64,000 bases of DNA from Planctomycetota bacterium (GTDB lineage Bacteria; Planctomycetota; Planctomycetia; Planctomycetales; Planctomycetaceae), in the NCBI GenBank assembly GCA_030836185.1, contig JAURQH010000031.1, forward strand, positions 1 through 64,000, in the 5' to 3' direction. The notes under the pieces were generated by a model, which saw nothing but the letters and a program-made list of their open reading frames with translations, made no database searches and was not told where the DNA came from. The translations under genes and the position numbers were made by a program. Of this stretch, positions 1-64,000 are shown in pieces (within the stretch, counting starts at the first letter, position 1; each line of letters starts with the position of its first letter).

Positions 1-128
1 AAGTGGAACGCACCTTCGCCTGGTTGAAGTATCTGCGGCGATTGGGGATGCGTTGGGAGTATCATGCTTTTTTGTTTGAAGGGTTCTGGCAACTCGGCTG
101 CGTGTTCACTATTCTCAAAGGGTTATAG
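1..128 (+). pseudogene. IS5-like transposase, C-terminal fragment at window edge
   Basis: Reading from base 3 gives about 41 residues ending at TAG 126-128. It begins VERTFAWLKYLRRLGMRWE, which matches the last conserved block of IS5-group DDE transposases, where the glutamate of the VERTFAWL motif is the third catalytic acid. The N-terminal part lies outside the window, so it cannot be told whether the element is complete. No obvious terminal inverted repeat was recognised in bases 129-243. Family is clear from the motif; integrity is unknown. Confidence 0.7.
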
Positions 129-243
129 GACAAGCTCTAGTACACTATTTCGAGTTTGGCATGAAGGATCATTTCAAACCTTTGCGTCTTTGCGCCTCTG
201 CGTGACAATTCTTTTGAAACAGCCTGCGTATATCGCCAGCTTC
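129..243. other. Short non-coding spacer with dispersed CTTTGCGCCTCTGCGTGA-type sequence
   Basis: This spacer lies between the transposase stop and the end of the fused moeA gene. Bases 181-205 read TTTGCGTCTTTGCGCCTCTG then CGTGA, a low-complexity string that resembles sequences at 26365-26394 and 29608-29641 (reverse strand). No gene is supported here. Confidence 0.4.
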
Positions 244-2181
244 TCAAATCACAAAGCCAGCGTCTCGCAGTTTCTCACGCATGGTCTCATCTTGTAGTAG
301 TTGTTTGAATGCTTTGACGGACGGACGTTCCAGTCGGCTCATCGGAATGACGAAATCGTATTGTTCGTCACGGTACGGCACAAACTTTAAGCCGTGCGCT
401 TTGGCCACTGTATCGATGGCAATGCCCCAATCGGCCCGACCTTGTAACACGGCTGCCGCAACAGCATTGTGCGACTTGGCCTGAACCGCGTAGCCGGGTG
501 GTTTTGTGCCAGCGAGTAATTGATCGATCAAGATTCGCGTGCCACTGCCGGCATTGCGATTGATCATCAGGCATTCAGGGTCGGTTGTTGCCGTCGAGAG
601 ACAGTCTTCCAACGATTTGCCTCTGAAATGTTCATCGTCTGGTCGAAAGACCAAGCCCTGTCGTCTGCCGTAGCCGGTCGTGAGTGTCAGCCCCTCTGTT
701 AAAAATGGCTGATTGTATTGTCCCGTGTTTTGATCGAGCAGATGGACACCGGCAATATCACATTCTCCTCGTGACGCGGCGACAAGTCCGCCTTGAGAGC
801 CGACATGTAAGACTTTGCAGGTGAAACCTTTCTGGGCGAGTTCAGAGAGCAGCAGGTCGAGGCCGACACAGTGACTGCCGATGACGACCAGGTCTGCCGG
901 GCGGACATCGTGACTCAATAGATGGACTTCGACTTCGCTATCGGCCTTCAATTGTTCGGTCTGTTGATCGATGACGATAAATCCGTCAGCGCGACTGAAA
1001 GTCGTCACTGAACCAGATCCTTTTCCCATCGGATATGCGGCGAGTCCCGATTCGCTCTGCATTAAACCAACCAGTAGAAACTCGGTACGCCCTCGTTCAG
1101 AATTGACTTTGAGGGGCAAGCGGGCTGCGACTCGTTCTCTCGGCTGGATGGATTGGCCGGCAAACGCACGAATCACGGGAGCTACGAACTCGTGGAAGGT
1201 GAAGATCGCCGACGTGGGAAAGCCCGGAAGTATCACCACCGGTTTACCCTCGGAAACCGCCAGACAAATTGGCTTCCCCGGCTTGAGGGCCACGCCATGG
1301 GCGACGATGCCGGGATCGGTCAATTCGCTGACGACTCGATAAGACAAATCGCCGGCCCCTTTGGAGGTTCCTCCCGAGAGCAAAATCAGGTCGCATCCAA
1401 ACGCCGTTTTGAGAATGTCTCTTAGCTCTTGCACATCATCTCGGACGACTCCCAGTATCTTCGGACAACCGCCCAATTCGGTGACAGAGGCCGACAGAAT
1501 GGCCGCGTTGGAATCATACACATAGCCCGCGGGAAGTTCTGCACCCGGTGGAACAATCTCGTCACCGGTAGAGATGATGGCAACCGTCGGTCTTCGCCAG
1601 ACCGTCACATTGGTCATCCCGATGGCCGCCAGCACACCGATTTCCCGAGAGGTAAGAACGGTTCCCAATCGTAAAACGGTTTCTCCTCTGGCAATGTCGA
1701 GACCGGCATATGAAATCGCTTGACCGGGAGAGACGGCACGTTCAACGATCAACTCATTGGCGGCTTCGTCGTAATCGGTATGTTCGACCATGACGATAGC
1801 ATCGGCACCACGGGGGACCATGCCACCCGTTGCGATGGGTGTGACTGTTCCCGTTTCGACAGAAAGTTGAGGTTCAATGCCGGGAGACAGAATTTCGTTA
1901 TTCACGCTGAGGCGGACCGGGTTTTCTTCATCGGCTCCATAGGTGTCGGCGGCTCGAACAGCGAAACCATCGACGTTGGAACGATCAAAGCTGGTGACAT
2001 CGATGTCGGCGATCACATCTGTCGCCAGAACTCGTCCCAACGCATCCATGAGCGAGACCGTTTCGGTTCCCAAAGGAGCGAGATTCAAATGAGCGTGGAA
2101 CTTGGCCGTCGCTTCATCGCGCCCGATCACTTCGAGAAACTGGCTTTGTCGCAAAGCATTCATTTTGTCGGAGTGATTCAT
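244..2181 (-). CDS. moeA: Molybdopterin molybdotransferase MoeA fused to a periplasmic-binding-like (PBP) domain
   Basis: 645 aa. Residues 1 to about 415 are a MoeA-type molybdenum insertase, which inserts molybdate into adenylylated molybdopterin. Visible MoeA signatures are FDRSNVDGFAVRA, ATGGMVPRGADA, VYDSNA, LLSGGTSKGAGD, ALKPGKP and LPGFPTSA. Residues from about 430 to the end resemble the PBP-like domain (PF12727 type) found fused to MoeA in other bacteria and archaea, with NRNAGSGTR and GRADWGIAI. That domain may sense molybdate, tungstate or another ligand; this is inference. The start at 2181 shares ATGA with the stop of the upstream moeA gene, so the pair is co-transcribed and probably translationally coupled. 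An alternative ATG lies six codons downstream. Confidence 0.9.
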   Translation of the reverse strand: MNHSDKMNALRQSQFLEVIGRDEATAKFHAHLNLAPLGTETVSLMDALGRVLATDVIADIDVTSFDRSNVDGFAVRAADTYGADEENPVRLSVNNEILSPGIEPQLSVETGTVTPIATGGMVPRGADAIVMVEHTDYDEAANELIVERAVSPGQAISYAGLDIARGETVLRLGTVLTSREIGVLAAIGMTNVTVWRRPTVAIISTGDEIVPPGAELPAGYVYDSNAAILSASVTELGGCPKILGVVRDDVQELRDILKTAFGCDLILLSGGTSKGAGDLSYRVVSELTDPGIVAHGVALKPGKPICLAVSEGKPVVILPGFPTSAIFTFHEFVAPVIRAFAGQSIQPRERVAARLPLKVNSERGRTEFLLVGLMQSESGLAAYPMGKGSGSVTTFSRADGFIVIDQQTEQLKADSEVEVHLLSHDVRPADLVVIGSHCVGLDLLLSELAQKGFTCKVLHVGSQGGLVAASRGECDIAGVHLLDQNTGQYNQPFLTEGLTLTTGYGRRQGLVFRPDDEHFRGKSLEDCLSTATTDPECLMINRNAGSGTRILIDQLLAGTKPPGYAVQAKSHNAVAAAVLQGRADWGIAIDTVAKAHGLKFVPYRDEQYDFVIPMSRLERPSVKAFKQLLQDETMREKLRDAGFVI

Positions 2182-3434
2182 TGGTCAGCTTCCTGACCAA
2201 AAGGAAGATCATATAAGTGAACCATCACGGTTGCCCTTTCTGGATAGCCTTCCTGTTCTTCCGGGATGAGCACAAAACCATCCGCGCGACTCGTGGATGA
2301 CAAAATCGAGGCTCCACTCGTGGCGATGGGGATGACTGCTCCTTCTTCGATTTTCACGCGGCAGTAATCGAGACGACCGATGGCAGAAACGATCTTCTTT
2401 GCGAGCGGAAATTGCCGAGTAATATATGGCAACTCCGAAGACTGACCACCCAGTTGACGAATGGCACATCCCGCTAATAAGTCGTACGCACACAAGCACG
2501 ACACCGGGTTACCGGGCAACAGGAAGACAAGTGCATCTCCCACAATACCAATACCCGCAGGACTCGCGGGCCGCATCGCAATGCCGTGATATTTCAGTTC
2601 ACCCAATTCATCGACAAGCGACGGTGCATGATCTTCGGCACCGACACTCGATCCTCCCGAAACGAGAATGACATCGGCTCCCGGCTCGGTCAGCCCTTTG
2701 GCGATTGCCTCTCGGTCATCGGCCAGTTGTCGCCGACTCTCGATCTCTCCCTGATCCCGTTTGATGAGAGCCTGCAACATGGGTGAATTAGAATCGTATA
2801 TGGTATGAGGTGGCTTCTCTTTGCCGATGGGGTAGAGTTCGTTACCCGTAATCAATAGGCGCACTTTGGGTTTACGAATAACACTAACGGCAGCAGCACC
2901 GATGGATGCCAGAAGTCCCACATCCTGCGGCCTGAGATGGCGGCCTCTTCGTAACACGACCGATCCCGCTTTGATATCTTCACCGATCGCACCAACATTC
3001 TTGCCGGGAGGGACGCTTCCCGAGATCTCGACGGTGTCTGATTTCTCTTCGGTCAGTTCTGCGGGCAACACCGCATCGGCTCCGTCAGGAACAGGAGCCC
3101 CCGTCATGATGCGAACCGCTTCGCCCGATTTTATATCTCCCTCAAATGGCTCACCGGGAAATGACTGGCCGATAATCTTCAATGGCAAGGGGCCGTAATC
3201 GCTCGCTCCGTTGGTTTCTTCTCCTTTGAGAGCATAGCCGTCCATGGCCGAACGTCGAAACGGCGGCACACTTTCCCTTGCGGTAATGTCTTCTGACAGA
3301 ATTCGTCCGCAGGCATCATTGAGCGAGATCGTTTCCACAGGGAGCAGTTCGATGTGCGTGAGGAGCCAATCGAGGACCGCATCAAGCCGGGCCCGTTTTT
3401 CAAACCCTCGCATCCGAACATCGTGAAAATTCAT
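2178..3434 (-). CDS. moeA: Molybdopterin molybdenumtransferase MoeA
   Basis: 418 aa, the usual length for a stand-alone MoeA of molybdenum cofactor synthesis. It shows PFRRSAMDGYA, IMTGAPVPDGADAV, TIYDSNSPML, LVSGGSSVGAEDHAP and LLPGNPVSCL, the typical MoeA domain blocks. The KPGKP block of canonical MoeA is replaced here by RPASPAG. It is the first gene of the moeA pair and overlaps the second by four bases (ATGA). Two different MoeA paralogues side by side may handle different metals or different molybdoenzyme clients, which is inference. No strong Shine-Dalgarno is visible before the ATG at 3434. Confidence 0.92.
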   Translation of the reverse strand: MNFHDVRMRGFEKRARLDAVLDWLLTHIELLPVETISLNDACGRILSEDITARESVPPFRRSAMDGYALKGEETNGASDYGPLPLKIIGQSFPGEPFEGDIKSGEAVRIMTGAPVPDGADAVLPAELTEEKSDTVEISGSVPPGKNVGAIGEDIKAGSVVLRRGRHLRPQDVGLLASIGAAAVSVIRKPKVRLLITGNELYPIGKEKPPHTIYDSNSPMLQALIKRDQGEIESRRQLADDREAIAKGLTEPGADVILVSGGSSVGAEDHAPSLVDELGELKYHGIAMRPASPAGIGIVGDALVFLLPGNPVSCLCAYDLLAGCAIRQLGGQSSELPYITRQFPLAKKIVSAIGRLDYCRVKIEEGAVIPIATSGASILSSTSRADGFVLIPEEQEGYPERATVMVHLYDLPFGQEADQ

Positions 3435-3550
3435 GGGATGATTGTATTAAAAATATCAGGATGAGTGTGAGTGAAACTCGACGAGCAATCAATCGTACAC
3501 CTTGTCTACTCGCTTTTGTCGGGGCCAGTTCGAGCGTACCTTAATAAGCT

Positions 3551-4555
3551 TCACACATCGATCCAGTCACGAAAAGTCTCTTCATCGACATTGCGACCAC
3601 TGACGACGACCACGATGTCTCCCTCTCCTGAAAGGTCAGCTTCACCGCTCAACAACGCGGCTGTCGCGATGGCTCCTGAAGGTTCGGTTTGTAAGCCGTG
3701 ATTGTCGTAGAGCCATTTCATCGCTTCGCGTGTCTTCAAGTCGGGGACACTGATGCACGAATGGACTTTCTCTTTCAAAATCGGCCAATTGTATTCGCCG
3801 ACATCGTAAGAGAGCAGACCATCACAGATACTGGTGGGATGATCCACGCGGATACGTTCTTTCGCAACGAGTGATTGTTTGAAATCATCCGCCTGCTCCG
3901 GTTCGACTCCAATGATGTTGGCATCTGAAAAATGATGAGCCACCACCAATGCCTGTCCCGCCATCAATCCACCACCGCTCACCTGACAAAAGTAATGTGA
4001 GATGCTGCGCCCTTGTGATTCCAGATCGCGAACCACTTCCAATGCGCCGACGCCGTTGCCGGCAATGACATAAGGATCATTGTAAGGTGATGCCTGGACG
4101 CCTTGCTCTTCCTCGGCGATTTGTTTCGTGAGTTGATCACGCAGACCAGTCTCGTGATCGGTACTGATGTCGTACGTGCGAATCTCGGCTCCGAAGGAGC
4201 GAGTCCGCTCAAATTTGATTTTGGGAGCCGTCTCCGGCATCACAATAATCACTCGTTTTCCAAATCTCATACCGGCATACGAGATTCCCGAGGCGAAATT
4301 GCCCGAAGAATGTGCGGCAACCGGTCGGTCTCCAATTTCTTCCGCATGATGGGCCATCCAGTTGAGCGCACCGAGCAATTTGAATGAACCAACAGGAGTC
4401 CAGCCGTAATCTTTGATCCAGACTTGCCGCGATGCGGGTAATCCCAGCTCTTTTTCGAGAGCATAGGAACGAATGACGGGAGAGGGTGAGACGTGAGGGC
4501 GCACGAGTGGCTCGGCTGCGAGGACATCGTCGTAGGTAGCAGTGGTGATTGTCAT
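3551..4555 (-). CDS. PLP-dependent threonine/serine dehydratase-like enzyme
   Basis: 334 aa, fold type II PLP enzyme. The PLP lysine is in TPVGSFKLLGALN (about residue 59), followed by the Asn motif AHSSGNFASGISYAG, the Glu region TEPSGAIATA near the C terminus, and the glycine-rich phosphate-binding loop SGGGLMAGQAL. These are the hallmarks of threonine ammonia-lyase and serine dehydratase. It lacks the C-terminal ACT regulatory domain of biosynthetic IlvA, so it is more like a catabolic or racemase-type member. The substrate (Thr, Ser or hydroxyaspartate) is not determined by the sequence. It is a single gene, with moeA about 115 bases downstream. Confidence 0.85.
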   Translation of the reverse strand: MTITTATYDDVLAAEPLVRPHVSPSPVIRSYALEKELGLPASRQVWIKDYGWTPVGSFKLLGALNWMAHHAEEIGDRPVAAHSSGNFASGISYAGMRFGKRVIIVMPETAPKIKFERTRSFGAEIRTYDISTDHETGLRDQLTKQIAEEEQGVQASPYNDPYVIAGNGVGALEVVRDLESQGRSISHYFCQVSGGGLMAGQALVVAHHFSDANIIGVEPEQADDFKQSLVAKERIRVDHPTSICDGLLSYDVGEYNWPILKEKVHSCISVPDLKTREAMKWLYDNHGLQTEPSGAIATAALLSGEADLSGEGDIVVVVSGRNVDEETFRDWIDV

Positions 4556-4856
4556 GGGTCAATCATATTCGTAACTTGAGTGAAGGTGCGATACCAAATC
4601 TGTTTTTTGAAGAACTTTCGGATTCTCAGTAGTTTCCTGTGAACCGCCGTCAATGATTATGCGTCTTGACGTACAAGCAGAGACATTCTCTCTTCCATCA
4701 ATCAAGCACAATTAGAAATCCAGCGACCATGTTTTTCAATCTGTCACAATTCAAATCGAGTCGACTAACCTCGGCCCCACATCGCGAGACATTGCACGAG
4801 CGATATTGCGCGGAGGCTCTCGATTGAATGTGACGTACGAAAACGGTGTTTTCACA
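4556..4856. other. Intergenic region upstream of the tRNA cluster; possible small RNA
   Basis: About 300 bases between the dehydratase start and an orphan plus-strand terminator. No convincing ORF is present. Because the terminator at 4857-4889 has no plus-strand gene before it, part of this stretch may be a small non-coding RNA. No known RNA family was recognised, and the promoter of the minus-strand dehydratase must also lie here. Confidence 0.3.
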
Positions 4857-4889
4857 CCCGGCGTCGCAACACGTGACGGCGGGTTTTTT
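4857..4889 (+). terminator. Orphan Rho-independent terminator
   Basis: CCCGGCGTC pairs with GACGGCGGG (eight of nine positions) around a nine-base loop and is followed directly by six T residues. It has the form of a strong intrinsic terminator on the plus strand. No protein gene ends before it; the next features are tRNAs starting 33 bases downstream, so it isolates them from upstream transcription or ends an unannotated RNA. Confidence 0.6.
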
Positions 4890-4921
4890 CGTGCCCGAAT
4901 TTTGACAACAAGTTCAGATAC

Positions 4922-4994
4922 GCCGGTGTCGTCTAATGGCAAGGATACTTGTCTTTCAAGCAGGAGATGGCGGGTTCGATTCCCCCCACCGGTA
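4922..4994 (+). tRNA. tRNA-Glu (anticodon TTC)
   Basis: Cloverleaf read by eye: acceptor GCCGGTG/CACCGGT with a G-U first pair, D arm GTCTAATGGCAAGGATAC, anticodon stem CTTGT/GCAGG with loop CTTTCAA (anticodon TTC), and T arm with loop TTCGATT. One C-C mismatch lies in the T stem. CCA is not encoded. First of four closely spaced tRNAs. Confidence 0.75.
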
Positions 4995-5061
4995 TTTTTC
5001 AGTTTGCGAAGATCGAAAGACAGTCATCGTCGAATGAGTCTTCGTATTTCATAACTCTAAC

Positions 5062-5135
5062 GGCTTGGTAGGCAACTGGCAGACCACTTCGGCTCAGACC
5101 CGGAGATGCTGTGGGTTCGAATCCCACTCAAGCCA
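5062..5135 (+). tRNA. tRNA-Leu (anticodon CAG), unusual short variable loop
   Basis: Acceptor GGCTTGG pairs with TCAAGCC. Anticodon stem TTCGG/CCGGA carries loop CTCAGAC (anticodon CAG), and T stem GTGGG/CCCAC closes loop TTCGAAT. The D loop contains CTGGCAGAC, typical of leucine tRNAs. The variable region is only about six bases (GATGCT), whereas bacterial tRNA-Leu normally has a long class II arm, and the D stem pairs poorly. It may be a divergent or phage-derived tRNA, or partly degenerate. Confidence 0.7.
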
Positions 5136-5157
5136 ATAATTATGAATAATACAACAC

Positions 5158-5230
5158 GGTTTCGTAGCTCAGCAGGTAGAGCTTCCGTCTCTTAAACGGA
5201 TGCGCGTCGGTTCGAATCCGACCGGAACCA
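5158..5230 (+). tRNA. tRNA-Lys (anticodon CTT)
   Basis: Acceptor GGTTTCG/CGGAACC, D stem GCTC/GAGC, anticodon stem TCCGT/ACGGA with loop CTCTTAA (anticodon CTT), variable TGCGC, and T stem GTCGG/CCGAC with loop TTCGAAT. A clean 73-base class I cloverleaf with discriminator A and no encoded CCA. Confidence 0.92.
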
Positions 5231-5245
5231 CTTAAAATAATATGA

Positions 5246-5324
5246 CCGTCGGCGGATTGGTGACCGCAACGAACTGTAACCTCGTGGCTGAAAAGCCTTG
5301 TCTGTTCGAATCAGACCCGGCGGA
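5246..5324 (+). tRNA. tRNA-Tyr (anticodon GTA)
   Basis: Acceptor CCGTCGG/CCGGCGG, anticodon loop CTGTAAC (anticodon GTA) on stem ACGAA/CTCGT with one A-C mismatch, class II variable arm GGCT-GAAA-AGCC, and T stem GTCTG/CAGAC with loop TTCGAAT. The long variable arm fits bacterial tRNA-Tyr. The D arm is not well formed. Last tRNA of the cluster. Confidence 0.72.
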
Positions 5325-5599
5325 CTCGAACCGAATGAAAAATTGGGTGTCTGCTTTTGTGAATAATGTCCGTGAAACGGACCAAATTGCGTGAAACAGG
5401 CATCAAATAATGGCTCCTGGAAAGATGAAGAATTATTCATCCCAAGAGATCTCATGAAATCACGTAATGATTTCCGACACAATATATAGGAGGTAAACCC
5501 CTTTCAGGAAACTGGTCTCCCACAATTGAGTCAGATGGGTATGATGTCATAACCATCGCGGCTCATGGACGAGATACGGCTCCAAAGGAGAGGACGACG

Positions 5600-6193
5600 A
5601 TGACTGCAGTCTTAGAACGACCTACCCTGGTTCTCAACCGGAACTGGCAACCTGTTGGTGTGGCCTCGGTCGCACGTACGCTCGTCAAGGTCTGGAACGA
5701 TCACGCCGTGATTGTCGACCCCGCTGACTACCAAACGTATTCGTGGGATGATTGGACATCACTGGCTCCCGCTGAGGGAGAAAAGGTGATCCGCACTCAA
5801 AAGCTGGAGTTGCGAATTCCCGAAGTGGTGATCATGACACGGTACGACAAGGTTCCCAGTTATGTGGTTACCTTCAGCCGTCGGAATCTGTTCAAGCGCG
5901 ATGGTTATATGTGCCAGTATTGCCATAAGCGTCCCGGCAGTGAAGAGCTGACGATTGACCACGTGTTGCCGCGATCACAAGGTGGTGTCTCATCTTGGGA
6001 AAACTGTGTTCTGGCTTGTGTGAAGTGTAATTCTCGCAAGGCCGACCGGACTCCCGATCAAGCCCAGATGCCTCTGGCGAAGGAACCCTTCCGTCCATCG
6101 TGGCAACCGATGTTCGCCGCTCGCGGCGTTCGTATCGATAGTTGGACCCGCTTCATGAGCGAAGCGTGGTGGAATGTTGAGTTGGAAGAATAG
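5600..6193 (+). CDS. HNH endonuclease family protein
   Basis: 197 aa. The C-terminal half holds a classic HNH module: CQYC zinc pair at about residue 104, LTIDHVLPRSQGG with the catalytic histidine, WENCVLACVKCNSRKADR with the second Cys pair. The N-terminal 100 residues (VLNRNWQPVGVASVARTLV) match a widespread HNH family seen in planctomycetes and cyanobacteria. The start is supported by GGAGAGG about seven bases upstream. It follows the tRNA cluster and ends in its own terminator. Its role (repair, phage defence or selfish element) cannot be judged from sequence. Confidence 0.88.
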   Translation: MTAVLERPTLVLNRNWQPVGVASVARTLVKVWNDHAVIVDPADYQTYSWDDWTSLAPAEGEKVIRTQKLELRIPEVVIMTRYDKVPSYVVTFSRRNLFKRDGYMCQYCHKRPGSEELTIDHVLPRSQGGVSSWENCVLACVKCNSRKADRTPDQAQMPLAKEPFRPSWQPMFAARGVRIDSWTRFMSEAWWNVELEE

Positions 6194-6219
6194 GTTTCTT
6201 CCTGAATCTGGTAAGCCCT

Positions 6220-6254
6220 CAGCCGGCGGAGTCATTGCTCCGTCGGCTGTTTTT
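6220..6254 (+). terminator. Rho-independent terminator of the HNH gene
   Basis: CAGCCGGCGGAG pairs with CTCCGTCGGCTG (12 bp with one G-U pair) and is followed by five T residues. It lies 26 bases after the HNH stop. Confidence 0.85.
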
Positions 6255-6270
6255 ATGGGTCGCTTCGTTT

Positions 6271-7176
6271 TTACATAATTGTTAATTCGACCGCTTCTCT
6301 CAAACCCTCATGAGCGTCGCGTGTCGGAATGAACTCGTGCCCGACGAACCCGTCATATTCGATGTCTGCGAGAGTTTTTAGGATCGGTTGATATTGAATT
6401 TCTTGAGTCGCATCGAGTTCCGCACGTCCGGGGTTACCGGCTGTGTGAATATGCCCGATGTAATCCTTGTGTTGGTGTAGCCGACGAGTCACATCACCAT
6501 CCATAATTTGGACGTGATAGATGTCGAATAACAATTTCATGCGTGGGGAGCCCACTTTCTTGATGATGTCGATGCAATATTCCGTATGGTCTCCCTGATA
6601 GCCGGGGTGTCCTTTCATCGGGTGCGAGTCATCGCGCGTGTTTAACATTTCAATGCACACGTTGATGTTCTTTTTCTCAGCAAGCGGCATGATCTTCTTG
6701 AAGAACTCGACACAGTTTTTCGCGCCTTCGTCGGGATCGATCCCTTCGGTCATGCCGGTAAAACTGATCACGCTTTTGAAACCGAAGTCGGCACACTGAT
6801 TGATCCGTTCCGTCAGTATCTCTTCGCATTGCGTCCAGTTCTTTTTGTGATTGGGGCCGACTTTGAATCCATGAGAGCTGGCGATGGCACATTCCAGCCC
6901 CAGTTTCTTCAGCATGGGCCAATATTCTGGTGAGACCAGTTCGACACTCTTGCAGCCGAGTTGTTTGGCGTACTGGGCCAATTGAGGAATCGTGAAGGTG
7001 TCTTTGTAGCACCAGTGCACAATCGATTGTTTCAAACGGCCTTTGAGGGCACGTTGTTGCAAGTCGTCAGTCGCAAAAGCCTCACTCGCTGATAACCCTG
7101 CGAGTCCGGCTGCAGAAGCCGCCACCGTGGAACGAAACAGATCGCGGCGGGAAACAGATGAGTCGAGTGGATTCAT
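6271..7176 (-). CDS. Tat-exported xylose-isomerase-like TIM barrel protein (hydroxypyruvate isomerase type)
   Basis: 301 aa. The N terminus SVSRRDLFRSTVAASAAGLA is a twin-arginine signal ending near SEAFA. The rest is a sugar phosphate isomerase/epimerase barrel with metal-ligand style blocks ICIEMLNTRDD, LLFDIYHVQIMDGD, IGHIHTAGNPGRAELD and GFVGHEFIPT, close to bacterial hydroxypyruvate isomerase. It probably isomerises or epimerises a small sugar acid in the periplasm; the substrate is unknown. AAGGA eight bases upstream supports the ATG at 7176. The DUF1294 gene lies just upstream on the same strand. Confidence 0.87.
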   Translation of the reverse strand: MNPLDSSVSRRDLFRSTVAASAAGLAGLSASEAFATDDLQQRALKGRLKQSIVHWCYKDTFTIPQLAQYAKQLGCKSVELVSPEYWPMLKKLGLECAIASSHGFKVGPNHKKNWTQCEEILTERINQCADFGFKSVISFTGMTEGIDPDEGAKNCVEFFKKIMPLAEKKNINVCIEMLNTRDDSHPMKGHPGYQGDHTEYCIDIIKKVGSPRMKLLFDIYHVQIMDGDVTRRLHQHKDYIGHIHTAGNPGRAELDATQEIQYQPILKTLADIEYDGFVGHEFIPTRDAHEGLREAVELTIM

Positions 7177-7213
7177 GATGAGTTCCTTGGTGATATGTAT
7201 AAAAAAAATGTGT

Positions 7214-7666
7214 TCAGATCAGAAATGAGACCAGAAAGTTTTTCAGTCCCCACAATATCACAAACAAATGAGCGACCAGAATCAATGTATGTTGCATCTG
7301 AAAGCTGGTTTTGACCGTTTTGTGACGAAAAAACTGTTGTCCCAGAACGGCTCCCGGCCAGCCGCCGAACATCGAGAGTCGATGAAGTGTCCGTTCTGAA
7401 ATTCTCCGCCCTTCACGCCGAGCTTGTCTCTTGTCCCATCCGTAGCATAAGAATGCAAAGAGGCTCAGAATGAGCGTCGCCCAGAAGTAAATTCTGGTGA
7501 GCCACTTTGGCCAATCGGAATCACTCCACAGATCGTACCCGATCACCAGGATGGCAACACCCAACCAAACGATTGAGAATAACCACAACCAACGGCGTAT
7601 TTTTTCACGCCATGAATCAACAAATTTGGGAGACATTCTATTCCGCCGGTCGATCTGTCCGATCAT
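7214..7666 (-). CDS. DUF1294 membrane protein
   Basis: 150 aa. Two hydrophobic segments (WLWLFSIVWLGVAILVIGY and IYFWATLILSLFAFLCYGW) lead into the DUF1294 signature YGWDKRQARREGRRISE, then LFGGWPGAVLGQQFF-like sequence with RHKTVKTSFQ and a third hydrophobic segment at the end. Function of the family is unknown; members often sit near cold-shock proteins. An internal ATG at 7636 (MSPKF) is an alternative start. It lies 37 bases upstream of the TIM barrel gene and could share its transcript. Confidence 0.8.
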   Translation of the reverse strand: MIGQIDRRNRMSPKFVDSWREKIRRWLWLFSIVWLGVAILVIGYDLWSDSDWPKWLTRIYFWATLILSLFAFLCYGWDKRQARREGRRISERTLHRLSMFGGWPGAVLGQQFFRHKTVKTSFQMQHTLILVAHLFVILWGLKNFLVSFLI

Positions 7667-7725
7667 TGCTGGAGAGATCTGGTGAGTGCAGTTGAAAAAG
7701 AAATCAGAATAGTTGCGATTTCATC

Positions 7726-7754
7726 TTGGCTGAGAGTTCCAACAACTGTAATAT
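7726..7754 (+). promoter_or_regulatory. Sigma-70-like promoter of the SET-domain gene
   Basis: TTGGCT, a 17-base spacer, then TAATAT. It lies 57 bases before the ATG at 7812. Four of six -35 and five of six -10 positions match consensus. Confidence 0.45.
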
Positions 7755-7811
7755 CTTCGCCAACATAAGCGCTCGCTCCATTCTAGCACAAACGATGAGA
7801 GCGAGATATCC

Positions 7812-8282
7812 ATGACACAGCAATTCACAACTATGACACACGTGACGATTGCCCCTGCTTCTCACGGGCTGGGACTTTATGCGGCTCAGAATTTCTCAAC
7901 CGGCGATCACCTCGGCTGGATGGAAGGCTTCATCATTCGAGATTCGGAATATTCTTCCGACTACTGCATTGATTTGGGAGACGATTATTGCCTCGAACCG
8001 GATGGGACATTTCGCTACCTGAACCATTCTTGTGAGCCGAATTGTGAGTTGTACATGATCGAAGAGACCGAGGAACACGGCCCTCTCGTATTGCCTCGCA
8101 TCTCTGTGGAAACGCTGCGGGAAATCAATATTGGTGAACAAATTACCATCGATTATGGTTGGCCCGCCGAAAATGCGATTCCTTGCGGCTGTGGAGCGAA
8201 AACATGCCGCGGTTGGGTCGTCTCGGCGGACGAATTACATCTCGTGAAAGATTTCAAAGGCTCCCGCAAAACGGCGGTGTAG
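7812..8282 (+). CDS. SET domain-containing protein (putative lysine methyltransferase)
   Basis: 156 aa, essentially one SET domain. The SAM/active-site block FRYLNHSCEPNCEL lies at about residues 68-80, the GEQITIDYGW block with the catalytic-type tyrosine at 108-117, and a post-SET-like cluster CGCGAKTC at 125-132 may bind zinc with Cys74. Such small bacterial SET proteins are assumed to methylate protein lysines; the target is unknown. A second ATG eight codons in is possible. The gene stands alone behind a promoter-like sequence and is followed by the ABC ATPase gene on the same strand. Confidence 0.88.
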   Translation: MTQQFTTMTHVTIAPASHGLGLYAAQNFSTGDHLGWMEGFIIRDSEYSSDYCIDLGDDYCLEPDGTFRYLNHSCEPNCELYMIEETEEHGPLVLPRISVETLREINIGEQITIDYGWPAENAIPCGCGAKTCRGWVVSADELHLVKDFKGSRKTAV

Positions 8283-8412
8283 GTGAGTCGCGTCGAGATT
8301 CTTGACCATCCAGCACTCTTGTGATTGACACATTGAGTCAAAACCGGGAAGTTATACATCCACCGGGTGTGTTCGCCCCGTGATTGATGTCTGATGACTG
8401 CGAAGGACCGCC

Positions 8413-10305
8413 ATGACTGATGCTGCGACACCACTTCTCGAAATCAACGGCCTGACAACTCGTTTCCGTACGGATGACGAAACGGTAACGGCGGTCGATG
8501 ATTTGAGTCTGACCATTCGCGAGGGGCAGACACTCGGCTTGGTGGGCGAATCCGGCTCGGGGAAGTCGGTCACTTCCTATAGTATCATGCGTTTGTTGCC
8601 TGCCTCTTCGGGGAGCATTGACGCGGGCGAGATTTCTTTGTTTGGTAAAGATCTCGTTCAATTGCCGATGTCCGACATGAGAAATGTACGGGGCAAATCG
8701 ATCAGCATGATCTTTCAGGAGCCGGGTACTTCGCTGAACCCGGTCTTCAAAGTCGGCAAACAGGTGATGGAGCCGATGATTCTTCATCAAGGCTACACCG
8801 AAGAAGCTGCCCGCAAACGGGCGATTGAACTTTTTGACGAAGTGGGGATTCCCGAGCCCGAACGTCGCGTCGATAGTTTTCCGCATGAGATGTCGGGCGG
8901 ACAAAAACAGCGTGTCATGATTGCGATGGCTTTGAGCTGTAATCCCAAACTGTTGATCGCCGATGAACCGACCACCGCGCTCGATGTCACAATCCAAATG
9001 CAGATTCTGGACTTGATTCGCAACTTACGAGACGAGCGGGGAATGTCGATTTTGTTTATCACACACGATTTAGGTGTGATTGCCGAGATCGCCGACGAAG
9101 TGGCCGTGATGTTTCAAGGCAAGCTGGTCGAACAAAACACGATTGAAGAGATATTCACGAATCCTCAGCATCCTTATACCAAAGGACTGCTCGCCTGCCG
9201 ACCGAAACTCGATACTGAAATGAAACGCCTGCCGACGGTCGGTGATTTCATGGAAGCCGACAAGCAACCCGATGGCAGCTTTGAAATCATCGAAAAACCG
9301 ATGACTGACAAGCGGCTCGCCGAATTGATGAACCGAGGGCGCGGTCGGTATCTACATACCAAAAGTGAGATTGTCACTTTGGGTTATAAGCCGGAAGAAT
9401 TAACCCTGCATGAAGACGACAAGTTCGTGGAAGAGGGAGCCTCTCCGCTGCTGACTGTCGATCAGTTTCAAGTCTATTATCCGATCAAGTCTGGCATTCT
9501 ACGCAAGACGACCGACTATGTTCGTGCAGTCGATGATGTCAGCTTTCACGTGCATAAGGGGCAGACCCTGGGGCTCGTGGGAGAGTCGGGCTGCGGAAAG
9601 ACAACGGCAGGCCGGGCGATTCTCAAGCTGATCCCCATCACGGGCGGAACGGTCACTTACGAGGGACAAGACATCACTCCGATGAGTCGGAAAGAATTTC
9701 TTCCCTTCCGTCGCAAGATGCAAATCATCTTTCAGGATCCGTATAACTCGTTGAATCCTCGCATGACTGTAGAGACGATGCTGATGGAAGCCATGCGGGT
9801 TCACAAATTGGGAGACAACAATCCCGACCGTCGCAATCGTGCCGCCCAACTCCTCGAAGAAGTGGGCCTGTTGAGCGAACACCTGCTGCGATATCCACAT
9901 GAGTTCTCCGGTGGTCAACGACAACGGCTTTGCATCGCTCGCGCCTTGGCGGTTGAACCCGAATTTATCATCTGTGATGAATCGGTCTCAGCACTCGATG
10001 TCTCAGTGCAGGCACAAGTGTTAAATCTACTCAAGGACTTGCAGGAAGATCGAGGGCTTACTTACATCTTCATCAGTCACGATTTAAGTGTTGTCAAATT
10101 CATGTCCGACATGATGGCCGTGATGCAGGCGGGGAAGATTGTTGAATTCGGGCCTTCGGAAGAAATTTATCGCTCGCCACAAAACGAGTACACCGAAAGG
10201 CTAATTGAATCGATTCCTAAGGACTCGATTGAGAATATCCGCAAACGCCAACATGACCGGAAAGAGGCTCTGGCCAAACGACTTACAGCAGATGCTTCTC
10301 GATAA
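8413..10305 (+). CDS. Fused oligopeptide/dipeptide ABC transporter ATP-binding protein (DppD-DppF type)
   Basis: 630 aa with two ABC modules in tandem. The first has Walker [10 protein letters not shown]-loop [10 protein letters not shown], signature MSGGQKQR and Walker [13 protein letters not shown]. The second has [27 protein letters not shown] and [12 protein letters not shown]; the Asp-Glu-Ser variant there is a mild departure from DEP. Oligopeptide family C-terminal extensions ([11 protein letters not shown] and [11 protein letters not shown]) are present after each. Fused forms resemble E. coli YejF. It energises uptake of peptides or related solutes. No permease or binding protein is encoded next to it, so partner genes must be elsewhere. 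Confidence 0.93.
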
Positions 10306-10340
10306 AACTCAGGCGTGTTTTGTGATCGTGCGCACACTTT

Positions 10341-10369
10341 TGTTGACGACTTCTCCATAACCCTCTAAA
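10341..10369 (+). promoter_or_regulatory. Sigma-70-like promoter of the Cys-rich gene pair
   Basis: TTGACG, a 17-base spacer and TAAAAT, five of six matches in each box. It starts 36 bases after the ABC ATPase stop and lies 45 bases before the ATG at 10415. Confidence 0.6.
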
Positions 10370-10414
10370 ATAGAAGTATCAAACAGTTCGTGTTCGAGAG
10401 TCGTATTAATTGGT

Positions 10415-10906
10415 ATGAGACACATCTTGCGACAATTTGGCATCGCATTTCTGACCATCGCGATGGTTGTGTCTCCCGTTGTGGCCGGAGTTGCCGAGAG
10501 CTGCAGTTGCTCGTCGGGTACTTCGAGTTGCTGCGATACGACAGTTGGTTCTTCTTGTTGTGTATCTTCTGGCCCTCTTGCGGAACAGGCCAGTTGTTGT
10601 GCATCAAAGATGAAATTAACGACCACTTCGAGTTACTGCCAGCAGTCACTTTTGAGTCGCGTCAGCAATAACAATGAAGGCTCGACGGATCCGTGTGAGT
10701 CTTGCAGTTCTTGCCAGAGAACCACTCCTGCCGAACAACCTCTTTCACAAGGTCAATACGACGAGACATTGCAACAACTCGTCAATGCGACCAGCTTACC
10801 AAGTCTTGATGTCGTTCCTGTCATCACTTGGTGTTCTCACGATGAAGTACAGCGACCCAGTTCTGAAAGACCGGCTCGCGTTTTATTCTCCGTTTGGCTG
10901 AATTAA
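10415..10906 (+). CDS. Cys-rich secreted protein of unknown function
   Basis: 163 aa. A signal peptide (FGIAFLTIAMVVSPVVAGVA) is followed by a cysteine-dense region with CSCSSGTSSCC, SSCC, SCCASK and CESCSSC. The second half has few Cys and reads as ordinary polar sequence ending in VLFSVWLN. The CC and CxC pairs suggest thiol-rich metal binding, or structural disulfides if exported; that is inference. No known family was recognised. It heads a likely transcript with the smaller Cys-rich gene 78 bases downstream. No Shine-Dalgarno is obvious before the ATG. Confidence 0.6.
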   Translation: MRHILRQFGIAFLTIAMVVSPVVAGVAESCSCSSGTSSCCDTTVGSSCCVSSGPLAEQASCCASKMKLTTTSSYCQQSLLSRVSNNNEGSTDPCESCSSCQRTTPAEQPLSQGQYDETLQQLVNATSLPSLDVVPVITWCSHDEVQRPSSERPARVLFSVWLN

Positions 10907-10917
10907 CGGCATCGCTC

Positions 10918-10937
10918 CCCTTCAGGCTATTGAAGGG
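10918..10937 (+). promoter_or_regulatory. Small hairpin between the two Cys-rich genes
   Basis: CCCTTCA pairs with TGAAGGG over a six-base loop. There is no long T run after it, so it is more likely a processing or attenuation element than a full terminator. Confidence 0.35.
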
Positions 10938-10984
10938 ATATTTGCTGATGCGTTATTTCAAGTTCAAATTTTCAGGAGAATAAT

Positions 10985-11179
10985 ATGTTAACTAAAATTG
11001 CTTTAACTCTGGCTGCATCCGTCATGTTCACAGGCGGAGCACTCATTGCCAACTACGACGCCTGCTGTTGTGGTGCAGAGTGTGAATGTGCTGTCTGTGT
11101 CTGTGCAGAAACTGGTTGTGATTGTGATGGTTCCTGCTGTGCAGGTGGCTGTTGCAATACGGGTTGCTGTGACAAATAA
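10985..11179 (+). CDS. Small metallothionein-like Cys-rich exported peptide
   Basis: 64 aa. After an N-terminal signal-like segment (LTLAASVMFTGGALIA), almost every second or third residue is Cys: CCCGAECECAVCVCAET then CDCDGSCCAGGCCNTGCC. About 18 cysteines occur in 40 residues. No aromatic or histidine residues are in the Cys-rich part, as in metallothioneins, but the apparent export signal is unusual for that class. AGGAGA stands six bases before the ATG. A strong terminator follows. Likely role, by inference, is thiol metal binding at the cell surface or in the periplasm. Confidence 0.72.
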   Translation: MLTKIALTLAASVMFTGGALIANYDACCCGAECECAVCVCAETGCDCDGSCCAGGCCNTGCCDK

Positions 11180-11211
11180 GTCTGCCATGACTTTTTGATG
11201 TCTTGAATGGT

Positions 11212-11247
11212 CCCTTTCGACACAGTCTGTCGGAAGGGGTTTTTTTT
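11212..11247 (+). terminator. Rho-independent terminator of the Cys-rich gene pair
   Basis: CCCTTTCGACA pairs with TGTCGGAAGGG (11 bp with one G-U pair), followed by eight T residues. Confidence 0.9.
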
Positions 11248-11356
11248 GCGCGATTTCTGGGAGTTAGGGCCAGATATTGTCTCGTTTATCACACATATTC
11301 ATGTTAATTTAGGGGCTTCACACAATTTCACTTGGATACGATGAGGAGTCCACACG

Positions 11357-12040
11357 ATGAAGCAACTGATGATTTGCCTGGGACTGGCTGTCGCCATGTC
11401 TGTCTCGACCACTTCTATTGAAGCACAAAACTGTTGGACAAATATGTTCAATGGCAAAGATCTGACCGGCTGGACACAGAGAAATGGTACCGCGACTTAT
11501 GTTGTCGAAAACGGCACGATCAAGGGAACAACCACCGAAGGCAGTCCCAACTCGTTCCTCTGTTCTGACAAGCTCTACAGTGACTTTGAACTTCAGTTCG
11601 AGGTGATGGTGCATGACAGTTTGAACTCGGGATGTCAGATTCGCTCACAAACCAAAGACACTCCCACCGGACGTGTCAACGGACCGCAAGTCGAGATTGA
11701 AGCAGGACCAGCGGAAGCCGGTTATGTGTACGGAGAAGCGACCGGAGGCGGCTGGCTCACTCCCGCAGATCGCCTTAAGAAAACCGACGCCATGAAGAAT
11801 GGTGAGTGGAATCATTTTCGCATCAAAGCGGTCGGGCCACACATTCAGACCTGGATCAATGGTCAACAAATCGAAGATCTGCATCTGATCGAAGACTTGA
11901 AGAAGAATCCCAAGCTCGAAGGTGAAGCGTTCATGAAGCAATACAAAGAAGGCTTCATCGGACTGCAAGTTCACGGCATCAAAAAGGGAGACGGCCCCTA
12001 TTGGGTCAAATGGCGGAACATCAAAATCCGAGAGTTATAA
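11357..12040 (+). CDS. DUF1080 (3-keto-disaccharide hydrolase-like) secreted protein
   Basis: 227 aa. A signal peptide (LGLAVAMSVSTTSIEA) precedes one DUF1080 beta-jelly-roll domain with FNGKDLTGWTQ, VENGTIKGTT, YSDFELQFEV, GCQIRSQ, GEWNHFRIKAVGPHIQTWING and GFIGLQVHG blocks. DUF1080 proteins are expanded in planctomycetes, and some members hydrolyse 3-keto-glycosides; activity here is inferred from family. GGAG lies before the start. It is monocistronic, with a terminator after it. Confidence 0.88.
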   Translation: MKQLMICLGLAVAMSVSTTSIEAQNCWTNMFNGKDLTGWTQRNGTATYVVENGTIKGTTTEGSPNSFLCSDKLYSDFELQFEVMVHDSLNSGCQIRSQTKDTPTGRVNGPQVEIEAGPAEAGYVYGEATGGGWLTPADRLKKTDAMKNGEWNHFRIKAVGPHIQTWINGQQIEDLHLIEDLKKNPKLEGEAFMKQYKEGFIGLQVHGIKKGDGPYWVKWRNIKIREL

Positions 12041-12063
12041 GCACTTATTGTGAACCAACGAAA

Positions 12064-12100
12064 AACGGGGAGCCGACCAATCATCGGTTCCCCGTTCTTT
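12064..12100 (+). terminator. Bidirectional-looking terminator after the DUF1080 gene
   Basis: AACGGGGAGCCGA pairs with TCGGTTCCCCGTT with one mismatch, followed by CTTT. It lies between the convergent DUF1080 and PH-domain genes, and A residues on its left side would give a U tract for minus-strand transcripts. Confidence 0.75.
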
Positions 12101-12118
12101 ATGCGCTCGTCAATTCAA

Positions 12119-12595
12119 TTAAACCGTTCCCAACCTGCGGCGTTGTTCTTCAATAATCGAATGAACTTTATGCGGGTCGGGAATTCCTTTGGCGATGATT
12201 TCGATGTCGGCTTGACCACCGCTGGAGATATTGACGGTTCCGACGTTCATGATCCGTTGAAAGAATGATTGCTGAATTTGGACATTGCGAACATCAGAAT
12301 GCCAAAGTTCATTGGTCGATTTTGATAAAATTCCTCGTTCAATCGTCGTTCCCTCATTGGTGACAATCAAAGTGGTCCCCTTTGTTTTCAGCCACCATTG
12401 CGCAAATATAATCAAAGCAATACCCGAGGCAATCATCGTGAACGGGCCACCAAATGGGATTGCCGCAAACCCACCAATGAGCAGGATCAGCGTCAGTAGA
12501 AAACCAGCGGGCTGATTTTTGAACATCGCAGGGTGCTCGCGAAAGAGTTCGACTTCTTGAGCCGGTTGGTTAGAGGAGGCAGAAGAATCGTTCAT
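12119..12595 (-). CDS. Bacterial PH domain membrane protein
   Basis: 158 aa from the chosen ATG at 12595 (MNDSSASS); a longer frame opens at 12646, but its extra 17 residues look unlike a protein start. Two adjacent hydrophobic segments (FLLTLILLIGGFAAIPFGG and MIASGIALIIFAQWWL) are followed by a bPH2-type domain: LIVTNEGTTIERGILSKSTNELWHSDVRNVQIQQSFFQR in outline, then VGTVNISSGGQADIEI. The family (DUF304 group) is membrane-linked with unknown role. It faces the DUF1080 gene across a shared terminator. Confidence 0.82.
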   Translation of the reverse strand: MNDSSASSNQPAQEVELFREHPAMFKNQPAGFLLTLILLIGGFAAIPFGGPFTMIASGIALIIFAQWWLKTKGTTLIVTNEGTTIERGILSKSTNELWHSDVRNVQIQQSFFQRIMNVGTVNISSGGQADIEIIAKGIPDPHKVHSIIEEQRRRLGTV

Positions 12596-12723
12596 GTCAA
12601 GATGTCCATGCTGAAAAGAGTAGATCCGAATATTCTTAGCATGCAACGAAACAGGTCAGGTGTCAAAGCGCCATTGGAGAAACTTCTCCACAATCCGACT
12701 TGTCGAGTTCAGGCCATGAATGC

Positions 12724-12752
12724 TTGAAAACAGGGTTTTCAACTGGTATTCT
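12724..12752 (+). promoter_or_regulatory. Sigma-70-like promoter of the isocitrate dehydrogenase gene
   Basis: TTGAAA, a 17-base spacer and TATTCT, located 47 bases before the ATG at 12800. Confidence 0.45.
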
Positions 12753-12799
12753 GCGTTTCCACAATTCCTACAATCATTCAACGAGCGAAGCGAAATACT

Positions 12800-13981
12800 A
12801 TGTACAAAATCACTTTGGTGACCGGTGACGGTGTTGGCCCCGAAATCGCGGAAGCCACTAAAAAATGTCTGGATGCGACCGGCGTCAAACTCGATTGGGA
12901 TATCCAGGACTGTGGAATTGAAGTGATTGAAGCCGAGGGGGGAGTTCCTCCTCGCGTTCTCGAATCGATCAAAGCGAACGATTGTGCGATCAAAGCCCCG
13001 ATTACGACACCCATCGGCAAAGGTTTCCGCAGCGTCAATGTCTACCTTCGTCAGGAACTGGGCCTCTATGCCTGTGTTCGTCCTTGCAAGCTCTACAAGG
13101 GAGTCCGCTCGTACTTTTCTGGTAGTAATGTCGACATTGTTTTGATTCGCGAGAACACAGAAGACCTTTACGCGGGTGTTGAGTTCAAAGCCGGCGAACC
13201 GAGTACCAGCGAGCTGATCGGCAAAATTAACGAATTTGCCACTGGACGAAAAATCTCCACAGGTCTCGACACCACCGGAGTCAGCATCAAGCCGATGTCT
13301 TACGAAGGAACGCGTGACATCGCCAATTACGCATTCAATTATGCGATGACTCGCAAGCGTCAGAGCGTCACATCAGTCTGCAAGGCGAACATCATGAAGT
13401 TCACCGACGGCCTGTGGTACGACGAGACACGCGCTGTGGCATTGGCCTACGACGCCAAGTTTGAATGGCCCGACCTCGCAGATGGAGTTTCTGCTGATCC
13501 CGTTCTTGCCGGAAAAGTTGAGAGTTCTAATGGAGCGGTCGAATACAATGAACGACTTATCGACAATATGTGCATGCAACTGGTGCAGAAGCCAGAATTG
13601 TACGATGTTATTGTGACCTCGAACCTGTACGGCGACATTCTGAGTGACCTATGTGCCGGACTTGTCGGCGGTCTCGGTGTCGCACCGGGAGCCAACATCG
13701 GCCATGAAGGGGCCGTCTTTGAGGCGACACACGGCTCGGCTCCGAAGTACAAAGGACAAAACAAGGTCAACCCAACGGCATTAATCCTCTCTGGCAAGTT
13801 GATGCTCGAACATTTAGGTGAGCATGAAGCCGCCGACAAACTGGAACGAGCGGTTGCCGCCATTATCGAAGAAGGCAAAGATGTCACTTACGATATGAAA
13901 GATGATCGCAACGATCCCACTGCTGTCGGAACTCAGGAGATGGCCGAAGCGATTTGCCAGAAAATGGGCGAACTTGGATAA
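12800..13981 (+). CDS. NAD-type isocitrate/isopropylmalate dehydrogenase family protein (probable isocitrate dehydrogenase)
   Basis: 393 aa. Family blocks in order: [13 protein letters not shown] at the N terminus, [18 protein letters not shown] with substrate-binding arginines, [43 protein letters not shown] with the catalytic lysine, and [13 protein letters not shown] with metal-binding aspartates, then [10 protein letters not shown]. The [10 protein letters not shown] segment matches NAD-dependent isocitrate dehydrogenase better than LeuB. It would oxidatively decarboxylate isocitrate to 2-oxoglutarate in the TCA cycle. The cofactor assignment is inferred from family resemblance. Confidence 0.9.
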
Positions 13982-14090
13982 TTTCCTTTCGAGGAAACAA
14001 TCTCTGCTACAATTTGAAGCCGTGATGAATAAGGGAGCGCTCCCTGAATTTGTCGCGGCTTCATTGTGTTTAAGACTCACGGAGATCTTC

Positions 14091-14456
14091 ATGACAGGCT
14101 TTATCGACCTTGATTCCGTTCCGACCATTGAGCCGATTCCCGGCTGCAAAATGCGGACTCCTTTCGGCGAAAACCTCATGCTCTCTTATTTGGAGTTTGA
14201 AGAGGGGGCCGAAATTCCGCTGCACGATCATCCTCATGAACAGGGAGGCATTCTTGTCTCGGGAAAAATGGAGTTACAAATTGGCTCAGAAACTCGGCAG
14301 GTTGAACCAGGTGGCATGTACCTGATTCCTCCCAATGTACCTCACCGTGCGAAAGCCATCGGTGGGCCGGCGGTTGTGCTTGACTGTTTTAGCCCCGTGC
14401 GGGAGGATTATGCAGAGATGGTCAACAAGTACATTCCCACAAAGGATGATGTATGA
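14091..14456 (+). CDS. Cupin domain protein
   Basis: 121 aa from the ATG at 14091, which has GGAG seven bases upstream; the frame is open further left but without support. It is a single cupin beta-barrel: IPLHDHPHEQGGILVSGKM gives the first motif with two His and a Glu, and PGGMYLIPPNVPHRAKA gives the second with the fourth metal-ligand His. Small cupins of this type are metal-binding enzymes or sensors with undefined substrates. The stop overlaps the start of the esterase gene by ATGA, so the two are translationally coupled. Confidence 0.85.
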   Translation: MTGFIDLDSVPTIEPIPGCKMRTPFGENLMLSYLEFEEGAEIPLHDHPHEQGGILVSGKMELQIGSETRQVEPGGMYLIPPNVPHRAKAIGGPAVVLDCFSPVREDYAEMVNKYIPTKDDV

Positions 14457-15331
14457 CTCGTTTATTGATCTTGGCAGTTCTGGCTCTGAATCTGATCTCC
14501 GCCGAGTCATTTGCGGCGGAAACAACTGTCCGTCGGGATATTGAATACGCGACCGTCGATGATCATCGGCTATTGCTCGACTTGTACCTTCCCGACCGCG
14601 AAGGGCCGCATCCCGTCATTGTGTGGGTACATGGAGGGGCTTGGCGAGCAGGTTCCAAAAAAAGTATGCCTCTCGATGAATTAGTTAATATTGGCTATGC
14701 CGTCGCGAGTGTTGACTATCGACTTTCACCAGTGGCTCCGTTTCCTGCACAGGTTCACGACATCAAAGCCGCAATTCGTTTTTTGAGAGCCAAGTCAGAA
14801 GAGTACGGCTTGAACACAGAACGGATTGCCATCGCAGGTGCTTCGGCAGGCGGGCATCTTGCCGCACTTGTCGGGGTCACGAATGGCAGTGATTATCATG
14901 AAGGCAACGTCGGCGAGCACCTCGATCAAGCTTCTGACGTGGCGGCCATTATTGATATGTACGGTCCCACCAACTTCTTGACGATCCTCAAACAATCGAC
15001 ACCGCACGGCTTGGGAGTTCGCATTCCCGCGTTGCAATTGTTGTTAAGGAAACAGCCAACAGATGATCCCGTTTTTGCCAAGCTTGCCAGTCCGGTTTAC
15101 CACATCGACTCGGCTGACCCTCCCTTGCTACTCATTCATGGTGTTCAGGATCCTCAAGTCCCTATTTCGCAATCACTCGAACTCCACGGACACTATCAAC
15201 ACGTGGGGCGTTCAGTTCATCTTCATCTGATCTATGATGGTGTGCACGGCGGGCCAAGTTTTACCGATCCCACACGCATCAAATTGATGGACACGTTTTT
15301 ATCACCCATTTTTTTTGCAACTGAGAAATAA
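14453..15331 (+). CDS. Secreted alpha/beta hydrolase (esterase/lipase, BD-FAE-like)
   Basis: 292 aa. A signal peptide (MTRLLILAVLALNLISAESF) is followed by an alpha/beta hydrolase core: oxyanion motif VWVHGGAWRAGSK, nucleophile elbow AGASAGGHLAA with the catalytic Ser, Asp in HGVQDPQVP and His in YDGVHGG. This layout matches the carbohydrate-esterase-like hydrolases common in planctomycetes. The substrate is unknown; export suggests action on external polymers or esters. It overlaps the cupin gene by four bases, and lpxK begins 11 bases after its stop. Confidence 0.88.
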   Translation: MTRLLILAVLALNLISAESFAAETTVRRDIEYATVDDHRLLLDLYLPDREGPHPVIVWVHGGAWRAGSKKSMPLDELVNIGYAVASVDYRLSPVAPFPAQVHDIKAAIRFLRAKSEEYGLNTERIAIAGASAGGHLAALVGVTNGSDYHEGNVGEHLDQASDVAAIIDMYGPTNFLTILKQSTPHGLGVRIPALQLLLRKQPTDDPVFAKLASPVYHIDSADPPLLLIHGVQDPQVPISQSLELHGHYQHVGRSVHLHLIYDGVHGGPSFTDPTRIKLMDTFLSPIFFATEK

Positions 15332-15342
15332 TACGGATACTC

Positions 15343-16401
15343 ATGGCAACGGACGCCTTTCTCTCCATTATCTCTGGCAAACAGCGAGGTTTGCTCGCTG
15401 CTTGTCTGCGAGGAGTTCTGCATCCAGTTTCCTACGCCTATGGATTTGTCGTGCGTGTGAGGAACGCTCTTTTCGATTCAGGTCTCAAAAAGTCATATGC
15501 TGTTCCGGTCAAAGTGATCTCGATTGGTAATCTGACAACCGGAGGGACCGGGAAAACACCAGTCGTTGCAGAGATCGCGAATCGACTGACAAAACAGGGC
15601 GTGAAAACCGGACTTCTCAGTCGAGGCTATCGCTCTCTCTCAACAGGGGAGAACGACGAGAAGATGGTACTCGATCGACTTTGCCCCGGAATCTCACATT
15701 GGCAAAACCCCGACCGTGTTGCCGGTGCACTTCAGGCCAAGGCAGAAGATCCAGAGCTGAAGGCATTGGTTCTCGATGATGCTTTCCAACACCGAAGAAT
15801 TCAACGCGATCTTGATCTCGTTTTGATAGATGCGACCAATCCTTGGGGTTACGGCTATCAATTGCCACGCGGGTTGTTGCGTGAATCGAAGGCGGCACTC
15901 AAGCGAGCGGATTTGATTGTTGTCACTCGTGCCGACCTGGTTGAGGCGGATGAGTTATCGACTCTGAAACAGCAAATCAAAAACATCGTCCCGGAAGTGC
16001 CTCTCGTCATCTCTCGATTTGTCGCGTCAGGCTGGCTGACCTTGGATGGTCGTGAATTACCATTGGAAGACATTACGTCTTCACCCCTGACTGCTTGCTG
16101 TGGGATCGGAAATCCTGAGAACTTTCGGAACACTCTGACCGCAGTAAATTGCTTTGTGAAATCGTTCCTGGCGTTCCCCGATCACCATCATTACGACGAA
16201 AATGACATTAAGGCATTGGGCGGTGTTCTCAAGCAAGACCAAACCGACACGCTAGTGATGACGCTCAAAGATCTGGTCAAGTTCCCGGCAGACGCTCTTC
16301 CCGGCATCACGGTTGCCGCACTGCTGATCGAATGGGACATTCTTGAAGGAGAAGAATTGCTTGACGAGCTACTAAGCATAGCCGGTGCAGAATTGCAATA
16401 A
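15343..16401 (+). CDS. lpxK: Tetraacyldisaccharide 4'-kinase LpxK
   Basis: 352 aa, the normal LpxK length. The Walker A region VISIGNLTTGGTGKTPVV lies near residue 55-72, followed by LLSRGYRS, VLDDAFQHRRIQRDLDLVLIDA and the later FPDHHHYDEND block. LpxK phosphorylates the 4' position of the lipid A precursor at the inner membrane, so the host makes lipid A-type lipopolysaccharide, as known for planctomycetes. It lies 11 bases after the esterase gene and probably shares its transcript. Confidence 0.95.
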   Translation: MATDAFLSIISGKQRGLLAACLRGVLHPVSYAYGFVVRVRNALFDSGLKKSYAVPVKVISIGNLTTGGTGKTPVVAEIANRLTKQGVKTGLLSRGYRSLSTGENDEKMVLDRLCPGISHWQNPDRVAGALQAKAEDPELKALVLDDAFQHRRIQRDLDLVLIDATNPWGYGYQLPRGLLRESKAALKRADLIVVTRADLVEADELSTLKQQIKNIVPEVPLVISRFVASGWLTLDGRELPLEDITSSPLTACCGIGNPENFRNTLTAVNCFVKSFLAFPDHHHYDENDIKALGGVLKQDQTDTLVMTLKDLVKFPADALPGITVAALLIEWDILEGEELLDELLSIAGAELQ

Positions 16402-16438
16402 AAAACCGACCTGTTCCACAAGAGTGAATCAGGTCGGT
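16400..16438 (-). terminator. Rho-independent terminator of the DUF1501 operon
   Basis: On the minus strand ACCGACCTG pairs with CAGGTCGGT over a 16-base loop and is followed by six T residues, which overlap the lpxK stop codon. It lies 42 bases after the DUF1501 stop. Confidence 0.85.
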
Positions 16439-16479
16439 GAGTGAATGCTCAACATCAACTGTTCTATGAAATCTCTTTC

Positions 16480-17796
16480 TTATGAGAAGAGTTGAGGAAT
16501 TGGTAGGCCGTTACGAACAATCATGATTGGTCGACCTGTGGCTGTGTGATATTCTTTCTCATAATTGATGCCCATCGCGTGATACAACGAGGCGGCTGCA
16601 TCATCGGGTGTGAGTCCATCGTTGAGCGGACCAGTTGCTTTATCATCCGATTCACCGATGACTTGGCCACCCTGAATCCCACCACCCGCCATCAGCATGA
16701 ACATGCAGCGAGGGTAGTGATCGCGGCCAGGGCTTGGATCACGATCATTGATTTTTGGAGTACGACCAAATTCACCCGTCACAATAACGGCTGTCGTTTC
16801 CAGTAAACCACGTTCTTCTAAACCGACCAGTAACGCCGAGACGGCTTCGTCCAGTGGGGGAAGTTGTCGATCTTTCAACCGCTCCCAGTTCGTGTTGTGG
16901 GTGTCCCATCCACCGTAGGTGAGAGTCACAAAACGTGTCCCCGCTTCGACCAGACGGAGAGCCAGCAAAGCGGAACCACCTAACTGAGATTTTCCGAATT
17001 TGTCACTGAACGAATCCGATTCTTGAGAGATATCGAACGCTTTTTTGGCGGTTGGCGATGTCATGACGTTGTACGCCTTTTGCCCAAACTCATCGAGCCC
17101 TTCAATCAACTGACTCGACTTTTCAAATCCCTTGAATGCCACATCAAGGTTTCCGAGCAATTGCTCACGCCGACGAGCTTCATTCAAGGCATTTTCGCTA
17201 TCAATCGAAACTCCTCGAACCGTAAACCGTTGACCAACCTTGGGATTCGCTGCGGTGTTCAGTGGGTTATATTTCACACCCAAAAAACCACCCGCCATAT
17301 TTGTCCGAGGAACGGCTACAAACGGAGGTAAATCAGTCGGGGCAGAAAGCTCGTTTGTGACCACAGATCCAATGGATGGATACTGCAATGATGGGAGAGG
17401 GCGATTCCCCGACATCACATATTCTTGCCCCAATGCGTGAGCCGCGAGAGTGTGCGAAATACCTCGTAAAATGGCAAATTTGTCAGCACACTGAGCAAGC
17501 TTGGGAAGGTGCTCCGAGAACTCGATTCCCGGCACATTGGTTTTGATCGGGTTGAATTCACCGCGATATTCTTTAGGAGCGTTCGGTTTGAGATCGAACG
17601 TGTCCATGTGCGATGGTCCACCAGTCAGATTGATAAAGATGGCCGATGTTGCCTTGCCGGGCAAAACTTTGCCGTTGGCTGAGGCGAATGCTTCTGCTCG
17701 TAGCATGCCGGCGAGTGTGAGACCGGTCGTGCCAAGAACACCCATTTTGACTGCATCGCGGCGAGTCATTCCATCACAGGTTCGAGATTGACGCAT
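16480..17796 (-). CDS. DUF1501 domain protein
   Basis: 438 aa. The N terminus has a Tat-like signal (TRRDAVKMGVLGTTGLTLAG). The body is a DUF1501 protein of alkaline-phosphatase-superfamily fold: IFINLTGGPSHMDTFD, VPGIEFSEHLPKLA, FVTLTYGGWDTHNTNWERLK, VIVTGEFGRTPKIN and GRDHYPRCM. These proteins are massively expanded in planctomycetes and nearly always sit beside DUF1549/DUF1553 cytochrome-like proteins, as here (gene immediately upstream). Function is unknown; a link to extracellular polymer breakdown is proposed from context in the phylum. Last gene of the sigma-factor run. Confidence 0.93.
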   Translation of the reverse strand: MRQSRTCDGMTRRDAVKMGVLGTTGLTLAGMLRAEAFASANGKVLPGKATSAIFINLTGGPSHMDTFDLKPNAPKEYRGEFNPIKTNVPGIEFSEHLPKLAQCADKFAILRGISHTLAAHALGQEYVMSGNRPLPSLQYPSIGSVVTNELSAPTDLPPFVAVPRTNMAGGFLGVKYNPLNTAANPKVGQRFTVRGVSIDSENALNEARRREQLLGNLDVAFKGFEKSSQLIEGLDEFGQKAYNVMTSPTAKKAFDISQESDSFSDKFGKSQLGGSALLALRLVEAGTRFVTLTYGGWDTHNTNWERLKDRQLPPLDEAVSALLVGLEERGLLETTAVIVTGEFGRTPKINDRDPSPGRDHYPRCMFMLMAGGGIQGGQVIGESDDKATGPLNDGLTPDDAAASLYHAMGINYEKEYHTATGRPIMIVRNGLPIPQLFS

Positions 17797-17851
17797 TATC
17801 GAATTCCTTCAATTGGGAAATATGTTTTGAATCTGTCTGCTGATAAGTCAA

Positions 17852-20524
17852 TCAGTGATTGACGATAAATTCTTTCGTATTAATCAATGCCCACATCAAG
17901 CCTTCCAGGCCGTTTCGCAAATCATCACTGGATGTGAGGTAGGCCGAGGCGGTTTCCAATTCATCCGACTTGGGATAACGACTGAGAGTTCGCAGATAGG
18001 CATCGGTCACAATTTTTGCAGCATCGAACTTAGGTTCTTCCTTGTTCGCCACTTTTGGCTCGTTGAGACCTAATACCTCTTTCTGTTTGTCGATCTGCTT
18101 TTGCATTTGAGCAATCATCTTTCGACCCGCTTCAATTTTCGGACTGTCTGGAGAACTTTTCCGCAACTGAGCCAGTTTTGCTTTGTACCTCTTCAGTTTC
18201 TGCTCGTTTGCTTCAAGTCTTTTGAGATGCTGATCCGAACTATTCGAGTCAGGGCGTTTCGATGGAGCATACTTGCGATAAGTCTGCTCGATCCAGCCTT
18301 TGTTGTCTTCGAACAGCCTCTTGGTTTCACTATCGTTTCGTAGATAGATCGTTTGCAACAAACTGGCTTCCATCGAACGGTCGCAATCGCAGTTGGACTC
18401 GCGTGTCGATCGACCGAAGATGTCTAATGCGTAGTTAGTTCGTGTGTAGCTGTAACCCGAGATCGAGCGATCTTGAATGTTATGCACGAATTCTTCGTTA
18501 TTCGCATCATTGGCGGCTGCCATTTTCAACGCATCAATGGTCACTTCTGCCGGCAATCTTCTGGGGATGGCGCGAGAGAAGTTCCGCTCATCAAGATGAT
18601 TGGTATCATTCGGCTTCCAACTTCGTTGGTAAGTGGCCGAGTTTGCGATGGTGCGGTGTAACCATTTCATGTCGAAGCCGCGGTTCACAAATTCTGCGGA
18701 CAACCAATCCAATAACTCGGCATTGCTGGGTGGATTGGCGAGATTCAAGTCGTCGGGAGGTTCCACAATCCCGACATTGAAATAGCTGGCCCAGACACGA
18801 TTCACGAAGGCTTTGGCAAAGTAAGGATTTTCATCTGCGCTTAACCATTGCATCAAAGCAATGCGAGGATCGGGAGCGTCTTCCAGATTGACTTCTTCAT
18901 CTCCCAATAGTTTTGCAGTGGAGGGATAAAGTCGCGCTAAGCTTTGATTTTTGCGTTTGGCATTGCTTTTTGCGTTGGCAGGAATTGGGCGAACATAGGT
19001 TTCCTGAATCGGAACGACCTTCCCTTGCCGGGCAAGTTTCGTCAATTCTCGCCTCTGTTCGCCTCCGCGGAGTTTATCGACACCCAGATCCTTCATCATC
19101 TGGTTATATTCGCGAGAAGTCTCCGGGTTGCGACCAAACTGTACACGTGTGAAAAATTTCGTGAACTGGTTGTAATCGTCTTGCGTCCATTGATCGAATG
19201 GGTGCTTATGGCATTGAGCACATTGAATTCGAATCCCCATGAAGGAATACGCAAACGCGAGAGCTTTTTCTTCAGGCTGTCGCAAATTTCGACGAGCCCA
19301 GAAGTAAGGCATTGATTCTCGATCAGAAAAATGATGTTCATCTTCTTTGAAAATCATTTGTGTCAAAGTCTCGGAGAACTCGCGGTAAGTCTCATCACCT
19401 TGACGAGAATTGGCTGTGACGATTCCGGCCACCATTTCGTCATAAGGCGTGTTGCTTTCGACACGTGAGTAGATCCATTCATACCACTGTTTGCCGGGGG
19501 CATTTTGGCTGGGCAGAGTATTTCGTAATTCATATTGGTTGTTGCCGGTGAAGTCACACAGTTTCGTGGCCCACCACGCGGCATACGCGGGACGTTCGAG
19601 GAGTTCGTCGATCTTCGTTGCCCGTTTATTGGAAGACGAATCAGCGAGAAACTGTTTCACCTCCGCTGGAGTCGGCAGAGTGCCGGTCATATCGAGAGTC
19701 ACACGACGCAAAAATTCTTCGTCCGTGCAGACATCACTGGGGACGACGCCTAGTTTGGAAAGTTTGTTGACGACCAACTCATCAACCTTTGTTGGTGTCG
19801 CGATGGATGGGTAGTTTGGTCCGACCTTATCAGTCATCGGTTGTAACACGGGGATTGGAACTACGCCGTTATCGTAAAAAATGACGACATGCGAGTCGCC
19901 CGGTTCGTTGGAAGTTACAACACCTTCGCCATCAACCATAGCGATTTGTTCGTTATTGCTTTGAAAGCGACATAAAGGAGTCACATCTTCACGACTGCCA
20001 TCACTCCATGTGACGACCGCTTTCAACTGAACCATTTCTCCTTGCTTGTGGAAAAGGATTTCTTTCGGTTCGACGTCGAGTTTGACGAAGTCGGCATGTT
20101 GTTCGGAATCGTATGGCTTGGCACCCTCTTTGACCCAATTGAGGAAGACGCGATATTCCCAACTGTCGGGATCGAGACGTTTCCCCCCCTCGTGAGGCTC
20201 CACCAATGTTGGCTTTTGGATGGCATAACTGTCTGTCGGTACGTCGGTATCAATCCGCTCAGACAAGCCTTCGTGATCCATTTTGAAATCGTATCCGAAG
20301 AGCGAGAGTCGGAATCCTCCCTGTCCCTGAAACGATCCGTGACAGGCACGACCATTACAGCCGAGGCGGCTCAATAATGGAACCACATGACGGCGAAACT
20401 CGGGTGTCTCTGTCGTGTCAACGGGTTGATACCGCTTAGAAGCAGGAGGAGAGATTTCATCGGCGTGTGCGATGGAAGTGATCACAAGTGCCGCAGGAAT
20501 CAAAAGAGTGAGCCATCGTTTCAT
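17852..20524 (-). CDS. DUF1549/DUF1553 cytochrome-like (PSCyt) protein
   Basis: 890 aa from ATG 20524 (MKRWLTLLIPAALV signal), preferred over an upstream in-frame start because GGAAAGG precedes it. Order: c-heme-like motif CNGRACH near residue 57, a Big_2-like segment (QLKAVVTWSDGSREDVTPL), the DUF1549 region with CAQCHKHPFDQW (a CxxCH heme motif), DUF1553 with AKAFVNRVWASYFNVGIVEP and a lysine-rich coiled coil before the C terminus. Typical planctomycete surface protein paired with DUF1501. Electron transfer during carbohydrate oxidation is a proposal in the literature, not shown by sequence. Confidence 0.93.
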   Translation of the reverse strand: MKRWLTLLIPAALVITSIAHADEISPPASKRYQPVDTTETPEFRRHVVPLLSRLGCNGRACHGSFQGQGGFRLSLFGYDFKMDHEGLSERIDTDVPTDSYAIQKPTLVEPHEGGKRLDPDSWEYRVFLNWVKEGAKPYDSEQHADFVKLDVEPKEILFHKQGEMVQLKAVVTWSDGSREDVTPLCRFQSNNEQIAMVDGEGVVTSNEPGDSHVVIFYDNGVVPIPVLQPMTDKVGPNYPSIATPTKVDELVVNKLSKLGVVPSDVCTDEEFLRRVTLDMTGTLPTPAEVKQFLADSSSNKRATKIDELLERPAYAAWWATKLCDFTGNNQYELRNTLPSQNAPGKQWYEWIYSRVESNTPYDEMVAGIVTANSRQGDETYREFSETLTQMIFKEDEHHFSDRESMPYFWARRNLRQPEEKALAFAYSFMGIRIQCAQCHKHPFDQWTQDDYNQFTKFFTRVQFGRNPETSREYNQMMKDLGVDKLRGGEQRRELTKLARQGKVVPIQETYVRPIPANAKSNAKRKNQSLARLYPSTAKLLGDEEVNLEDAPDPRIALMQWLSADENPYFAKAFVNRVWASYFNVGIVEPPDDLNLANPPSNAELLDWLSAEFVNRGFDMKWLHRTIANSATYQRSWKPNDTNHLDERNFSRAIPRRLPAEVTIDALKMAAANDANNEEFVHNIQDRSISGYSYTRTNYALDIFGRSTRESNCDCDRSMEASLLQTIYLRNDSETKRLFEDNKGWIEQTYRKYAPSKRPDSNSSDQHLKRLEANEQKLKRYKAKLAQLRKSSPDSPKIEAGRKMIAQMQKQIDKQKEVLGLNEPKVANKEEPKFDAAKIVTDAYLRTLSRYPKSDELETASAYLTSSDDLRNGLEGLMWALINTKEFIVNH

Positions 20525-20592
20525 GTTAGTACCTTTCCGGGAGAGCGTCTGTGTCGCGGTCAAGCGACGCACATCTTATTCTTGGTTGTCTG

Positions 20593-21168
20593 TTATTGTG
20601 ATTTGGTTTTTTGTGTCGATGTCGGCGTGGTTTTGGAAGTTTGTAATCGGCGATATTTCGCCAGTTCTTTTTCGAGATATTCCTGACGGTCTGAGCGAAT
20701 TTTCGTGATCTGTCCTTGAACACGATCGAGTCGCACTTGCGCCCGTTTTTGATCAAGAACCAATTGCTTCTCTCTCAAATTCAGTCTCTGTGTCAGCAGT
20801 TTTTCCATTTCGCTGATCAGCTTCTCGTCGGACGACATTGTCATGCGGGCGCCGAGTAGCTTGATGCGAGAATCCACTTTCCACAGTGACAATTGAATTT
20901 TATAGTCATCCGACGAACGTTTGCGTATGCGTTCCAGTCGCTGATTGAAGAGAGCGATTTGTCGAATCGCCTTCTCGTATTCGGACGCCATCTCTTGATC
21001 GAGTTTTTTCAGTAACTCGGCAAGTTCTGAATGATGTTGGCGAGCAAACTTCAAGGCAGAAGCTTCCTGAGCTTTGGTCAATTTTTCATCGGCCTCGGCA
21101 ACGGAAACGCCGATCAGCATGACCAAAGTCACTGCGAGACAAACGAATTGTTTCCAGAATGAATTCAC
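20593..21168 (-). CDS. Exported coiled-coil protein of unknown function
   Basis: 191 aa. A signal peptide (FVCLAVTLVMLIGVSVAEA) is followed by an almost wholly helical charged sequence with heptad-like leucines (LAELLKKLDQEM, LTQRLNLREKQLVL, RVQGQITKIRSDRQEYLEKEL) ending in a Thr/Lys-rich tail. No family was recognised. It lies five bases after the anti-sigma gene and before the PSCyt gene, which suggests it belongs to the same exported complex or regulon. Confidence 0.75.
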   Translation of the reverse strand: MNSFWKQFVCLAVTLVMLIGVSVAEADEKLTKAQEASALKFARQHHSELAELLKKLDQEMASEYEKAIRQIALFNQRLERIRKRSSDDYKIQLSLWKVDSRIKLLGARMTMSSDEKLISEMEKLLTQRLNLREKQLVLDQKRAQVRLDRVQGQITKIRSDRQEYLEKELAKYRRLQTSKTTPTSTQKTKSQ

Positions 21169-21173
21169 AGGAT

Positions 21174-21752
21174 TCAGTTCTCTTTCATTTCGACAGGTTC
21201 ATGCATTATATCCCCCATTGCCTCTTCCGCATTCTCCAGCGAAACCGCGACAATCATCCAACCCGGAATGTCGGGAGTGGATTCGTCATTCAGGTCGAAT
21301 GTTTCCAGATCAAACAAAATCTCATCCGTCAGAGCTTCCTCTTGATCGTTGCCTGCCCAACCAGCGATCAAGCCAGCCGCATCTTCAGCTTGGGTTGCAC
21401 CGATGTTCGGCTGAGTGTTGGTGTCTTGACTGTTCAGCAACATGAACAGCCATCCAAGGGCGATCATTGTTGAACCGACCGCAATCCATGATCGAATTGA
21501 TGTTTGTGCAGGACGAGCAAATTCAGACTGTCGGGTCACAGGCGATTGTTCAACAGTCACAGCGTCGTTCAATTGGAGGGCCATTTCCGACATCGCAGCG
21601 ACCGCTTCACAAGCGGCCAGATCGTCAGCTAGAACTTCTTCGAAAGCTTCCGATTGTGCCTCAGGAAGTTCCCCGGAGACGTATTGAAACGCGAACCAGT
21701 TCAGTTCGTCGTCCAGTGCCGACATCGATGGTGAATTGTGTTGGTTGTTCAT
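21174..21752 (-). CDS. Putative membrane anti-sigma factor
   Basis: 192 aa. The start at 21752 shares ATGA with the sigma factor stop, which fixes it against a longer open frame reaching 21998. The N-terminal part (LNWFAFQYVSGELPEAQSEA) resembles the cytoplasmic sigma-binding domain of anti-sigma factors, without the HxxxCxxC zinc motif. One membrane segment (SWIAVGSTMIALGWLFMLL) follows at about residue 85, then an acidic extracytoplasmic domain ending in PGWMIVAVSLENAEEA. It would hold the ECF sigma factor at the membrane. Confidence 0.75.
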   Translation of the reverse strand: MNNQHNSPSMSALDDELNWFAFQYVSGELPEAQSEAFEEVLADDLAACEAVAAMSEMALQLNDAVTVEQSPVTRQSEFARPAQTSIRSWIAVGSTMIALGWLFMLLNSQDTNTQPNIGATQAEDAAGLIAGWAGNDQEEALTDEILFDLETFDLNDESTPDIPGWMIVAVSLENAEEAMGDIMHEPVEMKEN

Positions 21753-22273
21753 GACTCGCGTTCGCGAAGTTGTAGGGTCAAAGTCTTTAATGCCGCTCGC
21801 ATTCGTGTGAGCACAGTCCCCAGCGGCAGTTCCAATTGTTCGGCAATCGTTGCAAAAGTGATTTCGTCCCGAAGTCGCAGCTTCAAAATTGTTTGCTGTT
21901 CGGGTGGAAGTTTCTGTATCAAATCCCGAAGTTGTTCCACCGATTCCTGGCGAATCAATGTTTCCTCCAGACTCAGTGTTTCGTTGCCTGTTTGCCAAAC
22001 CGGTTGACGAAGAAGTTTCTCTTCCCGTCGGCTTCGACGACGAATCCCGCGGGCTTCATTCAGGGCCACTTTGAATAGCCACCCTTTGAAGGTTGTCCGA
22101 TTGGCCGTTTCCCCTTGCTCGATGAGTTTCACAAACGTCATCTGCAAAGCTTCGGCAGCCAAATCAGCATCCCGCAGCACACCTCTCAGAAAAGCCCGAA
22201 GTTCGTCAGAGTGTTCGGCATAGAGAGCTTCAAGTTCCTCTCTCGTCAGCCGGTCAGATTTCTCTGCAGTCAC
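21749..22273 (-). CDS. ECF sigma-70 family RNA polymerase sigma factor
   Basis: 174 aa, normal ECF size. Region 2 is visible as LRAFLRGVLRDADLAAEALQ with TFVKLIE and FKGWLFKVALNEARGIRRR; region 4 as LPPEQQTILKLRLRDEITF with IAEQLELPLGTVLTRMRAA, a helix-turn-helix for -35 recognition. It heads a minus-strand run: sigma, anti-sigma, coiled-coil protein, PSCyt, DUF1501. The layout suggests it controls these exported proteins. A clear autoregulatory promoter could not be fixed by eye. Confidence 0.93.
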   Translation of the reverse strand: MTAEKSDRLTREELEALYAEHSDELRAFLRGVLRDADLAAEALQMTFVKLIEQGETANRTTFKGWLFKVALNEARGIRRRSRREEKLLRQPVWQTGNETLSLEETLIRQESVEQLRDLIQKLPPEQQTILKLRLRDEITFATIAEQLELPLGTVLTRMRAALKTLTLQLRERES

Positions 22274-22401
22274 GGGGTCTCTCCATCGAGACGCATAATA
22301 AAGATGTTTTCACCGTGACGATTATTTTCCGAATCTGTACCAAAAGGCAAAAAGAATCGAAAATTCTTCCAAGAGATATCTTGTTGAGAGCTTATGGCAG
22401 G

Positions 22402-23682
22402 TTAATTTGCAGGTTTAAGCTGCTTTTCTCGCGTGATGATCCAGCCATTAATCCGGTCCAACGTCCATCCTTGCTGCTGTGGATCGACATTTGACTTCGT
22501 CAGCGCGCCTGGGGTGAGCAGTTTCTCTTGTTTCTTGAGGATCACTGGGGAAACAGGGCCGCTCTCTGTTGTCAGGATATAACAGGCGTTCCCGACCGCT
22601 TTGAGTGCCGAGGGATCTCGAACGGTGACAATTTCGAGCTTTCCGAGTTCTTGCCAATCTTCTTCATTCTGATCTGTCTGTTTCTCGCTCGCCATCACTC
22701 GTCCTCGTTCGTCGATGCCGACAATTACGATCTCGTCGGGAATCGTGATTGGACCTGCGATGATGAGATCAAGATGGTTTATCGCCAGTTGCAATTGTCG
22801 GTTTGCACCAATCTTAAGACTACCGTATCGCGTCAATCGGCTCTCGCCTTCTTCTTTCACGACGAGAAAATAGTTGGGATCGAGGGCAATATCGAGTAAT
22901 CGTGCGGTCGTCTCATATTGCTCCTGCTTCATGGAGAGGGACGTCTTGGCCAGTCGCACACCAGCGGGGACGTCATCGTCGTAAGCTTCGACAAATTGTA
23001 ATTCAGTCGCCAGATAGCCGATGGAGTCGTAATTCAGGTTGTTTTGCTGAACAAGCTTTCGTGCCCGTCGCAATGATACCAAGATCGGATCCTCTTCGGT
23101 CTTCTCGGGAGCAATGTTGGACTGACGCGGCGATTCGGTTCCTTTCTTCTGGTCGAGGCGATCCTGTCCGAAATTCTCGGTCAAGCCGCCAAATTGCTGG
23201 CGAATCGTCAGCATGTTACGAATCATCTCCGGTGGCAGATCGCGAGTTTCTTCTAACCAGAACTCCAATTGGTCTTCCGTGATTTTCGGCATGACTTGCT
23301 TAATGATCGCCGCGTTCTCTTTCCGTCTTTGTGGTGAGAGTAAAGGGACGGGATCGAGTCCATCGGCGGGGGGCAGTTCCGTAGGGACTTTGGCTTCCAA
23401 CGGCAGAAGTGGTTGAGCCTCGGAATCGGCGATCAAATGCAGCAGATGATCGGGTTGCATTCCCTCTTCGAGCAACGCGTGTTCGGGCTGCCCAGTGAGT
23501 GGTTGATCTTCCAAAAATGGGGATTCCGGCTCTGTGATCGATTCCAGATTGACCGAGCCACTGGCAAGTTTCTGATTCTGTTCGCTACGCTTACGTGCGT
23601 TCTGAAGATCGTTCACCACGACGATGCTCGTCACAGCCAGCAAACAAACAACAATTAATGCAACGCTTATTCGGGTTCGCAT
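22402..23682 (-). CDS. Membrane-anchored protein of unknown function
   Basis: 426 aa from ATG 23682, chosen because GGGAGG lies five bases upstream; an open frame continues to 23808. A single N-terminal membrane anchor (ISVALIVVCLLAVTSIVVV) is followed by a proline/acidic linker and a soluble region containing FWLEETRDLPPEMIRNMLTI, flagellar-type-free helical sequence and LQLAINHLDLIIAGPITIPD. The last 150 residues have alternating beta-like segments, such as GWTLDRINGWIITREKQL. No family was recognised. It lies 128 bases upstream of the sigma factor gene in chromosome order but reads away from the RNase HII-like gene, so it stands alone. Confidence 0.6.
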   Translation of the reverse strand: MRTRISVALIVVCLLAVTSIVVVNDLQNARKRSEQNQKLASGSVNLESITEPESPFLEDQPLTGQPEHALLEEGMQPDHLLHLIADSEAQPLLPLEAKVPTELPPADGLDPVPLLSPQRRKENAAIIKQVMPKITEDQLEFWLEETRDLPPEMIRNMLTIRQQFGGLTENFGQDRLDQKKGTESPRQSNIAPEKTEEDPILVSLRRARKLVQQNNLNYDSIGYLATELQFVEAYDDDVPAGVRLAKTSLSMKQEQYETTARLLDIALDPNYFLVVKEEGESRLTRYGSLKIGANRQLQLAINHLDLIIAGPITIPDEIVIVGIDERGRVMASEKQTDQNEEDWQELGKLEIVTVRDPSALKAVGNACYILTTESGPVSPVILKKQEKLLTPGALTKSNVDPQQQGWTLDRINGWIITREKQLKPAN

Positions 23683-23865
23683 CCGAGCCTCCCAGCGGTT
23701 GATTCTTCCTGAAATCCAGTCTCTGAACGTACCCAAAGTGATGGAGAAGAGCAAGATGAGTGCAGTCTGGAAAGAGACAGGGACTTGTGTTTCAGCGACT
23801 TGGCGCATTGCCGAGAGCCTCGCACAATAGATGACTCATAAAGAACGAGACATCAAAGGCATCCT

Positions 23866-24804
23866 GTGCAAACTCTCATCGGAATAGACGAAGCCGGTTT
23901 CGGGCCCAATCTGGGTCCGTTGATTATTTCGGCCACTGTCTGGGAGATCGATGCCAACTATCAACCTGATGATCTCTGGGACTCGCTCGCCTCTGTGATC
24001 TCTCAAACCCGCAAGGTCACCGCCGATCAGATTCATGTGGCCGATTCGAAAGAGGTCCATCAATCGTCCAAAGGGATCGGGCCGCTGGAACGCTCGGTGC
24101 GTGTGCTGTTGGAAGCGAGCGGTCATTCGCTGGCAGATTGGAATTCACTATCCCGCCATCTCGATCCTCATTGGGGAACAGAGACCGGTGAACCTTGGTT
24201 TGATGAAGCCAAACTCAAGCTGCCGATTGATACTTGTGAAATAATCTCTCAACAACTTGCCAAATCTGTTCAGGATTGTTGGGGCGCAACTGGCATCAAA
24301 CTGCGCACGATTCGTTCACGCATCGTCCCGGCCCGCGAATTTAATCAATATATTGACGAGTGGGATAGTAAGTCATTGTTGCTGTCACGTCTCAGCTTGC
24401 AATTGCTCGATGGCTTGTGGAATCGTTCCGAGCCAACACTCATCGTCTGTGACAAACATGGTGCCCGAAACCGTTATGATGATTTGATCGATGAAATTTG
24501 TGACGGTGATTTTATCTTTCGCATGGAGGAAGGTAAGGCAATTAGTCGTTACAAAGTCGGAGAGAGTGAATTACGGTTTCAGATGAAAGCCGAGTCGCAT
24601 TTCCCGGTGGCGGTCTCTTCGATGATTGCCAAATATCTGCGTGAGACTTCGATGGAACTTTTCAACCAATATTGGACGTCTCGCTTCCCGGAACTCAAAC
24701 CGACCAAAGGCTATCCGCAGGACGCCAAACGCTTCCGTCAAGAGATCGAAAGTGAGTGTCAATCGCTGGGATTGTCAGAGGCGGACTGGTGGCGATGCCG
24801 GTGA
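23866..24804 (+). CDS. Ribonuclease HII-like protein
   Basis: 312 aa, GTG start at 23866. The N terminus LIGIDEAGFGPNLGPLIIS aligns with the RNase HII motif around the first two catalytic acids (DEAG). VCDKHGARNRY matches the third acid region, and KAESHFPVAVSSMIAKYLRE matches the fourth, with Glu where Asp is usual. KPTKGYPQD follows, as in RNase HII. About 100 extra residues lie between the first and third motifs, so it is longer than the usual 200-230 aa enzyme. It may cleave RNA in RNA-DNA hybrids, or be a repurposed paralogue. Confidence 0.75.
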   Translation: MQTLIGIDEAGFGPNLGPLIISATVWEIDANYQPDDLWDSLASVISQTRKVTADQIHVADSKEVHQSSKGIGPLERSVRVLLEASGHSLADWNSLSRHLDPHWGTETGEPWFDEAKLKLPIDTCEIISQQLAKSVQDCWGATGIKLRTIRSRIVPAREFNQYIDEWDSKSLLLSRLSLQLLDGLWNRSEPTLIVCDKHGARNRYDDLIDEICDGDFIFRMEEGKAISRYKVGESELRFQMKAESHFPVAVSSMIAKYLRETSMELFNQYWTSRFPELKPTKGYPQDAKRFRQEIESECQSLGLSEADWWRCR

Positions 24805-24843
24805 ATGGTTCGGATTTCAAAATCATCCTTCAACCCCATCTTC

Positions 24844-26301
24844 TCACCTCACATACCTCGGTGAACGCTCCTCAAACTGCACTCGCAATTTTTTGAAAAC
24901 CTCGGGATGCTTGTCGGCGACGTTGATCGTTTCCAGCGGATCGGTCTCGTGATCGTAGAGTTCCACCGCTTCTGGCTTCTTCTTGTTTGGAGGATAGATC
25001 GTAAGGCGGTAACGATCTGTTCGCATCGTTTGTCCACCCCGATACGCACTGAATGCGGCGGTCTTTCCGGGGTGCTGGGGATTGTCGAGGACTGGACGAA
25101 GCGAGAGTCCATCGAGCGTTAAACCCTTCTTGGGGAGTTGGCAATAGTCGGTGAGAGTCGGGTACAGGTCGACAGATTCGACAATCGCGTCGGTTAATTG
25201 ACCGGGTGAGTTCATGTTCGGCGTGCGGACAATCAATGCACTGCGGACGGCTCGTTCAAGGTTAGTGTGTTTCCCCCAGATATTATGGTCGCCGAGGTGC
25301 CAACCGTGATCTCCCCAGACGACAATGATGGTATTGTCGGCGAGGCCCAGTGTTTCCAGTTCGTCGAGGACTTTACCAATCTGGGCGTCCACATAACTCA
25401 CGCAGGCATAATAGGCATGTCGCAAATTCCGATGATGGGCGGGATCATTGCGGCTGCCATCAGGATGTTTGTAGTTGCCGAACATTTCTCCGCTGCCGTG
25501 CCAACTTTGTGGGGCGGTCCCTTTCGGTTTGTCGGGATTCAGAGAGAGTTCAATCTCGGCGGGATCATAAAGATCGAAATACTTCTTCGGAGCACAGAAC
25601 GGCAAGTGAGGTTTGAAGAAACCAACCGAGAGTAAAAACGGCTGATCGTAGTTCTTCATGCGTCGCAGTGTCTCGATAGCCGAGTTGGCGATCAAGCCGT
25701 CGGGATAACCTTCGTCTTCAACATCCATCGCTTCAAACGGCGGCGATTGACCACGTTTCCGGCCTTCACCGCTCGCATATCCGAAGAATGCTGGCCAGCC
25801 GTGCGTCCATTGACCGGCGGGAAGCCCCACTTCATCCCAACTGAACGGCATTTCGAGTCGTCCGTCTCCTTGCATCTCATACGAATAGATTCTGCCGTCG
25901 GGATAATGACTGATCTTGCCGGTGCAAACGGTGTGATAGCCGTTGTCACGAAAGACTTGAGGAAACGCGGTTGCTCTCTCTTCCTGATCGGCCTTGAGCA
26001 AATTTCGAATCGCATCGTTCGATTGATGAACCGGCAGGGTCGGGCGGTGTCCCGTCAATAAAGCATAGCGCGATGCACCGCACGTCGGGACTTGCACGTA
26101 ATGTCGTTTGAAGATGCGTGCCGATGCGGCGAAACGATCCAGATGAGGTGATTTGATGTGAGACTCACCATAACAACCAAGTTCCGGTCGCAAGTCATCG
26201 ACGGCAATGAAGAGCACATTCGGTCGATCTGCGGCAGAGCTTATCGAGGGCAAAAAAGTGAGGGTCGATACAATCAAAAGCAGTTTGAATAAAATTTTCA
26301 T
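24844..26301 (-). CDS. Sulfatase, iduronate-2-sulfatase-like
   Basis: 485 aa. A signal peptide (LLLIVSTLTFLPSISSAAD) precedes a type I sulfatase. Metal site FIAVDDLRPELGCYG is at residues 31-45, and the active site VPTCGASRYALLTG has Cys74 in the C-x-A-S-R context that is matured to formylglycine. VVWGDHGWHLGDHNIWGKHTN gives the later metal and sulfate-contact residues in outline. The family desulfates sulfated polysaccharides, which marine planctomycetes use as carbon sources. No carbohydrate-active enzyme is adjacent. The formylglycine-generating enzyme must be encoded elsewhere. Confidence 0.93.
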   Translation of the reverse strand: MKILFKLLLIVSTLTFLPSISSAADRPNVLFIAVDDLRPELGCYGESHIKSPHLDRFAASARIFKRHYVQVPTCGASRYALLTGHRPTLPVHQSNDAIRNLLKADQEERATAFPQVFRDNGYHTVCTGKISHYPDGRIYSYEMQGDGRLEMPFSWDEVGLPAGQWTHGWPAFFGYASGEGRKRGQSPPFEAMDVEDEGYPDGLIANSAIETLRRMKNYDQPFLLSVGFFKPHLPFCAPKKYFDLYDPAEIELSLNPDKPKGTAPQSWHGSGEMFGNYKHPDGSRNDPAHHRNLRHAYYACVSYVDAQIGKVLDELETLGLADNTIIVVWGDHGWHLGDHNIWGKHTNLERAVRSALIVRTPNMNSPGQLTDAIVESVDLYPTLTDYCQLPKKGLTLDGLSLRPVLDNPQHPGKTAAFSAYRGGQTMRTDRYRLTIYPPNKKKPEAVELYDHETDPLETINVADKHPEVFKKLRVQFEERSPRYVR

Positions 26302-26364
26302 AACGACGTCATAGCTTGAATTTCAAATGGTCGTAGAAGGCTCGGATTTTGTGTTCATCGTTTT

Positions 26365-26394
26365 CCTCTGCGCCGCCGCGTCACTGCGTGAGTG
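26365..26394. repeat. Dispersed CCTCTGCGCCGC...GCGTGAGTG repeat copy
   Basis: The stretch contains CTCTGCGCCGC and ACTGCGTGAGTG. The reverse complement of 29608-29641 carries CTCTGCGCCGCTGCGTGAGT, a near match, and bases 181-205 are related. CGCTGGCGG follows at 26402, echoing the CACTGGCGG hairpin at 29577. Confidence 0.4.
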
Positions 26395-26436
26395 TATTTA
26401 GCGCTGGCGGCTCAAAATGATGAACGCTCGCCGTGA

Positions 26437-27594
26437 CTATTCCTGTTCCAGAAATCGTACACAAACGCACGCAGTCACTTTGATTTCTTGTCCCGTAGGT
26501 TCGGGAAGGCCTGTGTCCTGATTCACTTTGAACACGACAATGTTGTCACTGTCTTGATGGGCGGCGAGGAGCCATTTGCCATCGGGAGTCAGATTGAAGT
26601 TACGAGGGATTTTCCCACCACTGGAAACAATCCCCACTTTTTCCAGCATGCCGGTGTTCTGATCAATCTTGAAGACGGCGATCGAGTTCGGTCCACGGTT
26701 CGAGACATAAACGAATTTTCCGTTGGGGTGGACTCTCACTTCGGCAGTCGAGTTTCCTTCCAGTGGTGTGTTATCAGGGACAGTTGAGATGGTTTGCAAG
26801 GGATTCAGGATGCCGCGTTCCGCATCGAATTCGTGTGCCGTGACTGAAAGGAGAATCTCATTGTTGTGATAAGCGTACTTGCCTGAAGGATGAAAGGCGA
26901 AGTGTCGCGGCCCACCACCCAATGGTGTTTTGACAAACGGACTTTCATTCGGCTTGAGCGAACCCGTATTCGGATCAAATCGATAGATCAGGACTTTATC
27001 GAGACCCAGGTCTGCCGCCACGGCAAAGTTATTTCCAGGATCGGTGTTGATGGAATGGGCGTGTGGCCCAGCTTGACGACGGGGATTGACGCTGGAGCCC
27101 TCATGTTGAATAAACGAACTCGCTTTGACTAGCGATCCGTCTTCTTTAAGCGGCAAGCAGACGACGCTTCCACCGCCATAGTTGGCTGCGAGAACATTCT
27201 TGCCGGTCGGATCAACAATCAAATGGCATGGTCCCGCACCGCCGGTCGATTGACCGTTGATCTTCGAGAGTTCTCCGGTTTTGGGATTGAGGTCATACCC
27301 GACAACTCCGCCTACAGGCTTGCCGTCGGTGTCGCTGACTTCACTGACGGCGTAGAGATGTTTGCCGTCGGGATGAATGGCGAGGAAAGACGGGTTCTTT
27401 GTTTCGGCAGCCACCGTTGCTTCCGAGAGTTTACCAGTCGATGTGTCAAATTCCGCTCGGTAAATCCCTTTGCTATCTGCTCGGGTGTAAGTCCCGAAAT
27501 AGACCCAAAGTTTCTCTCCGGCTACGGCAGTTGAGGCAACAGTCATCAGGCAGATCCCGGTGAAAAGGGACAAGAATGTTTTGTAGTTCAGCAT
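26437..27594 (-). CDS. Secreted lactonase family protein (6-phosphogluconolactonase/YbhE-like seven-bladed propeller)
   Basis: 385 aa. A signal peptide (LFTGICLMTVASTAVAG) is followed by repeated beta-propeller blades: YFGTYTRADSKGIYRAEFD, PSFLAIHPDGKHLYAVSE, GPCHLIVDPTGKNVLAANYG, PRHFAFHPSGKYAYHNNE and VRVHPNGKFVYVSNRGPNS. This is the lactonase PF10282 pattern. The cytoplasmic relatives hydrolyse 6-phosphogluconolactone; an exported version probably acts on other aldonolactones, which is inference. GGAG precedes the start. It is divergent from the gluconolactonase-like gene, so both may be regulated together from the 182-base spacer. Confidence 0.9.
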   Translation of the reverse strand: MLNYKTFLSLFTGICLMTVASTAVAGEKLWVYFGTYTRADSKGIYRAEFDTSTGKLSEATVAAETKNPSFLAIHPDGKHLYAVSEVSDTDGKPVGGVVGYDLNPKTGELSKINGQSTGGAGPCHLIVDPTGKNVLAANYGGGSVVCLPLKEDGSLVKASSFIQHEGSSVNPRRQAGPHAHSINTDPGNNFAVAADLGLDKVLIYRFDPNTGSLKPNESPFVKTPLGGGPRHFAFHPSGKYAYHNNEILLSVTAHEFDAERGILNPLQTISTVPDNTPLEGNSTAEVRVHPNGKFVYVSNRGPNSIAVFKIDQNTGMLEKVGIVSSGGKIPRNFNLTPDGKWLLAAHQDSDNIVVFKVNQDTGLPEPTGQEIKVTACVCVRFLEQE

Positions 27595-27776
27595 CGTGTT
27601 TCTCCAGAATAAGGTCTCTTGTATTTAACAGCCCAGAGGGAGGCGACTCAAGTGGCGATTTTCAATTTGTCACGATCTGCGATAGAGCCCATAAAACTGC
27701 TTGATTCACAACCTCTAGCAGTTCACTATCGACAGATAGATACCGGTACGCTTTTCACACACAATTGAGAACACCC

Positions 27777-28892
27777 ATGACAGAGACCATCAATTCCGAA
27801 AATCAGACTCCCAATGATAACAGTTTTAACCGACGTGCTTTCTTGACGGCTGCTCTCACCGGAGTCGCAGGCACCGCACTCGCTCGTGATTATGGTCCCG
27901 GAGCAGCTCCGGTTCACTACCCCGATCCCGACATCGTCTCGCTCGATGAGCGTTTCGATAAACTCAAGCTCGGCAACACTCCCATTCAGAGGATTCATAC
28001 CGGAACGCTGTGGGCAGAAGGACCTGCCTGGAATGGTGTCGGTCGCTACCTCTTGTGGAGCGACATCCCCAATAACTGTCAGATGCGATATCTCGAAGAA
28101 GATAATCATACCAGTGTTTTTCGTAGTCCTTCAGGCAACAGTAATGGTAATACGTTCGATTATCAGGGACGACAAATCTCCTGTCAGCATGGACCGAGAC
28201 GAGTCGTTCGTTACGAATATGACGGCAGTGTGACCGTGCTCGCTGATAAGTTTGAAGGTAAAGAGTTCAACGCTCCCAACGATGCGGTTGTCCATCCCGG
28301 TGATGGTTCGGTCTGGTTCACCGATCCCGGCTACGGCGGTCTGATGAACTACGAAGGAAACCGCTTGAAGACCGGTTCGGTACAACCCAATCAAAAAGAA
28401 GCCGTTTACCGGATCGATGCCGAGACCGGTAAGATCACCAAACTGACAGACGAGATTTTCAAACCGAATGGTTTGTGCTTCTCGAAGGACTACAAAAAAC
28501 TGTACGTGGCCGATACTGGTTCGTCTCATTACCCGGAGGCGGAGAAGGAAATCAAGGTTTGGGATATCGTCGATGGTAGCAAACTTAAAAACGGACGTAC
28601 GTTTGCTTCCATGAAAATGGAACTTGATGGCGAAGTGGTCGCCGGTCAAGCTGACGGCATTCGTTGTGACACCGAGGGCAACATCTGGTCGTCTGCCGGT
28701 TGGGTGGGTGAAGGGTATGATGGTGTGCATATCTTTGCTGGCGAAGATGGAGCACGCATCGGACAAATTCGCCTGCCGGAAATCTGCTCGAATGTTTGCT
28801 TCGGCGGGACGAAACGGAATCGATTGTTTATGACGGCCAGTCAATCTGTCTATAGTGTCTACACTGAAACGCAGGGAGCCCATATTAGTTAA
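27777..28892 (+). CDS. SMP-30/gluconolactonase family exported protein
   Basis: 371 aa from ATG 27777; a TTG four codons upstream is possible. The N terminus FNRRAFLTAALTGVAGTALA is Tat-like. The propeller domain shows GTLWAEGPAWNGVGRYLLWSD, EFNAPNDAVVHPGDGSVWFTD, EIFKPNGLCFSKDYKKLYVAD and QADGIRCDTEGNIWSS, with the Glu, Asn and Asp metal ligands of SMP-30 gluconolactonases. It would open sugar lactones in the periplasm. The divergent neighbour is another lactonase-type propeller, so the pair may process oxidised sugars together. Confidence 0.9.
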   Translation: MTETINSENQTPNDNSFNRRAFLTAALTGVAGTALARDYGPGAAPVHYPDPDIVSLDERFDKLKLGNTPIQRIHTGTLWAEGPAWNGVGRYLLWSDIPNNCQMRYLEEDNHTSVFRSPSGNSNGNTFDYQGRQISCQHGPRRVVRYEYDGSVTVLADKFEGKEFNAPNDAVVHPGDGSVWFTDPGYGGLMNYEGNRLKTGSVQPNQKEAVYRIDAETGKITKLTDEIFKPNGLCFSKDYKKLYVADTGSSHYPEAEKEIKVWDIVDGSKLKNGRTFASMKMELDGEVVAGQADGIRCDTEGNIWSSAGWVGEGYDGVHIFAGEDGARIGQIRLPEICSNVCFGGTKRNRLFMTASQSVYSVYTETQGAHIS

Positions 28893-28921
28893 GGATGACA
28901 ACAATTATCGTGCAAAGCGAT

Positions 28922-28973
28922 AAATCGACAACATAATCTTTGGCCGGTAGAACCGGCCCTACAAAACTGCGCT
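28922..28973 (+). repeat. GGCCGGT hairpin repeat, copy 1
   Basis: Contains TTGGCCGGTAGAACCGGCCC followed by TACAAAACTGCGCT. GGCCGGT and ACCGGCC form a perfect 7-bp stem with loop AGA. It matches copy 2 at 29347 over about 50 bases with scattered differences. Confidence 0.75.
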
Positions 28974-29346
28974 AGCTCCGCGGAGGGGTTTAATCCCATC
29001 ATATTCGCCATAGATCTGTTGGTCTGGTCTCTGGGGAAAACTGCGATGATCCTCGAAACGCCCTCGACATTCCCGAACACTGAATCGCCGTTTCAAGATT
29101 TGAAGATTTGGAGATTCGGGGACACACCTTGATCGAATCTTGACCGAATGTTGAATCAAATCTTCCCGAATCTTGATTCCGAATCTTGTGTACTCTTGAG
29201 CAAGTTGTTGGCACCGTTCACCTTGTGTCGATCTTCATTTTGTGAAGACGTGTGGTTTTTTGTGGTTGCGCATTTTCCACGTGACGCGAGATCGCCCCCG
29301 ATTTCACGTTGCAGTGGTCGTCATTGTTGAGCACGCTATGAGACAA

Positions 29347-29399
29347 AAACCGACAAAGGAATCCTTGGCCGGTGGAACCGGCCCTACAAAATCTGCGCT
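29347..29399 (+). repeat. GGCCGGT hairpin repeat, copy 2
   Basis: Same orientation as copy 1. The palindrome loop is GGA rather than AGA, and one extra T precedes CTGCGCT. The stem is conserved, so it may be a REP-like or structured dispersed element. Confidence 0.75.
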
Positions 29400-29576
29400 C
29401 GTACCTAGGCTGTGATGACGTTCAAATTGCCAAAGATCGAATCGCTGTCAGGCGAACCACGAACGGTAACTCTGGTAGATCGAGTTTGGCAAGACGAGTT
29501 TTGATCGCTGCATTCTTTGACGCCAACTCGCAGAGGGGCATAAGAAACGCAAAGGGTTCATTCTCTTCTTGGGTGG

Positions 29577-29599
29577 CACTGGCGGCTTGTCCGCCAGTG
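29577..29599. repeat. Perfect 9-bp palindrome CACTGGCGG/CCGCCAGTG
   Basis: CACTGGCGG, loop CTTGT, CCGCCAGTG. There is no T run after it, so it is not a typical terminator. Confidence 0.6.
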
Positions 29600-29956
29600 A
29601 GAAAAACACTCACGCAGCGGCGCAGAGAATAACGCAGAAAAAATAAGCGGGAAAAACTCGGGCGACAGGATGATTCATCATGCGGTTACGAATGGTGTTC
29701 ACCTCATGCCTCATACAATTCAACGATCATAGAAACATCTTGTGATTCCATCACCGGGCCGCTGTTGGACGGAAGTTTAGATATTGACTTATGGAGTGAC
29801 GTTGAACTCGGAAAATTCGGATTTCTGAAATATCTCAAAGATTTCTAGTGACCAATTCTCCCGGTCTTCGTTCTCTTTCTGTTAGTGGACCATCATCTCC
29901 GCCAAAAAGGCGGTGATCTGTTTGGTAGACCCCCAATCCCCTCTGGAGATGTACTC

Positions 29957-30613
29957 GTGAATTTGAAGAAAATGTCCCGTGTTGCAGTCGTGACCACACT
30001 TGTGTTGGGTGTGACAACCATTGTTTATTCTTTTCCAAGATTGCCGAGAGAAATTGCTCTCTGGATGCAGCCCCCCATTGATCCCCCTGAGTCTTCTCTT
30101 GGGTTCCTGAGCAACGGTCCCAACAGTAACGCCGGCGCACTGTTTCCAGCGGCTGAAGATTTCAGTATTACAGATTCATCCACACCAACTCAGTTGGGAT
30201 GGCAAGGTTTCTATTCGTATGATACCCCTGCTGGTGATCTCACGCCGCGCTGGTTTCAAATTCGCATTTGAAAAACAGCCCCCAATGGACTACCTAAGAC
30301 GCAGATTTACACTCTGAATCGATACGTATCAGTGAGCAACTCAGGGACAACCAATGCCTATGGTGAACCCATCTATTTCTACAATACGACACTCCCAAAT
30401 GTGTCCACATTGGTTCCTGGCAATTACTGGGTGTCGATTGTGGAAAATGATCCTGAGACCGACCTTGCTTGGTGGTAGTCCGATTCAGATAACACTGATA
30501 TTAATCCCGATCTGAATCATCAGATCGCGTTCCGAAATGATGTGAACTCCCCGTGGCAGTTCTTTTACGAAGCCCATGCTGCTGCGTTCTTGGTCAAAGG
30601 CAATGTCAAATAA
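29957..30613 (+). pseudogene. Secreted-protein gene broken by two in-frame stop codons
   Basis: One reading frame runs from GTG 29957 (GGAG nine bases upstream; ATG also at 29972) to TAA 30611-30613, interrupted by TGA 30269-30271 and TAG 30476-30478. Between and after the stops the frame stays clearly coding: NGLPKTQIYTLNRYVSVSN, NYWVSIVENDPETDLAWW and HQIAFRNDVNSPWQFFYEA. Both stops could arise from TGG by one G-to-A change; the second follows two TGG codons. The product would have a signal peptide (VAVVTTLVLGVTTIVYS) and be 218 residues. No family was recognised. A strong terminator follows, showing the original gene end. Confidence 0.8.
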
Positions 30614-30622
30614 GCCGTCTCT

Positions 30623-30671
30623 CAAAGGGGTTCCGTGATAGAAGGGAACCCCTTTGTGCTGGTTTATTTTT
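30623..30671 (+). terminator. Terminator after the broken gene
   Basis: CAAAGGGGTTCC pairs perfectly with GGAACCCCTTTG over a 10-base loop. The T-rich tail (GGTTTATTTTT) begins a few bases later, so termination strength is uncertain. Confidence 0.7.
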
Positions 30672-30726
30672 GAAGGTTTTGTGACTGCTCTTTAGGCGAT
30701 CTCATTTTTCAACGAAAGGCATCGCA

Positions 30727-31074
30727 ATGAAGTCAATCTACACTTTACGAATTCTCGCCATGTTGGCGATTTGTTCTGTCATCACTATCGAAAACACAGT
30801 CTTGGCGAATGGGGCATGCGACAATGCATGCTTCAATAGCTTGGTGAACTGCCGAAACACTGCCAATCAAGACTATAATCGATGTGTCAATGCGTTGAAC
30901 CCACGCACAACAGCAGGCATTAACGCGTGTGCAAATTTATTGAACCAAACCCGGCAGGTCTGCAATTCGCTGGCAAATTCCTGCTTGGGGTTGTGTGAAA
31001 CTCAAGAGATATTTTTAGAGGACGCTCGTGAATTGGTCAGAGAACATATCGAGTGTGGCCGTGAGGGTGATTGA
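30727..31074 (+). CDS. Small secreted Cys-containing protein
   Basis: 115 aa. A signal peptide (ILAMLAICSVITIENTVLA) is followed by regularly spaced cysteines: CDNACFNSLVNC, YNRCVNALN, NACANLLNQTRQVC, NSCLGLCET and HIECG. The CxxxC and CxxxxxxC spacing on helical sequence suggests a disulfide-stapled helical bundle. No family was recognised. It is followed by a second gene of similar design. GAAAGG lies upstream of the ATG. Confidence 0.65.
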   Translation: MKSIYTLRILAMLAICSVITIENTVLANGACDNACFNSLVNCRNTANQDYNRCVNALNPRTTAGINACANLLNQTRQVCNSLANSCLGLCETQEIFLEDARELVREHIECGREGD

Positions 31075-31190
31075 CGGTTTTGTATACGGCACATGTTTTT
31101 GCAGTTAAGCGATGAAGGGGAGTCATCCGAGATCAGATTCTGTCATGTTGGCAGAACTGTTGCCCCTCGTAATGTGAAGGAGAAGGATTT

Positions 31191-31487
31191 ATGAAAGTTG
31201 TTTTATTGTCGCGGATTGCCGCGATGGCATTTACTCTTGCCGCGTTGGTTTGGCAGCCGACTGTAGAGGCGGCTCCGAGTGGTTGCGACCGCATCTGTGA
31301 TCGCCAGAAATCGAATTGCTACTACAATGCCAGACTTCGTCGTTTGGCACACATCGAGAACTGCAAAGAAGTTCGTGGTGGCTCTTGCCCTGCATCTCGA
31401 AGGGAATTTTTCCGAGAATTACAGATTGATGAGCAAATTATCTGTAATCATCAGTACTTCGAATGCCACTTCGGCTGTCGTCTTTAG
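31191..31487 (+). CDS. Small secreted Cys-containing protein, possible paralogue
   Basis: 98 aa. A signal peptide (IAAMAFTLAALVWQPTVEA) precedes CDRICDRQKSNCYYNARL, then ENCKEVRGGSC, QIICNHQYFECHFGC. The first block (CDxxCxxxxxxC) resembles CDNACFNSLVNC of the gene upstream, so the two are likely diverged duplicates or members of one family. AAGGAGAAGGA precedes the ATG and a terminator follows the stop. Function unknown. Confidence 0.68.
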   Translation: MKVVLLSRIAAMAFTLAALVWQPTVEAAPSGCDRICDRQKSNCYYNARLRRLAHIENCKEVRGGSCPASRREFFRELQIDEQIICNHQYFECHFGCRL

Positions 31488-31793
31488 TTGACCGACAGTC
31501 TATTTGAAACCGATGATACACTCGGCCTCTTCAACTGAGGTCGAGTGTTTTTTTGCTATGATATCGCATAAGCAATTGGGGATATTCTCGTGCGGTCAAC
31601 AATATTTAGCCCGGGGATCTTTCAGTCACGGCATCTTGGTAACGATTGAATCCGTACGGCTGTCATCCTCGTTCGTCAATCAGGATTCTTTCATATTACA
31701 CTGGTGGGACGTGAGTTGAACATGAGAGAGATGGGTGGCCCATCTACTTAAAATTGTCATTGTCCCAACTGTTCGCGAACACTCTCGCTTATC
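31488..31793. other. Intergenic region
   Basis: About 300 bases. After the terminator at 31518-31554 nothing further is recognised; short open frames lack start signals. The convergent DUF2063-like gene ends at its right border. Confidence 0.5.
31518..31554 (+). terminator. Rho-independent terminator of the small Cys-protein gene
   Basis: ACACTCGGCCTC pairs with GAGGTCGAGTGT (12 bp, one G-U) over a seven-base loop and runs into seven T residues. Confidence 0.92.
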
Positions 31794-32672
31794 CTATCTT
31801 GTTAGGCTCTCAAGCCCCACAAAATAACCTGCGGCGGCCCAGCGTTCGAACCACTCCTGCAGATGTTCCTGCATTTCGTTCCCCCAATGTTCGGCAGCGC
31901 GGTCGAGAATTGAGCCTATCGATTCGTCTGTGCAATTCACCAATTCTTGGAGGATGCAATATTCGGCTTCGGAGACAGCAACACGCCGTACCACATATTG
32001 GCGGCGTGTCATCACCAATCTGGTGAGTGTGGGAGCGGGCAGGGGGGGGGATTCGTGTTTCTTACGGACAGCCGTTGCGTATTCGTGTATCGGAAAGCGG
32101 AATTCATCCAGTCGCAGACAGGGAGCGGGTACGAGTCGGCACATCGTAAATTGTTCGGGCGTAAGTGACTGCAAGTTCTCGGAGGTCAAAGCTTCAATCT
32201 TTTCCGTTCCCGGGCCATTAAAGATTTCGCTGTAGTGCCATTCCAGGCGAGCAAGATCAATCAGGAAATCGGCCCACCCCAATTCGCCAGCATCGGATGG
32301 CTTTGTCTGTTCGAGGAAACTGGGGAACTGTCGGCCAAGGTCAGATAGTGTGTAACTGGTCGAGGAGAATTGATGCAGATAAGAGAATGCAAACGAGTCA
32401 AACGTATCTGCCCCCAAAGCGTGTTTCACGGCCGGGAATTCTTCCCCCAGACATTCTATCAGTCGTGCATAGTACGCATTGCCGTAGACTTCAATTTTGG
32501 AAATTGAGTCGAGCTGACTCGACGCGGGTACGACTGATTCGATTTCTTCAGGGGTGAGCGTGATGTGGTCCTGTGCGCCGAGAATTCCTGCCGAGACACC
32601 ATTTGGGTGTGTGATGACCGACTGTAACCAGGTCTGTAAAGACTGTAATGATCGTGAAGTCTGCTCGTTCAT
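31794..32672 (-). CDS. DUF2063-like protein, BufC/HvfC-type partner of the MNIO enzyme
   Basis: 292 aa. The N-terminal half matches the DUF2063 (putative DNA-binding, PF09836) pattern: [12 protein letters not shown], then [38 protein letters not shown] and [21 protein letters not shown]. In bufferin and related loci this family is the recognition partner that delivers the precursor peptide to the DUF692 enzyme; the DNA-binding label is historical. The start overlaps the stop of the DUF692 gene by four bases (ATGA), so both are made together. The C-terminal 100 residues are less conserved in appearance. Confidence 0.82.
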
Positions 32673-33598
32673 TCCGCTTCTGACCCCACATAATAGTTGA
32701 TGGGATGCGGGACGGAGTTTGTTTGATCGGTGGCGGTTTGATCGGAAGTGTTCAGCTCCTCGACTTCCTTCTCAGCGAGAAAATCACGAGCTTTCAGTAC
32801 CTCGGCGTGCATCTCGTCGAACGAGGGGATGTTGGCATCCCATTCGAGCAATGTGGAGACGCCGCCCGTTAATTCGTGAGCTTTTTTGTACAAGGCCCAC
32901 ACTTCGTCAATCACTCGGCCATCGTGTGTATCGATGCAATGTGTTCCACAATTGAGATGGCCGGCCAAATGAAACTGCACGACTCGTTCATGTGGCAGCG
33001 ATTGAAGAAACTCGTACGGATCGAACTCGTGATTGTACGCGGAGACATAGACGTTATTCACATCGAGTAGCAAACCGCAATCGGCCTCTTCTGACATGCG
33101 GGAGATGAACTCCCACTCGCTCATCGTTGAATCCTGAAACGTGATGTAACTGCTTGGGTTTTCGAGAACCAGCGGACGTTCCAACACTTCCTGGACTGTC
33201 TTGATGCGTTGGACGATGTGCGAAAGTGATTCTTCATTGAAGGGGATCGGTAGCAGATCGTGTGAATTTTTCCCGGCGACACCGGTCCAGCAAACGTGAT
33301 CAGAGACCCAAACTGCGTTGATCTCTCCCGCCAGTTTTTTCAATTTCAGCAGGTAATCGTGGTTAAGAGGGTCGGTGCTTCCAATGGATAAGGACACGCC
33401 GTGCATGACGACCGGGTAACGCTCTGCGACCTGATCGAGAATGTCGCGGGGCCGTCCCTGCGAATCCATAAAGTTTTCTGAGATGATCTCGAACCAATCG
33501 ACGTTAGGCCAAGTTTCAAGGATGTGACTGAAATGCACATGGCGCAGTCCGACTCCCAGCCCAAGATTGGGGAAACCGAGTCGTGTTTCGGATGGCAT
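32669..33598 (-). CDS. DUF692 MNIO (multinuclear non-heme iron-dependent oxidase) enzyme, BufB-like
   Basis: 309 aa. The start at 33598 is fixed by GAGGAG eight bases upstream; an open frame runs on to 33805 but reads through tandem repeats and into the precursor gene. TIM-barrel DUF692 blocks with metal ligands: [89 protein letters not shown] and [17 protein letters not shown] enzymes oxidatively modify cysteines in ribosomal peptides; BufB makes copper-binding thiooxazole-type groups. Here the Cys-rich protein just upstream is the natural substrate candidate. Confidence 0.9.
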
Positions 33599-33606
33599 GG
33601 TCATTA

Positions 33607-33612
33607 CTCCTC
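33607..33612 (-). promoter_or_regulatory. Shine-Dalgarno site that decides the DUF692 start
   Basis: GAGGAG on the minus strand, eight bases before ATG 33598. It sits too close to the ATG at 33604 to serve that codon. Confidence 0.7.
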
Positions 33613-33626
33613 GAGTCACACAGAAA

Positions 33627-33669
33627 ACGGGACCGCGGCTGTTAACAGAGTGTTCAGCCTTGGTCCCGT
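33627..33669 (-). promoter_or_regulatory. Terminator-like hairpin (possible attenuator) between precursor and enzyme genes
   Basis: On the transcribed strand ACGGGACC pairs with GGTCCCGT, enclosing an inner hairpin GGCTGAACA/TGTT-AACAGCC type with loop CTC and a two-base bulge. Its 3' side is followed by TTTCTG, a short T-rich tail. The position favours partial termination or RNA processing that would raise precursor over enzyme. Confidence 0.5.
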
Positions 33670-33716
33670 GTCGATTCACAGTCCCGTGTCGATTCACAGT
33701 CCCGTGTCGATTCACA
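33663..33716. repeat. Three exact tandem copies of an 18-bp unit
   Basis: Unit GTCCCGTGTCGATTCACA at 33663-33680, 33681-33698 and 33699-33716, with no differences. It lies 18 bases after the precursor stop. The first unit (closest to the enzyme gene) shares its GTCCCGT with the adjacent hairpin, so each unit offers an alternative pairing partner. Confidence 0.95.
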
Positions 33717-33734
33717 ATTGTGAGACCAGGCTGA

Positions 33735-34199
33735 TCAGCTCGCCTTGGCGGGAGCTTCACCAAACGCTTTTTCCGCTTCGGTCCATTTGGCTTCCATGTT
33801 CTCACGCGCGGTTTCCCAGGCGTTGTCCATTAAGGGGACTGCACAGTGACCGTGCGTTTTACATTCGTTGGCAAGCGGGTTCTCACCACATCCGCCTTGT
33901 CCTTTACACTCATTCATGCCAGCACAACCATGATGCCAGGCTTCGGTGGCACAGGTTCCTTGTCCGCGGCAGTCGTGACCTGCTGACTTGCAGTCATTCA
34001 AACCACGGCAGGCGTGAGCGGCCACTTCCATGGTTTCTCCGTCACCGCCTGCGTCGGTTGTGGAACTTCCTTCACCTCCACCGGTCGGTGTTTCGGAGGT
34101 TGTGCCATCACATCCGATGGTTGTTCCTGCGACGAGTCCCCCCAGTGCTGCCACTGACCATTTACTGAAATCTCTACGATTCAAACTGTTGCGTTTCAT
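33735..34199 (-). CDS. Cys-rich Tat-exported putative lipoprotein, candidate bufferin-type RiPP precursor
   Basis: 154 aa. The N terminus [20 protein letters not shown] carries a twin-arginine motif and ends in TIGC, a weak lipobox. A Ser/Gly/Asp-rich linker follows, then a core with nine cysteines in repeated contexts: [34 protein letters not shown] and ECKTHGHC, followed by a helical tail. CxGxNxCKGxG repeats are seen in the second class of bufferin precursors, which are modified by MNIO enzymes and sequester copper. Its position directly upstream of DUF692 and DUF2063 genes supports this. Modification and metal are inferred. Confidence 0.82.
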
Positions 34200-34528
34200 G
34201 GATTGTCCTTCTTGAAATGTTCGATTGAGCCTGAATTGTACTCACTGAATATGGAATTATCACTTTCTGAAAATGGAGATCCGTATCTCAGCTTACAACT
34301 GACGCAAAACCATCGTCTTATTCATTATGGCGGTCGCCCTTGGAAACGTCCACTGTGACGTATCTCGCATTTAGGTATGGGGATACGTTGTTTTTGGTTC
34401 CTTTCGTCGATTCTCAGAATTTCAATATTTAGGTTCAGCCGAGTGTCAAAATATGCCGATTTTAATGATTGTAGCAAACCTCGCGCAGAGGTTCTGCGAT
34501 CAATGGAAACCTGAAAAAGGGGCGCGCG
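34200..34528. other. Divergent intergenic region between the bufferin-like locus and the SLBB gene
   Basis: About 330 bases that must contain promoters for both directions. It is AT-richer than its surroundings. No confident -10/-35 pair or operator palindrome was found by eye. Confidence 0.5.
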
Positions 34529-36637
34529 ATGACGCGGCTGCTCGTAAAAACTAGCTTGATGATACTTCTTGGCTCAACTTTGCTGGCTCCTCAGCAAAGT
34601 TCGGCACAATCATCTGATGTCATTGGAAATCGCCGTGCCAGCAAAATGTCGGTCATGAATGTGCCTACCGCTGCGCCTGCGGAGAAACTTTCAAAAAACA
34701 GAAGTGTCAAGAATGCTGCTGTCGAGCAGAATCCGATCTACATCACGGTGATTGGGCAAGTTGCTCAACCTGGCGTGTATGAATTTCCAAACCATCATCC
34801 CAATCTTGAGCAATTGATCAGCCAACATGCGGGTGGACTCACTCCCTACAGTCGCAAAGAATTTTTCGTCTTTCGCGAAGGGCATTCGATGATGCAACTC
34901 TTTCATGAGCGTCATTCGCTGTTCCAGTTCGAGGATGGTGATATTTTGCTGGCAGAGACACCCGCGAAATATTACGAAGCTATGGGGCAGGGCGTTTCGG
35001 GGCCTTCCCTTTACGATCTCCATCCACAAACACAGATTGTTCTGGTCAATGTGATTGATCGTCCGGTATTGTTTTCTGTGAATCCGAAAGATGCACGTTT
35101 AGTGAGATTGTTGGAAGTCTTGCAACAAGACGCTTCTGCGATGGTTGGTATCAATCCACCGATTGAGCCACCCCACGCAAAATATATCCCCGCCAATGCG
35201 GGGATCACGCCGAATACCATTATTTCTGGTTCGATCTTGAAGTTTGATCCACGGGCCATCAAAAGGCACACGCTTCCCGATCTTCCCCAAGCCATTCGTA
35301 TTGTGATCTCCGACAAAGTTAAGGTGGCCTCGAATGAACTGACCGTCCCGTCGATTGAGCATCCTTCACCCATTGAGAAATCATTCTCAACGCAGGGGGC
35401 AAAGCGGGATACTTGGTCGTTACCAAGTGTTTCGACCGAAGATCCGGTTGAAGTTCCCGGTGATAATAAGAAATCGGAAGACAAAAAATCTTTCAAATCA
35501 AAGGGCGCACCATTCCATGATGCGTTCCATGTTTTTGACGAAAACGGTTCGATGGGGCCATCAGACAATGAACCAGTGAGGGCTGCCAAAAAACAAGATA
35601 AAAATCAGGCGGGAAATGTATTGTCTTCTCAGCAAACAGCGTATTTTGTGAGCTTTCTCATCATTATTTCGCTCTTCGGCACCGCTTGGTTCATTCGTCA
35701 AAGACAATCACAGAAAGGAGCCAAACGGTTCTTTTCGGCAGAATCACGATACCAATCGTACGCGACACAAACTTTGTCCATGCCTCTCTCTATGGACTCA
35801 CAAGACATTCCTGACGCATCGGATACGGTTGCCGAAGAAGTCGCCGAAGAAACTGTGGAGTCTGTCGAAGGAGCCTCTGCAGACGCTGAGGTGCAACAGT
35901 TGTCGTCACCTGCTGAAGCTGATGTTCCCACACAATCTAGTGAAGAAGAGGTCGAAGAGAAGAAGGTTACAAGAGATGAACTGGTTGATTCAGACGTGAT
36001 TGAGCCTGTTGGGAATTCTGCTGTCGCAGAGGATGATCTCTCTGAACCTTTACCACAGATTACCTTGGAAGAACTTCTGGCCGAGACGGTTGAATTCGCA
36101 GATTCGCAATCCGTTGATGAGCCATCGGGCCAAACTAATACCGACGAACGGGTCGGTCGTCAACGTCCACTTTTCGTTCCCGAGTCGATTATGGACAACC
36201 CTTTGATGCGTGAATTGCTCAAAGAGCAAGCGAGTGATTATCTGCAAAAGACTTCACAAAATCATGATGCCGCTTCTTCAAGAGAGAAAGCCGAACTTCC
36301 TGTTTCGAAGGAGCCTTTCATCGAGCCGAAGCCTGCTTCCAAGAAGACGTTTCGTCTCGATCAAGCACACGGCAACGCTCCGCAGCCACTCTTTCCGATT
36401 GTCTGGCAGCATCAAGCTGATGTCAAAAATGAAGATGCGAAAATTAATCGGTATCAGTCATCAGATGTGAGTCCCGAAGGAAGTTCAACTGATCGGGTCG
36501 ATTCAGAAACATCTGCTGTGTCTGGCCCGCACATGAAAATGCAGGATCCGGCTCAGCCACGCGATGAAGAGGAAGCCGAATTGTTTGATCGCGTGTTTCG
36601 TGCAGTGATGCGAGAACGACAGAAGAATCAGTCATGA
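34529..36637 (+). CDS. SLBB-domain membrane protein with long acidic C-terminal region
   Basis: 702 aa. A signal peptide (TSLMILLGSTLLAPQQSSAQ) is followed at about residues 70-140 by an SLBB-type domain: YITVIGQVAQPGVYEFPNHH, LEQLISQHAGGLTPYSRKE and FEDGDILLAETP. A membrane segment (YFVSFLIIISLFGTAWFI) lies near residue 371, and the remaining 310 residues are acidic and low in complexity (VAEEVAEETVESVEGAS). SLBB domains bind polysaccharide in export proteins such as Wza. This protein has no outer-membrane or Poly_export domain, so a sensor or scaffold role at the envelope is inferred. Its 3' end overlaps the convergent FAD oxidase gene by six bases. Confidence 0.72.
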   Translation: MTRLLVKTSLMILLGSTLLAPQQSSAQSSDVIGNRRASKMSVMNVPTAAPAEKLSKNRSVKNAAVEQNPIYITVIGQVAQPGVYEFPNHHPNLEQLISQHAGGLTPYSRKEFFVFREGHSMMQLFHERHSLFQFEDGDILLAETPAKYYEAMGQGVSGPSLYDLHPQTQIVLVNVIDRPVLFSVNPKDARLVRLLEVLQQDASAMVGINPPIEPPHAKYIPANAGITPNTIISGSILKFDPRAIKRHTLPDLPQAIRIVISDKVKVASNELTVPSIEHPSPIEKSFSTQGAKRDTWSLPSVSTEDPVEVPGDNKKSEDKKSFKSKGAPFHDAFHVFDENGSMGPSDNEPVRAAKKQDKNQAGNVLSSQQTAYFVSFLIIISLFGTAWFIRQRQSQKGAKRFFSAESRYQSYATQTLSMPLSMDSQDIPDASDTVAEEVAEETVESVEGASADAEVQQLSSPAEADVPTQSSEEEVEEKKVTRDELVDSDVIEPVGNSAVAEDDLSEPLPQITLEELLAETVEFADSQSVDEPSGQTNTDERVGRQRPLFVPESIMDNPLMRELLKEQASDYLQKTSQNHDAASSREKAELPVSKEPFIEPKPASKKTFRLDQAHGNAPQPLFPIVWQHQADVKNEDAKINRYQSSDVSPEGSSTDRVDSETSAVSGPHMKMQDPAQPRDEEEAELFDRVFRAVMRERQKNQS

Positions 36638-38071
36638 TCTGCGGTCGAGTTCTTTGAATTGATTATCAGATTGGGAAAACACGACATTGTTGACAAACGT
36701 GTTGCGAAAAACGCCTTGCCCATCATGTTTCTGGCAAACATCGCGAAACTCATTCAGCCGAGGATAGCACTTGTCGGTCTGTTCCGAGTCGAATAGGAAC
36801 CATTTTCCCCAATGGATTCTTGCTCCTTGTGATTCAGCGAGATACTTTGCCAGGAATGTTACGAGTTGAAAGAATCGTTCTCGTGGTTCGACATAAGTAA
36901 TCAGACTGATGGAATACCACTCCTTGTGATCTCCCGAACTCATTGAGATCATCGTCTCGTCTGCCAGAATACGACGGAAACAAATTGGGTAATGGTGCGT
37001 ATAGGAATTCTTGATCTCAGTGAGGGATTGCTCCAAACCAATCTTGCGAAGCATGCTTCTTTCAGTATCTGAAAAATGGACTTCTTCTCCATCGGCGAAT
37101 TTCAGGACTTTCGTGATCCACTCGACAGCTTCGTGAAGATGTTCTCGGATCACGAACAGCTCCAGTTCGAGATGCCGAAACATTTCATGCTCCATCGTTA
37201 AAATTCGATCACTTCGGTCAGTGACGGCCCCCAATCGCGGTACAAATAGTGGTATCAATCGACGATAGAGGAATCGCACCATTTTCCGTGATTTCATCCA
37301 GCGTGCAGAGAACAGAATTCCCAAATGGATTCCTACATCAAAAAACAGGAACCAGTAAATTTGGTAAATGGGAGCAAACAGAGATCGTTTTGTGCGTTTG
37401 GAGACAGTTCGTTCCTGGCAAAAATAACTCCATCGATGAGGCAAGAGAAAGAACTGTTGTAAAGGAGAGTCTTTTTCGCGAGCCAGTGCTGCTGAAAGTG
37501 TTGTGCACGAAGTCCATTTTTCTGTCACCATGTACTGTGGGATGCACGGTAAAACGACTTCCACAATAATTCCCAGACAGCCGAGCGAACATCGAGCGGC
37601 TTCGAGGTCGGGGCCTTGCGTTATTCGAGATAAACTGGCCGTATCGCTTTGGTTTTGATAACTAATCAGTGAGACTTCTTTCACGTAGTGTGAAAGGCTG
37701 TTTTTCCCCGAGCCATGAGTTCCTGTTGAGATGGCTCCCGCAATTGTCTGTTCGGTGATGAGCCCGAGAGAAGGCAATGTCAGTCCAGCTTTGTTCAAAA
37801 TGTCGATCAGCCGTTTGATTTGACAACCTGCACCGACTCGTACAAGCGATTCACCCGCCTCTTCAAAAATATTAACCTCGTTCATTTGCTCCAAATCAAT
37901 CAACGTCGATTTTGTTTCAATGAGCGGGCTCCATGAGTGGCTCGATGCAATCACTCGAACTTGACGAGGACGTTGCTCATTGAGGTACTCAATAATTTGT
38001 TCAGAGGTTTTGGGAGAGAGAATGTTTGCTGGTTCAAAGCGGATGTTTCGACCAAAATTCTCGACCACCAT
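36632..38071 (-). CDS. FAD-binding aldonolactone oxidase-like protein
   Basis: 479 aa. The N-terminal FAD_binding_4 (PCMH) domain shows VIASSHSWSPLIETKSTLID, VRVGAGCQIKRLIDILNKAG and TIAGAISTGTHGSGKNS. The C-terminal ALO domain ends with RIHWGKWFLFDSEQTDKCYP and VNNVVF-type sequence. The family includes L-gulono-1,4-lactone and D-arabinono-1,4-lactone oxidases and alditol oxidases, which pass electrons to oxygen or other acceptors. A hydrophobic stretch near the middle (YWFLFFDVGIHLGILFSA) suggests membrane contact. No signal peptide is seen. Substrate unknown. Confidence 0.87.
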   Translation of the reverse strand: MVVENFGRNIRFEPANILSPKTSEQIIEYLNEQRPRQVRVIASSHSWSPLIETKSTLIDLEQMNEVNIFEEAGESLVRVGAGCQIKRLIDILNKAGLTLPSLGLITEQTIAGAISTGTHGSGKNSLSHYVKEVSLISYQNQSDTASLSRITQGPDLEAARCSLGCLGIIVEVVLPCIPQYMVTEKWTSCTTLSAALAREKDSPLQQFFLLPHRWSYFCQERTVSKRTKRSLFAPIYQIYWFLFFDVGIHLGILFSARWMKSRKMVRFLYRRLIPLFVPRLGAVTDRSDRILTMEHEMFRHLELELFVIREHLHEAVEWITKVLKFADGEEVHFSDTERSMLRKIGLEQSLTEIKNSYTHHYPICFRRILADETMISMSSGDHKEWYSISLITYVEPRERFFQLVTFLAKYLAESQGARIHWGKWFLFDSEQTDKCYPRLNEFRDVCQKHDGQGVFRNTFVNNVVFSQSDNQFKELDRRS

Positions 38072-38180
38072 TGTGATTCTCCGTTCATGCCAGGATCAAA
38101 AACCTCAAGGGCTCCCTCTCACGGACGAAGATTCTGCTCAATGATCACGCAATTTCTTCAAATCACAGAAAAAAATCAGC

Positions 38181-39479
38181 TTACTCAAAGCGACACCAAA
38201 TGGCGTCGAGGTAGCGTGTTTCCGGGGCGTGACTTCCCACCGGATGGTCGGCAGCAGCGCCGCTGCGATGAAAGACTCGCATCTCTCGTGGAGCGCGTTG
38301 CAGGGCTTTTTCATCGGAACTTTTGGGAAGCGGTTTTCCCGCCTGCATGGAAGAAGCGCAGACGAGTTTGAGAAAATCGTCCGTGCCCAACAATCCCGAG
38401 CATGTGCATGTCAGCATGAACCCGCCGGGAGCAACTAATTGCATGGCGAGCCGGTTCATGTCGAAATGTGTTTTTCGACCATCGTCCAATTCATTGCGAT
38501 TGTGAATGAGCTTTGGGGGGTCGAGGACTACGACATCGAATTTTTTACCCGCTGCGACCATGTCTCGCATCCAGGGGAAAATGTCGGCGTGAGTGAATTT
38601 GATATTCGCCTTATTCATGTTGGCATTTTTGCGTGCCAAGCGAATGGCCGATTCATCGAGGTCAACGGCTGTGACCGATTTTGCTCCTGCTGTGGCGGCG
38701 TGAACGGAGAAGCCACCCGAGTAGCAACACAAATCGAGAACATGTTTACCTTTTGAGAGCTCTGCCAGCCTCACCCGATTTTCACGTTGATCGCAAAAGA
38801 AACCGGTTTTGTGTCCTTCTTCAAATTCGATGCGAAAAGAGACACCATGCTCGCGGATGTTGACAGCCTCAGGGCAGCCTGAACTGCGATGGGGGAGAAT
38901 GCTGAAGCCTTCCTGTTTCATCGTTTCGGGCGCACAACGGATCACATGATGGGAGGTGTTGATGCGCTCGTGCAAATGTTGAAGGATCGGTTCGCACCGC
39001 TGCAACATGCCGGCAATAAAGACTTCCGCAGAGAGCACGTCTCCATAGCGGTCAATCATTAACCCCGGCAGACCATCGGCTTCGGCATGGATAAGACGAT
39101 AGGCATCGGTGTTGCCGCTCAATTGTAAGAAACGATTGCGATAGTCGACTGCTTTTCCGAGCGTGCTGGCCCAAAAGTCGGCTGGAAACTCGGGAGTGTA
39201 GGCCAGAGTTCTGATGCGTCGCTCTGACTTAGGATTATAGAGCCCCCAACCAGACAGCCGCTTGTCTTCCAACGATAATCGGATCAGATCGCCCATACCG
39301 GGATCGCCGTTGAGTTTGCGAATCTGTTTGCGATAGATAAAAGGGAGAAGATATTTGCCGCGCACTTCGGCAGTCGCCTCGACAAATTCTGTCGAAGTTT
39401 CCAGAGAGCGTGAAGGGATTCCCGAGCTGATTCTGGGGCGACGTTGAGAGGAGCGTTTGGGTTTCATGAGAGGCATCAT
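38181..39479 (-). CDS. Class I SAM-dependent rRNA methyltransferase (RlmI-like)
   Basis: 432 aa. After a basic, probably disordered N terminus comes a PUA-like RNA-binding domain (GDLIRLSLEDKRLSGWGLYN), then the RlmI/RlmK middle domain (IHAEADGLPGLMIDRYGDV) and a Rossmann methyltransferase domain with KTGFFCDQRENR, VLDLCCYSGGFSVHAA, VTAVDLDESAIRLA and FDVVVLDPPKL. RlmI methylates C5 of a cytosine in 23S rRNA. Which nucleotide is modified here is inferred. Internal Met residues near the N terminus leave the exact start uncertain. Confidence 0.9.
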   Translation of the reverse strand: MMPLMKPKRSSQRRPRISSGIPSRSLETSTEFVEATAEVRGKYLLPFIYRKQIRKLNGDPGMGDLIRLSLEDKRLSGWGLYNPKSERRIRTLAYTPEFPADFWASTLGKAVDYRNRFLQLSGNTDAYRLIHAEADGLPGLMIDRYGDVLSAEVFIAGMLQRCEPILQHLHERINTSHHVIRCAPETMKQEGFSILPHRSSGCPEAVNIREHGVSFRIEFEEGHKTGFFCDQRENRVRLAELSKGKHVLDLCCYSGGFSVHAATAGAKSVTAVDLDESAIRLARKNANMNKANIKFTHADIFPWMRDMVAAGKKFDVVVLDPPKLIHNRNELDDGRKTHFDMNRLAMQLVAPGGFMLTCTCSGLLGTDDFLKLVCASSMQAGKPLPKSSDEKALQRAPREMRVFHRSGAAADHPVGSHAPETRYLDAIWCRFE

Positions 39480-39759
39480 AGAGCGGCCCTCTGCGATTGG
39501 AAATGGTGGGGGACTGTGGATTCCGGGGCTCGGGCGACTTTTCGACTGGGAAACATCGGCAAATCCTGAAAAATCGCGAATTCTTCAGGCGACTTGAAGC
39601 GATTCGAACGTATAAAAAAAGACAACACAGCTTTGCTGTTGTGTGATGAGATTTATTCTCCTCAGACAGTCTAAACGCCTTCCGACATTCCCACTGCAGG
39701 CGGATGTCGTTAAGGTGAAAGAATCTTCGACAATTGACTCTGTTTCAACGAGATTACGC

Positions 39760-41850
39760 ATGAAATATTTGACACCGACCTTGGTTTTTCTGACGGCATG
39801 TTGGTTCATCGTCTCGGCATCAGGATGCTCCGATTCCAAGCCTCAGAATTCGCCAAGTGGCGACGATATCAGTCTTCCTGGTGAAGCTGAGGAAGAACAC
39901 GACCATGATCACGGCGATGAGGAGAAGGAAAAGGATGGGCTCGGTTACGAACTGAATCGTGAGTCTGAGAACGTGATTGGTCCGTGGTTGTTTTATGTGG
40001 TTGAGGAAGAAAATGAAGCTCCTTGGGGAGTTCTTGCCGTCACCGCTCGCGATCCTCAAAATCCTTCCGAAGAAGATCTCAAAGCTCAGATTGTTCAACC
40101 CACTAAAGCGGGTGGGAAGATCGAAAATGGTCGTTCGCGTGCCGCGCTGACAAATCTGCAATTGGAGTTTACCAAAGATGGTGCGTTCCTGATTTTTGCC
40201 GGAGAACTGAAAGAGGGTGTGGTATTTGGGAACATTCTCACGGGAGACGGGCGGTGCATTCCGGCCCGAATGATTCGTCCGAAGCAGCAGTTGACCGAAG
40301 AACCACAGCCGAATCTGGTGGAGGGAGTCTATGCCCTGACCGAGATAATAAAGTCGGGAGCGAAGTGGGATGAGCTGGTCAAGTTCATTGAAGAGCATCC
40401 TGAATCACCGTTGGCCGTCAATGCTTTGTATTCAATGGGAAGTCAGCTTGGTCCTCGTGAAGTGACCCGTGAGAAAGTGGAACAACTTTTCGAACTGAGC
40501 AGTCAAACTTTGACGCTTTGGGGAAATCGGCTTAAGCAGTATGCGAGGTTGAATACATTGGTGGCCGTCGTGAATATTTATCGGTATCCCGATCTGTTTG
40601 AAGAAATTCGACAATCCTTAGTGGGGGAATTTCCCGAGCCGATGTGGGAGCAACAAACTCAATTCGTCCTCAAAACATTGGAAGCGGAATTGAAGAATGT
40701 CGAGAAGGTGGAGCAACTCCGAAGTTCGACCGAAGACTCACGTGAAGAAATACTGGCCGCGTTAAATCAAGCCAAGCAGGATGATCGCTTTAACTTCAAC
40801 TTCTTGCGTGCAACGGCAGAAGCTCTTGAAGAGTTGGACGAAAAAAAACAGGCTCTCGAGTGGTATCTCGATTTTATGGCCATCCCCGGATTCGAATCGT
40901 TCTATCTGAATCAGTTTCAAATGTTTGCCAGAGAAATGTCTCCGACCTCTGAGAAGTTAGAATCAGTGTGGGTTCAACTGCATGAAAATAAAGACGGCCT
41001 TTCTGATGCCTTGGAAGCAAGTTATCAGAAACTGCTCGATTATTATGAAACTCCCGAACTGAAAATTCCTGAAGAAAATGGGAAGAGTGTCCTGGTAGAA
41101 TTGTTCACGGGGACTGCCTGTCCGCCATGTGTTGCTGCTGACTTGGCATTTTCGAAGTTGCATCAGGAACTGCCCTCAGACCGAGTGGTCTTTTTACAGT
41201 ATCATGTCCACTCACCGGCTCCCGATCCATTAACGGGAGAGGGGACGTCTGGTCGCTATCATTATTATGGAGCAAAGGGGACTCCCACGACTCTCGTGAA
41301 TGGTCGTATGCTCGAGGGTGTCGCGGGGCCGGCCTCTTTAGTGACATCGAGTCTTCTCCGTTTGAACGACGAAATTGCCGAACAACTTACCATTGATTCA
41401 CCGCTTGAGATCAGTGCCGAAGTGAAGCCTGGAAAATCCGATCTGGCGACGTTCAAAGCCTCAGTCAAAGCGGATGAACTCTCGGAGCGTTGGAGATTGA
41501 ATGTGGTCCTGGCCGAAGAAAAAGTGAAGTTCACAGGGCAAAATCAGGTTCCGATTCATACAATGGTGGTTCGCCAGGTCATTACGCCTTCACAGGGCGA
41601 ATCTCCCCAAGGTGACGCTCTGTCTGTCGAAGGGACGATTGATTTGAAAGCGTTGACGACCACGCTGAATGAGGGCATTGCGAAGGTCGAAAAACAGTAT
41701 GGAGCAAAACTCCCAGAAGCGCCGCTCGATTTCAAAAATCTACACCTGATTGTATTTGTCCAAGATCATCGTAACCAGCGAGTTCGTCAGGTGATTTCGA
41801 TCCCGGTTACCGAACTTTCTTCCTCCAAGGGGTCGTCAGCCGCTCCCTGA
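39760..41850 (+). CDS. Large lipoprotein with thioredoxin-like CPPC segment
   Basis: 696 aa from ATG 39760; the open frame begins further left at 39643 but without a signal. MKYLTPTLVFLTACWFIVSA then SGC is a lipoprotein signal with the lipidated Cys. A His/Asp/Glu-rich stretch (EEEHDHDHGDEEKEKDG) follows, then a long helical region. At about residue 448 a thioredoxin-fold-like segment starts: VLVELFTGTACPPCVAADLA with a CPPC redox pair, later YGAKGTPTTLVNGRM with the cis-Pro-like TPT. It may handle thiol-disulfide exchange at the membrane. The CPPC motif differs from the CGPC of thioredoxin. Its last 64 bases overlap the convergent transporter gene. Confidence 0.8.
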   Translation: MKYLTPTLVFLTACWFIVSASGCSDSKPQNSPSGDDISLPGEAEEEHDHDHGDEEKEKDGLGYELNRESENVIGPWLFYVVEEENEAPWGVLAVTARDPQNPSEEDLKAQIVQPTKAGGKIENGRSRAALTNLQLEFTKDGAFLIFAGELKEGVVFGNILTGDGRCIPARMIRPKQQLTEEPQPNLVEGVYALTEIIKSGAKWDELVKFIEEHPESPLAVNALYSMGSQLGPREVTREKVEQLFELSSQTLTLWGNRLKQYARLNTLVAVVNIYRYPDLFEEIRQSLVGEFPEPMWEQQTQFVLKTLEAELKNVEKVEQLRSSTEDSREEILAALNQAKQDDRFNFNFLRATAEALEELDEKKQALEWYLDFMAIPGFESFYLNQFQMFAREMSPTSEKLESVWVQLHENKDGLSDALEASYQKLLDYYETPELKIPEENGKSVLVELFTGTACPPCVAADLAFSKLHQELPSDRVVFLQYHVHSPAPDPLTGEGTSGRYHYYGAKGTPTTLVNGRMLEGVAGPASLVTSSLLRLNDEIAEQLTIDSPLEISAEVKPGKSDLATFKASVKADELSERWRLNVVLAEEKVKFTGQNQVPIHTMVVRQVITPSQGESPQGDALSVEGTIDLKALTTTLNEGIAKVEKQYGAKLPEAPLDFKNLHLIVFVQDHRNQRVRQVISIPVTELSSSKGSSAAP

Positions 41851-42779
41851 TTCTTATCATCGTTGTGGGGCGAGTGATTGACGAAGTAGATGCCCAAGGC
41901 AATGCCGAGGGCTGCGAGCAACATCCAGGGCGACATGCGGTCATTTCGCATCCAGACACCGGCGGCGACTCCCGAAAGCGGCGTGATGAACGCGAAGACC
42001 GAGATTTGTGATGCGGAATAGGTTTGCATCAATCTTGCTTGAATCACAAAGCAGAAGCCTGCGACGAAGATCCCTTGATACAACACACCCACCCAACTCG
42101 GCCATGTTGTTTCCGTCCACTGAATCTCCTCAAACGCGAAGCTCCAGAGAAAAAACAGGACCGTCCCAATGACAGATTGCCAGAAAATCAGCGTGCCCGG
42201 TTTGACGATTCGGAGTGCGGATTTCGTCGCCAGAATTTTGACACCCAGAAAGAACGCGCTCAAACAGAGGATCAGATCACCGGTTAACGTGGGGATGTCG
42301 CGCACGACCTGCGTGCTATGTGATCGATCCGTGGCGGTAATCAACAACACAACACTGGCTCCCGCCAATGTTACGCCGATGCTTTTCCGAATGGTCAGCC
42401 GGTCGGCTCGGGTGATAAAATGTTCGATCCCGATCACCCAAAATACGAACGTGTTGATGTAAAGGCTGCCGTGAGATGCTGTGGAGAGTTCGACACCCGC
42501 GTTAAAAAGTGAAATTTGAACAAACAGCAGAACGCCGATCACCAGACACGGCCAGATCTCGACTCTTTTGAGGCGAAGATCGCTGCCTTCCCAGCGACAC
42601 CAACCGACCATCACGATGGCGCCAATCAAAAAACGCAGCCCCGCCACAAACACCGGGGGCATCTCATCGACCGAATAGCGCACGGCGACCGAATTGAATC
42701 CCCATAGCGTGGCAATTAACGATGCCAACATGACCGCGGTGAGCGTCAGGTTGTGCGATTCGTCGTTTTTGTCTGTCAT
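41787..42779 (-). CDS. EamA/DMT superfamily transporter
   Basis: 330 aa with about ten membrane segments arranged as two EamA repeats: LTAVMLASLIATLWGFNSVAV opens the first and DLILCLSAFFLGVKILATK the second, with FITPLSGVAAGVWM near the end. Family members are small-molecule exporters or permeases; the substrate is unknown. The C-terminal tail overlaps the lipoprotein gene by 64 bases tail to tail. The gene is divergent from the gntR operon. Confidence 0.9.
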   Translation of the reverse strand: MTDKNDESHNLTLTAVMLASLIATLWGFNSVAVRYSVDEMPPVFVAGLRFLIGAIVMVGWCRWEGSDLRLKRVEIWPCLVIGVLLFVQISLFNAGVELSTASHGSLYINTFVFWVIGIEHFITRADRLTIRKSIGVTLAGASVVLLITATDRSHSTQVVRDIPTLTGDLILCLSAFFLGVKILATKSALRIVKPGTLIFWQSVIGTVLFFLWSFAFEEIQWTETTWPSWVGVLYQGIFVAGFCFVIQARLMQTYSASQISVFAFITPLSGVAAGVWMRNDRMSPWMLLAALGIALGIYFVNHSPHNDDKNQGAADDPLEEESSVTGIEIT

Positions 42780-42886
42780 GATCCCGAAATTTTCTGAAAA
42801 AACGAAGGCTCAAAGAATCATAGCGGTTACGGCGTGAGTTTCCTTCTTTCAGAAGGTTCACATTGTCTTCTCGGGTAAAAAACTTC

Positions 42887-42915
42887 TTGACCATCTCAGT
42901 GTTCGACGATACTGC
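42887..42915 (+). promoter_or_regulatory. Promoter of the gntR-ABC operon
   Basis: TTGACC, a 17-base spacer and TACTGC, 41 bases before ATG 42957. The -10 box is weak and overlaps the inverted repeat listed next. Confidence 0.45.
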
Positions 42916-42932
42916 ACTAGCACGATAGTACA
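42913..42932. promoter_or_regulatory. Inverted repeat, likely GntR operator
   Basis: TGCACTA, six bases, TAGTACA: six of seven positions are symmetric. It covers the -10 and start region of the operon, where binding by the product of the first gene would block transcription. YtrA-type regulators commonly repress their own ABC operon this way. Confidence 0.5.
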
Positions 42933-42956
42933 CATGCTCGAAAATTAAGTTCACAC

Positions 42957-43355
42957 ATGCATTTCCTCATTGACGCACACAATGGCATTGCGATCTATGA
43001 TCAGATCGCCCGGCAAATGAAGTTTGCCGTGGCTCGCGGTGTGCTCAGATCGGGAGAACTTGTTCCCTCTGTCCGAGAACTCTCTAAGCAATTAGCCGTC
43101 AATCCGAACACGGTTGCCCGCGCTTATCGCGATTTACAAAACGACGGCGTTCTCAATACGGTTCGCGGCACCGGTCTCGAAATTACTGCCGACGCGAAGT
43201 CGCTCTGCCAATCTGATCGCGAATCGCTGATACGCGAACGACTCGCATCGGTGCTGCACGAAGCGCGTCAAAGTGGTCTCTCTGCGACTGCCATCAAACA
43301 ATACGTCAACGATTTGCTCCAACAACTCTCCCAATCTGAAGGGGATTCCCCATGA
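42957..43355 (+). CDS. GntR family transcriptional regulator, YtrA subfamily
   Basis: 132 aa. The N-terminal winged helix reads IYDQIARQMKFAVARGVLRSG, LVPSVRELSKQLAVNPNTVA and AYRDLQNDGVLNTVRGTG. The C-terminal tail is a short helix without a ligand-binding domain, as in YtrA-type GntR proteins that control ABC exporter operons. The gene is the first of three; its stop overlaps the ATPase start by four bases (ATGA). Confidence 0.9.
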   Translation: MHFLIDAHNGIAIYDQIARQMKFAVARGVLRSGELVPSVRELSKQLAVNPNTVARAYRDLQNDGVLNTVRGTGLEITADAKSLCQSDRESLIRERLASVLHEARQSGLSATAIKQYVNDLLQQLSQSEGDSP

Positions 43356-44287
43356 AACCTGTCTTTTCAATTCGCAACGTCACCAAGAAATTCGGCAAAC
43401 AGATTGCAGTCGATGATCTCTCCCTCGAAGCAACGCCGGGGCAGGTTATTGCCTTGCTGGGAGACAACGGGGCGGGTAAATCGACCTCCATTAAAATTCT
43501 CCTCGGCTTACTTCGTGCCGATTCGGGAGACGCCGAAGTGCTCGGCATGGACTCACGTCGTCAGAGTCAGGAAATTCGTCGTCGCATCGGATATGTCCCC
43601 GACAAACCGGCCCTCTACGACTGGATGACGGTGACCGAAATCGGTTGGTTTGCCTCCGGTTTCTATCCGTATGGGTACATGGAAAACTATGCCGAGATGG
43701 TCAGAGAGTTCAAACTTCCCGAGACGCAAAAGATCAAGAATCTCTCTCGCGGGATGCAGGCCAAGGTCTCACTTGCTTTGGCAATGGCCCACAAGCCGGA
43801 GCTTTTGATTCTTGACGAACCGACCTCGGGGCTCGATGCCGTGGTGAGGCGGGAGTTTCTGGAAAGCATGGTCGATGTGGCCGCCGAGGGACGGACCGTC
43901 CTGCTGGCCAGTCATCAGATTCATGAAGTCGAACGGGTGGCCGATACGGTCGCCATCATGCGACAATCGGAGCTGCTCACGTTTGATCGGCTGGAAGTGC
44001 TCAAGAATGAAGTGCGAGAACTGGTCATCACTCATAGTTCTGAAGAAACATTCGAGTTTCCGTTTCCCGAAAAACGGATTGCCACTCGTCACGATGGCCG
44101 ACAGAGCGTACATCTCGTGCGCGATTTAACTCCCTCCCAGATGGCAACACTCGAAAATCACGAACAGACAGTCCACCTCGAACAGAGGACACCTTCACTG
44201 GAAGAAATCTTTGTCGGCTATATGTCGGGAGAAATTCGTAAAGAGAATGAGAAAGCTCCTGCAACCGAACCGGAGATCTCGGCATGA
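43352..44287 (+). CDS. ABC transporter ATP-binding protein
   Basis: 311 aa. Walker A LLGDNGAGKSTSIKILLG, Q-loop IGYVPDKPALYDWM, signature LSRGMQAKVSLALAMA, Walker B LLILDEPTSGLD and switch LLASHQIHEVE. This is the DRA/YtrB-type exporter ATPase that pairs with GntR regulators. It is embedded between the gntR and permease genes with four-base overlaps on both sides, which supports strict co-translation. Confidence 0.93.
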   Translation: MKPVFSIRNVTKKFGKQIAVDDLSLEATPGQVIALLGDNGAGKSTSIKILLGLLRADSGDAEVLGMDSRRQSQEIRRRIGYVPDKPALYDWMTVTEIGWFASGFYPYGYMENYAEMVREFKLPETQKIKNLSRGMQAKVSLALAMAHKPELLILDEPTSGLDAVVRREFLESMVDVAAEGRTVLLASHQIHEVERVADTVAIMRQSELLTFDRLEVLKNEVRELVITHSSEETFEFPFPEKRIATRHDGRQSVHLVRDLTPSQMATLENHEQTVHLEQRTPSLEEIFVGYMSGEIRKENEKAPATEPEISA

Positions 44288-47200
44288 ACGCTTACGCTCA
44301 AGCCAAGCATATTTTCTGGAAAGAATATCGAACTCAGCGATCGATCTGGCTGGGGATCACTTTGATCATCGTTGTGCTGCAATCACTTGTTTATGCGATG
44401 ATGCCGCAGAATGCGAATGATCCTCTCGAAACTCTGATGAGTATTGGGGCAATTCTGACGACGTTCTATGCATTGGCGAGCGCGGGAGTCTTGTTTGCGG
44501 GTGAGCGAGAGGAAGAAACTGATTGTTGGTTGATGATTTTGCCGACTTCAAAAAGTTCTTTGTTCGGCGGGAAACTTTTCTGGCTGTTGTGTAGTTGGTT
44601 ATTGGCACTCGGGGTGACCAGCTTGACCGGCTATCTGCCCTATTGGAGAACAGAACTGGTTTCCCAGGAATTGTGGAAATTTTTTCTCAGCATGCTGCGT
44701 TACGGCGGTTCGATGTTTGCTTGGGGGCTTTTCTTCTCACTTGTCTGCCGACGAGTCTACACCGCGATTGCGTACGCAACCGTGGCTTTTCTATTGAGTG
44801 GAGCGATGATTCAATTCATGGCGGGGATCATGGATTTACTCACGGTGATTGCCTTGTCGAGTAGTGTATTCGTCGGACGACGTTGGCTCTCGCAGGATCG
44901 CGTGATCGCGTTACCTCAGTTTGCGATCTGGGCGGACAAATTTAATCTCGAACGCGCATTGGCGAGTTCGATCGAAAGTTCTCCCGGCTGGCGCATGTTT
45001 CGTCGGCAACTCTGGCTCGAATGGCGCAATGCACGGTGGTTGGCGTTGGGAGCCTTTTGCGGGCTTTTTGTGATTGTTTTTACCGTTCATTGGGCAGATT
45101 CCACTTTTCCTTCCACGACTCACCATGTCCTGATTTTTGCTCTTCTTCCCTTACTGGTCGGTCCCTGCACTTATCGTGGTGAACAAGATCGGCAAGCGTA
45201 TCGTTTTCAATCGAATGTCGGAGCTTCTCCGCTGGCGATTTGGTCATCGAAACATCTCGTGTGGGGGTTAATGCTGGCACTGATCGCATTGCCGTTTGTC
45301 TCGCCTTTTTTCTTTACGGCCCAATTCGGGCGCATGAATTCTCGTTGGGAGATATTCCGTCAAGAATTATTCCAAATGCTGCCTTTGCCCGAAGACGCAC
45401 TTCCCTATCTTCTTCAAGACATGTATCACCAGTCTGCCTGGAAGACCGTCTCGCTCTGGTTGGCGACAATGGCATTCATGTACGCCATTGGGCATCTCTG
45501 TTCGTTGCTGGTCAAACGATCTGTTTCCTGCCTGTTGGTGGCTATGGCGGCGGGGACCATCCTCTCTTATCACTTGTACGCTACGCTGATGCTGAATGTT
45601 CCTCTCTTCATTGCGGTCGGTATGCCGGTCACGGCGATGATGATCTTCAGTGCCTGGAGAACGTCCGGTTGGTTGGGGGAGAAGAATGATGCGAAAGACT
45701 GGCTGCAAACATTCGGTTTGTTTGCGTTGCTGATGCTTGTCTGCGGTTCGAGTTGGACGATGTGGCGCATGTACGAGATCACCTATCAGCCCTTCTTCAC
45801 GGGGCTGATGGCATTGTTGCCAGTGACGGGGTTATTGACAGTCTCTGTCGGTGGATTTTTTCTGATGATCTTGATCGGTCTCGTTACGCTGGTCGTTTGT
45901 CGCAAACGAATGACAGCTTCGCGACTGTTTGTGGGGGTGTGTTGTTTTCATGTCCTCTGCACCAGTTTGTGCATGAGTTCCTTCGCAGCGAAAATCAAAC
46001 CACCAGTTCGTGAGACGATTGCCATGTTCACCCCCTCGCAAGAGGCCTTGGAGACCGGCCAGAAATATCGCGAGTTGGAACTTTTGGTCACAGAGGAGAT
46101 GCCACAAAAACGAAATGAAGACGAGAGTGTCCCGACTTATTTATATCGTTTATGGAATGGCCAACGTGAAGTTTCGGAGGCACAACAAGCGTGGTTGGAG
46201 GAAAACGAGCAGACTCTGAAACGTCTCGTCGTAAACACCCAACGTCCTGATTGTGCGCCCGATGATCTATTCGATGTAAATGACTGGGCCGATCACAAGC
46301 TGCTGCAACCTGGCAAACTGCAGCGACTCTATTCTCTCCTCAGGCTCAAAGCTCTCGTTTTAGAGAAACAGGGAGACCTCAACGCGGCGTGGGATATTCA
46401 TCACGCGATTATGAACTTCCATCGACATATGAGCCGACATCAATTGCCACAAATCCGTAGTTGGAATTTGATTTATTGCCGACAATATCTTCATCAGGAT
46501 TTTGTCCGTTGGGTCAATCACGCCAAACAGTCTACAACACTCCTCACCATCGGTGCTGATCACTGTGGAACTGTGCTGGCAGAGTTCGGCAGCCTCTCTG
46601 ATTCATTTCAGTTACAAACGACACATCTGCAATGGGCGGTTGATGACAATATGCTGGGGACTTGGGGTGGAGACGATTACGCTCAGAACGATTGGACAAT
46701 TTATCTCAATCAACTCATCCATTCCAAGTGGCCGATGGAACGATCACGGGCAATATTGATGGCTCGGGAAATCGCAGATCGAGAAACCAAACTCGCCGGT
46801 TATCTTGTTAATTCTCATCACTATCAAGTTCAAGTCGAGATTTCTGCTGACGACATTCTCCCATACGATTCTTTGCAAAAGCTGGGTGTCTTTGGTTATG
46901 TCTCCGATTATGCCATCGAGGAGAGCGATGATTTCTGGCGACTGGCGGCCTCGACACCTGTGATACAGGCGAGTCAAACCGGTCGAGTGATGGGATTGCC
47001 GACTGCCATTGAACGACCTTCAAATGTATTGCATGAAGAACTCGAATGGCTCCGTTATCAAAAACTGGTCTTCTTAAGTATGGCGTTGCGAGTCGCCGAG
47101 TTGGAAGGTCAGAATAATGTCGATTCCCTCCAAGAGCTTATTGCGTTGAAACCTACCAGCGCGAAGGTGGCAATCGTACTCAACATCGGGGAACAGCTTT

Positions 47201-47337
47201 TCGGTGAGCAAACACATCAGCCGCATTCACTTGAAGAAGGTCAGGAATGGAAAAGCCTCTTGTTCTACTTTGATCCGGTGGCCAGTGGTTATCTGGATAT
47301 GAAAATCATCAAGGCATTTATGAATCGGAAGTCGTAG
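44284..47337 (+). CDS. ABC permease with large C-terminal domain
   Basis: 1017 aa, far longer than usual ABC-2 permeases. The N-terminal about 570 residues hold many membrane segments in two blocks (IWLGITLIIVVLQSLVYAMM, LFWLLCSWLLALGVTSLTGY, LMLALIALPFVSPFFFTAQF, LMLVCGSSWTMW, GGFFLMILIGLVTLVVC). The last about 430 residues are soluble, rich in Trp, Gln and His, and contain a helical tetratricopeptide-like stretch (LRLKALVLEKQGDLNAAWDI). It probably lies on the outer face of the membrane. The cargo is unknown; envelope stress or antibiotic export is usual for this operon type. Confidence 0.85.
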   Translation: MNAYAQAKHIFWKEYRTQRSIWLGITLIIVVLQSLVYAMMPQNANDPLETLMSIGAILTTFYALASAGVLFAGEREEETDCWLMILPTSKSSLFGGKLFWLLCSWLLALGVTSLTGYLPYWRTELVSQELWKFFLSMLRYGGSMFAWGLFFSLVCRRVYTAIAYATVAFLLSGAMIQFMAGIMDLLTVIALSSSVFVGRRWLSQDRVIALPQFAIWADKFNLERALASSIESSPGWRMFRRQLWLEWRNARWLALGAFCGLFVIVFTVHWADSTFPSTTHHVLIFALLPLLVGPCTYRGEQDRQAYRFQSNVGASPLAIWSSKHLVWGLMLALIALPFVSPFFFTAQFGRMNSRWEIFRQELFQMLPLPEDALPYLLQDMYHQSAWKTVSLWLATMAFMYAIGHLCSLLVKRSVSCLLVAMAAGTILSYHLYATLMLNVPLFIAVGMPVTAMMIFSAWRTSGWLGEKNDAKDWLQTFGLFALLMLVCGSSWTMWRMYEITYQPFFTGLMALLPVTGLLTVSVGGFFLMILIGLVTLVVCRKRMTASRLFVGVCCFHVLCTSLCMSSFAAKIKPPVRETIAMFTPSQEALETGQKYRELELLVTEEMPQKRNEDESVPTYLYRLWNGQREVSEAQQAWLEENEQTLKRLVVNTQRPDCAPDDLFDVNDWADHKLLQPGKLQRLYSLLRLKALVLEKQGDLNAAWDIHHAIMNFHRHMSRHQLPQIRSWNLIYCRQYLHQDFVRWVNHAKQSTTLLTIGADHCGTVLAEFGSLSDSFQLQTTHLQWAVDDNMLGTWGGDDYAQNDWTIYLNQLIHSKWPMERSRAILMAREIADRETKLAGYLVNSHHYQVQVEISADDILPYDSLQKLGVFGYVSDYAIEESDDFWRLAASTPVIQASQTGRVMGLPTAIERPSNVLHEELEWLRYQKLVFLSMALRVAELEGQNNVDSLQELIALKPTSAKVAIVLNIGEQLFGEQTHQPHSLEEGQEWKSLLFYFDPVASGYLDMKIIKAFMNRKS

Positions 47338-47445
47338 TCGTTTTCCTCTACAAGCAACAAACTTCCTGAACAAAAAGAGAATCGGTTGTTGACTCTGTGA
47401 GTGCGAGGGAAGATCGTGAGGTTTTCACTTCCCGGAGTGTCGCTC

Positions 47446-50097
47446 ATGCAGTTTCGTTTTGCAGTCTCGATTGTCTGTCTTCTTTTCACTTTCTCTCCGT
47501 CGTGTCGGGCTGAAGTTTCCAACACCTCGTGCGATCTGTTGATTGTGGGTGGCACGGAATCGGGATGGGCGGCTGCGATTCAAGCCGCTCGTATGGACGT
47601 TGGGAAAATTATCATTGTTCACGATGGCGAGTGGCTGGGGGGCCAATACACCGAGCAGGCGTTGGCGTGTGTGGATGAAAATAAGGGGACCGGCAAAGTC
47701 GGCTGGGGTGTCGATTGGCATCCGATGAAACGCTCTTTTCATCGCTCGGGCTTATTCAAAGAATTGATGGATCGGATCGAAGAATTCAATACGCAAAAGT
47801 ATGGTTCGCCGATGCCGGGGCTTCCCTATCATGGGCCGTCAACCTTTCGTCCGGCAGAAGCTGAAGCGATCTTCCGAGACATGCTGCAACCTTATCTCGA
47901 CTCGGGACAGGTGACATTCATCACTCAGCAATACCCGGTTCGCGCGGATGTTGATCGATCGGAAGACCATCCGCGACTCACGGGATTGTGGTTTGCCAAA
48001 GTAGGCGAAACAGAACCGGGCCTGCATGTCGAAGCAAAGATGATAATCGATGCGTCCGATTGGGGGGAAGCGATTCAGGTTTCGGGAGCCGCGTTCGAAT
48101 ATGGCCCCGATCCTCCCGAGCGGTATGGTGAGCCGAGCGCTCCCGTCGATGCTCCGGTGAACGAGATGAATCCGATCACTTGGGCGATGATTGTGGCCGA
48201 GTCTAAGGGAGAAACTCCCATCGAGAAACCTCGTAATTTTGACGACCGGAACTATCCTCGGGCCACACATTTCAGTCAGCAAGAATTTCGCAATTTGAAA
48301 TGGGATGTCAAGAATCCGGGAATGGGAGCGATTGCTCATTGGCCCGACGCGGGGACAGAATCGAAACGTCAATTGAGTGTCTATTCGGTGAGGCGAATTG
48401 TTGACGGTTATTCGAGCGCCGACGGAAAGACATCCATTCTGCTCAATTACATGAATGGGCAGGATTATCCCCTGGAACGACTTCCTCAACGTGTGATCGA
48501 TCAACTGGAGGCGACCGAGACCGGGGCTTCGACCAAGAATCTGGTCGTGATGACTCGTGAACAACGAGAGATTGTTTTTGAGGATGCCAGGCAGCATTCC
48601 TTGGGAGTGCTGTATCACTTGCAGAATTTCGTTCATGCCAGAGCGAACGACAAAACGAACTCCTTCCGCAATTTTCATTTGAGTGACGAATTCGGGACGG
48701 CTGACAATTTACCTCCCAAATCGTATATTCGTGAGGGACTTCGGCTAAAAGCGATGTACATGATGCGGGAACAGGATGGTCGTAATCGAGACGGTGAGAC
48801 CAAGACAAATGCGAAGCCAAGATTTGCCCACGTGATGTATCCTGATGGTCTGTTTGCGTGGCAGTTTCATTACGATTTTCATCGGACGGGCAGGACCTAT
48901 CTTCTCAATGAAGGAAATTCGGGGCCGTGGATCGATTATCACAAACCGAATCGACACACAAAATTTCTCAGTGATCGCAGCGTGTTCCCACTACGAAGTT
49001 TAATCCCTGAAAAAATGGATGGCTTGCTTGGAGCACAGGGAAACGTCGGATTCAGTAGTATTGTGAGTGCGGCGATTCGCTTGCACGATCAACGGGTTCA
49101 TATCGGACAAGCCGCCGGTGCGACGGCGGCAGTCTCGTTGCAAACCAACGAACAGCCCCGAGTTTTTCCGTATCAACGTGAACGACTGGAGGCGATTCGG
49201 TCAGGGTTATGTGGTGAGAGTGAGACGTCTGTGCCGGTGTTACTCTGGCCGTTTCGTGATTTGAGTTCCAGTGATTCGGCTTTCGTGGCAGTGAACCGAT
49301 TGGCCGCATTGGGGCTGTTGCCGATTGGTCCGCGCGAGGTTGATTTTAACAGCCATGAGCCAGCCGAGGAAAAATGGATGCAAGAAGTGATTGAGAGAAG
49401 TCAACTTGATATCGAGATCCCAAATCGCACGACAACCCGCGGAGACTTCTGCGAACTGGTTTGGACTCGTCTTCAGGAGCAAGGCTGGGGGCAATGGGAG
49501 TTTCTGAGGCAGACGGCAACTGACGCGGATGGAGATGGTATTCTCGATCAAGATGATGCACTACTCTTCACGCCGAATGAGCCAATCGAGTTTCGTATTG
49601 AACGAGAGCCATTAACTCCAAAAACAGACGGCGTGCCGGGAAACGTCGTCGTCGAGTTGGTTTTGGCTATTGATTTTTGCGGAGCCAACATCAAACCGAC
49701 GAACGGGTTTCAACAGGACCGGGGTGAAGTGTTCGATCGTTCGCGAGGATATGGATGGAGTGGTGATATGACCGCCAATCAGCGTAAACGAGGCGTTGTC
49801 AAAGGGCCGCATGATTCGTTTGTGTTCACGCGACAACAGGATCGTTGGGAATGCGCCCTCAAGCCGGGAGAGTATGTGGTTGAGTTTTGTGTGGGAGATT
49901 CGGATCACGAACAATTGAAGCAAGCGGTGATGGTGGAAGGCAAGCAGGTCATCAATAAAGAAACGACAGCAAAAGGCCAGTTTCGGGAAGGTCGAGTTGT
50001 TGTTGAAGTGACCGATGGTCTGTTGACCATCGATATCGGTTCGGGAGAAAACGGCTCGAATACCTGTCTCAACTGGTTACGGGTGATCAAAAAGTAA
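47446..50097 (+). CDS. Secreted FAD-dependent oxidoreductase with C-terminal sugar-binding-like domain
   Basis: 883 aa from ATG 47446, which has GGAG eight bases upstream. A signal peptide (FAVSIVCLLFTFSPSCRA) is followed by a dinucleotide-binding motif DLLIVGGTESGWAAAIQAAR and GGQYTEQALACVDE, the pattern of planctomycete and Bacteroidetes FAD-dependent oxidoreductases (PF12831 type). A calcium-binding-like repeat DADGDGILDQDDA comes at about residue 690, then a beta-sandwich domain resembling malectin or carbohydrate-binding modules that ends in NTCLNWLRVIKK. It may oxidise sugars outside the cytoplasm. Which electron acceptor is used is unknown. Confidence 0.85.
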   Translation: MQFRFAVSIVCLLFTFSPSCRAEVSNTSCDLLIVGGTESGWAAAIQAARMDVGKIIIVHDGEWLGGQYTEQALACVDENKGTGKVGWGVDWHPMKRSFHRSGLFKELMDRIEEFNTQKYGSPMPGLPYHGPSTFRPAEAEAIFRDMLQPYLDSGQVTFITQQYPVRADVDRSEDHPRLTGLWFAKVGETEPGLHVEAKMIIDASDWGEAIQVSGAAFEYGPDPPERYGEPSAPVDAPVNEMNPITWAMIVAESKGETPIEKPRNFDDRNYPRATHFSQQEFRNLKWDVKNPGMGAIAHWPDAGTESKRQLSVYSVRRIVDGYSSADGKTSILLNYMNGQDYPLERLPQRVIDQLEATETGASTKNLVVMTREQREIVFEDARQHSLGVLYHLQNFVHARANDKTNSFRNFHLSDEFGTADNLPPKSYIREGLRLKAMYMMREQDGRNRDGETKTNAKPRFAHVMYPDGLFAWQFHYDFHRTGRTYLLNEGNSGPWIDYHKPNRHTKFLSDRSVFPLRSLIPEKMDGLLGAQGNVGFSSIVSAAIRLHDQRVHIGQAAGATAAVSLQTNEQPRVFPYQRERLEAIRSGLCGESETSVPVLLWPFRDLSSSDSAFVAVNRLAALGLLPIGPREVDFNSHEPAEEKWMQEVIERSQLDIEIPNRTTTRGDFCELVWTRLQEQGWGQWEFLRQTATDADGDGILDQDDALLFTPNEPIEFRIEREPLTPKTDGVPGNVVVELVLAIDFCGANIKPTNGFQQDRGEVFDRSRGYGWSGDMTANQRKRGVVKGPHDSFVFTRQQDRWECALKPGEYVVEFCVGDSDHEQLKQAVMVEGKQVINKETTAKGQFREGRVVVEVTDGLLTIDIGSGENGSNTCLNWLRVIKK

Positions 50098-50100
50098 TCA

Positions 50101-51117
50101 TCAGGGCCAATGGGCGTCGAGCCAATCGATGATGCGCCAGTCCATCCAACGACGGTCGGGATCGTGGTTTCTTTGGCCGAGAAAGCCGAGGTGTCCGCCA
50201 GCTGACGGCATGATCAGAGAGGTGGTTGAGGAGTAATGCGCTTCGCGAAAGGTCTCTGCCGGGATGAGCGGATCGTCTTCGGCAGCGAGAATCATCGTCG
50301 GTCGGTCGATACGTTGCAGATCGTGAATGGCACTCGATGTCTCATAATACTCTTGGACAGAATCGAACCCTCCCAGCGGTGCCGTGACCCTGGCATCAAA
50401 TTCGTAGAGCGACGGCAGCCTCTCGGCGGGATCGCTGAGGTGAGGAAGTTCGCGGGCGATGGCGGGATAGGTGTCTGATCGTTTCCAGAGGAACTTGGCA
50501 AAATGTCGGTCATAAAATCGGTTACGGGAATCGCGAATACGTTCCGAGCTATGGATCAAATTAATGGCGGGACAAATCGCGGCGACCGACATCAACTTGC
50601 TGGGGATTTCGCTTTTTAGATTTGAGATCAACTTGAGAATCAGATTTCCGCTCAAGGAAAACCCGACTGCGGAGAGAGGAGAACCGGGAGCGAGAGCTTC
50701 GATTGTATTCAATCCGGCCAAGGCATCATGAATTCTGCCCGCGTGATAAGGGCGGTCGGCAAGACCGGCGGCAGCACCGACTCCACGATGGTCGAGCCGA
50801 AATGTCCGCCAACCGCGGGCGTGCATTTTTGCGGCTGTTCGCAGCATGTAATTACTCTGATGACAGCCGGCAAGTCCATGCAACAGCATGACGACTGGAT
50901 CACCCGTCTGCCATTCGTCGGGACACGACTCGACGAGCACAATTTGATCGCCGTCATCGAGTTTCACCCGATGAGATTCTTTGACCGGCAACGGGACGTC
51001 ACCCCGAAAGAGAACCGGGGCGATGGTTTGCCAGTCACCACCTCGCACCATGGAGTGCGGTTTGAAAGGCGGGATCTCAAGTGGAGCGGTGGGAGGTTGT
51101 GATCCGCAACTGCTCAC
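50101..51117 (-). CDS. YheT-like alpha/beta hydrolase
   Basis: 338 aa, GTG start at 51117 sharing one base with the stop of the DUF1080 gene (TAGTG). Typical YheT/ABHD1-3 blocks: FKPHSMVRGGDWQTIAPVLF, VVMLLHGLAGCHQSNYML, FRLDHRGVGAA, AVGFSLSGNLILKLI with the nucleophile Ser, LAAEDDPLIPAE with Asp and SAGGHLGFLG with His. Family members are lipid or ester hydrolases in the cytoplasm. It is probably translated with the preceding DUF1080 gene. The two convergent genes at 50097/50101 are only three bases apart. Confidence 0.9.
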   Translation of the reverse strand: MSSCGSQPPTAPLEIPPFKPHSMVRGGDWQTIAPVLFRGDVPLPVKESHRVKLDDGDQIVLVESCPDEWQTGDPVVMLLHGLAGCHQSNYMLRTAAKMHARGWRTFRLDHRGVGAAAGLADRPYHAGRIHDALAGLNTIEALAPGSPLSAVGFSLSGNLILKLISNLKSEIPSKLMSVAAICPAINLIHSSERIRDSRNRFYDRHFAKFLWKRSDTYPAIARELPHLSDPAERLPSLYEFDARVTAPLGGFDSVQEYYETSSAIHDLQRIDRPTMILAAEDDPLIPAETFREAHYSSTTSLIMPSAGGHLGFLGQRNHDPDRRWMDWRIIDWLDAHWP

Positions 51118-52103
51118 TATTTCTCCACAATCCAGATGTTCTGAAAGCGGACGGGGTCGCCATGATTTTGCAGAAACAATGCGCCTGGCTTGGCATCGTT
51201 TTGCCCGCCGCCGGGTGTTGGTTCGATTTCGAGGTTCTTATGAATCACGACGCCATTGTGTCGAATTGTGACAACGGCTGGTTTGGTTTTGTTCCCGGAA
51301 TCATCAAACCTGGCAGCCGTGAAATCGACGTCGTAAGTTTGCCAGGAGAGAGGGGGGAGGCACATATTGATGTTGGGGCGGGCATTCTTGTAGATGCCTC
51401 CACATTCATTGTCGAGCCCTTCGAGTCCGAATGAATCGAGCACCTGACATTCGTATTGATCACCCAGATACATGCCGCTGTTGCCGCGGGCTTGTCCCAG
51501 ATGATCGGGCATGAACGGAGAGCGAAATTCGAGGTGTAGGTGAAAGTCATTGAACTTCTTCTTGGTCCGACCACCGATTCCAAGGAGATTGTTCTCTTCG
51601 ATTTTCATGCCAGTCCAGTGATCGACATTCTCGCCGTTAAACAAAACGAGAGCATTTTCGGGAGCCTTGGCTCCAAGAGTGGGAGAACGTCGGAAGACTT
51701 TGTACAGATGGAAAGAGTGACCTTCGTCGGTCTTTCCCGTCAACACGCCTTTACGAATCTGTCCTTTGAATTGTTCGCCTGTGATTGAAACGATTCCATC
51801 AGGTCCGGTGATCGCTTGGAGTTTCTGTTTGGATTTGCCATCCCAGCCCGCTCCCGGAAGTCCTCCTGTCAGCAAGACGATCTCGAAGTTGCCCTTTCCG
51901 CGTGCGATCACGTTCGCGCCGAAAGCTTCGTCGCCAGCCATTGTTCCCTGATACTCTCCTTGAACGAGAAACTCTGGGCCACCTTCTTCAGGGGTAAGGT
52001 AGGCAACTTTCCCTTTAGGATCGGCAGCCGATGCTTGAGAAGTTGGCAGAAAGAAAGCAAGAATAACAACGGAGAGAAATAGCTTGCGCATGTGGATTGT
52101 CAT
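51117..52103 (-). CDS. DUF1080 domain secreted protein, two-domain form
   Basis: 328 aa. The start at 52103 has AGGTG six bases upstream; a second ATG four codons later would also keep the signal peptide (LFLSVVILAFFLPTSQASA). Residues 30-140 form a beta-rich region (VAYLTPEEGGPEFLVQGEY); residues 145 to the end are a DUF1080 jelly roll: LVLFNGENVDHWTGMKIEEN, FNDFHLHLEFRSPF, GNSGMYLGDQYECQVLDSFG and VRFQNIWIVEK. Planctomycete proteins of this form are exported and thought to act on glycosides. Its stop touches the start of the YheT gene. Confidence 0.9.
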   Translation of the reverse strand: MTIHMRKLFLSVVILAFFLPTSQASAADPKGKVAYLTPEEGGPEFLVQGEYQGTMAGDEAFGANVIARGKGNFEIVLLTGGLPGAGWDGKSKQKLQAITGPDGIVSITGEQFKGQIRKGVLTGKTDEGHSFHLYKVFRRSPTLGAKAPENALVLFNGENVDHWTGMKIEENNLLGIGGRTKKKFNDFHLHLEFRSPFMPDHLGQARGNSGMYLGDQYECQVLDSFGLEGLDNECGGIYKNARPNINMCLPPLSWQTYDVDFTAARFDDSGNKTKPAVVTIRHNGVVIHKNLEIEPTPGGGQNDAKPGALFLQNHGDPVRFQNIWIVEK

Positions 52104-52203
52104 TGTGGCACCTGAATGTCTGTGGAAGTCAGAAATGTCTCAATTTGACTTCATACATTACTCGCTTTGCGATGAAGATGCTACAAGTGTTCGGGGACGC
52201 CGA

Positions 52204-53169
52204 CTAAGATTCACCATAGATTTGACGATAGGCGATGGTGAATTGTTCGACGTTCATGGAGCCAGAGAGGTCAATCCCCGCCTCTTCAAATTTTGGCTTT
52301 AACCGACGGCTGCGAGCCCACTCATCGGGGGTCAAGCTGCCGTTTTTGTCGGCATCCATTTGCTGAAAGAAGAGTTGTGCCGTCTTTGTCAGAGGGTCTT
52401 TGTCCTCGGACTTCTCGGGAGGTTTGGATGTCTTTTTGATCTCTTTTGTAAGCTGTTTATCAGGTTTGTCATAAGCCACTGGTGTCGGCGATTTGGGATC
52501 ATCAGCACGAGGTGAGGATGTCTGCGGTGGGGAGGAAGCGGCAGGAGAGGGGGCACCAATGGAAGCGAGGTAACCTTCGATTTCTTCTTTGCTCGGAGGA
52601 TTGCTTAATTCTCGCGGTGTCAGAAAACCATCTTGATTGATGTCATAGACGGGGAAGTGATATTTTTCTTCCGGTTTCCATTTTCGCCATTCATACAATC
52701 CAATCTGTCCGTCCTGATCGCTGTCTCCGTCCGCAAAGCGGGAGGGGATATCCACGGTGATTTTCGGCCATTTCTTGGGAGAGTAGGTCGCACTCTTCGA
52801 TGATTTTTTGGAGTCTTCGCGGCGTGGCTCTTCTTTACGAGGCTCTGGTTTCTTTGAGCCTTGTTCTTTTTTGGATCGTTCTTCGTCCCGTTTTTTACGC
52901 ATCTGCTCCATGATACGAGGCATCTCGCGAATGAAGTCTTCCTTGGAGATGCCGCGATCAACAGAAAAATCAGCATTGGCAAAGGCTTCTCGCACAGAAC
53001 TCGGCATGCGACGGACCTCATCGCTATCCAGTTTGCCGTCTTTGTTGCGGTCCAGATAGCCAAAAAATCGCTCTGAACTATTGCTGTCTTGAGCAACTGC
53101 GAGGCTTGTAACAATGAATGCGACGACCAATAATGCGCATAGGATGTGGTGAAATGTATAGTTATTCAT
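52204..53169 (-). CDS. EF-hand domain secreted protein
   Basis: 321 aa from ATG 53169; an open frame extends to 53208. A signal peptide (HHILCALLVVAFIVTSLAVA) is followed by four EF-hand-like loops: DRNKDGKLDSDE, DSDQDGQIGLYE, DINQDGFLTPRE and DADKNGSLTPDE. Between loops one and two lies a Lys/Glu-rich linker, and between three and four a Ser/Pro-rich linker. It probably binds calcium outside the cytoplasm and may link surface proteins. It is divergent from the secretion operon. No Shine-Dalgarno is clear. Confidence 0.87.
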   Translation of the reverse strand: MNNYTFHHILCALLVVAFIVTSLAVAQDSNSSERFFGYLDRNKDGKLDSDEVRRMPSSVREAFANADFSVDRGISKEDFIREMPRIMEQMRKKRDEERSKKEQGSKKPEPRKEEPRREDSKKSSKSATYSPKKWPKITVDIPSRFADGDSDQDGQIGLYEWRKWKPEEKYHFPVYDINQDGFLTPRELSNPPSKEEIEGYLASIGAPSPAASSPPQTSSPRADDPKSPTPVAYDKPDKQLTKEIKKTSKPPEKSEDKDPLTKTAQLFFQQMDADKNGSLTPDEWARSRRLKPKFEEAGIDLSGSMNVEQFTIAYRQIYGES

Positions 53170-53585
53170 TGGCCTGTTTCCGATCTTTCTACGTAACTTT
53201 ATTCCCACTCAGGGGTTTGAAACTTGTGACATTTGTCGGGGGTAAGCTGTTTGTCTGGCCCGCGAGCAAATGCGATAACCGGTATAACCGCTGTACTTTA
53301 TGGCGAATCATCAGAAAGAATCAATCTGACAACTCCCCACAAACCCTAACAGATCATGTGGGGTTCATACTGAAGGATACATCATAAGCCGTTAAACACC
53401 CAATCGTGTCAAAAGTTTTGCAGAAATCGGGGTTCCCAACTCCCTGAGGGGCGGGTCATGATGGAGAGGGCGAGTCCCATGATTCGCTTTTCGATTGTAA
53501 GTCCCCTGTTCACAATAATTTCAGCGTTTTGAGAATCACTATGGAAGCTTTCATCACACACCACTTTTCAGGTTCCGGGCTCACT
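53170..53585. other. Divergent intergenic region upstream of the type II secretion operon
   Basis: About 415 bases between the EF-hand gene and the secretin-N gene. It must carry the operon promoter. No confident promoter, riboswitch or operator was recognised. CCCTGAGGGGCGGG at about 53442 is GC-rich but not a clear terminator. Confidence 0.45.
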
Positions 53586-56500
53586 ATGAATTCACAATGG
53601 AAGTCTCGCACCGGATTCGTTGGAATTCTGACGCTGTTTTGCTTGGGTCTGATTGTTTCTTTCTCTTCCAGTCCCTTGCAGGCTCAGCCTCCCGGTAGTG
53701 GTCGCCCAAGTTTTCGCGGCTTCAGCCCCGGTTTAATGGGAGCTTTGCTGCGAGAGGAAACTCAGAAAGAGCTTAAGCTCAGCGATGACCAAGTGGATAA
53801 GGCTTTGGATATTGCCGACAAATATCGTCCGCAACGTGAAGACATGCAGCCATTCATGGACAGAATGCGTGATGCGAAGACCGACGAAGAGCGAACAAAA
53901 ATTCGCGACGAGATGAAGAGTATGATGGAGAAGAAAGCCAAGAAGTCGGATGAGGAGATCAAAAAGCTGATTGGAAAAGATAAGGTTGAACGTCTCGGCC
54001 AACTTTCTGTTCAGTTTGAGGGACATCGAGCATTGTTGTCTCCAGACATCATGAAGAAGTTGAACCTCAGCGATTCTCAGCAAGAGAAAATTCTCAAAAT
54101 CATGGAAGAACGCTCAGAAGCGCGACGGGATCTGGGTTTTCGCGCCTCGGATGAAGAACGTCTGGCATTTGATCGCGAATGGAATGCAAAAATCTTTGCC
54201 GTCTTGACTCCCGAACAACGTCAAATGTGGCAACAAATCGTTGGCTCGGTTGTTGTTGATAATGGAACGCCCGGCTCAAAATCGGCAAAATTTAATGGAG
54301 CAACGGGATCTCTTGCGGGGAAACAGCAGGATGCGAAAACCGACATCAACAGTGAGATGATTCGTCCCGATGGGCCGGGTGAAGGTCCTCTGGCTTCGTT
54401 TGGTAACGTGGCCGAAGCTGAGCCCGTCGCGCGACCTTACGATGATCAGCCATTACAGGCTCCTGCTGCGAGTGAATCAGAAAAGAGAACTGAAACAACA
54501 TCCCCCGAACCAGAAGAGGCAACAAAGACTGCAACGGAACTTCCCAAACAGGATGGAAGTGTCGGGTTTGGCGGGTTGGAACAATCCGAAACGAAAAAGG
54601 TCTCCTTCAATTTTCGATATGCACCGTGGGCTGATGTTCTGAAAATGTTTTCGGAATTGGCTGGCCTCACCATCGACTTGAACGTCACTCCTCCGGGGAC
54701 TTTCAATTATTATGACGCCAAAGAGTATACGCCGTTGGAAGCGCTCGATGTCCTGAATGGATACTTGCTGCAGAAGGGATATCTGCTTGTGCGACGTAAC
54801 CAGTTTTTGGTGGTATTGAATATTGATGAAGGAATTCCGCCCAATCTGATTCCCAATGTTGCACTCGATGAACTCAAAAATCGTGGCAAAAACGAGATTA
54901 TGCGCATTCGAGTCCCTTTGGCGGGAATCGAAGCCGATCAGGCCGCGCGAGAAGTCGAGGCATTATTAGGGCCGCAAGGTAATGTTGTTCCGCTGCGAAC
55001 TTCCAATTCGTTATTGATCACGGACATTGGTGACAATCTGATGGCGATTGCTCAATTATTAGAAAGTGTGACGACTGAAGAAGACCCAAAGGAAGTGATT
55101 TTTCAGCAGTTTACTCTGAAAAACATGGCGGCCAGTGATGGAGAATCGATGGTTCGAGAGCAATTTGGTATCTCGAAAGTCTTGCCAAACGTGGCGGCGT
55201 TTACCGGCTCTGATAGTCGTCGTTCTTCGAGTTCGCAAACTGCACCGGCCAATACCAGCGGATTGAACATTACATCAGACAATCGTACGAATAGTCTGTT
55301 GGTTACGGCTCCTCGTGCCACGATGAAGCTGATCGAAGATTTGATTAAAGCCATCGATGTTGGAGATGGGACGATTACTCAGACGGGCGACACAGGTGAG
55401 CCTTATCTGAAGGTCTACTTGGTTCAAAATGCCGATGCACGCGAAATTACGAAAACAATTAATGCGTTGCGACCTGGAGTCGTGGTCAATGAGGATGGGA
55501 AATCGCGTCGGGTTCATATTGTGGCGACTGAAACTGAACATGAAGAGATTGGTCAGATGATCAAAGAACTCGATGGGGAAGGAGGAGATACCGCAGTTTC
55601 TGTACTGTATCTCAGCCGTCTCGATCCCATTGGTGCGGCGGCTACTTTGGATTCCCTGTTCATTGGGGATGGTGATCTTGCACCTATTATTCAAGCGGAT
55701 GCGTTTGGCCGTCGACTACTGATTCGTGGTACTCACGAACAATTGACTCAGGTGAAAGCTGTTTTAGCGCAACTTGGCGAAGATGGAACCGAGAAGGCAT
55801 CAGAAAGTGGCCCTGTCATTTCGATACCTCTGGGAGGACGAAACGCGGCTGACATGTTGCGACTGCTTCAACAAAACTGGGAAGCACAGCAGCCCAACCC
55901 GATTCGAATCGTCGTTCCCGGTGCGAGGAATCCTGTGAAAGGCGAGTATGTGCCGTCAAAACCGGGCAATGAAGATGAAACTTCCGAAGATGTTTCCGAT
56001 AAGCGTCCTGCCGACAAAGCCGATTCTTTTACCGCGCAAATGTATCGAGAACTGGAAGTGTTGGTTCGTCAGAAGGAAGGATCGAGTGTCGATCAGGTTT
56101 TGCAGGAAATGGATGAGGAGCTTCAAGAGGTTATCAATAATCAAGAACCAGTTCTTGATTTGACACCCGCCAGTCAGCGACCCGCGGAACCAGATGCTCC
56201 CAAGGCTGATTTGGTCGATGAGCTTGATCGTCGATTGGGAAATGTGATGGAGCCTCAGGTGTCTGACGAGAAATCCTCCGACCCTGTGTTTGTAACGATT
56301 CAGGGTGACAATCTTGTCATTGGGTCTGATGATTCTGAGGCGATCAACAAATTGAAAGATCTGGTTCAGGCGATTGGGATGGCAATGCCTCCTGAGAAAA
56401 ACTGGACGTTGTTTTATCTTCAATCGACGGATGCCACGGAAGTCGCTTATATGCTCGAACAATTGATTCCCGATTCCAGTGTCTCGTCTTCCTCCAGTGG

Positions 56501-57338
56501 GAATGATGGTTCAATCATGGGAAGCCTGATGGGGTTGGGTCAGCAAATGGCCGATGTTTCAGGTTTAAGCTCCGCAGTCGAAAACTCAACCTCTTTGCGT
56601 ATCATCCCGGAAACACGTTTGAACGCTTTGTTCGTGACGGGACCAAATTATCTGGTCGCTGAAGTGGAGCAGTTTTTGAAAGTTCTGGATGCTTCAGAAT
56701 TGCCGGATTCATTGCGAGATCGATTACCACGACAAATTCCCGTTGAGCATGCTGACGTGAATGAGGTCTACAATATTGTGAGTGATGTTTATAAGGACTA
56801 TCTCAGTTCCGGTCGATCGCAAAATGGAAATAATGCGGTGAATCCATTTGCTGCCATGATGGGTGGTCAAAATACAAATACCGCCCCCCAGCTTGCCAAG
56901 TTGACATTGGGAGTCGATGAGCGAACCAGTCAATTGATTGTGTCGGCAGGTGATTCGTTGTTCCGCGAAATTGAGCAGTTGGTAGGTTCGGTTGATCAGT
57001 CTGCTAAAGATGCGAATAAAACAGTCCGCGTTGTTCGTTTGGAATCAGCCGATCCGATTCTGGTTCAACAAACCCTACAGTCCTTATTGCCAAAGGTAAA
57101 AGTTTCAGCGACGGGAACAGAGCGTAAAGCCAACAATAGTAAGAATGATCAGGGGGAGCGAGACCGAGGGAAAGACGATGCCGAACGCCAAGCGGATCAA
57201 ATGCGCAAAATGATGGAACAACGTATGCGCGAACGAATGCAGCAAGGGGGTGGAGGTGGCCAAGATGCCGGTGCTCGATCCCGACTCTTCTCTCCAGGTG
57301 GTAGTGGTCAAAGAGGCGGGGCACGTGGAGGCCGCTAG
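53586..57338 (+). CDS. Secretin-N-domain repeat protein of the type II secretion locus (GspD-like, no barrel seen)
   Basis: 1250 aa from ATG 53586, chosen for the signal peptide (FVGILTLFCLGLIVSFSSS); earlier in-frame ATGs exist. Residues 45-215 resemble Spy/CpxP LTxxQ helices (KLSDDQVDKALDIADKY, NLSDSQQEKILKIME, VLTPEQRQMWQQIVG). A linker leads to N0-like KVSFNFRYAPWADVLKMFSE and then several secretin N1/NolW-type repeats (LKVYLVQNADAREITKTINA, FYLQSTDATEVAYMLEQLIP, IPVEHADVNEVYNIVSDVYK, VRVVRLESADPILVQQTLQS). The C terminus is a Gln/Gly/Arg-rich tail. The conserved secretin channel domain is not recognisable, so a separate secretin is expected. Confidence 0.8.
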   Translation: MNSQWKSRTGFVGILTLFCLGLIVSFSSSPLQAQPPGSGRPSFRGFSPGLMGALLREETQKELKLSDDQVDKALDIADKYRPQREDMQPFMDRMRDAKTDEERTKIRDEMKSMMEKKAKKSDEEIKKLIGKDKVERLGQLSVQFEGHRALLSPDIMKKLNLSDSQQEKILKIMEERSEARRDLGFRASDEERLAFDREWNAKIFAVLTPEQRQMWQQIVGSVVVDNGTPGSKSAKFNGATGSLAGKQQDAKTDINSEMIRPDGPGEGPLASFGNVAEAEPVARPYDDQPLQAPAASESEKRTETTSPEPEEATKTATELPKQDGSVGFGGLEQSETKKVSFNFRYAPWADVLKMFSELAGLTIDLNVTPPGTFNYYDAKEYTPLEALDVLNGYLLQKGYLLVRRNQFLVVLNIDEGIPPNLIPNVALDELKNRGKNEIMRIRVPLAGIEADQAAREVEALLGPQGNVVPLRTSNSLLITDIGDNLMAIAQLLESVTTEEDPKEVIFQQFTLKNMAASDGESMVREQFGISKVLPNVAAFTGSDSRRSSSSQTAPANTSGLNITSDNRTNSLLVTAPRATMKLIEDLIKAIDVGDGTITQTGDTGEPYLKVYLVQNADAREITKTINALRPGVVVNEDGKSRRVHIVATETEHEEIGQMIKELDGEGGDTAVSVLYLSRLDPIGAAATLDSLFIGDGDLAPIIQADAFGRRLLIRGTHEQLTQVKAVLAQLGEDGTEKASESGPVISIPLGGRNAADMLRLLQQNWEAQQPNPIRIVVPGARNPVKGEYVPSKPGNEDETSEDVSDKRPADKADSFTAQMYRELEVLVRQKEGSSVDQVLQEMDEELQEVINNQEPVLDLTPASQRPAEPDAPKADLVDELDRRLGNVMEPQVSDEKSSDPVFVTIQGDNLVIGSDDSEAINKLKDLVQAIGMAMPPEKNWTLFYLQSTDATEVAYMLEQLIPDSSVSSSSSGNDGSIMGSLMGLGQQMADVSGLSSAVENSTSLRIIPETRLNALFVTGPNYLVAEVEQFLKVLDASELPDSLRDRLPRQIPVEHADVNEVYNIVSDVYKDYLSSGRSQNGNNAVNPFAAMMGGQNTNTAPQLAKLTLGVDERTSQLIVSAGDSLFREIEQLVGSVDQSAKDANKTVRVVRLESADPILVQQTLQSLLPKVKVSATGTERKANNSKNDQGERDRGKDDAERQADQMRKMMEQRMRERMQQGGGGGQDAGARSRLFSPGGSGQRGGARGGR

Positions 57339-57396
57339 CATTCCAGAATGACTCCGAAGAATTTCCGCTCACTCGAATAATGAACGTGGCAGACTC

Positions 57397-59082
57397 ATGC
57401 AGATTGATCAATTACTCCTCAAGAAAGGCTTGATTTCTGAGCAACAGCTCGATCTCGCGCAATCTCATCGCAACGGGCATCGCCTCGACCAACAATTGAT
57501 CGAAATGGGAGTTCTCTCGGAAGAGGATGCTTTGCAAACCTGGGCTGAAACACTCGGAATGGAGTATGTTGATCTCCAGAAGACAGAGATTGACCTGGAG
57601 CTTCTGCGCGAATTTCCGATGACTGTCATCTATCGGCACTCGGTGTTACCGTTTCGCCAAAACGGGGACTTGGTTTATGTGGCGACCGGTGATCCATTTG
57701 ATCTCGAATCGCTGGATGAACTGTCGGCGATCAGTGGTCGAGAACTAAAGCCGGTTCTCGCACGCAAGTCGGATGTCGTCGAGATGATCAAAACTCATCT
57801 TGGGGTTGGTGGTGATACCATCAATCAGTTGGTGTCTCAACGTCAACAGGAGAATGGCGTCGAGCTACTGGAAGAAATTGACGAAGATATCGGAGAGATG
57901 GCTGGGGAAGCATTAGCCGCTTCTGTGATTCGACTCGTGAATGAATTATTGATTGAAGCCATCGATCAAGAGTCGAGTGACGTTCATATCGAACCGCATG
58001 AAAAAGGGTTGACGGTTCGCTTTCGAGTAGACGGGTTACTTCGAGTTCAGCCTGTCCCTCCTGAAATTAACCACTTTGCTTCGGCGATCATCACCCGCTT
58101 GAAAATTATGTCGCATCTGAATATCGCCGAAAAGCGATTGCCGCAAGATGGGCGTATCAAGTTGCGAGTGAAAGGTCGCGAAATTGACGTTCGTGTGTCG
58201 ATCATCCCCATGATTTTCGGGGAAGGTATCGTCATGCGTTTGCTTGATAAAGAACGGATGGTGTTCAATCTCGCCAATGTTGGTATGCCTGCCGAAATTA
58301 GCACGCCGTTCAAAAATCTGATTAGTCAGCCTCACGGGATTGTTCTCGTCACAGGGCCTACGGGAAGTGGTAAATCGAGTACGTTATACAGTGCGTTGAA
58401 TGAGATCAAAGATCCCAAAACAAAAATTATCACGGTCGAAGATCCTGTTGAATTTCAATCGACGGGTATCAGCCAGATTCAGGTTCATTCACGAATCGGC
58501 TTAACCTTTGCAGCCGGCTTACGAAGTATTTTGCGACACGACCCGGATGTGATTCTGATCGGTGAAATTCGAGACGGTGAAACGGCTCAGTCCGCGATTC
58601 AAGCCTCTCTGACGGGGCACCTTGTCTTCAGTACGTTGCACACCAATGATGCTCCTGGCTCGATGACACGACTGATTGATATGGGAGTTGAGCCTTATCT
58701 AGTGGCCAGTACGGTCGAGGGAGTTCTCGCACAACGTCTTTTGCGAAAACTGTGTCCCAAATGCAAAGTTCTCAATGAATGTCCGGTCGAAGATTATCCC
58801 CACGACTTTCCCGCAGGTCAGGTCAAAGAGATCTATAAAGAGGTTGGTTGTCGTGATTGTCGTGAGATTGGGTATTCTGGACGGACGGGGATTTTTGAAT
58901 TGATGCAAATGGACGAAGAGATCCGTCACATGACGGTGAATAACGCCAGTACCGGTGCAATCCGTAGTCATGCTTTGAAAAATGGAATGGTGTCGTTGCG
59001 TCAATCCGGTTGGAAAAAAGTTCTTGAAGGCGTGACCAGCATCGATGAAGTCTTACGGATCAGTAAAGGAGAGTATTCCTGA
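57397..59082 (+). CDS. gspE: Type II secretion/pilus assembly ATPase GspE
   Basis: 561 aa. An N-terminal GspE/MshEN domain ([20 protein letters not shown]) precedes the ATPase core: Walker [19 protein letters not shown] near residue 318, Asp box and Walker [18 protein letters not shown], His box [14 protein letters not shown] four-Cys zinc motif is split as CPKC and CRDC at about 450-490. It powers pseudopilus assembly from the cytoplasmic face. It lies 58 bases after the secretin-N gene. Confidence 0.95.
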
Positions 59083-59150
59083 TGCGTCCTCGCGAATGCC
59101 ACAAACTGCGCATTCTTATGGTCTCAGAGGTCTTTTAGTCAAAACGAATC

Positions 59151-60359
59151 ATGCCCGAATTTCAGTACGAAGCCCGACTCGCCTCGGGTCAACAAACCAG
59201 CGGAGTATTAACTGCTGCCAACGAACAGGATGCTCTGGGCATTCTTTCAAGTCGGCAGTTGTTTCCGCTGCGCGTGATGATGAGTGAAGAATCGGTCAAA
59301 GCGGCGGCGAAATCGCAGAAGCGAGTCAGCAATAAATTGTTGACCGGTTTCTACACAAAACTGGCAGACTTATTGACGGCTGGTGTCCCTCTATTACGTT
59401 CTTTGCAATTGATCATCGAACAGACCTCTCATTCCGGTTTGAAGACGATCATCCAAGACATCAATGACCAGGTAGCCGACGGAACTCGTTTGGCCGAAGC
59501 GATGGCCAAACACCCCAAAACTTTCAACGACCTTGTTTTGAGTATGGTTCGCGCGGGTGAAGAGGGGGGATTTCTTGAAGATGTGTTGAAGCGGGTTGCC
59601 TCGTTTAATGAGCACCAGGAAGAGCTGAAAAGTCGAGTGGTCGGGGCCATGATTTATCCCTCGTTTCTGTGTCTGGCCGGTGCTTCGATTGTCACCGTAA
59701 TGATGGTCGTATTTGTTCCAAAATTTGCTCCCATCTTTTCCCGCATGCAGGATCGTGGTGAGCTCCCCATGGCCACCACGACGTTACTGGGGCTGAGTGA
59801 GTTTCTGCAGTCTTACTGGTTGATCGCCATCATGGCATTGGTGGGAATTGGAGTTGCAGCACAGCGTTGGTTGGACACTGACGAGGGGCGAGAAAAATTT
59901 GACATGTTTCGGCTGAAGGCTTGGGGGATCGGTATCATTGTTAAAAATCTGGCCATTGCCAGGTTCTGCCGTATTTTAGGAACTTTGCTGCACAACGGCG
60001 TGCCGATTTTGCAATCGTTACGGATTGCCAAAGACGCGACCGGAAATCGGGTTTTATCCACGGCGATTGGAGAAGCTGCCGACAATGTTTCCAGTGGAAA
60101 GTCGTTGGCCGAGCCGTTGCGAGCATCGGGACAATTTCCCAAAGAGATTATGGAGATGATCTCTGTGGGAGAAGAAGCCAATAATCTGGAACAGGTACTC
60201 ATTAATATTTCCGACAATCTCGAACGCCAAACCAACCGTCAACTCGACATGTTGGTGAGAATGGTAGAGCCTTTGATGCTGCTGCTGATGGCTGTGATTG
60301 TTGTGTATATTATTTTTGCATTGCTGTACCCCGTGCTGATGATGTCGGGACTATCTTGA
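59151..60359 (+). CDS. gspF: Type II secretion inner membrane protein GspF
   Basis: 402 aa with two T2SSF domains. The first reads FYTKLADLLTAGVPLLRSLQ and MVRAGEEGGFLEDVLKRVA; the second FCRILGTLLHNGVPILQSLR and MISVGEEANNLEQVLINIS. Three membrane segments are visible, ending in LMLLLMAVIVVYIIFALLYP. GspF is the platform protein that couples GspE to the pseudopilus. The N terminus FQYEARLASGQQTSGVL is typical. Confidence 0.94.
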   Translation: MPEFQYEARLASGQQTSGVLTAANEQDALGILSSRQLFPLRVMMSEESVKAAAKSQKRVSNKLLTGFYTKLADLLTAGVPLLRSLQLIIEQTSHSGLKTIIQDINDQVADGTRLAEAMAKHPKTFNDLVLSMVRAGEEGGFLEDVLKRVASFNEHQEELKSRVVGAMIYPSFLCLAGASIVTVMMVVFVPKFAPIFSRMQDRGELPMATTTLLGLSEFLQSYWLIAIMALVGIGVAAQRWLDTDEGREKFDMFRLKAWGIGIIVKNLAIARFCRILGTLLHNGVPILQSLRIAKDATGNRVLSTAIGEAADNVSSGKSLAEPLRASGQFPKEIMEMISVGEEANNLEQVLINISDNLERQTNRQLDMLVRMVEPLMLLLMAVIVVYIIFALLYPVLMMSGLS

Positions 60360-60371
60360 TTTGGAATTGCT

Positions 60372-61193
60372 ATGTTTGGTCGTTTGAAACTGAAATATGA
60401 TCAATATCGTGAACGTCGCCAGTATGAAGACTGGTTGTCGAACGGTGAGGTTGTGTATCAACAGAATCTGAAGGGGGAGAGCAATGGTCCCCACGGCGTC
60501 TTTGATACTCTACAGTTTCGCAATGGTCTCCAATGGCATGTGAATGATCCTGGTTCCGCTGCTTATATTTTTCAGGAGATGTTTATTCGCGGGGAGTACG
60601 ACTTCCCTGAGCTTTGCGGGGCTAAAACGATTTTGGATATCGGGTCAAACATTGGTCTGTTTTCCTGTTTCGCGTCTCTGAAAAATTCAAATTCCCAAAT
60701 TCATTCGTTCGAACCAGATTTGGCAAACTACAAGGTGCTGGAAAAGAATCTTGAACAACTGGAAGCCAGCGTTCAGTTGAATCATGCGGCAGTGGCTTCA
60801 GTCGCCGGAGAGTTGGAGTTCTTTTCGGCTGAGTTTGGTGGCTGGTCCTCTGCCTTTGGAGTGTTGGGAGCAGAAAATGCGGAGTCTTACAAAGTCCCCG
60901 CCATTGTTCTGTCTGATTACCTGCAACAGCATTGCATCGAATGTATTGACTTTATGAAAATTGATGTTGAAGGGAGTGAGTACGACATTTTGATCGGTGA
61001 CGATCAACTTTGGGAGACGGAGATCAAATGTTTGGTCGTCGAGATTGATCGAACTCCCCGTGATGAGCGTTATGCAGGCGTGGATTTACACGCCTATTTA
61101 AAAGAAAAATTCGAATCTATTGAGTGTGCATCGCCCGATGCACCTTATCCCGTTTATTCTTGTCGTCAGTCAAAACTGGCTGTCAAACATTGA
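60372..61193 (+). CDS. FkbM family methyltransferase within the secretion operon
   Basis: 273 aa. SAM-binding motif ILDIGSNIGLFSCFASL lies at about residue 90, followed by SFEPDLANYKVLEKNL and the FkbM signature FMKIDVEGSEYDILIG. FkbM enzymes O-methylate sugars or natural products. It lies 12 bases after gspF and 27 bases before gspG, in the same direction, so it is part of the operon. This is not a standard type II secretion gene. It may methylate a glycan on pseudopilins or another exported substrate, or be a passenger; this is inference. Confidence 0.88.
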   Translation: MFGRLKLKYDQYRERRQYEDWLSNGEVVYQQNLKGESNGPHGVFDTLQFRNGLQWHVNDPGSAAYIFQEMFIRGEYDFPELCGAKTILDIGSNIGLFSCFASLKNSNSQIHSFEPDLANYKVLEKNLEQLEASVQLNHAAVASVAGELEFFSAEFGGWSSAFGVLGAENAESYKVPAIVLSDYLQQHCIECIDFMKIDVEGSEYDILIGDDQLWETEIKCLVVEIDRTPRDERYAGVDLHAYLKEKFESIECASPDAPYPVYSCRQSKLAVKH

Positions 61194-61220
61194 AACACTT
61201 ATCAATTACGGAGCTTAGAG

Positions 61221-61691
61221 ATGCACATTCGGAAGTCAAATAAACAGCAACAAAGTCGTCGCGGTGGTTTTACCTTGCTCGAACTGTTGATCGTGCTGGG
61301 AATTATTCTCGCAATTGCCGCGATGGTGGTTCCGAACCTTCTCGGTCGGCAACAGGAAGCCAACATTAAGCAGACGAGAATCAATATCGCCAACTTTGAT
61401 CAGGCGACCAAGCAATATGCGGCCAGTCACAACGCCGAGTTTCCGCAAGGTGGTCAAACGGATGTCGTTCAGATGTTGATGTCGGGTGAGTCTTCTGAAG
61501 GGCAAGTGATCCAGCCTTATCTGGAAGCCGTTCCCAAAGATGCTTGGGGGATTCCATTGTTTTACGAGTACCCCAATACGAAAAACTCCGGGGGAGTCGA
61601 TAAACCGGCAATTTGGTCGTCTGGACCTGACAAACAAAATCAGGATGGTGGTGGAGATGATATCACCAACTGGTCACAAACCGGTCTTTGA
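61221..61691 (+). CDS. gspG: Type II secretion major pseudopilin GspG
   Basis: 156 aa. The prepilin cleavage site is RRGGFTLLELLIVLGIILAI, with the conserved Glu at +5 of the mature protein and a single hydrophobic helix. The C-terminal domain has the GspG pattern DAWGIPLFYEYPNTKNSGGV and ends in IWSSGPDKQNQDGGGDDITN, the calcium-binding loop region of major pseudopilins. Cleaved and methylated by a prepilin peptidase that must be encoded elsewhere. Confidence 0.93.
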   Translation: MHIRKSNKQQQSRRGGFTLLELLIVLGIILAIAAMVVPNLLGRQQEANIKQTRINIANFDQATKQYAASHNAEFPQGGQTDVVQMLMSGESSEGQVIQPYLEAVPKDAWGIPLFYEYPNTKNSGGVDKPAIWSSGPDKQNQDGGGDDITNWSQTGL

Positions 61692-61734
61692 TACCACTAT
61701 GTCGATTTTGCAGGGCGTTTATTGAGAGGTTCTG

Positions 61735-62334
61735 ATGAGAAAGGTGAGTTCTGAGTCTCGGTCATCTCGATCCGGCTTCACTTTGTTTGAACTGTTACTG
61801 GTTCTCGGAGTGATGCTGCTGATTGCGGGGATCGTTTGGCCCAGAATGCTCGCCTTCTATCAGACTTCTGCTCTGAAAGATCACGGTCGTCGCGTTCATG
61901 ACACGATCTCAGCAACGCGAATTGCCGCCATCGATCACGGGATTGCTTATCAGTTCTTTTATGAGCCGGAAGGCCGTCATTATTTAATGGTGCCGAGTGA
62001 GGAAACACCTGTTTCGGGAAATACGGAAGACTCAGGCGAAACATTTGTGTTGCCGGCTCGGGCTGGGCAGGTTCCTGAAGAGTTTGTGTTTAAAGCGTCC
62101 AAAGGCGAGGAAGCAGGAAGTGTTAGCCTTTCTCCCGAAGTGCTGAAGGATGTTCCTGAAGACCTCGATCTTTCGAGCGTCAATTGGTCGATCCCTGTCG
62201 TGTTTTATCCCGATGGCAGTGGCAGCGATATTCGATTTGAATTGGAAGACGATCAGTCTCAATATGTTTCGTTCTCAGTAAGATCGCTGACGGGGACCGC
62301 GTCTCTCTCCACCATCGCGAGGAGATCGCGATGA
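61735..62334 (+). CDS. gspH: Minor pseudopilin GspH-like
   Basis: 199 aa. The prepilin motif SRSGFTLFELLLVLGVMLLI has Glu at +5 of the mature chain, followed by a beta-rich globular domain (AIDHGIAYQFFYEPEGRHYL, VVFYPDGSGSDIRFELED) as in GspH. It belongs to the pseudopilus tip complex by position and size. The stop overlaps the start of the next gene by ATGA. Confidence 0.87.
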   Translation: MRKVSSESRSSRSGFTLFELLLVLGVMLLIAGIVWPRMLAFYQTSALKDHGRRVHDTISATRIAAIDHGIAYQFFYEPEGRHYLMVPSEETPVSGNTEDSGETFVLPARAGQVPEEFVFKASKGEEAGSVSLSPEVLKDVPEDLDLSSVNWSIPVVFYPDGSGSDIRFELEDDQSQYVSFSVRSLTGTASLSTIARRSR

Positions 62335-62762
62335 AACAGAACACGATACGCCGAAATAAGTCCGTATCTCGGTCGGCGTTTACACTCTTGGAAGTAGTGA
62401 TTGCCGTGGCGATATTGCTCGGCTCGATCACAGCACTATTTCAATTGTTGACTCTTGGTCATCGATCATTGACGCAAGCACAGTTTCGGACTGATGCGGT
62501 ATTGCTGGCAGATTTGAAGATGAACGAAGCCGTCGCTGGCATTATCACACTTCAATCGACCTCGGAAGATGAGTCTGAAGACTATCCGGGATGGTTGTGG
62601 TCATTATCTGTGGACGATGCGGGTGTCGATGACTTATTGCAGGTCACTGTGACGGTGCGGCGAGAGGCAACTTCAGTGGCTGCCGAACATGAGTATTCTG
62701 CAACACGATTCATTCGCGACCCACAAATCTTTCTGGATGCAGCCTTGGGAGAAGAATCATGA
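62331..62762 (+). CDS. gspI: Minor pseudopilin GspI-like
   Basis: 143 aa. Prepilin motif SRSAFTLLEVVIAVAILLGS, then a short globular part with ADLKMNEAVAGI and a Trp-rich strand (DYPGWLWSLSVDDAG). Size and order between GspH and GspJ support GspI, which seeds the tip complex. ATGA overlaps occur at both ends. Confidence 0.87.
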   Translation: MKQNTIRRNKSVSRSAFTLLEVVIAVAILLGSITALFQLLTLGHRSLTQAQFRTDAVLLADLKMNEAVAGIITLQSTSEDESEDYPGWLWSLSVDDAGVDDLLQVTVTVRREATSVAAEHEYSATRFIRDPQIFLDAALGEES

Positions 62763-63706
62763 AACGATTCGGATTCCAAGCTCGCAAGGTCAGCCGTCGA
62801 GGGATCAGTCTGCTCGAATTGCTCATTGCGTTAGGGTTGGGGATATTACTCATTGGCTCAGTGGGGGCGACATTAATTATCATCTTGCGGACGGAAGCGG
62901 CTGGCCGACAAAAGATGGAACGCGCACAACTTGTGCGAGCACTTTATTTGAGAATGAGCGATGACCTGCGGGCGGTCACGTTTCTCGAAGAGTTTGCCAC
63001 CAACGAAGAGTCGAGCGATCAGTCTGCGGCAGAATCTGTCGATCAGGATGATATTGAATCGGAATTGGGAATTGAAGACAGCGAAGAATTTCTGTCTCCT
63101 TCAGAAGCCATTATGGAGAAAACAAACGGACTCTACGGCGATGAATCGTCGCTCGTGATATTTATTCATCGTCCCGCACGTTTGCCGGCTCGAATTGCCA
63201 CACAGTCGTCACTCTCTGAAGAGGATGAAGTGATCGATTCCGTGACGGATAGTGGTCTACGAACCGTCTCCTGGTATCTCAATGGAAGCTCTTCCATCGG
63301 CTCGTTAGTTGGCGAATCGGACATTTCATCAAGTTTGGTTGATAACCTGAGGTTTGATGACTCTGGCTCGGGCGGTCTTTCTCGGTTGGAGCAAGATGCG
63401 TTGGAAGTGAATTTCTCCGACGATGTGACCGACATCCTCGGGATTCAGGCAGAGTTATTAGCGCCTGAAATACAAATGGTCCAGTTTCGTTACTTTGATG
63501 GTGCAGATTGGGTGTCGCAGTGGGATTCTGCGATTCAGGAACGTCTGCCGAGTGCTGTGGAAGTCACGCTGACTTTTGAAGAAGTGGACGCTCAGGCAAA
63601 TCGTCTTCTGTTTGGAGAAGAACCGATTGGAGCAGAGAAGAATACGATGCGATTTGTGGTCGCGTTGTCGATGGCTCCTCCGCCATTAACGGAGGTGGAG
63701 TTATGA
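62759..63706 (+). CDS. gspJ: Minor pseudopilin GspJ-like
   Basis: 315 aa. The N terminus SRRGISLLELLIALGLGILL is a prepilin motif with Glu at +5. A longer, acidic globular domain follows (EESSDQSAAESVDQDDIESE), with the GspJ-like block MVQFRYFDGADWVSQWDSAI and LPSAVEVTLTFEEV near the end. It is longer than the usual 200-aa GspJ because of the acidic insert. It overlaps gspI and gspK by four bases each. Confidence 0.85.
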   Translation: MKRFGFQARKVSRRGISLLELLIALGLGILLIGSVGATLIIILRTEAAGRQKMERAQLVRALYLRMSDDLRAVTFLEEFATNEESSDQSAAESVDQDDIESELGIEDSEEFLSPSEAIMEKTNGLYGDESSLVIFIHRPARLPARIATQSSLSEEDEVIDSVTDSGLRTVSWYLNGSSSIGSLVGESDISSSLVDNLRFDDSGSGGLSRLEQDALEVNFSDDVTDILGIQAELLAPEIQMVQFRYFDGADWVSQWDSAIQERLPSAVEVTLTFEEVDAQANRLLFGEEPIGAEKNTMRFVVALSMAPPPLTEVEL

Positions 63707-64000
63707 AAAATCCAGATCGATCAGGCGGCACAATTCATCCTCGGCAAGGTTCCGCATTGCTGGCGGTTTTAGTGATCGTGGCCATGTTGTCACTGGCCGC
63801 TTATTCGTACTCGGAAGTGATGCTCTCAGAATATGAAGCGGCGATTCGAACGGGTCGTATGACCGAGTCTCGTTTATTAGCCGATTCGGGTGTGGAGTGG
63901 ACGTTGTCAGTTCTCAGCTTGATGAGTTCGGAAGAACCGCTCGATTTATTCAATAACCCGGAACAGTTTCACAAAGTTCTCGTTCAATCAGCGACTGAAG
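63703..64000 (+). CDS. gspK: Minor pseudopilin GspK-like, truncated by window edge
   Basis: The first 99 residues are present and the gene continues past the right edge. After a basic N terminus, GSALLAVLVIVAMLSLAAYS is a GspK-type hydrophobic segment lacking the Glu at +5, as expected for GspK. MTESRLLADSGVEWTLSVLS fits the following helix. The start ATG shares ATGA with the gspJ stop and has GGAGG upstream. Confidence 0.85.
   Translation, partial: MKNPDRSGGTIHPRQGSALLAVLVIVAMLSLAAYSYSEVMLSEYEAAIRTGRMTESRLLADSGVEWTLSVLSLMSSEEPLDLFNNPEQFHKVLVQSATE

Follow-up and report, generated by a model that had tools for sequence, protein, structure and literature searches.

To our knowledge, known secretins carry their periplasmic rings and their outer-membrane barrel in one chain. 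SpoIIIAG and PrgK/EscJ are barrel-less ring-building proteins with folds of the ring-building motif (RBM) type, of which they contain one or few. The RBM is the motif from which secretin rings are built, and its complete form is beta-alpha-beta-beta-alpha. In Thermus thermophilus PilQ, six N rings span most of the wide periplasm (PMC5745081), and in Klebsiella the four N rings of the secretin, together with the HR domain of PulC, extend into the periplasm for about 20 nm (PMC6882859). The stretch of DNA analysed here (the window, 64,000 nucleotides) opens contig C7 in an assembly of 5.16 Mb. The first gene of its type II secretion system (T2SS) operon encodes a barrel-less secretin N-module protein, hereafter DN. 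The protein resembles GspD/PulD (TIGR02517; PDB 6hcg, 3ezj) in its N0 and N-domain folds and in its operon context, but it has no barrel, seven RBMs instead of N1-N3, an extra Spy-like domain, and a separate complete GspD alongside. A literature search, with subscription papers and preprints outside its scope, returned no description of DN or of such a planctomycete T2SS secretin.

The open reading frame of DN is genuine; it runs on the plus strand from an ATG at 53586 to a stop codon at 57338 and encodes 1250 aa. An alternative in-frame ATG is present at 53541, so that the choice of start codon is uncertain. A Sec signal peptide was read from the sequence at residues 1-33 (53586..53684, with SSPLQA before the cleavage site and Q after it), and it is weakly conserved (dN 0.19 against the nearest relative). 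It is followed by an all-helical Spy/LTXXQ-like domain (residues ~50-219, 53733..54242) and by a low-complexity linker (residues ~225-335, 54258..54590), which is predicted to be disordered, with pLDDT mostly below 50 and a raised dN. The N0 domain (residues 338-433, 54597..54884) was recognised by the AlphaFold model, by Foldseek and by a TIGR02517 match beginning at residue 342. RBM1 (54897..55076), RBM2 (55095..55358, also found by Pfam), RBM3 (55404..55574), RBM4 (55593..55775), RBM5 (55815..56384), RBM6 (56403..56693) and RBM7 (56727..57017) were delimited with the model and a motif HMM, RBM5 being split by a variable low-confidence insertion (residues ~777-900). The model then shows only the first, beta-alpha half of RBM8 (57018..57113). 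The chain ends in a Gly/Arg/Gln-rich tail (57114..57335, last residues GGR), assigned from the sequence and from comparison with orthologues, across which its Gly/Arg composition is conserved.

The AlphaFold model was built from a 59-sequence alignment, and it contains the helical domain, the disordered linker, N0, seven complete RBMs, the half eighth and the tail, with no barrel. Within-domain pLDDT was mostly 80-95; since the pTM was 0.34, the positions of the domains relative to each other are unreliable. The best Foldseek matches of the model were the N domains of PulD, XcpQ and ETEC GspD (6hcg, 4ec5, 3ezj). Pfam detected Secretin_N (PF03958) repeats in six stretches (E 2.4e-45). An HMM of the beta-beta-alpha half of the motif, which gave 3 hits in 54 shuffled proteins, found seven copies in DN and 6-8 in orthologues. 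The best stretch against TIGR02517, the GspD profile, pairs DN residues 342-628 with profile positions 2-256, corresponding to the N0/N-domain part, and the score of 139 bits lies far below the equivalog cut-off of 351 bits. The secretin channel domain PF00263 was absent from DN even at E <= 1 in the Pfam scan, and from all 19 orthologues scanned at E <= 0.1.

When the helical domain was scanned alone against PF07813 (LTXXQ), it scored 35.6 bits, above the cut-off of 24.3, as compared with only 17 bits in the scan of full-length DN. All 40 orthologous helical domains tested match PF07813 at E <= 0.1. The best PDB profile hits of the domain are to Spy (E 1.3e-5), and its pLDDT is 89.7. Foldseek returned nothing significant for this domain. 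VIA-align placed Spy at the top of its list with Z 7.5 over 82 residues, a range that is common for helical models and hence weak. The preliminary description had proposed LTxxQ-type helices at the start of the protein, at least four N1/NolW-like repeats and a Gln/Gly/Arg tail lacking a secretin channel signature. The profile results bear out the helices, the repeats number more than the minimum then given, and the tail was seen as described. A secretin domain in the C-terminal third, named beforehand as the result that would speak against that description, was sought with profiles and the model and was not found.

The gene order of the operon is DN-gspE-gspF-methyltransferase-gspG-H-I-J-K-L-M-gspD-lipoprotein. 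On the plus strand of the window were located the ATPase gene gspE (57397..59082; TIGR02533, 609 bits), gspF (59151..60359), the major pseudopilin gene gspG (61221..61691), the pseudopilin-like genes gspH (61735..62334), gspI (62331..62762) and gspJ (62759..63706), all from profile scans, and the start of gspK (63703..64000). The operon runs on past the window with gspL, gspM, gspD and the lipoprotein gene. The true GspD, of ~1250 aa (contig C7 68871-72626, equal to L007:5872-9627), has PF00263 at E 7.6e-45 and Secretin_N repeats. It lies in the same operon, 11.5 kb downstream of DN and just outside the window. The preliminary description had suggested that another protein might supply the channel and had named the region downstream of gspK as the place to look, and this GspD is found there. 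DN is thus a T2SS component by context, being encoded with gspE-gspK and a GspD in an arrangement that is conserved in relatives. The scan of the operon proteins revealed no recognisable GspC.

Several neighbouring genes deserve mention. The protein in the GspM position (L007:3955-5649) contains the Ig-like domains He_PIG and RibLong; by eye its C-terminal domain resembles the HR domain of GspC, and PDB and Pfam profile searches for such a domain gave no credible match. The gene between gspF and gspG (60372-61193) is a putative FkbM-like methyltransferase, identified by eye with no profile; the relative G059 (L049) has the gene, but G003, which belongs to the same genus, and the other loci compared yielded none. 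The divergent neighbour of DN (52204-53208, minus strand) has EF-hand-like motifs, as read from its sequence. Upstream of DN, contigs L088, L090, L105, L120, L122 and L130 carry a GspM-like gene in divergent orientation. Two further secretin genes are present in the genome, one for a protein of 1431 aa with a C-terminal secretin match (L009:7886-12181) and one for a protein of 508 aa with pilus-type N-terminal and BON domains (L010:6594-8120).

The order DN-E-F-G-H-I-J-K-L-M-D is kept across the genera of the family, and wherever contigs extend far enough, DN nearly always adjoins gspE. A DN-type match was obtained in 60 of 61 family genomes, some of the weak ones possibly being other N-repeat paralogues. 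The named genome contigs are recorded as planctomycetes, among them Thalassoglobus neptunius, Alienimonas chondri and Gimesia, with the label Kuenenia on a few and only 'bacterium' on two. In a survey of 118 Planctomycetia genomes (single-sequence searches, GspD-type threshold E <= 1e-40, counted by hand), this type of GspD was present in 77 and a DN match in 74 of these, counts that are inflated by the shared ancestry of the genomes. In two of the remaining three, a DN-type N0 forms part of a fused frame. Of the 41 genomes without this GspD, a single one gave a DN match, and that genome matches GspD weakly. In G052, which belongs to the same family and is rated 100% complete, DN, this GspD and the cognate GspE are missing together. 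Outside Planctomycetia, a match was detected in only one sampled genome, where a DN of 2117 aa lies beside gspE. The partnership of DN and GspD is well supported.

Comparison with the nearest relative gave a dN/dS of ~0.07 for DN overall. The most constrained part is N0-RBM4, with dN/dS ~0.014 (dN 0.014, dS 0.98). Judged from these substitution rates, DN is under strong purifying selection, which shows that it is no decaying pseudogene.

In other families the two proteins are joined. Domain HMMs identified DN and GspD in one protein of 1893-3270 aa in 11 genomes of three families, and 11 more fusions were inferred from DN and GspD searches that hit the same contig and frame length. The fused order is N0, DN RBMs, Gly/Arg linker, GspD RBMs and secretin, with the DN part N-terminal, and wherever the contig shows its position, the fusion stands in the place of GspD behind gspM. 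In the only fusion operon seen whole (L177 with L159), the operon starts at gspE, with no separate DN gene before it, and the fusion stands in the slot after gspM; the motif HMM gave seven hits in its DN part and five in its GspD part. The joint falls inside RBM8: the beta-alpha half comes from DN, the Gly/Arg-rich linker follows, and the beta-beta-alpha half lies at GspD residue ~385. Residues 280-356 of GspD find their best match in DN RBM7 to half-RBM8 in 17 of 19 DN proteins; as far as sequence comparison can suggest, the separate GspD would be a paralogue built on this long plan and since shortened. In a GspD tree with midpoint root and no outgroup, fusions branch from either side of the root, and a single clade holds 15 of the 16 split GspDs; this is compatible with a fused ancestor that was later split.

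Barrel-less relatives of DN also reach giant size. Proteins of 2117-3265 aa with 19-37 detected RBMs were found in L148, L149, L150, L174, L175 and L187, the motif HMM counting 19 (L187), 20, 29 and 37. Giants of 2208 and 2430 aa head complete operons that have an ordinary GspD (L149/L172, L173/L174). A second barrel-less N-repeat family of ~1000-1100 aa was also noted (L164:2684-5845, L165:4637-7672, L158:1866-5177); it adjoins pilin-like genes in L164 and L165 and was not seen in the genome of the window.

DN is probably the detached periplasmic neck of the planctomycete type II secretin, a stack of rings that lengthens the conduit. According to this model, DN would form oligomeric rings as other secretin N domains do, and these rings would stack on the inner-membrane side of GspD. 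The stack would lengthen the conduit around the pseudopilus across the wide periplasm, while GspD would provide the outer-membrane gate. The N-terminal Spy-like domain would be nearest the inner membrane, where its role may be to hold clients or to make contact with the assembly platform. The fusions, the near 1:1 pairing of DN with GspD and the 7-37 RBMs agree with a spacer in physical continuity with the secretin. On the same three observations we infer coaxial stacking and the role of periplasmic extension or ruler put forward in the preliminary description, which holds to that extent. With the four N rings and PulC HR of Klebsiella reaching ~20 nm, eight more rings could, by simple arithmetic, add a comparable length. 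Thermus PilQ offers a precedent, its additional N rings making the periplasmic tube longer, as those of DN would; in PilQ rings and barrel form one chain, whereas here the rings are a separate gene, with up to 37 RBMs in relatives. SpoIIIAG and PrgK/EscJ share RBM folds without a secretin barrel, but they belong to different systems, and DN is a repeat array in a T2SS operon that is fused to GspD in relatives. Against the neck model, the DN gene heads the operon and the GspD gene lies towards its far end, and some genomes carry GspD elsewhere. The fusions could also be derived, and a fused protein is no proof that separate chains stack end to end.

DN and the separate GspD each retain an N0. 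This speaks against the neck model, since DN could dock next to GspD instead of below it, and it favours a different arrangement. A role of DN as an adaptor linking to the inner membrane is plausible, as no GspC was recognised among the scanned proteins of the operon. On this reading, DN would be a scaffold or assembly factor on the inner-membrane side in the place of GspC, its N domains gripping GspD and its Spy-like domain gripping the platform, with no coaxial tube. The gene is tied to gspE, not gspD, in nearly all loci, and in Klebsiella it is PulC that joins the secretin base to the platform (PMC6882859). The fusions, however, place the DN domains in one chain with the secretin, and giants with 20-37 RBMs look like an extension of length, not an adaptor. 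We regard this scaffold as unlikely, though it deserves consideration.

The Spy-like domain raises the question of a substrate-handling periplasmic chaperone, whose helices would hold clients while the N domains pass them to GspD. The domain shares LTxxQ motifs in helices with Spy/CpxP (PF07813), but Spy/CpxP is a free chaperone and the version in DN is a domain heading a large repeat protein. Its identity is supported by sequence, the structural match being weak, and two genomes of other families have an extra LTXXQ-only gene between DN and gspE (L155:10123-10998, L156:6782-7762), as would suit a chaperone. In contrast, the domain was undetected in relatives of ~920-960 aa and in the DN::GspD fusions, while the RBMs are always kept, and the strongest constraint falls on N0-RBM4. 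The chaperone reading is quite improbable.

Two readings were rejected as having next to no chance of being correct. A secretin with a degenerate barrel, too diverged for recognition, would explain the operon and the GspD-like N domains, but profile scans, orthologues and the AlphaFold model speak against it: the C-terminal third consists of RBM6, RBM7, half RBM8 and the Gly/Arg tail, none of the 19 orthologues has PF00263, and a bona fide GspD is present. A truncated GspD pseudogene or assembly error, which the end of the fold inside an RBM might suggest, disagrees with conservation and the low dN/dS, as orthologues from independent genomes share the Gly/Arg-rich type of tail and the operon position.

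In Planctopirus, Boedeker et al. (PMC5394234) described crateriform structures in contact with the inner membrane, from which 12-nm fibres extend. Their link to this operon is hypothetical. A bolder proposal would combine both: a two-protein modular secretin, in which a separate barrel-less stack, ~8 to 38 rings high, determines how long the conduit from inner to outer membrane is, and whose machines are the crateriform structures, fastening the inner membrane near the wall and bearing the pili-like fibres. As a whole this proposal is doubtful. The extra rings are a separate gene here; some other families have them fused to the secretin, and in others they are expanded to 20-37 motifs. The split, fused and expanded forms of DN offer a natural series in which to ask how secretion machines adapt to the width of the periplasm, and the DN operon may, hypothetically, provide candidate genes for the crateriform structures that span the envelope of Planctopirus.
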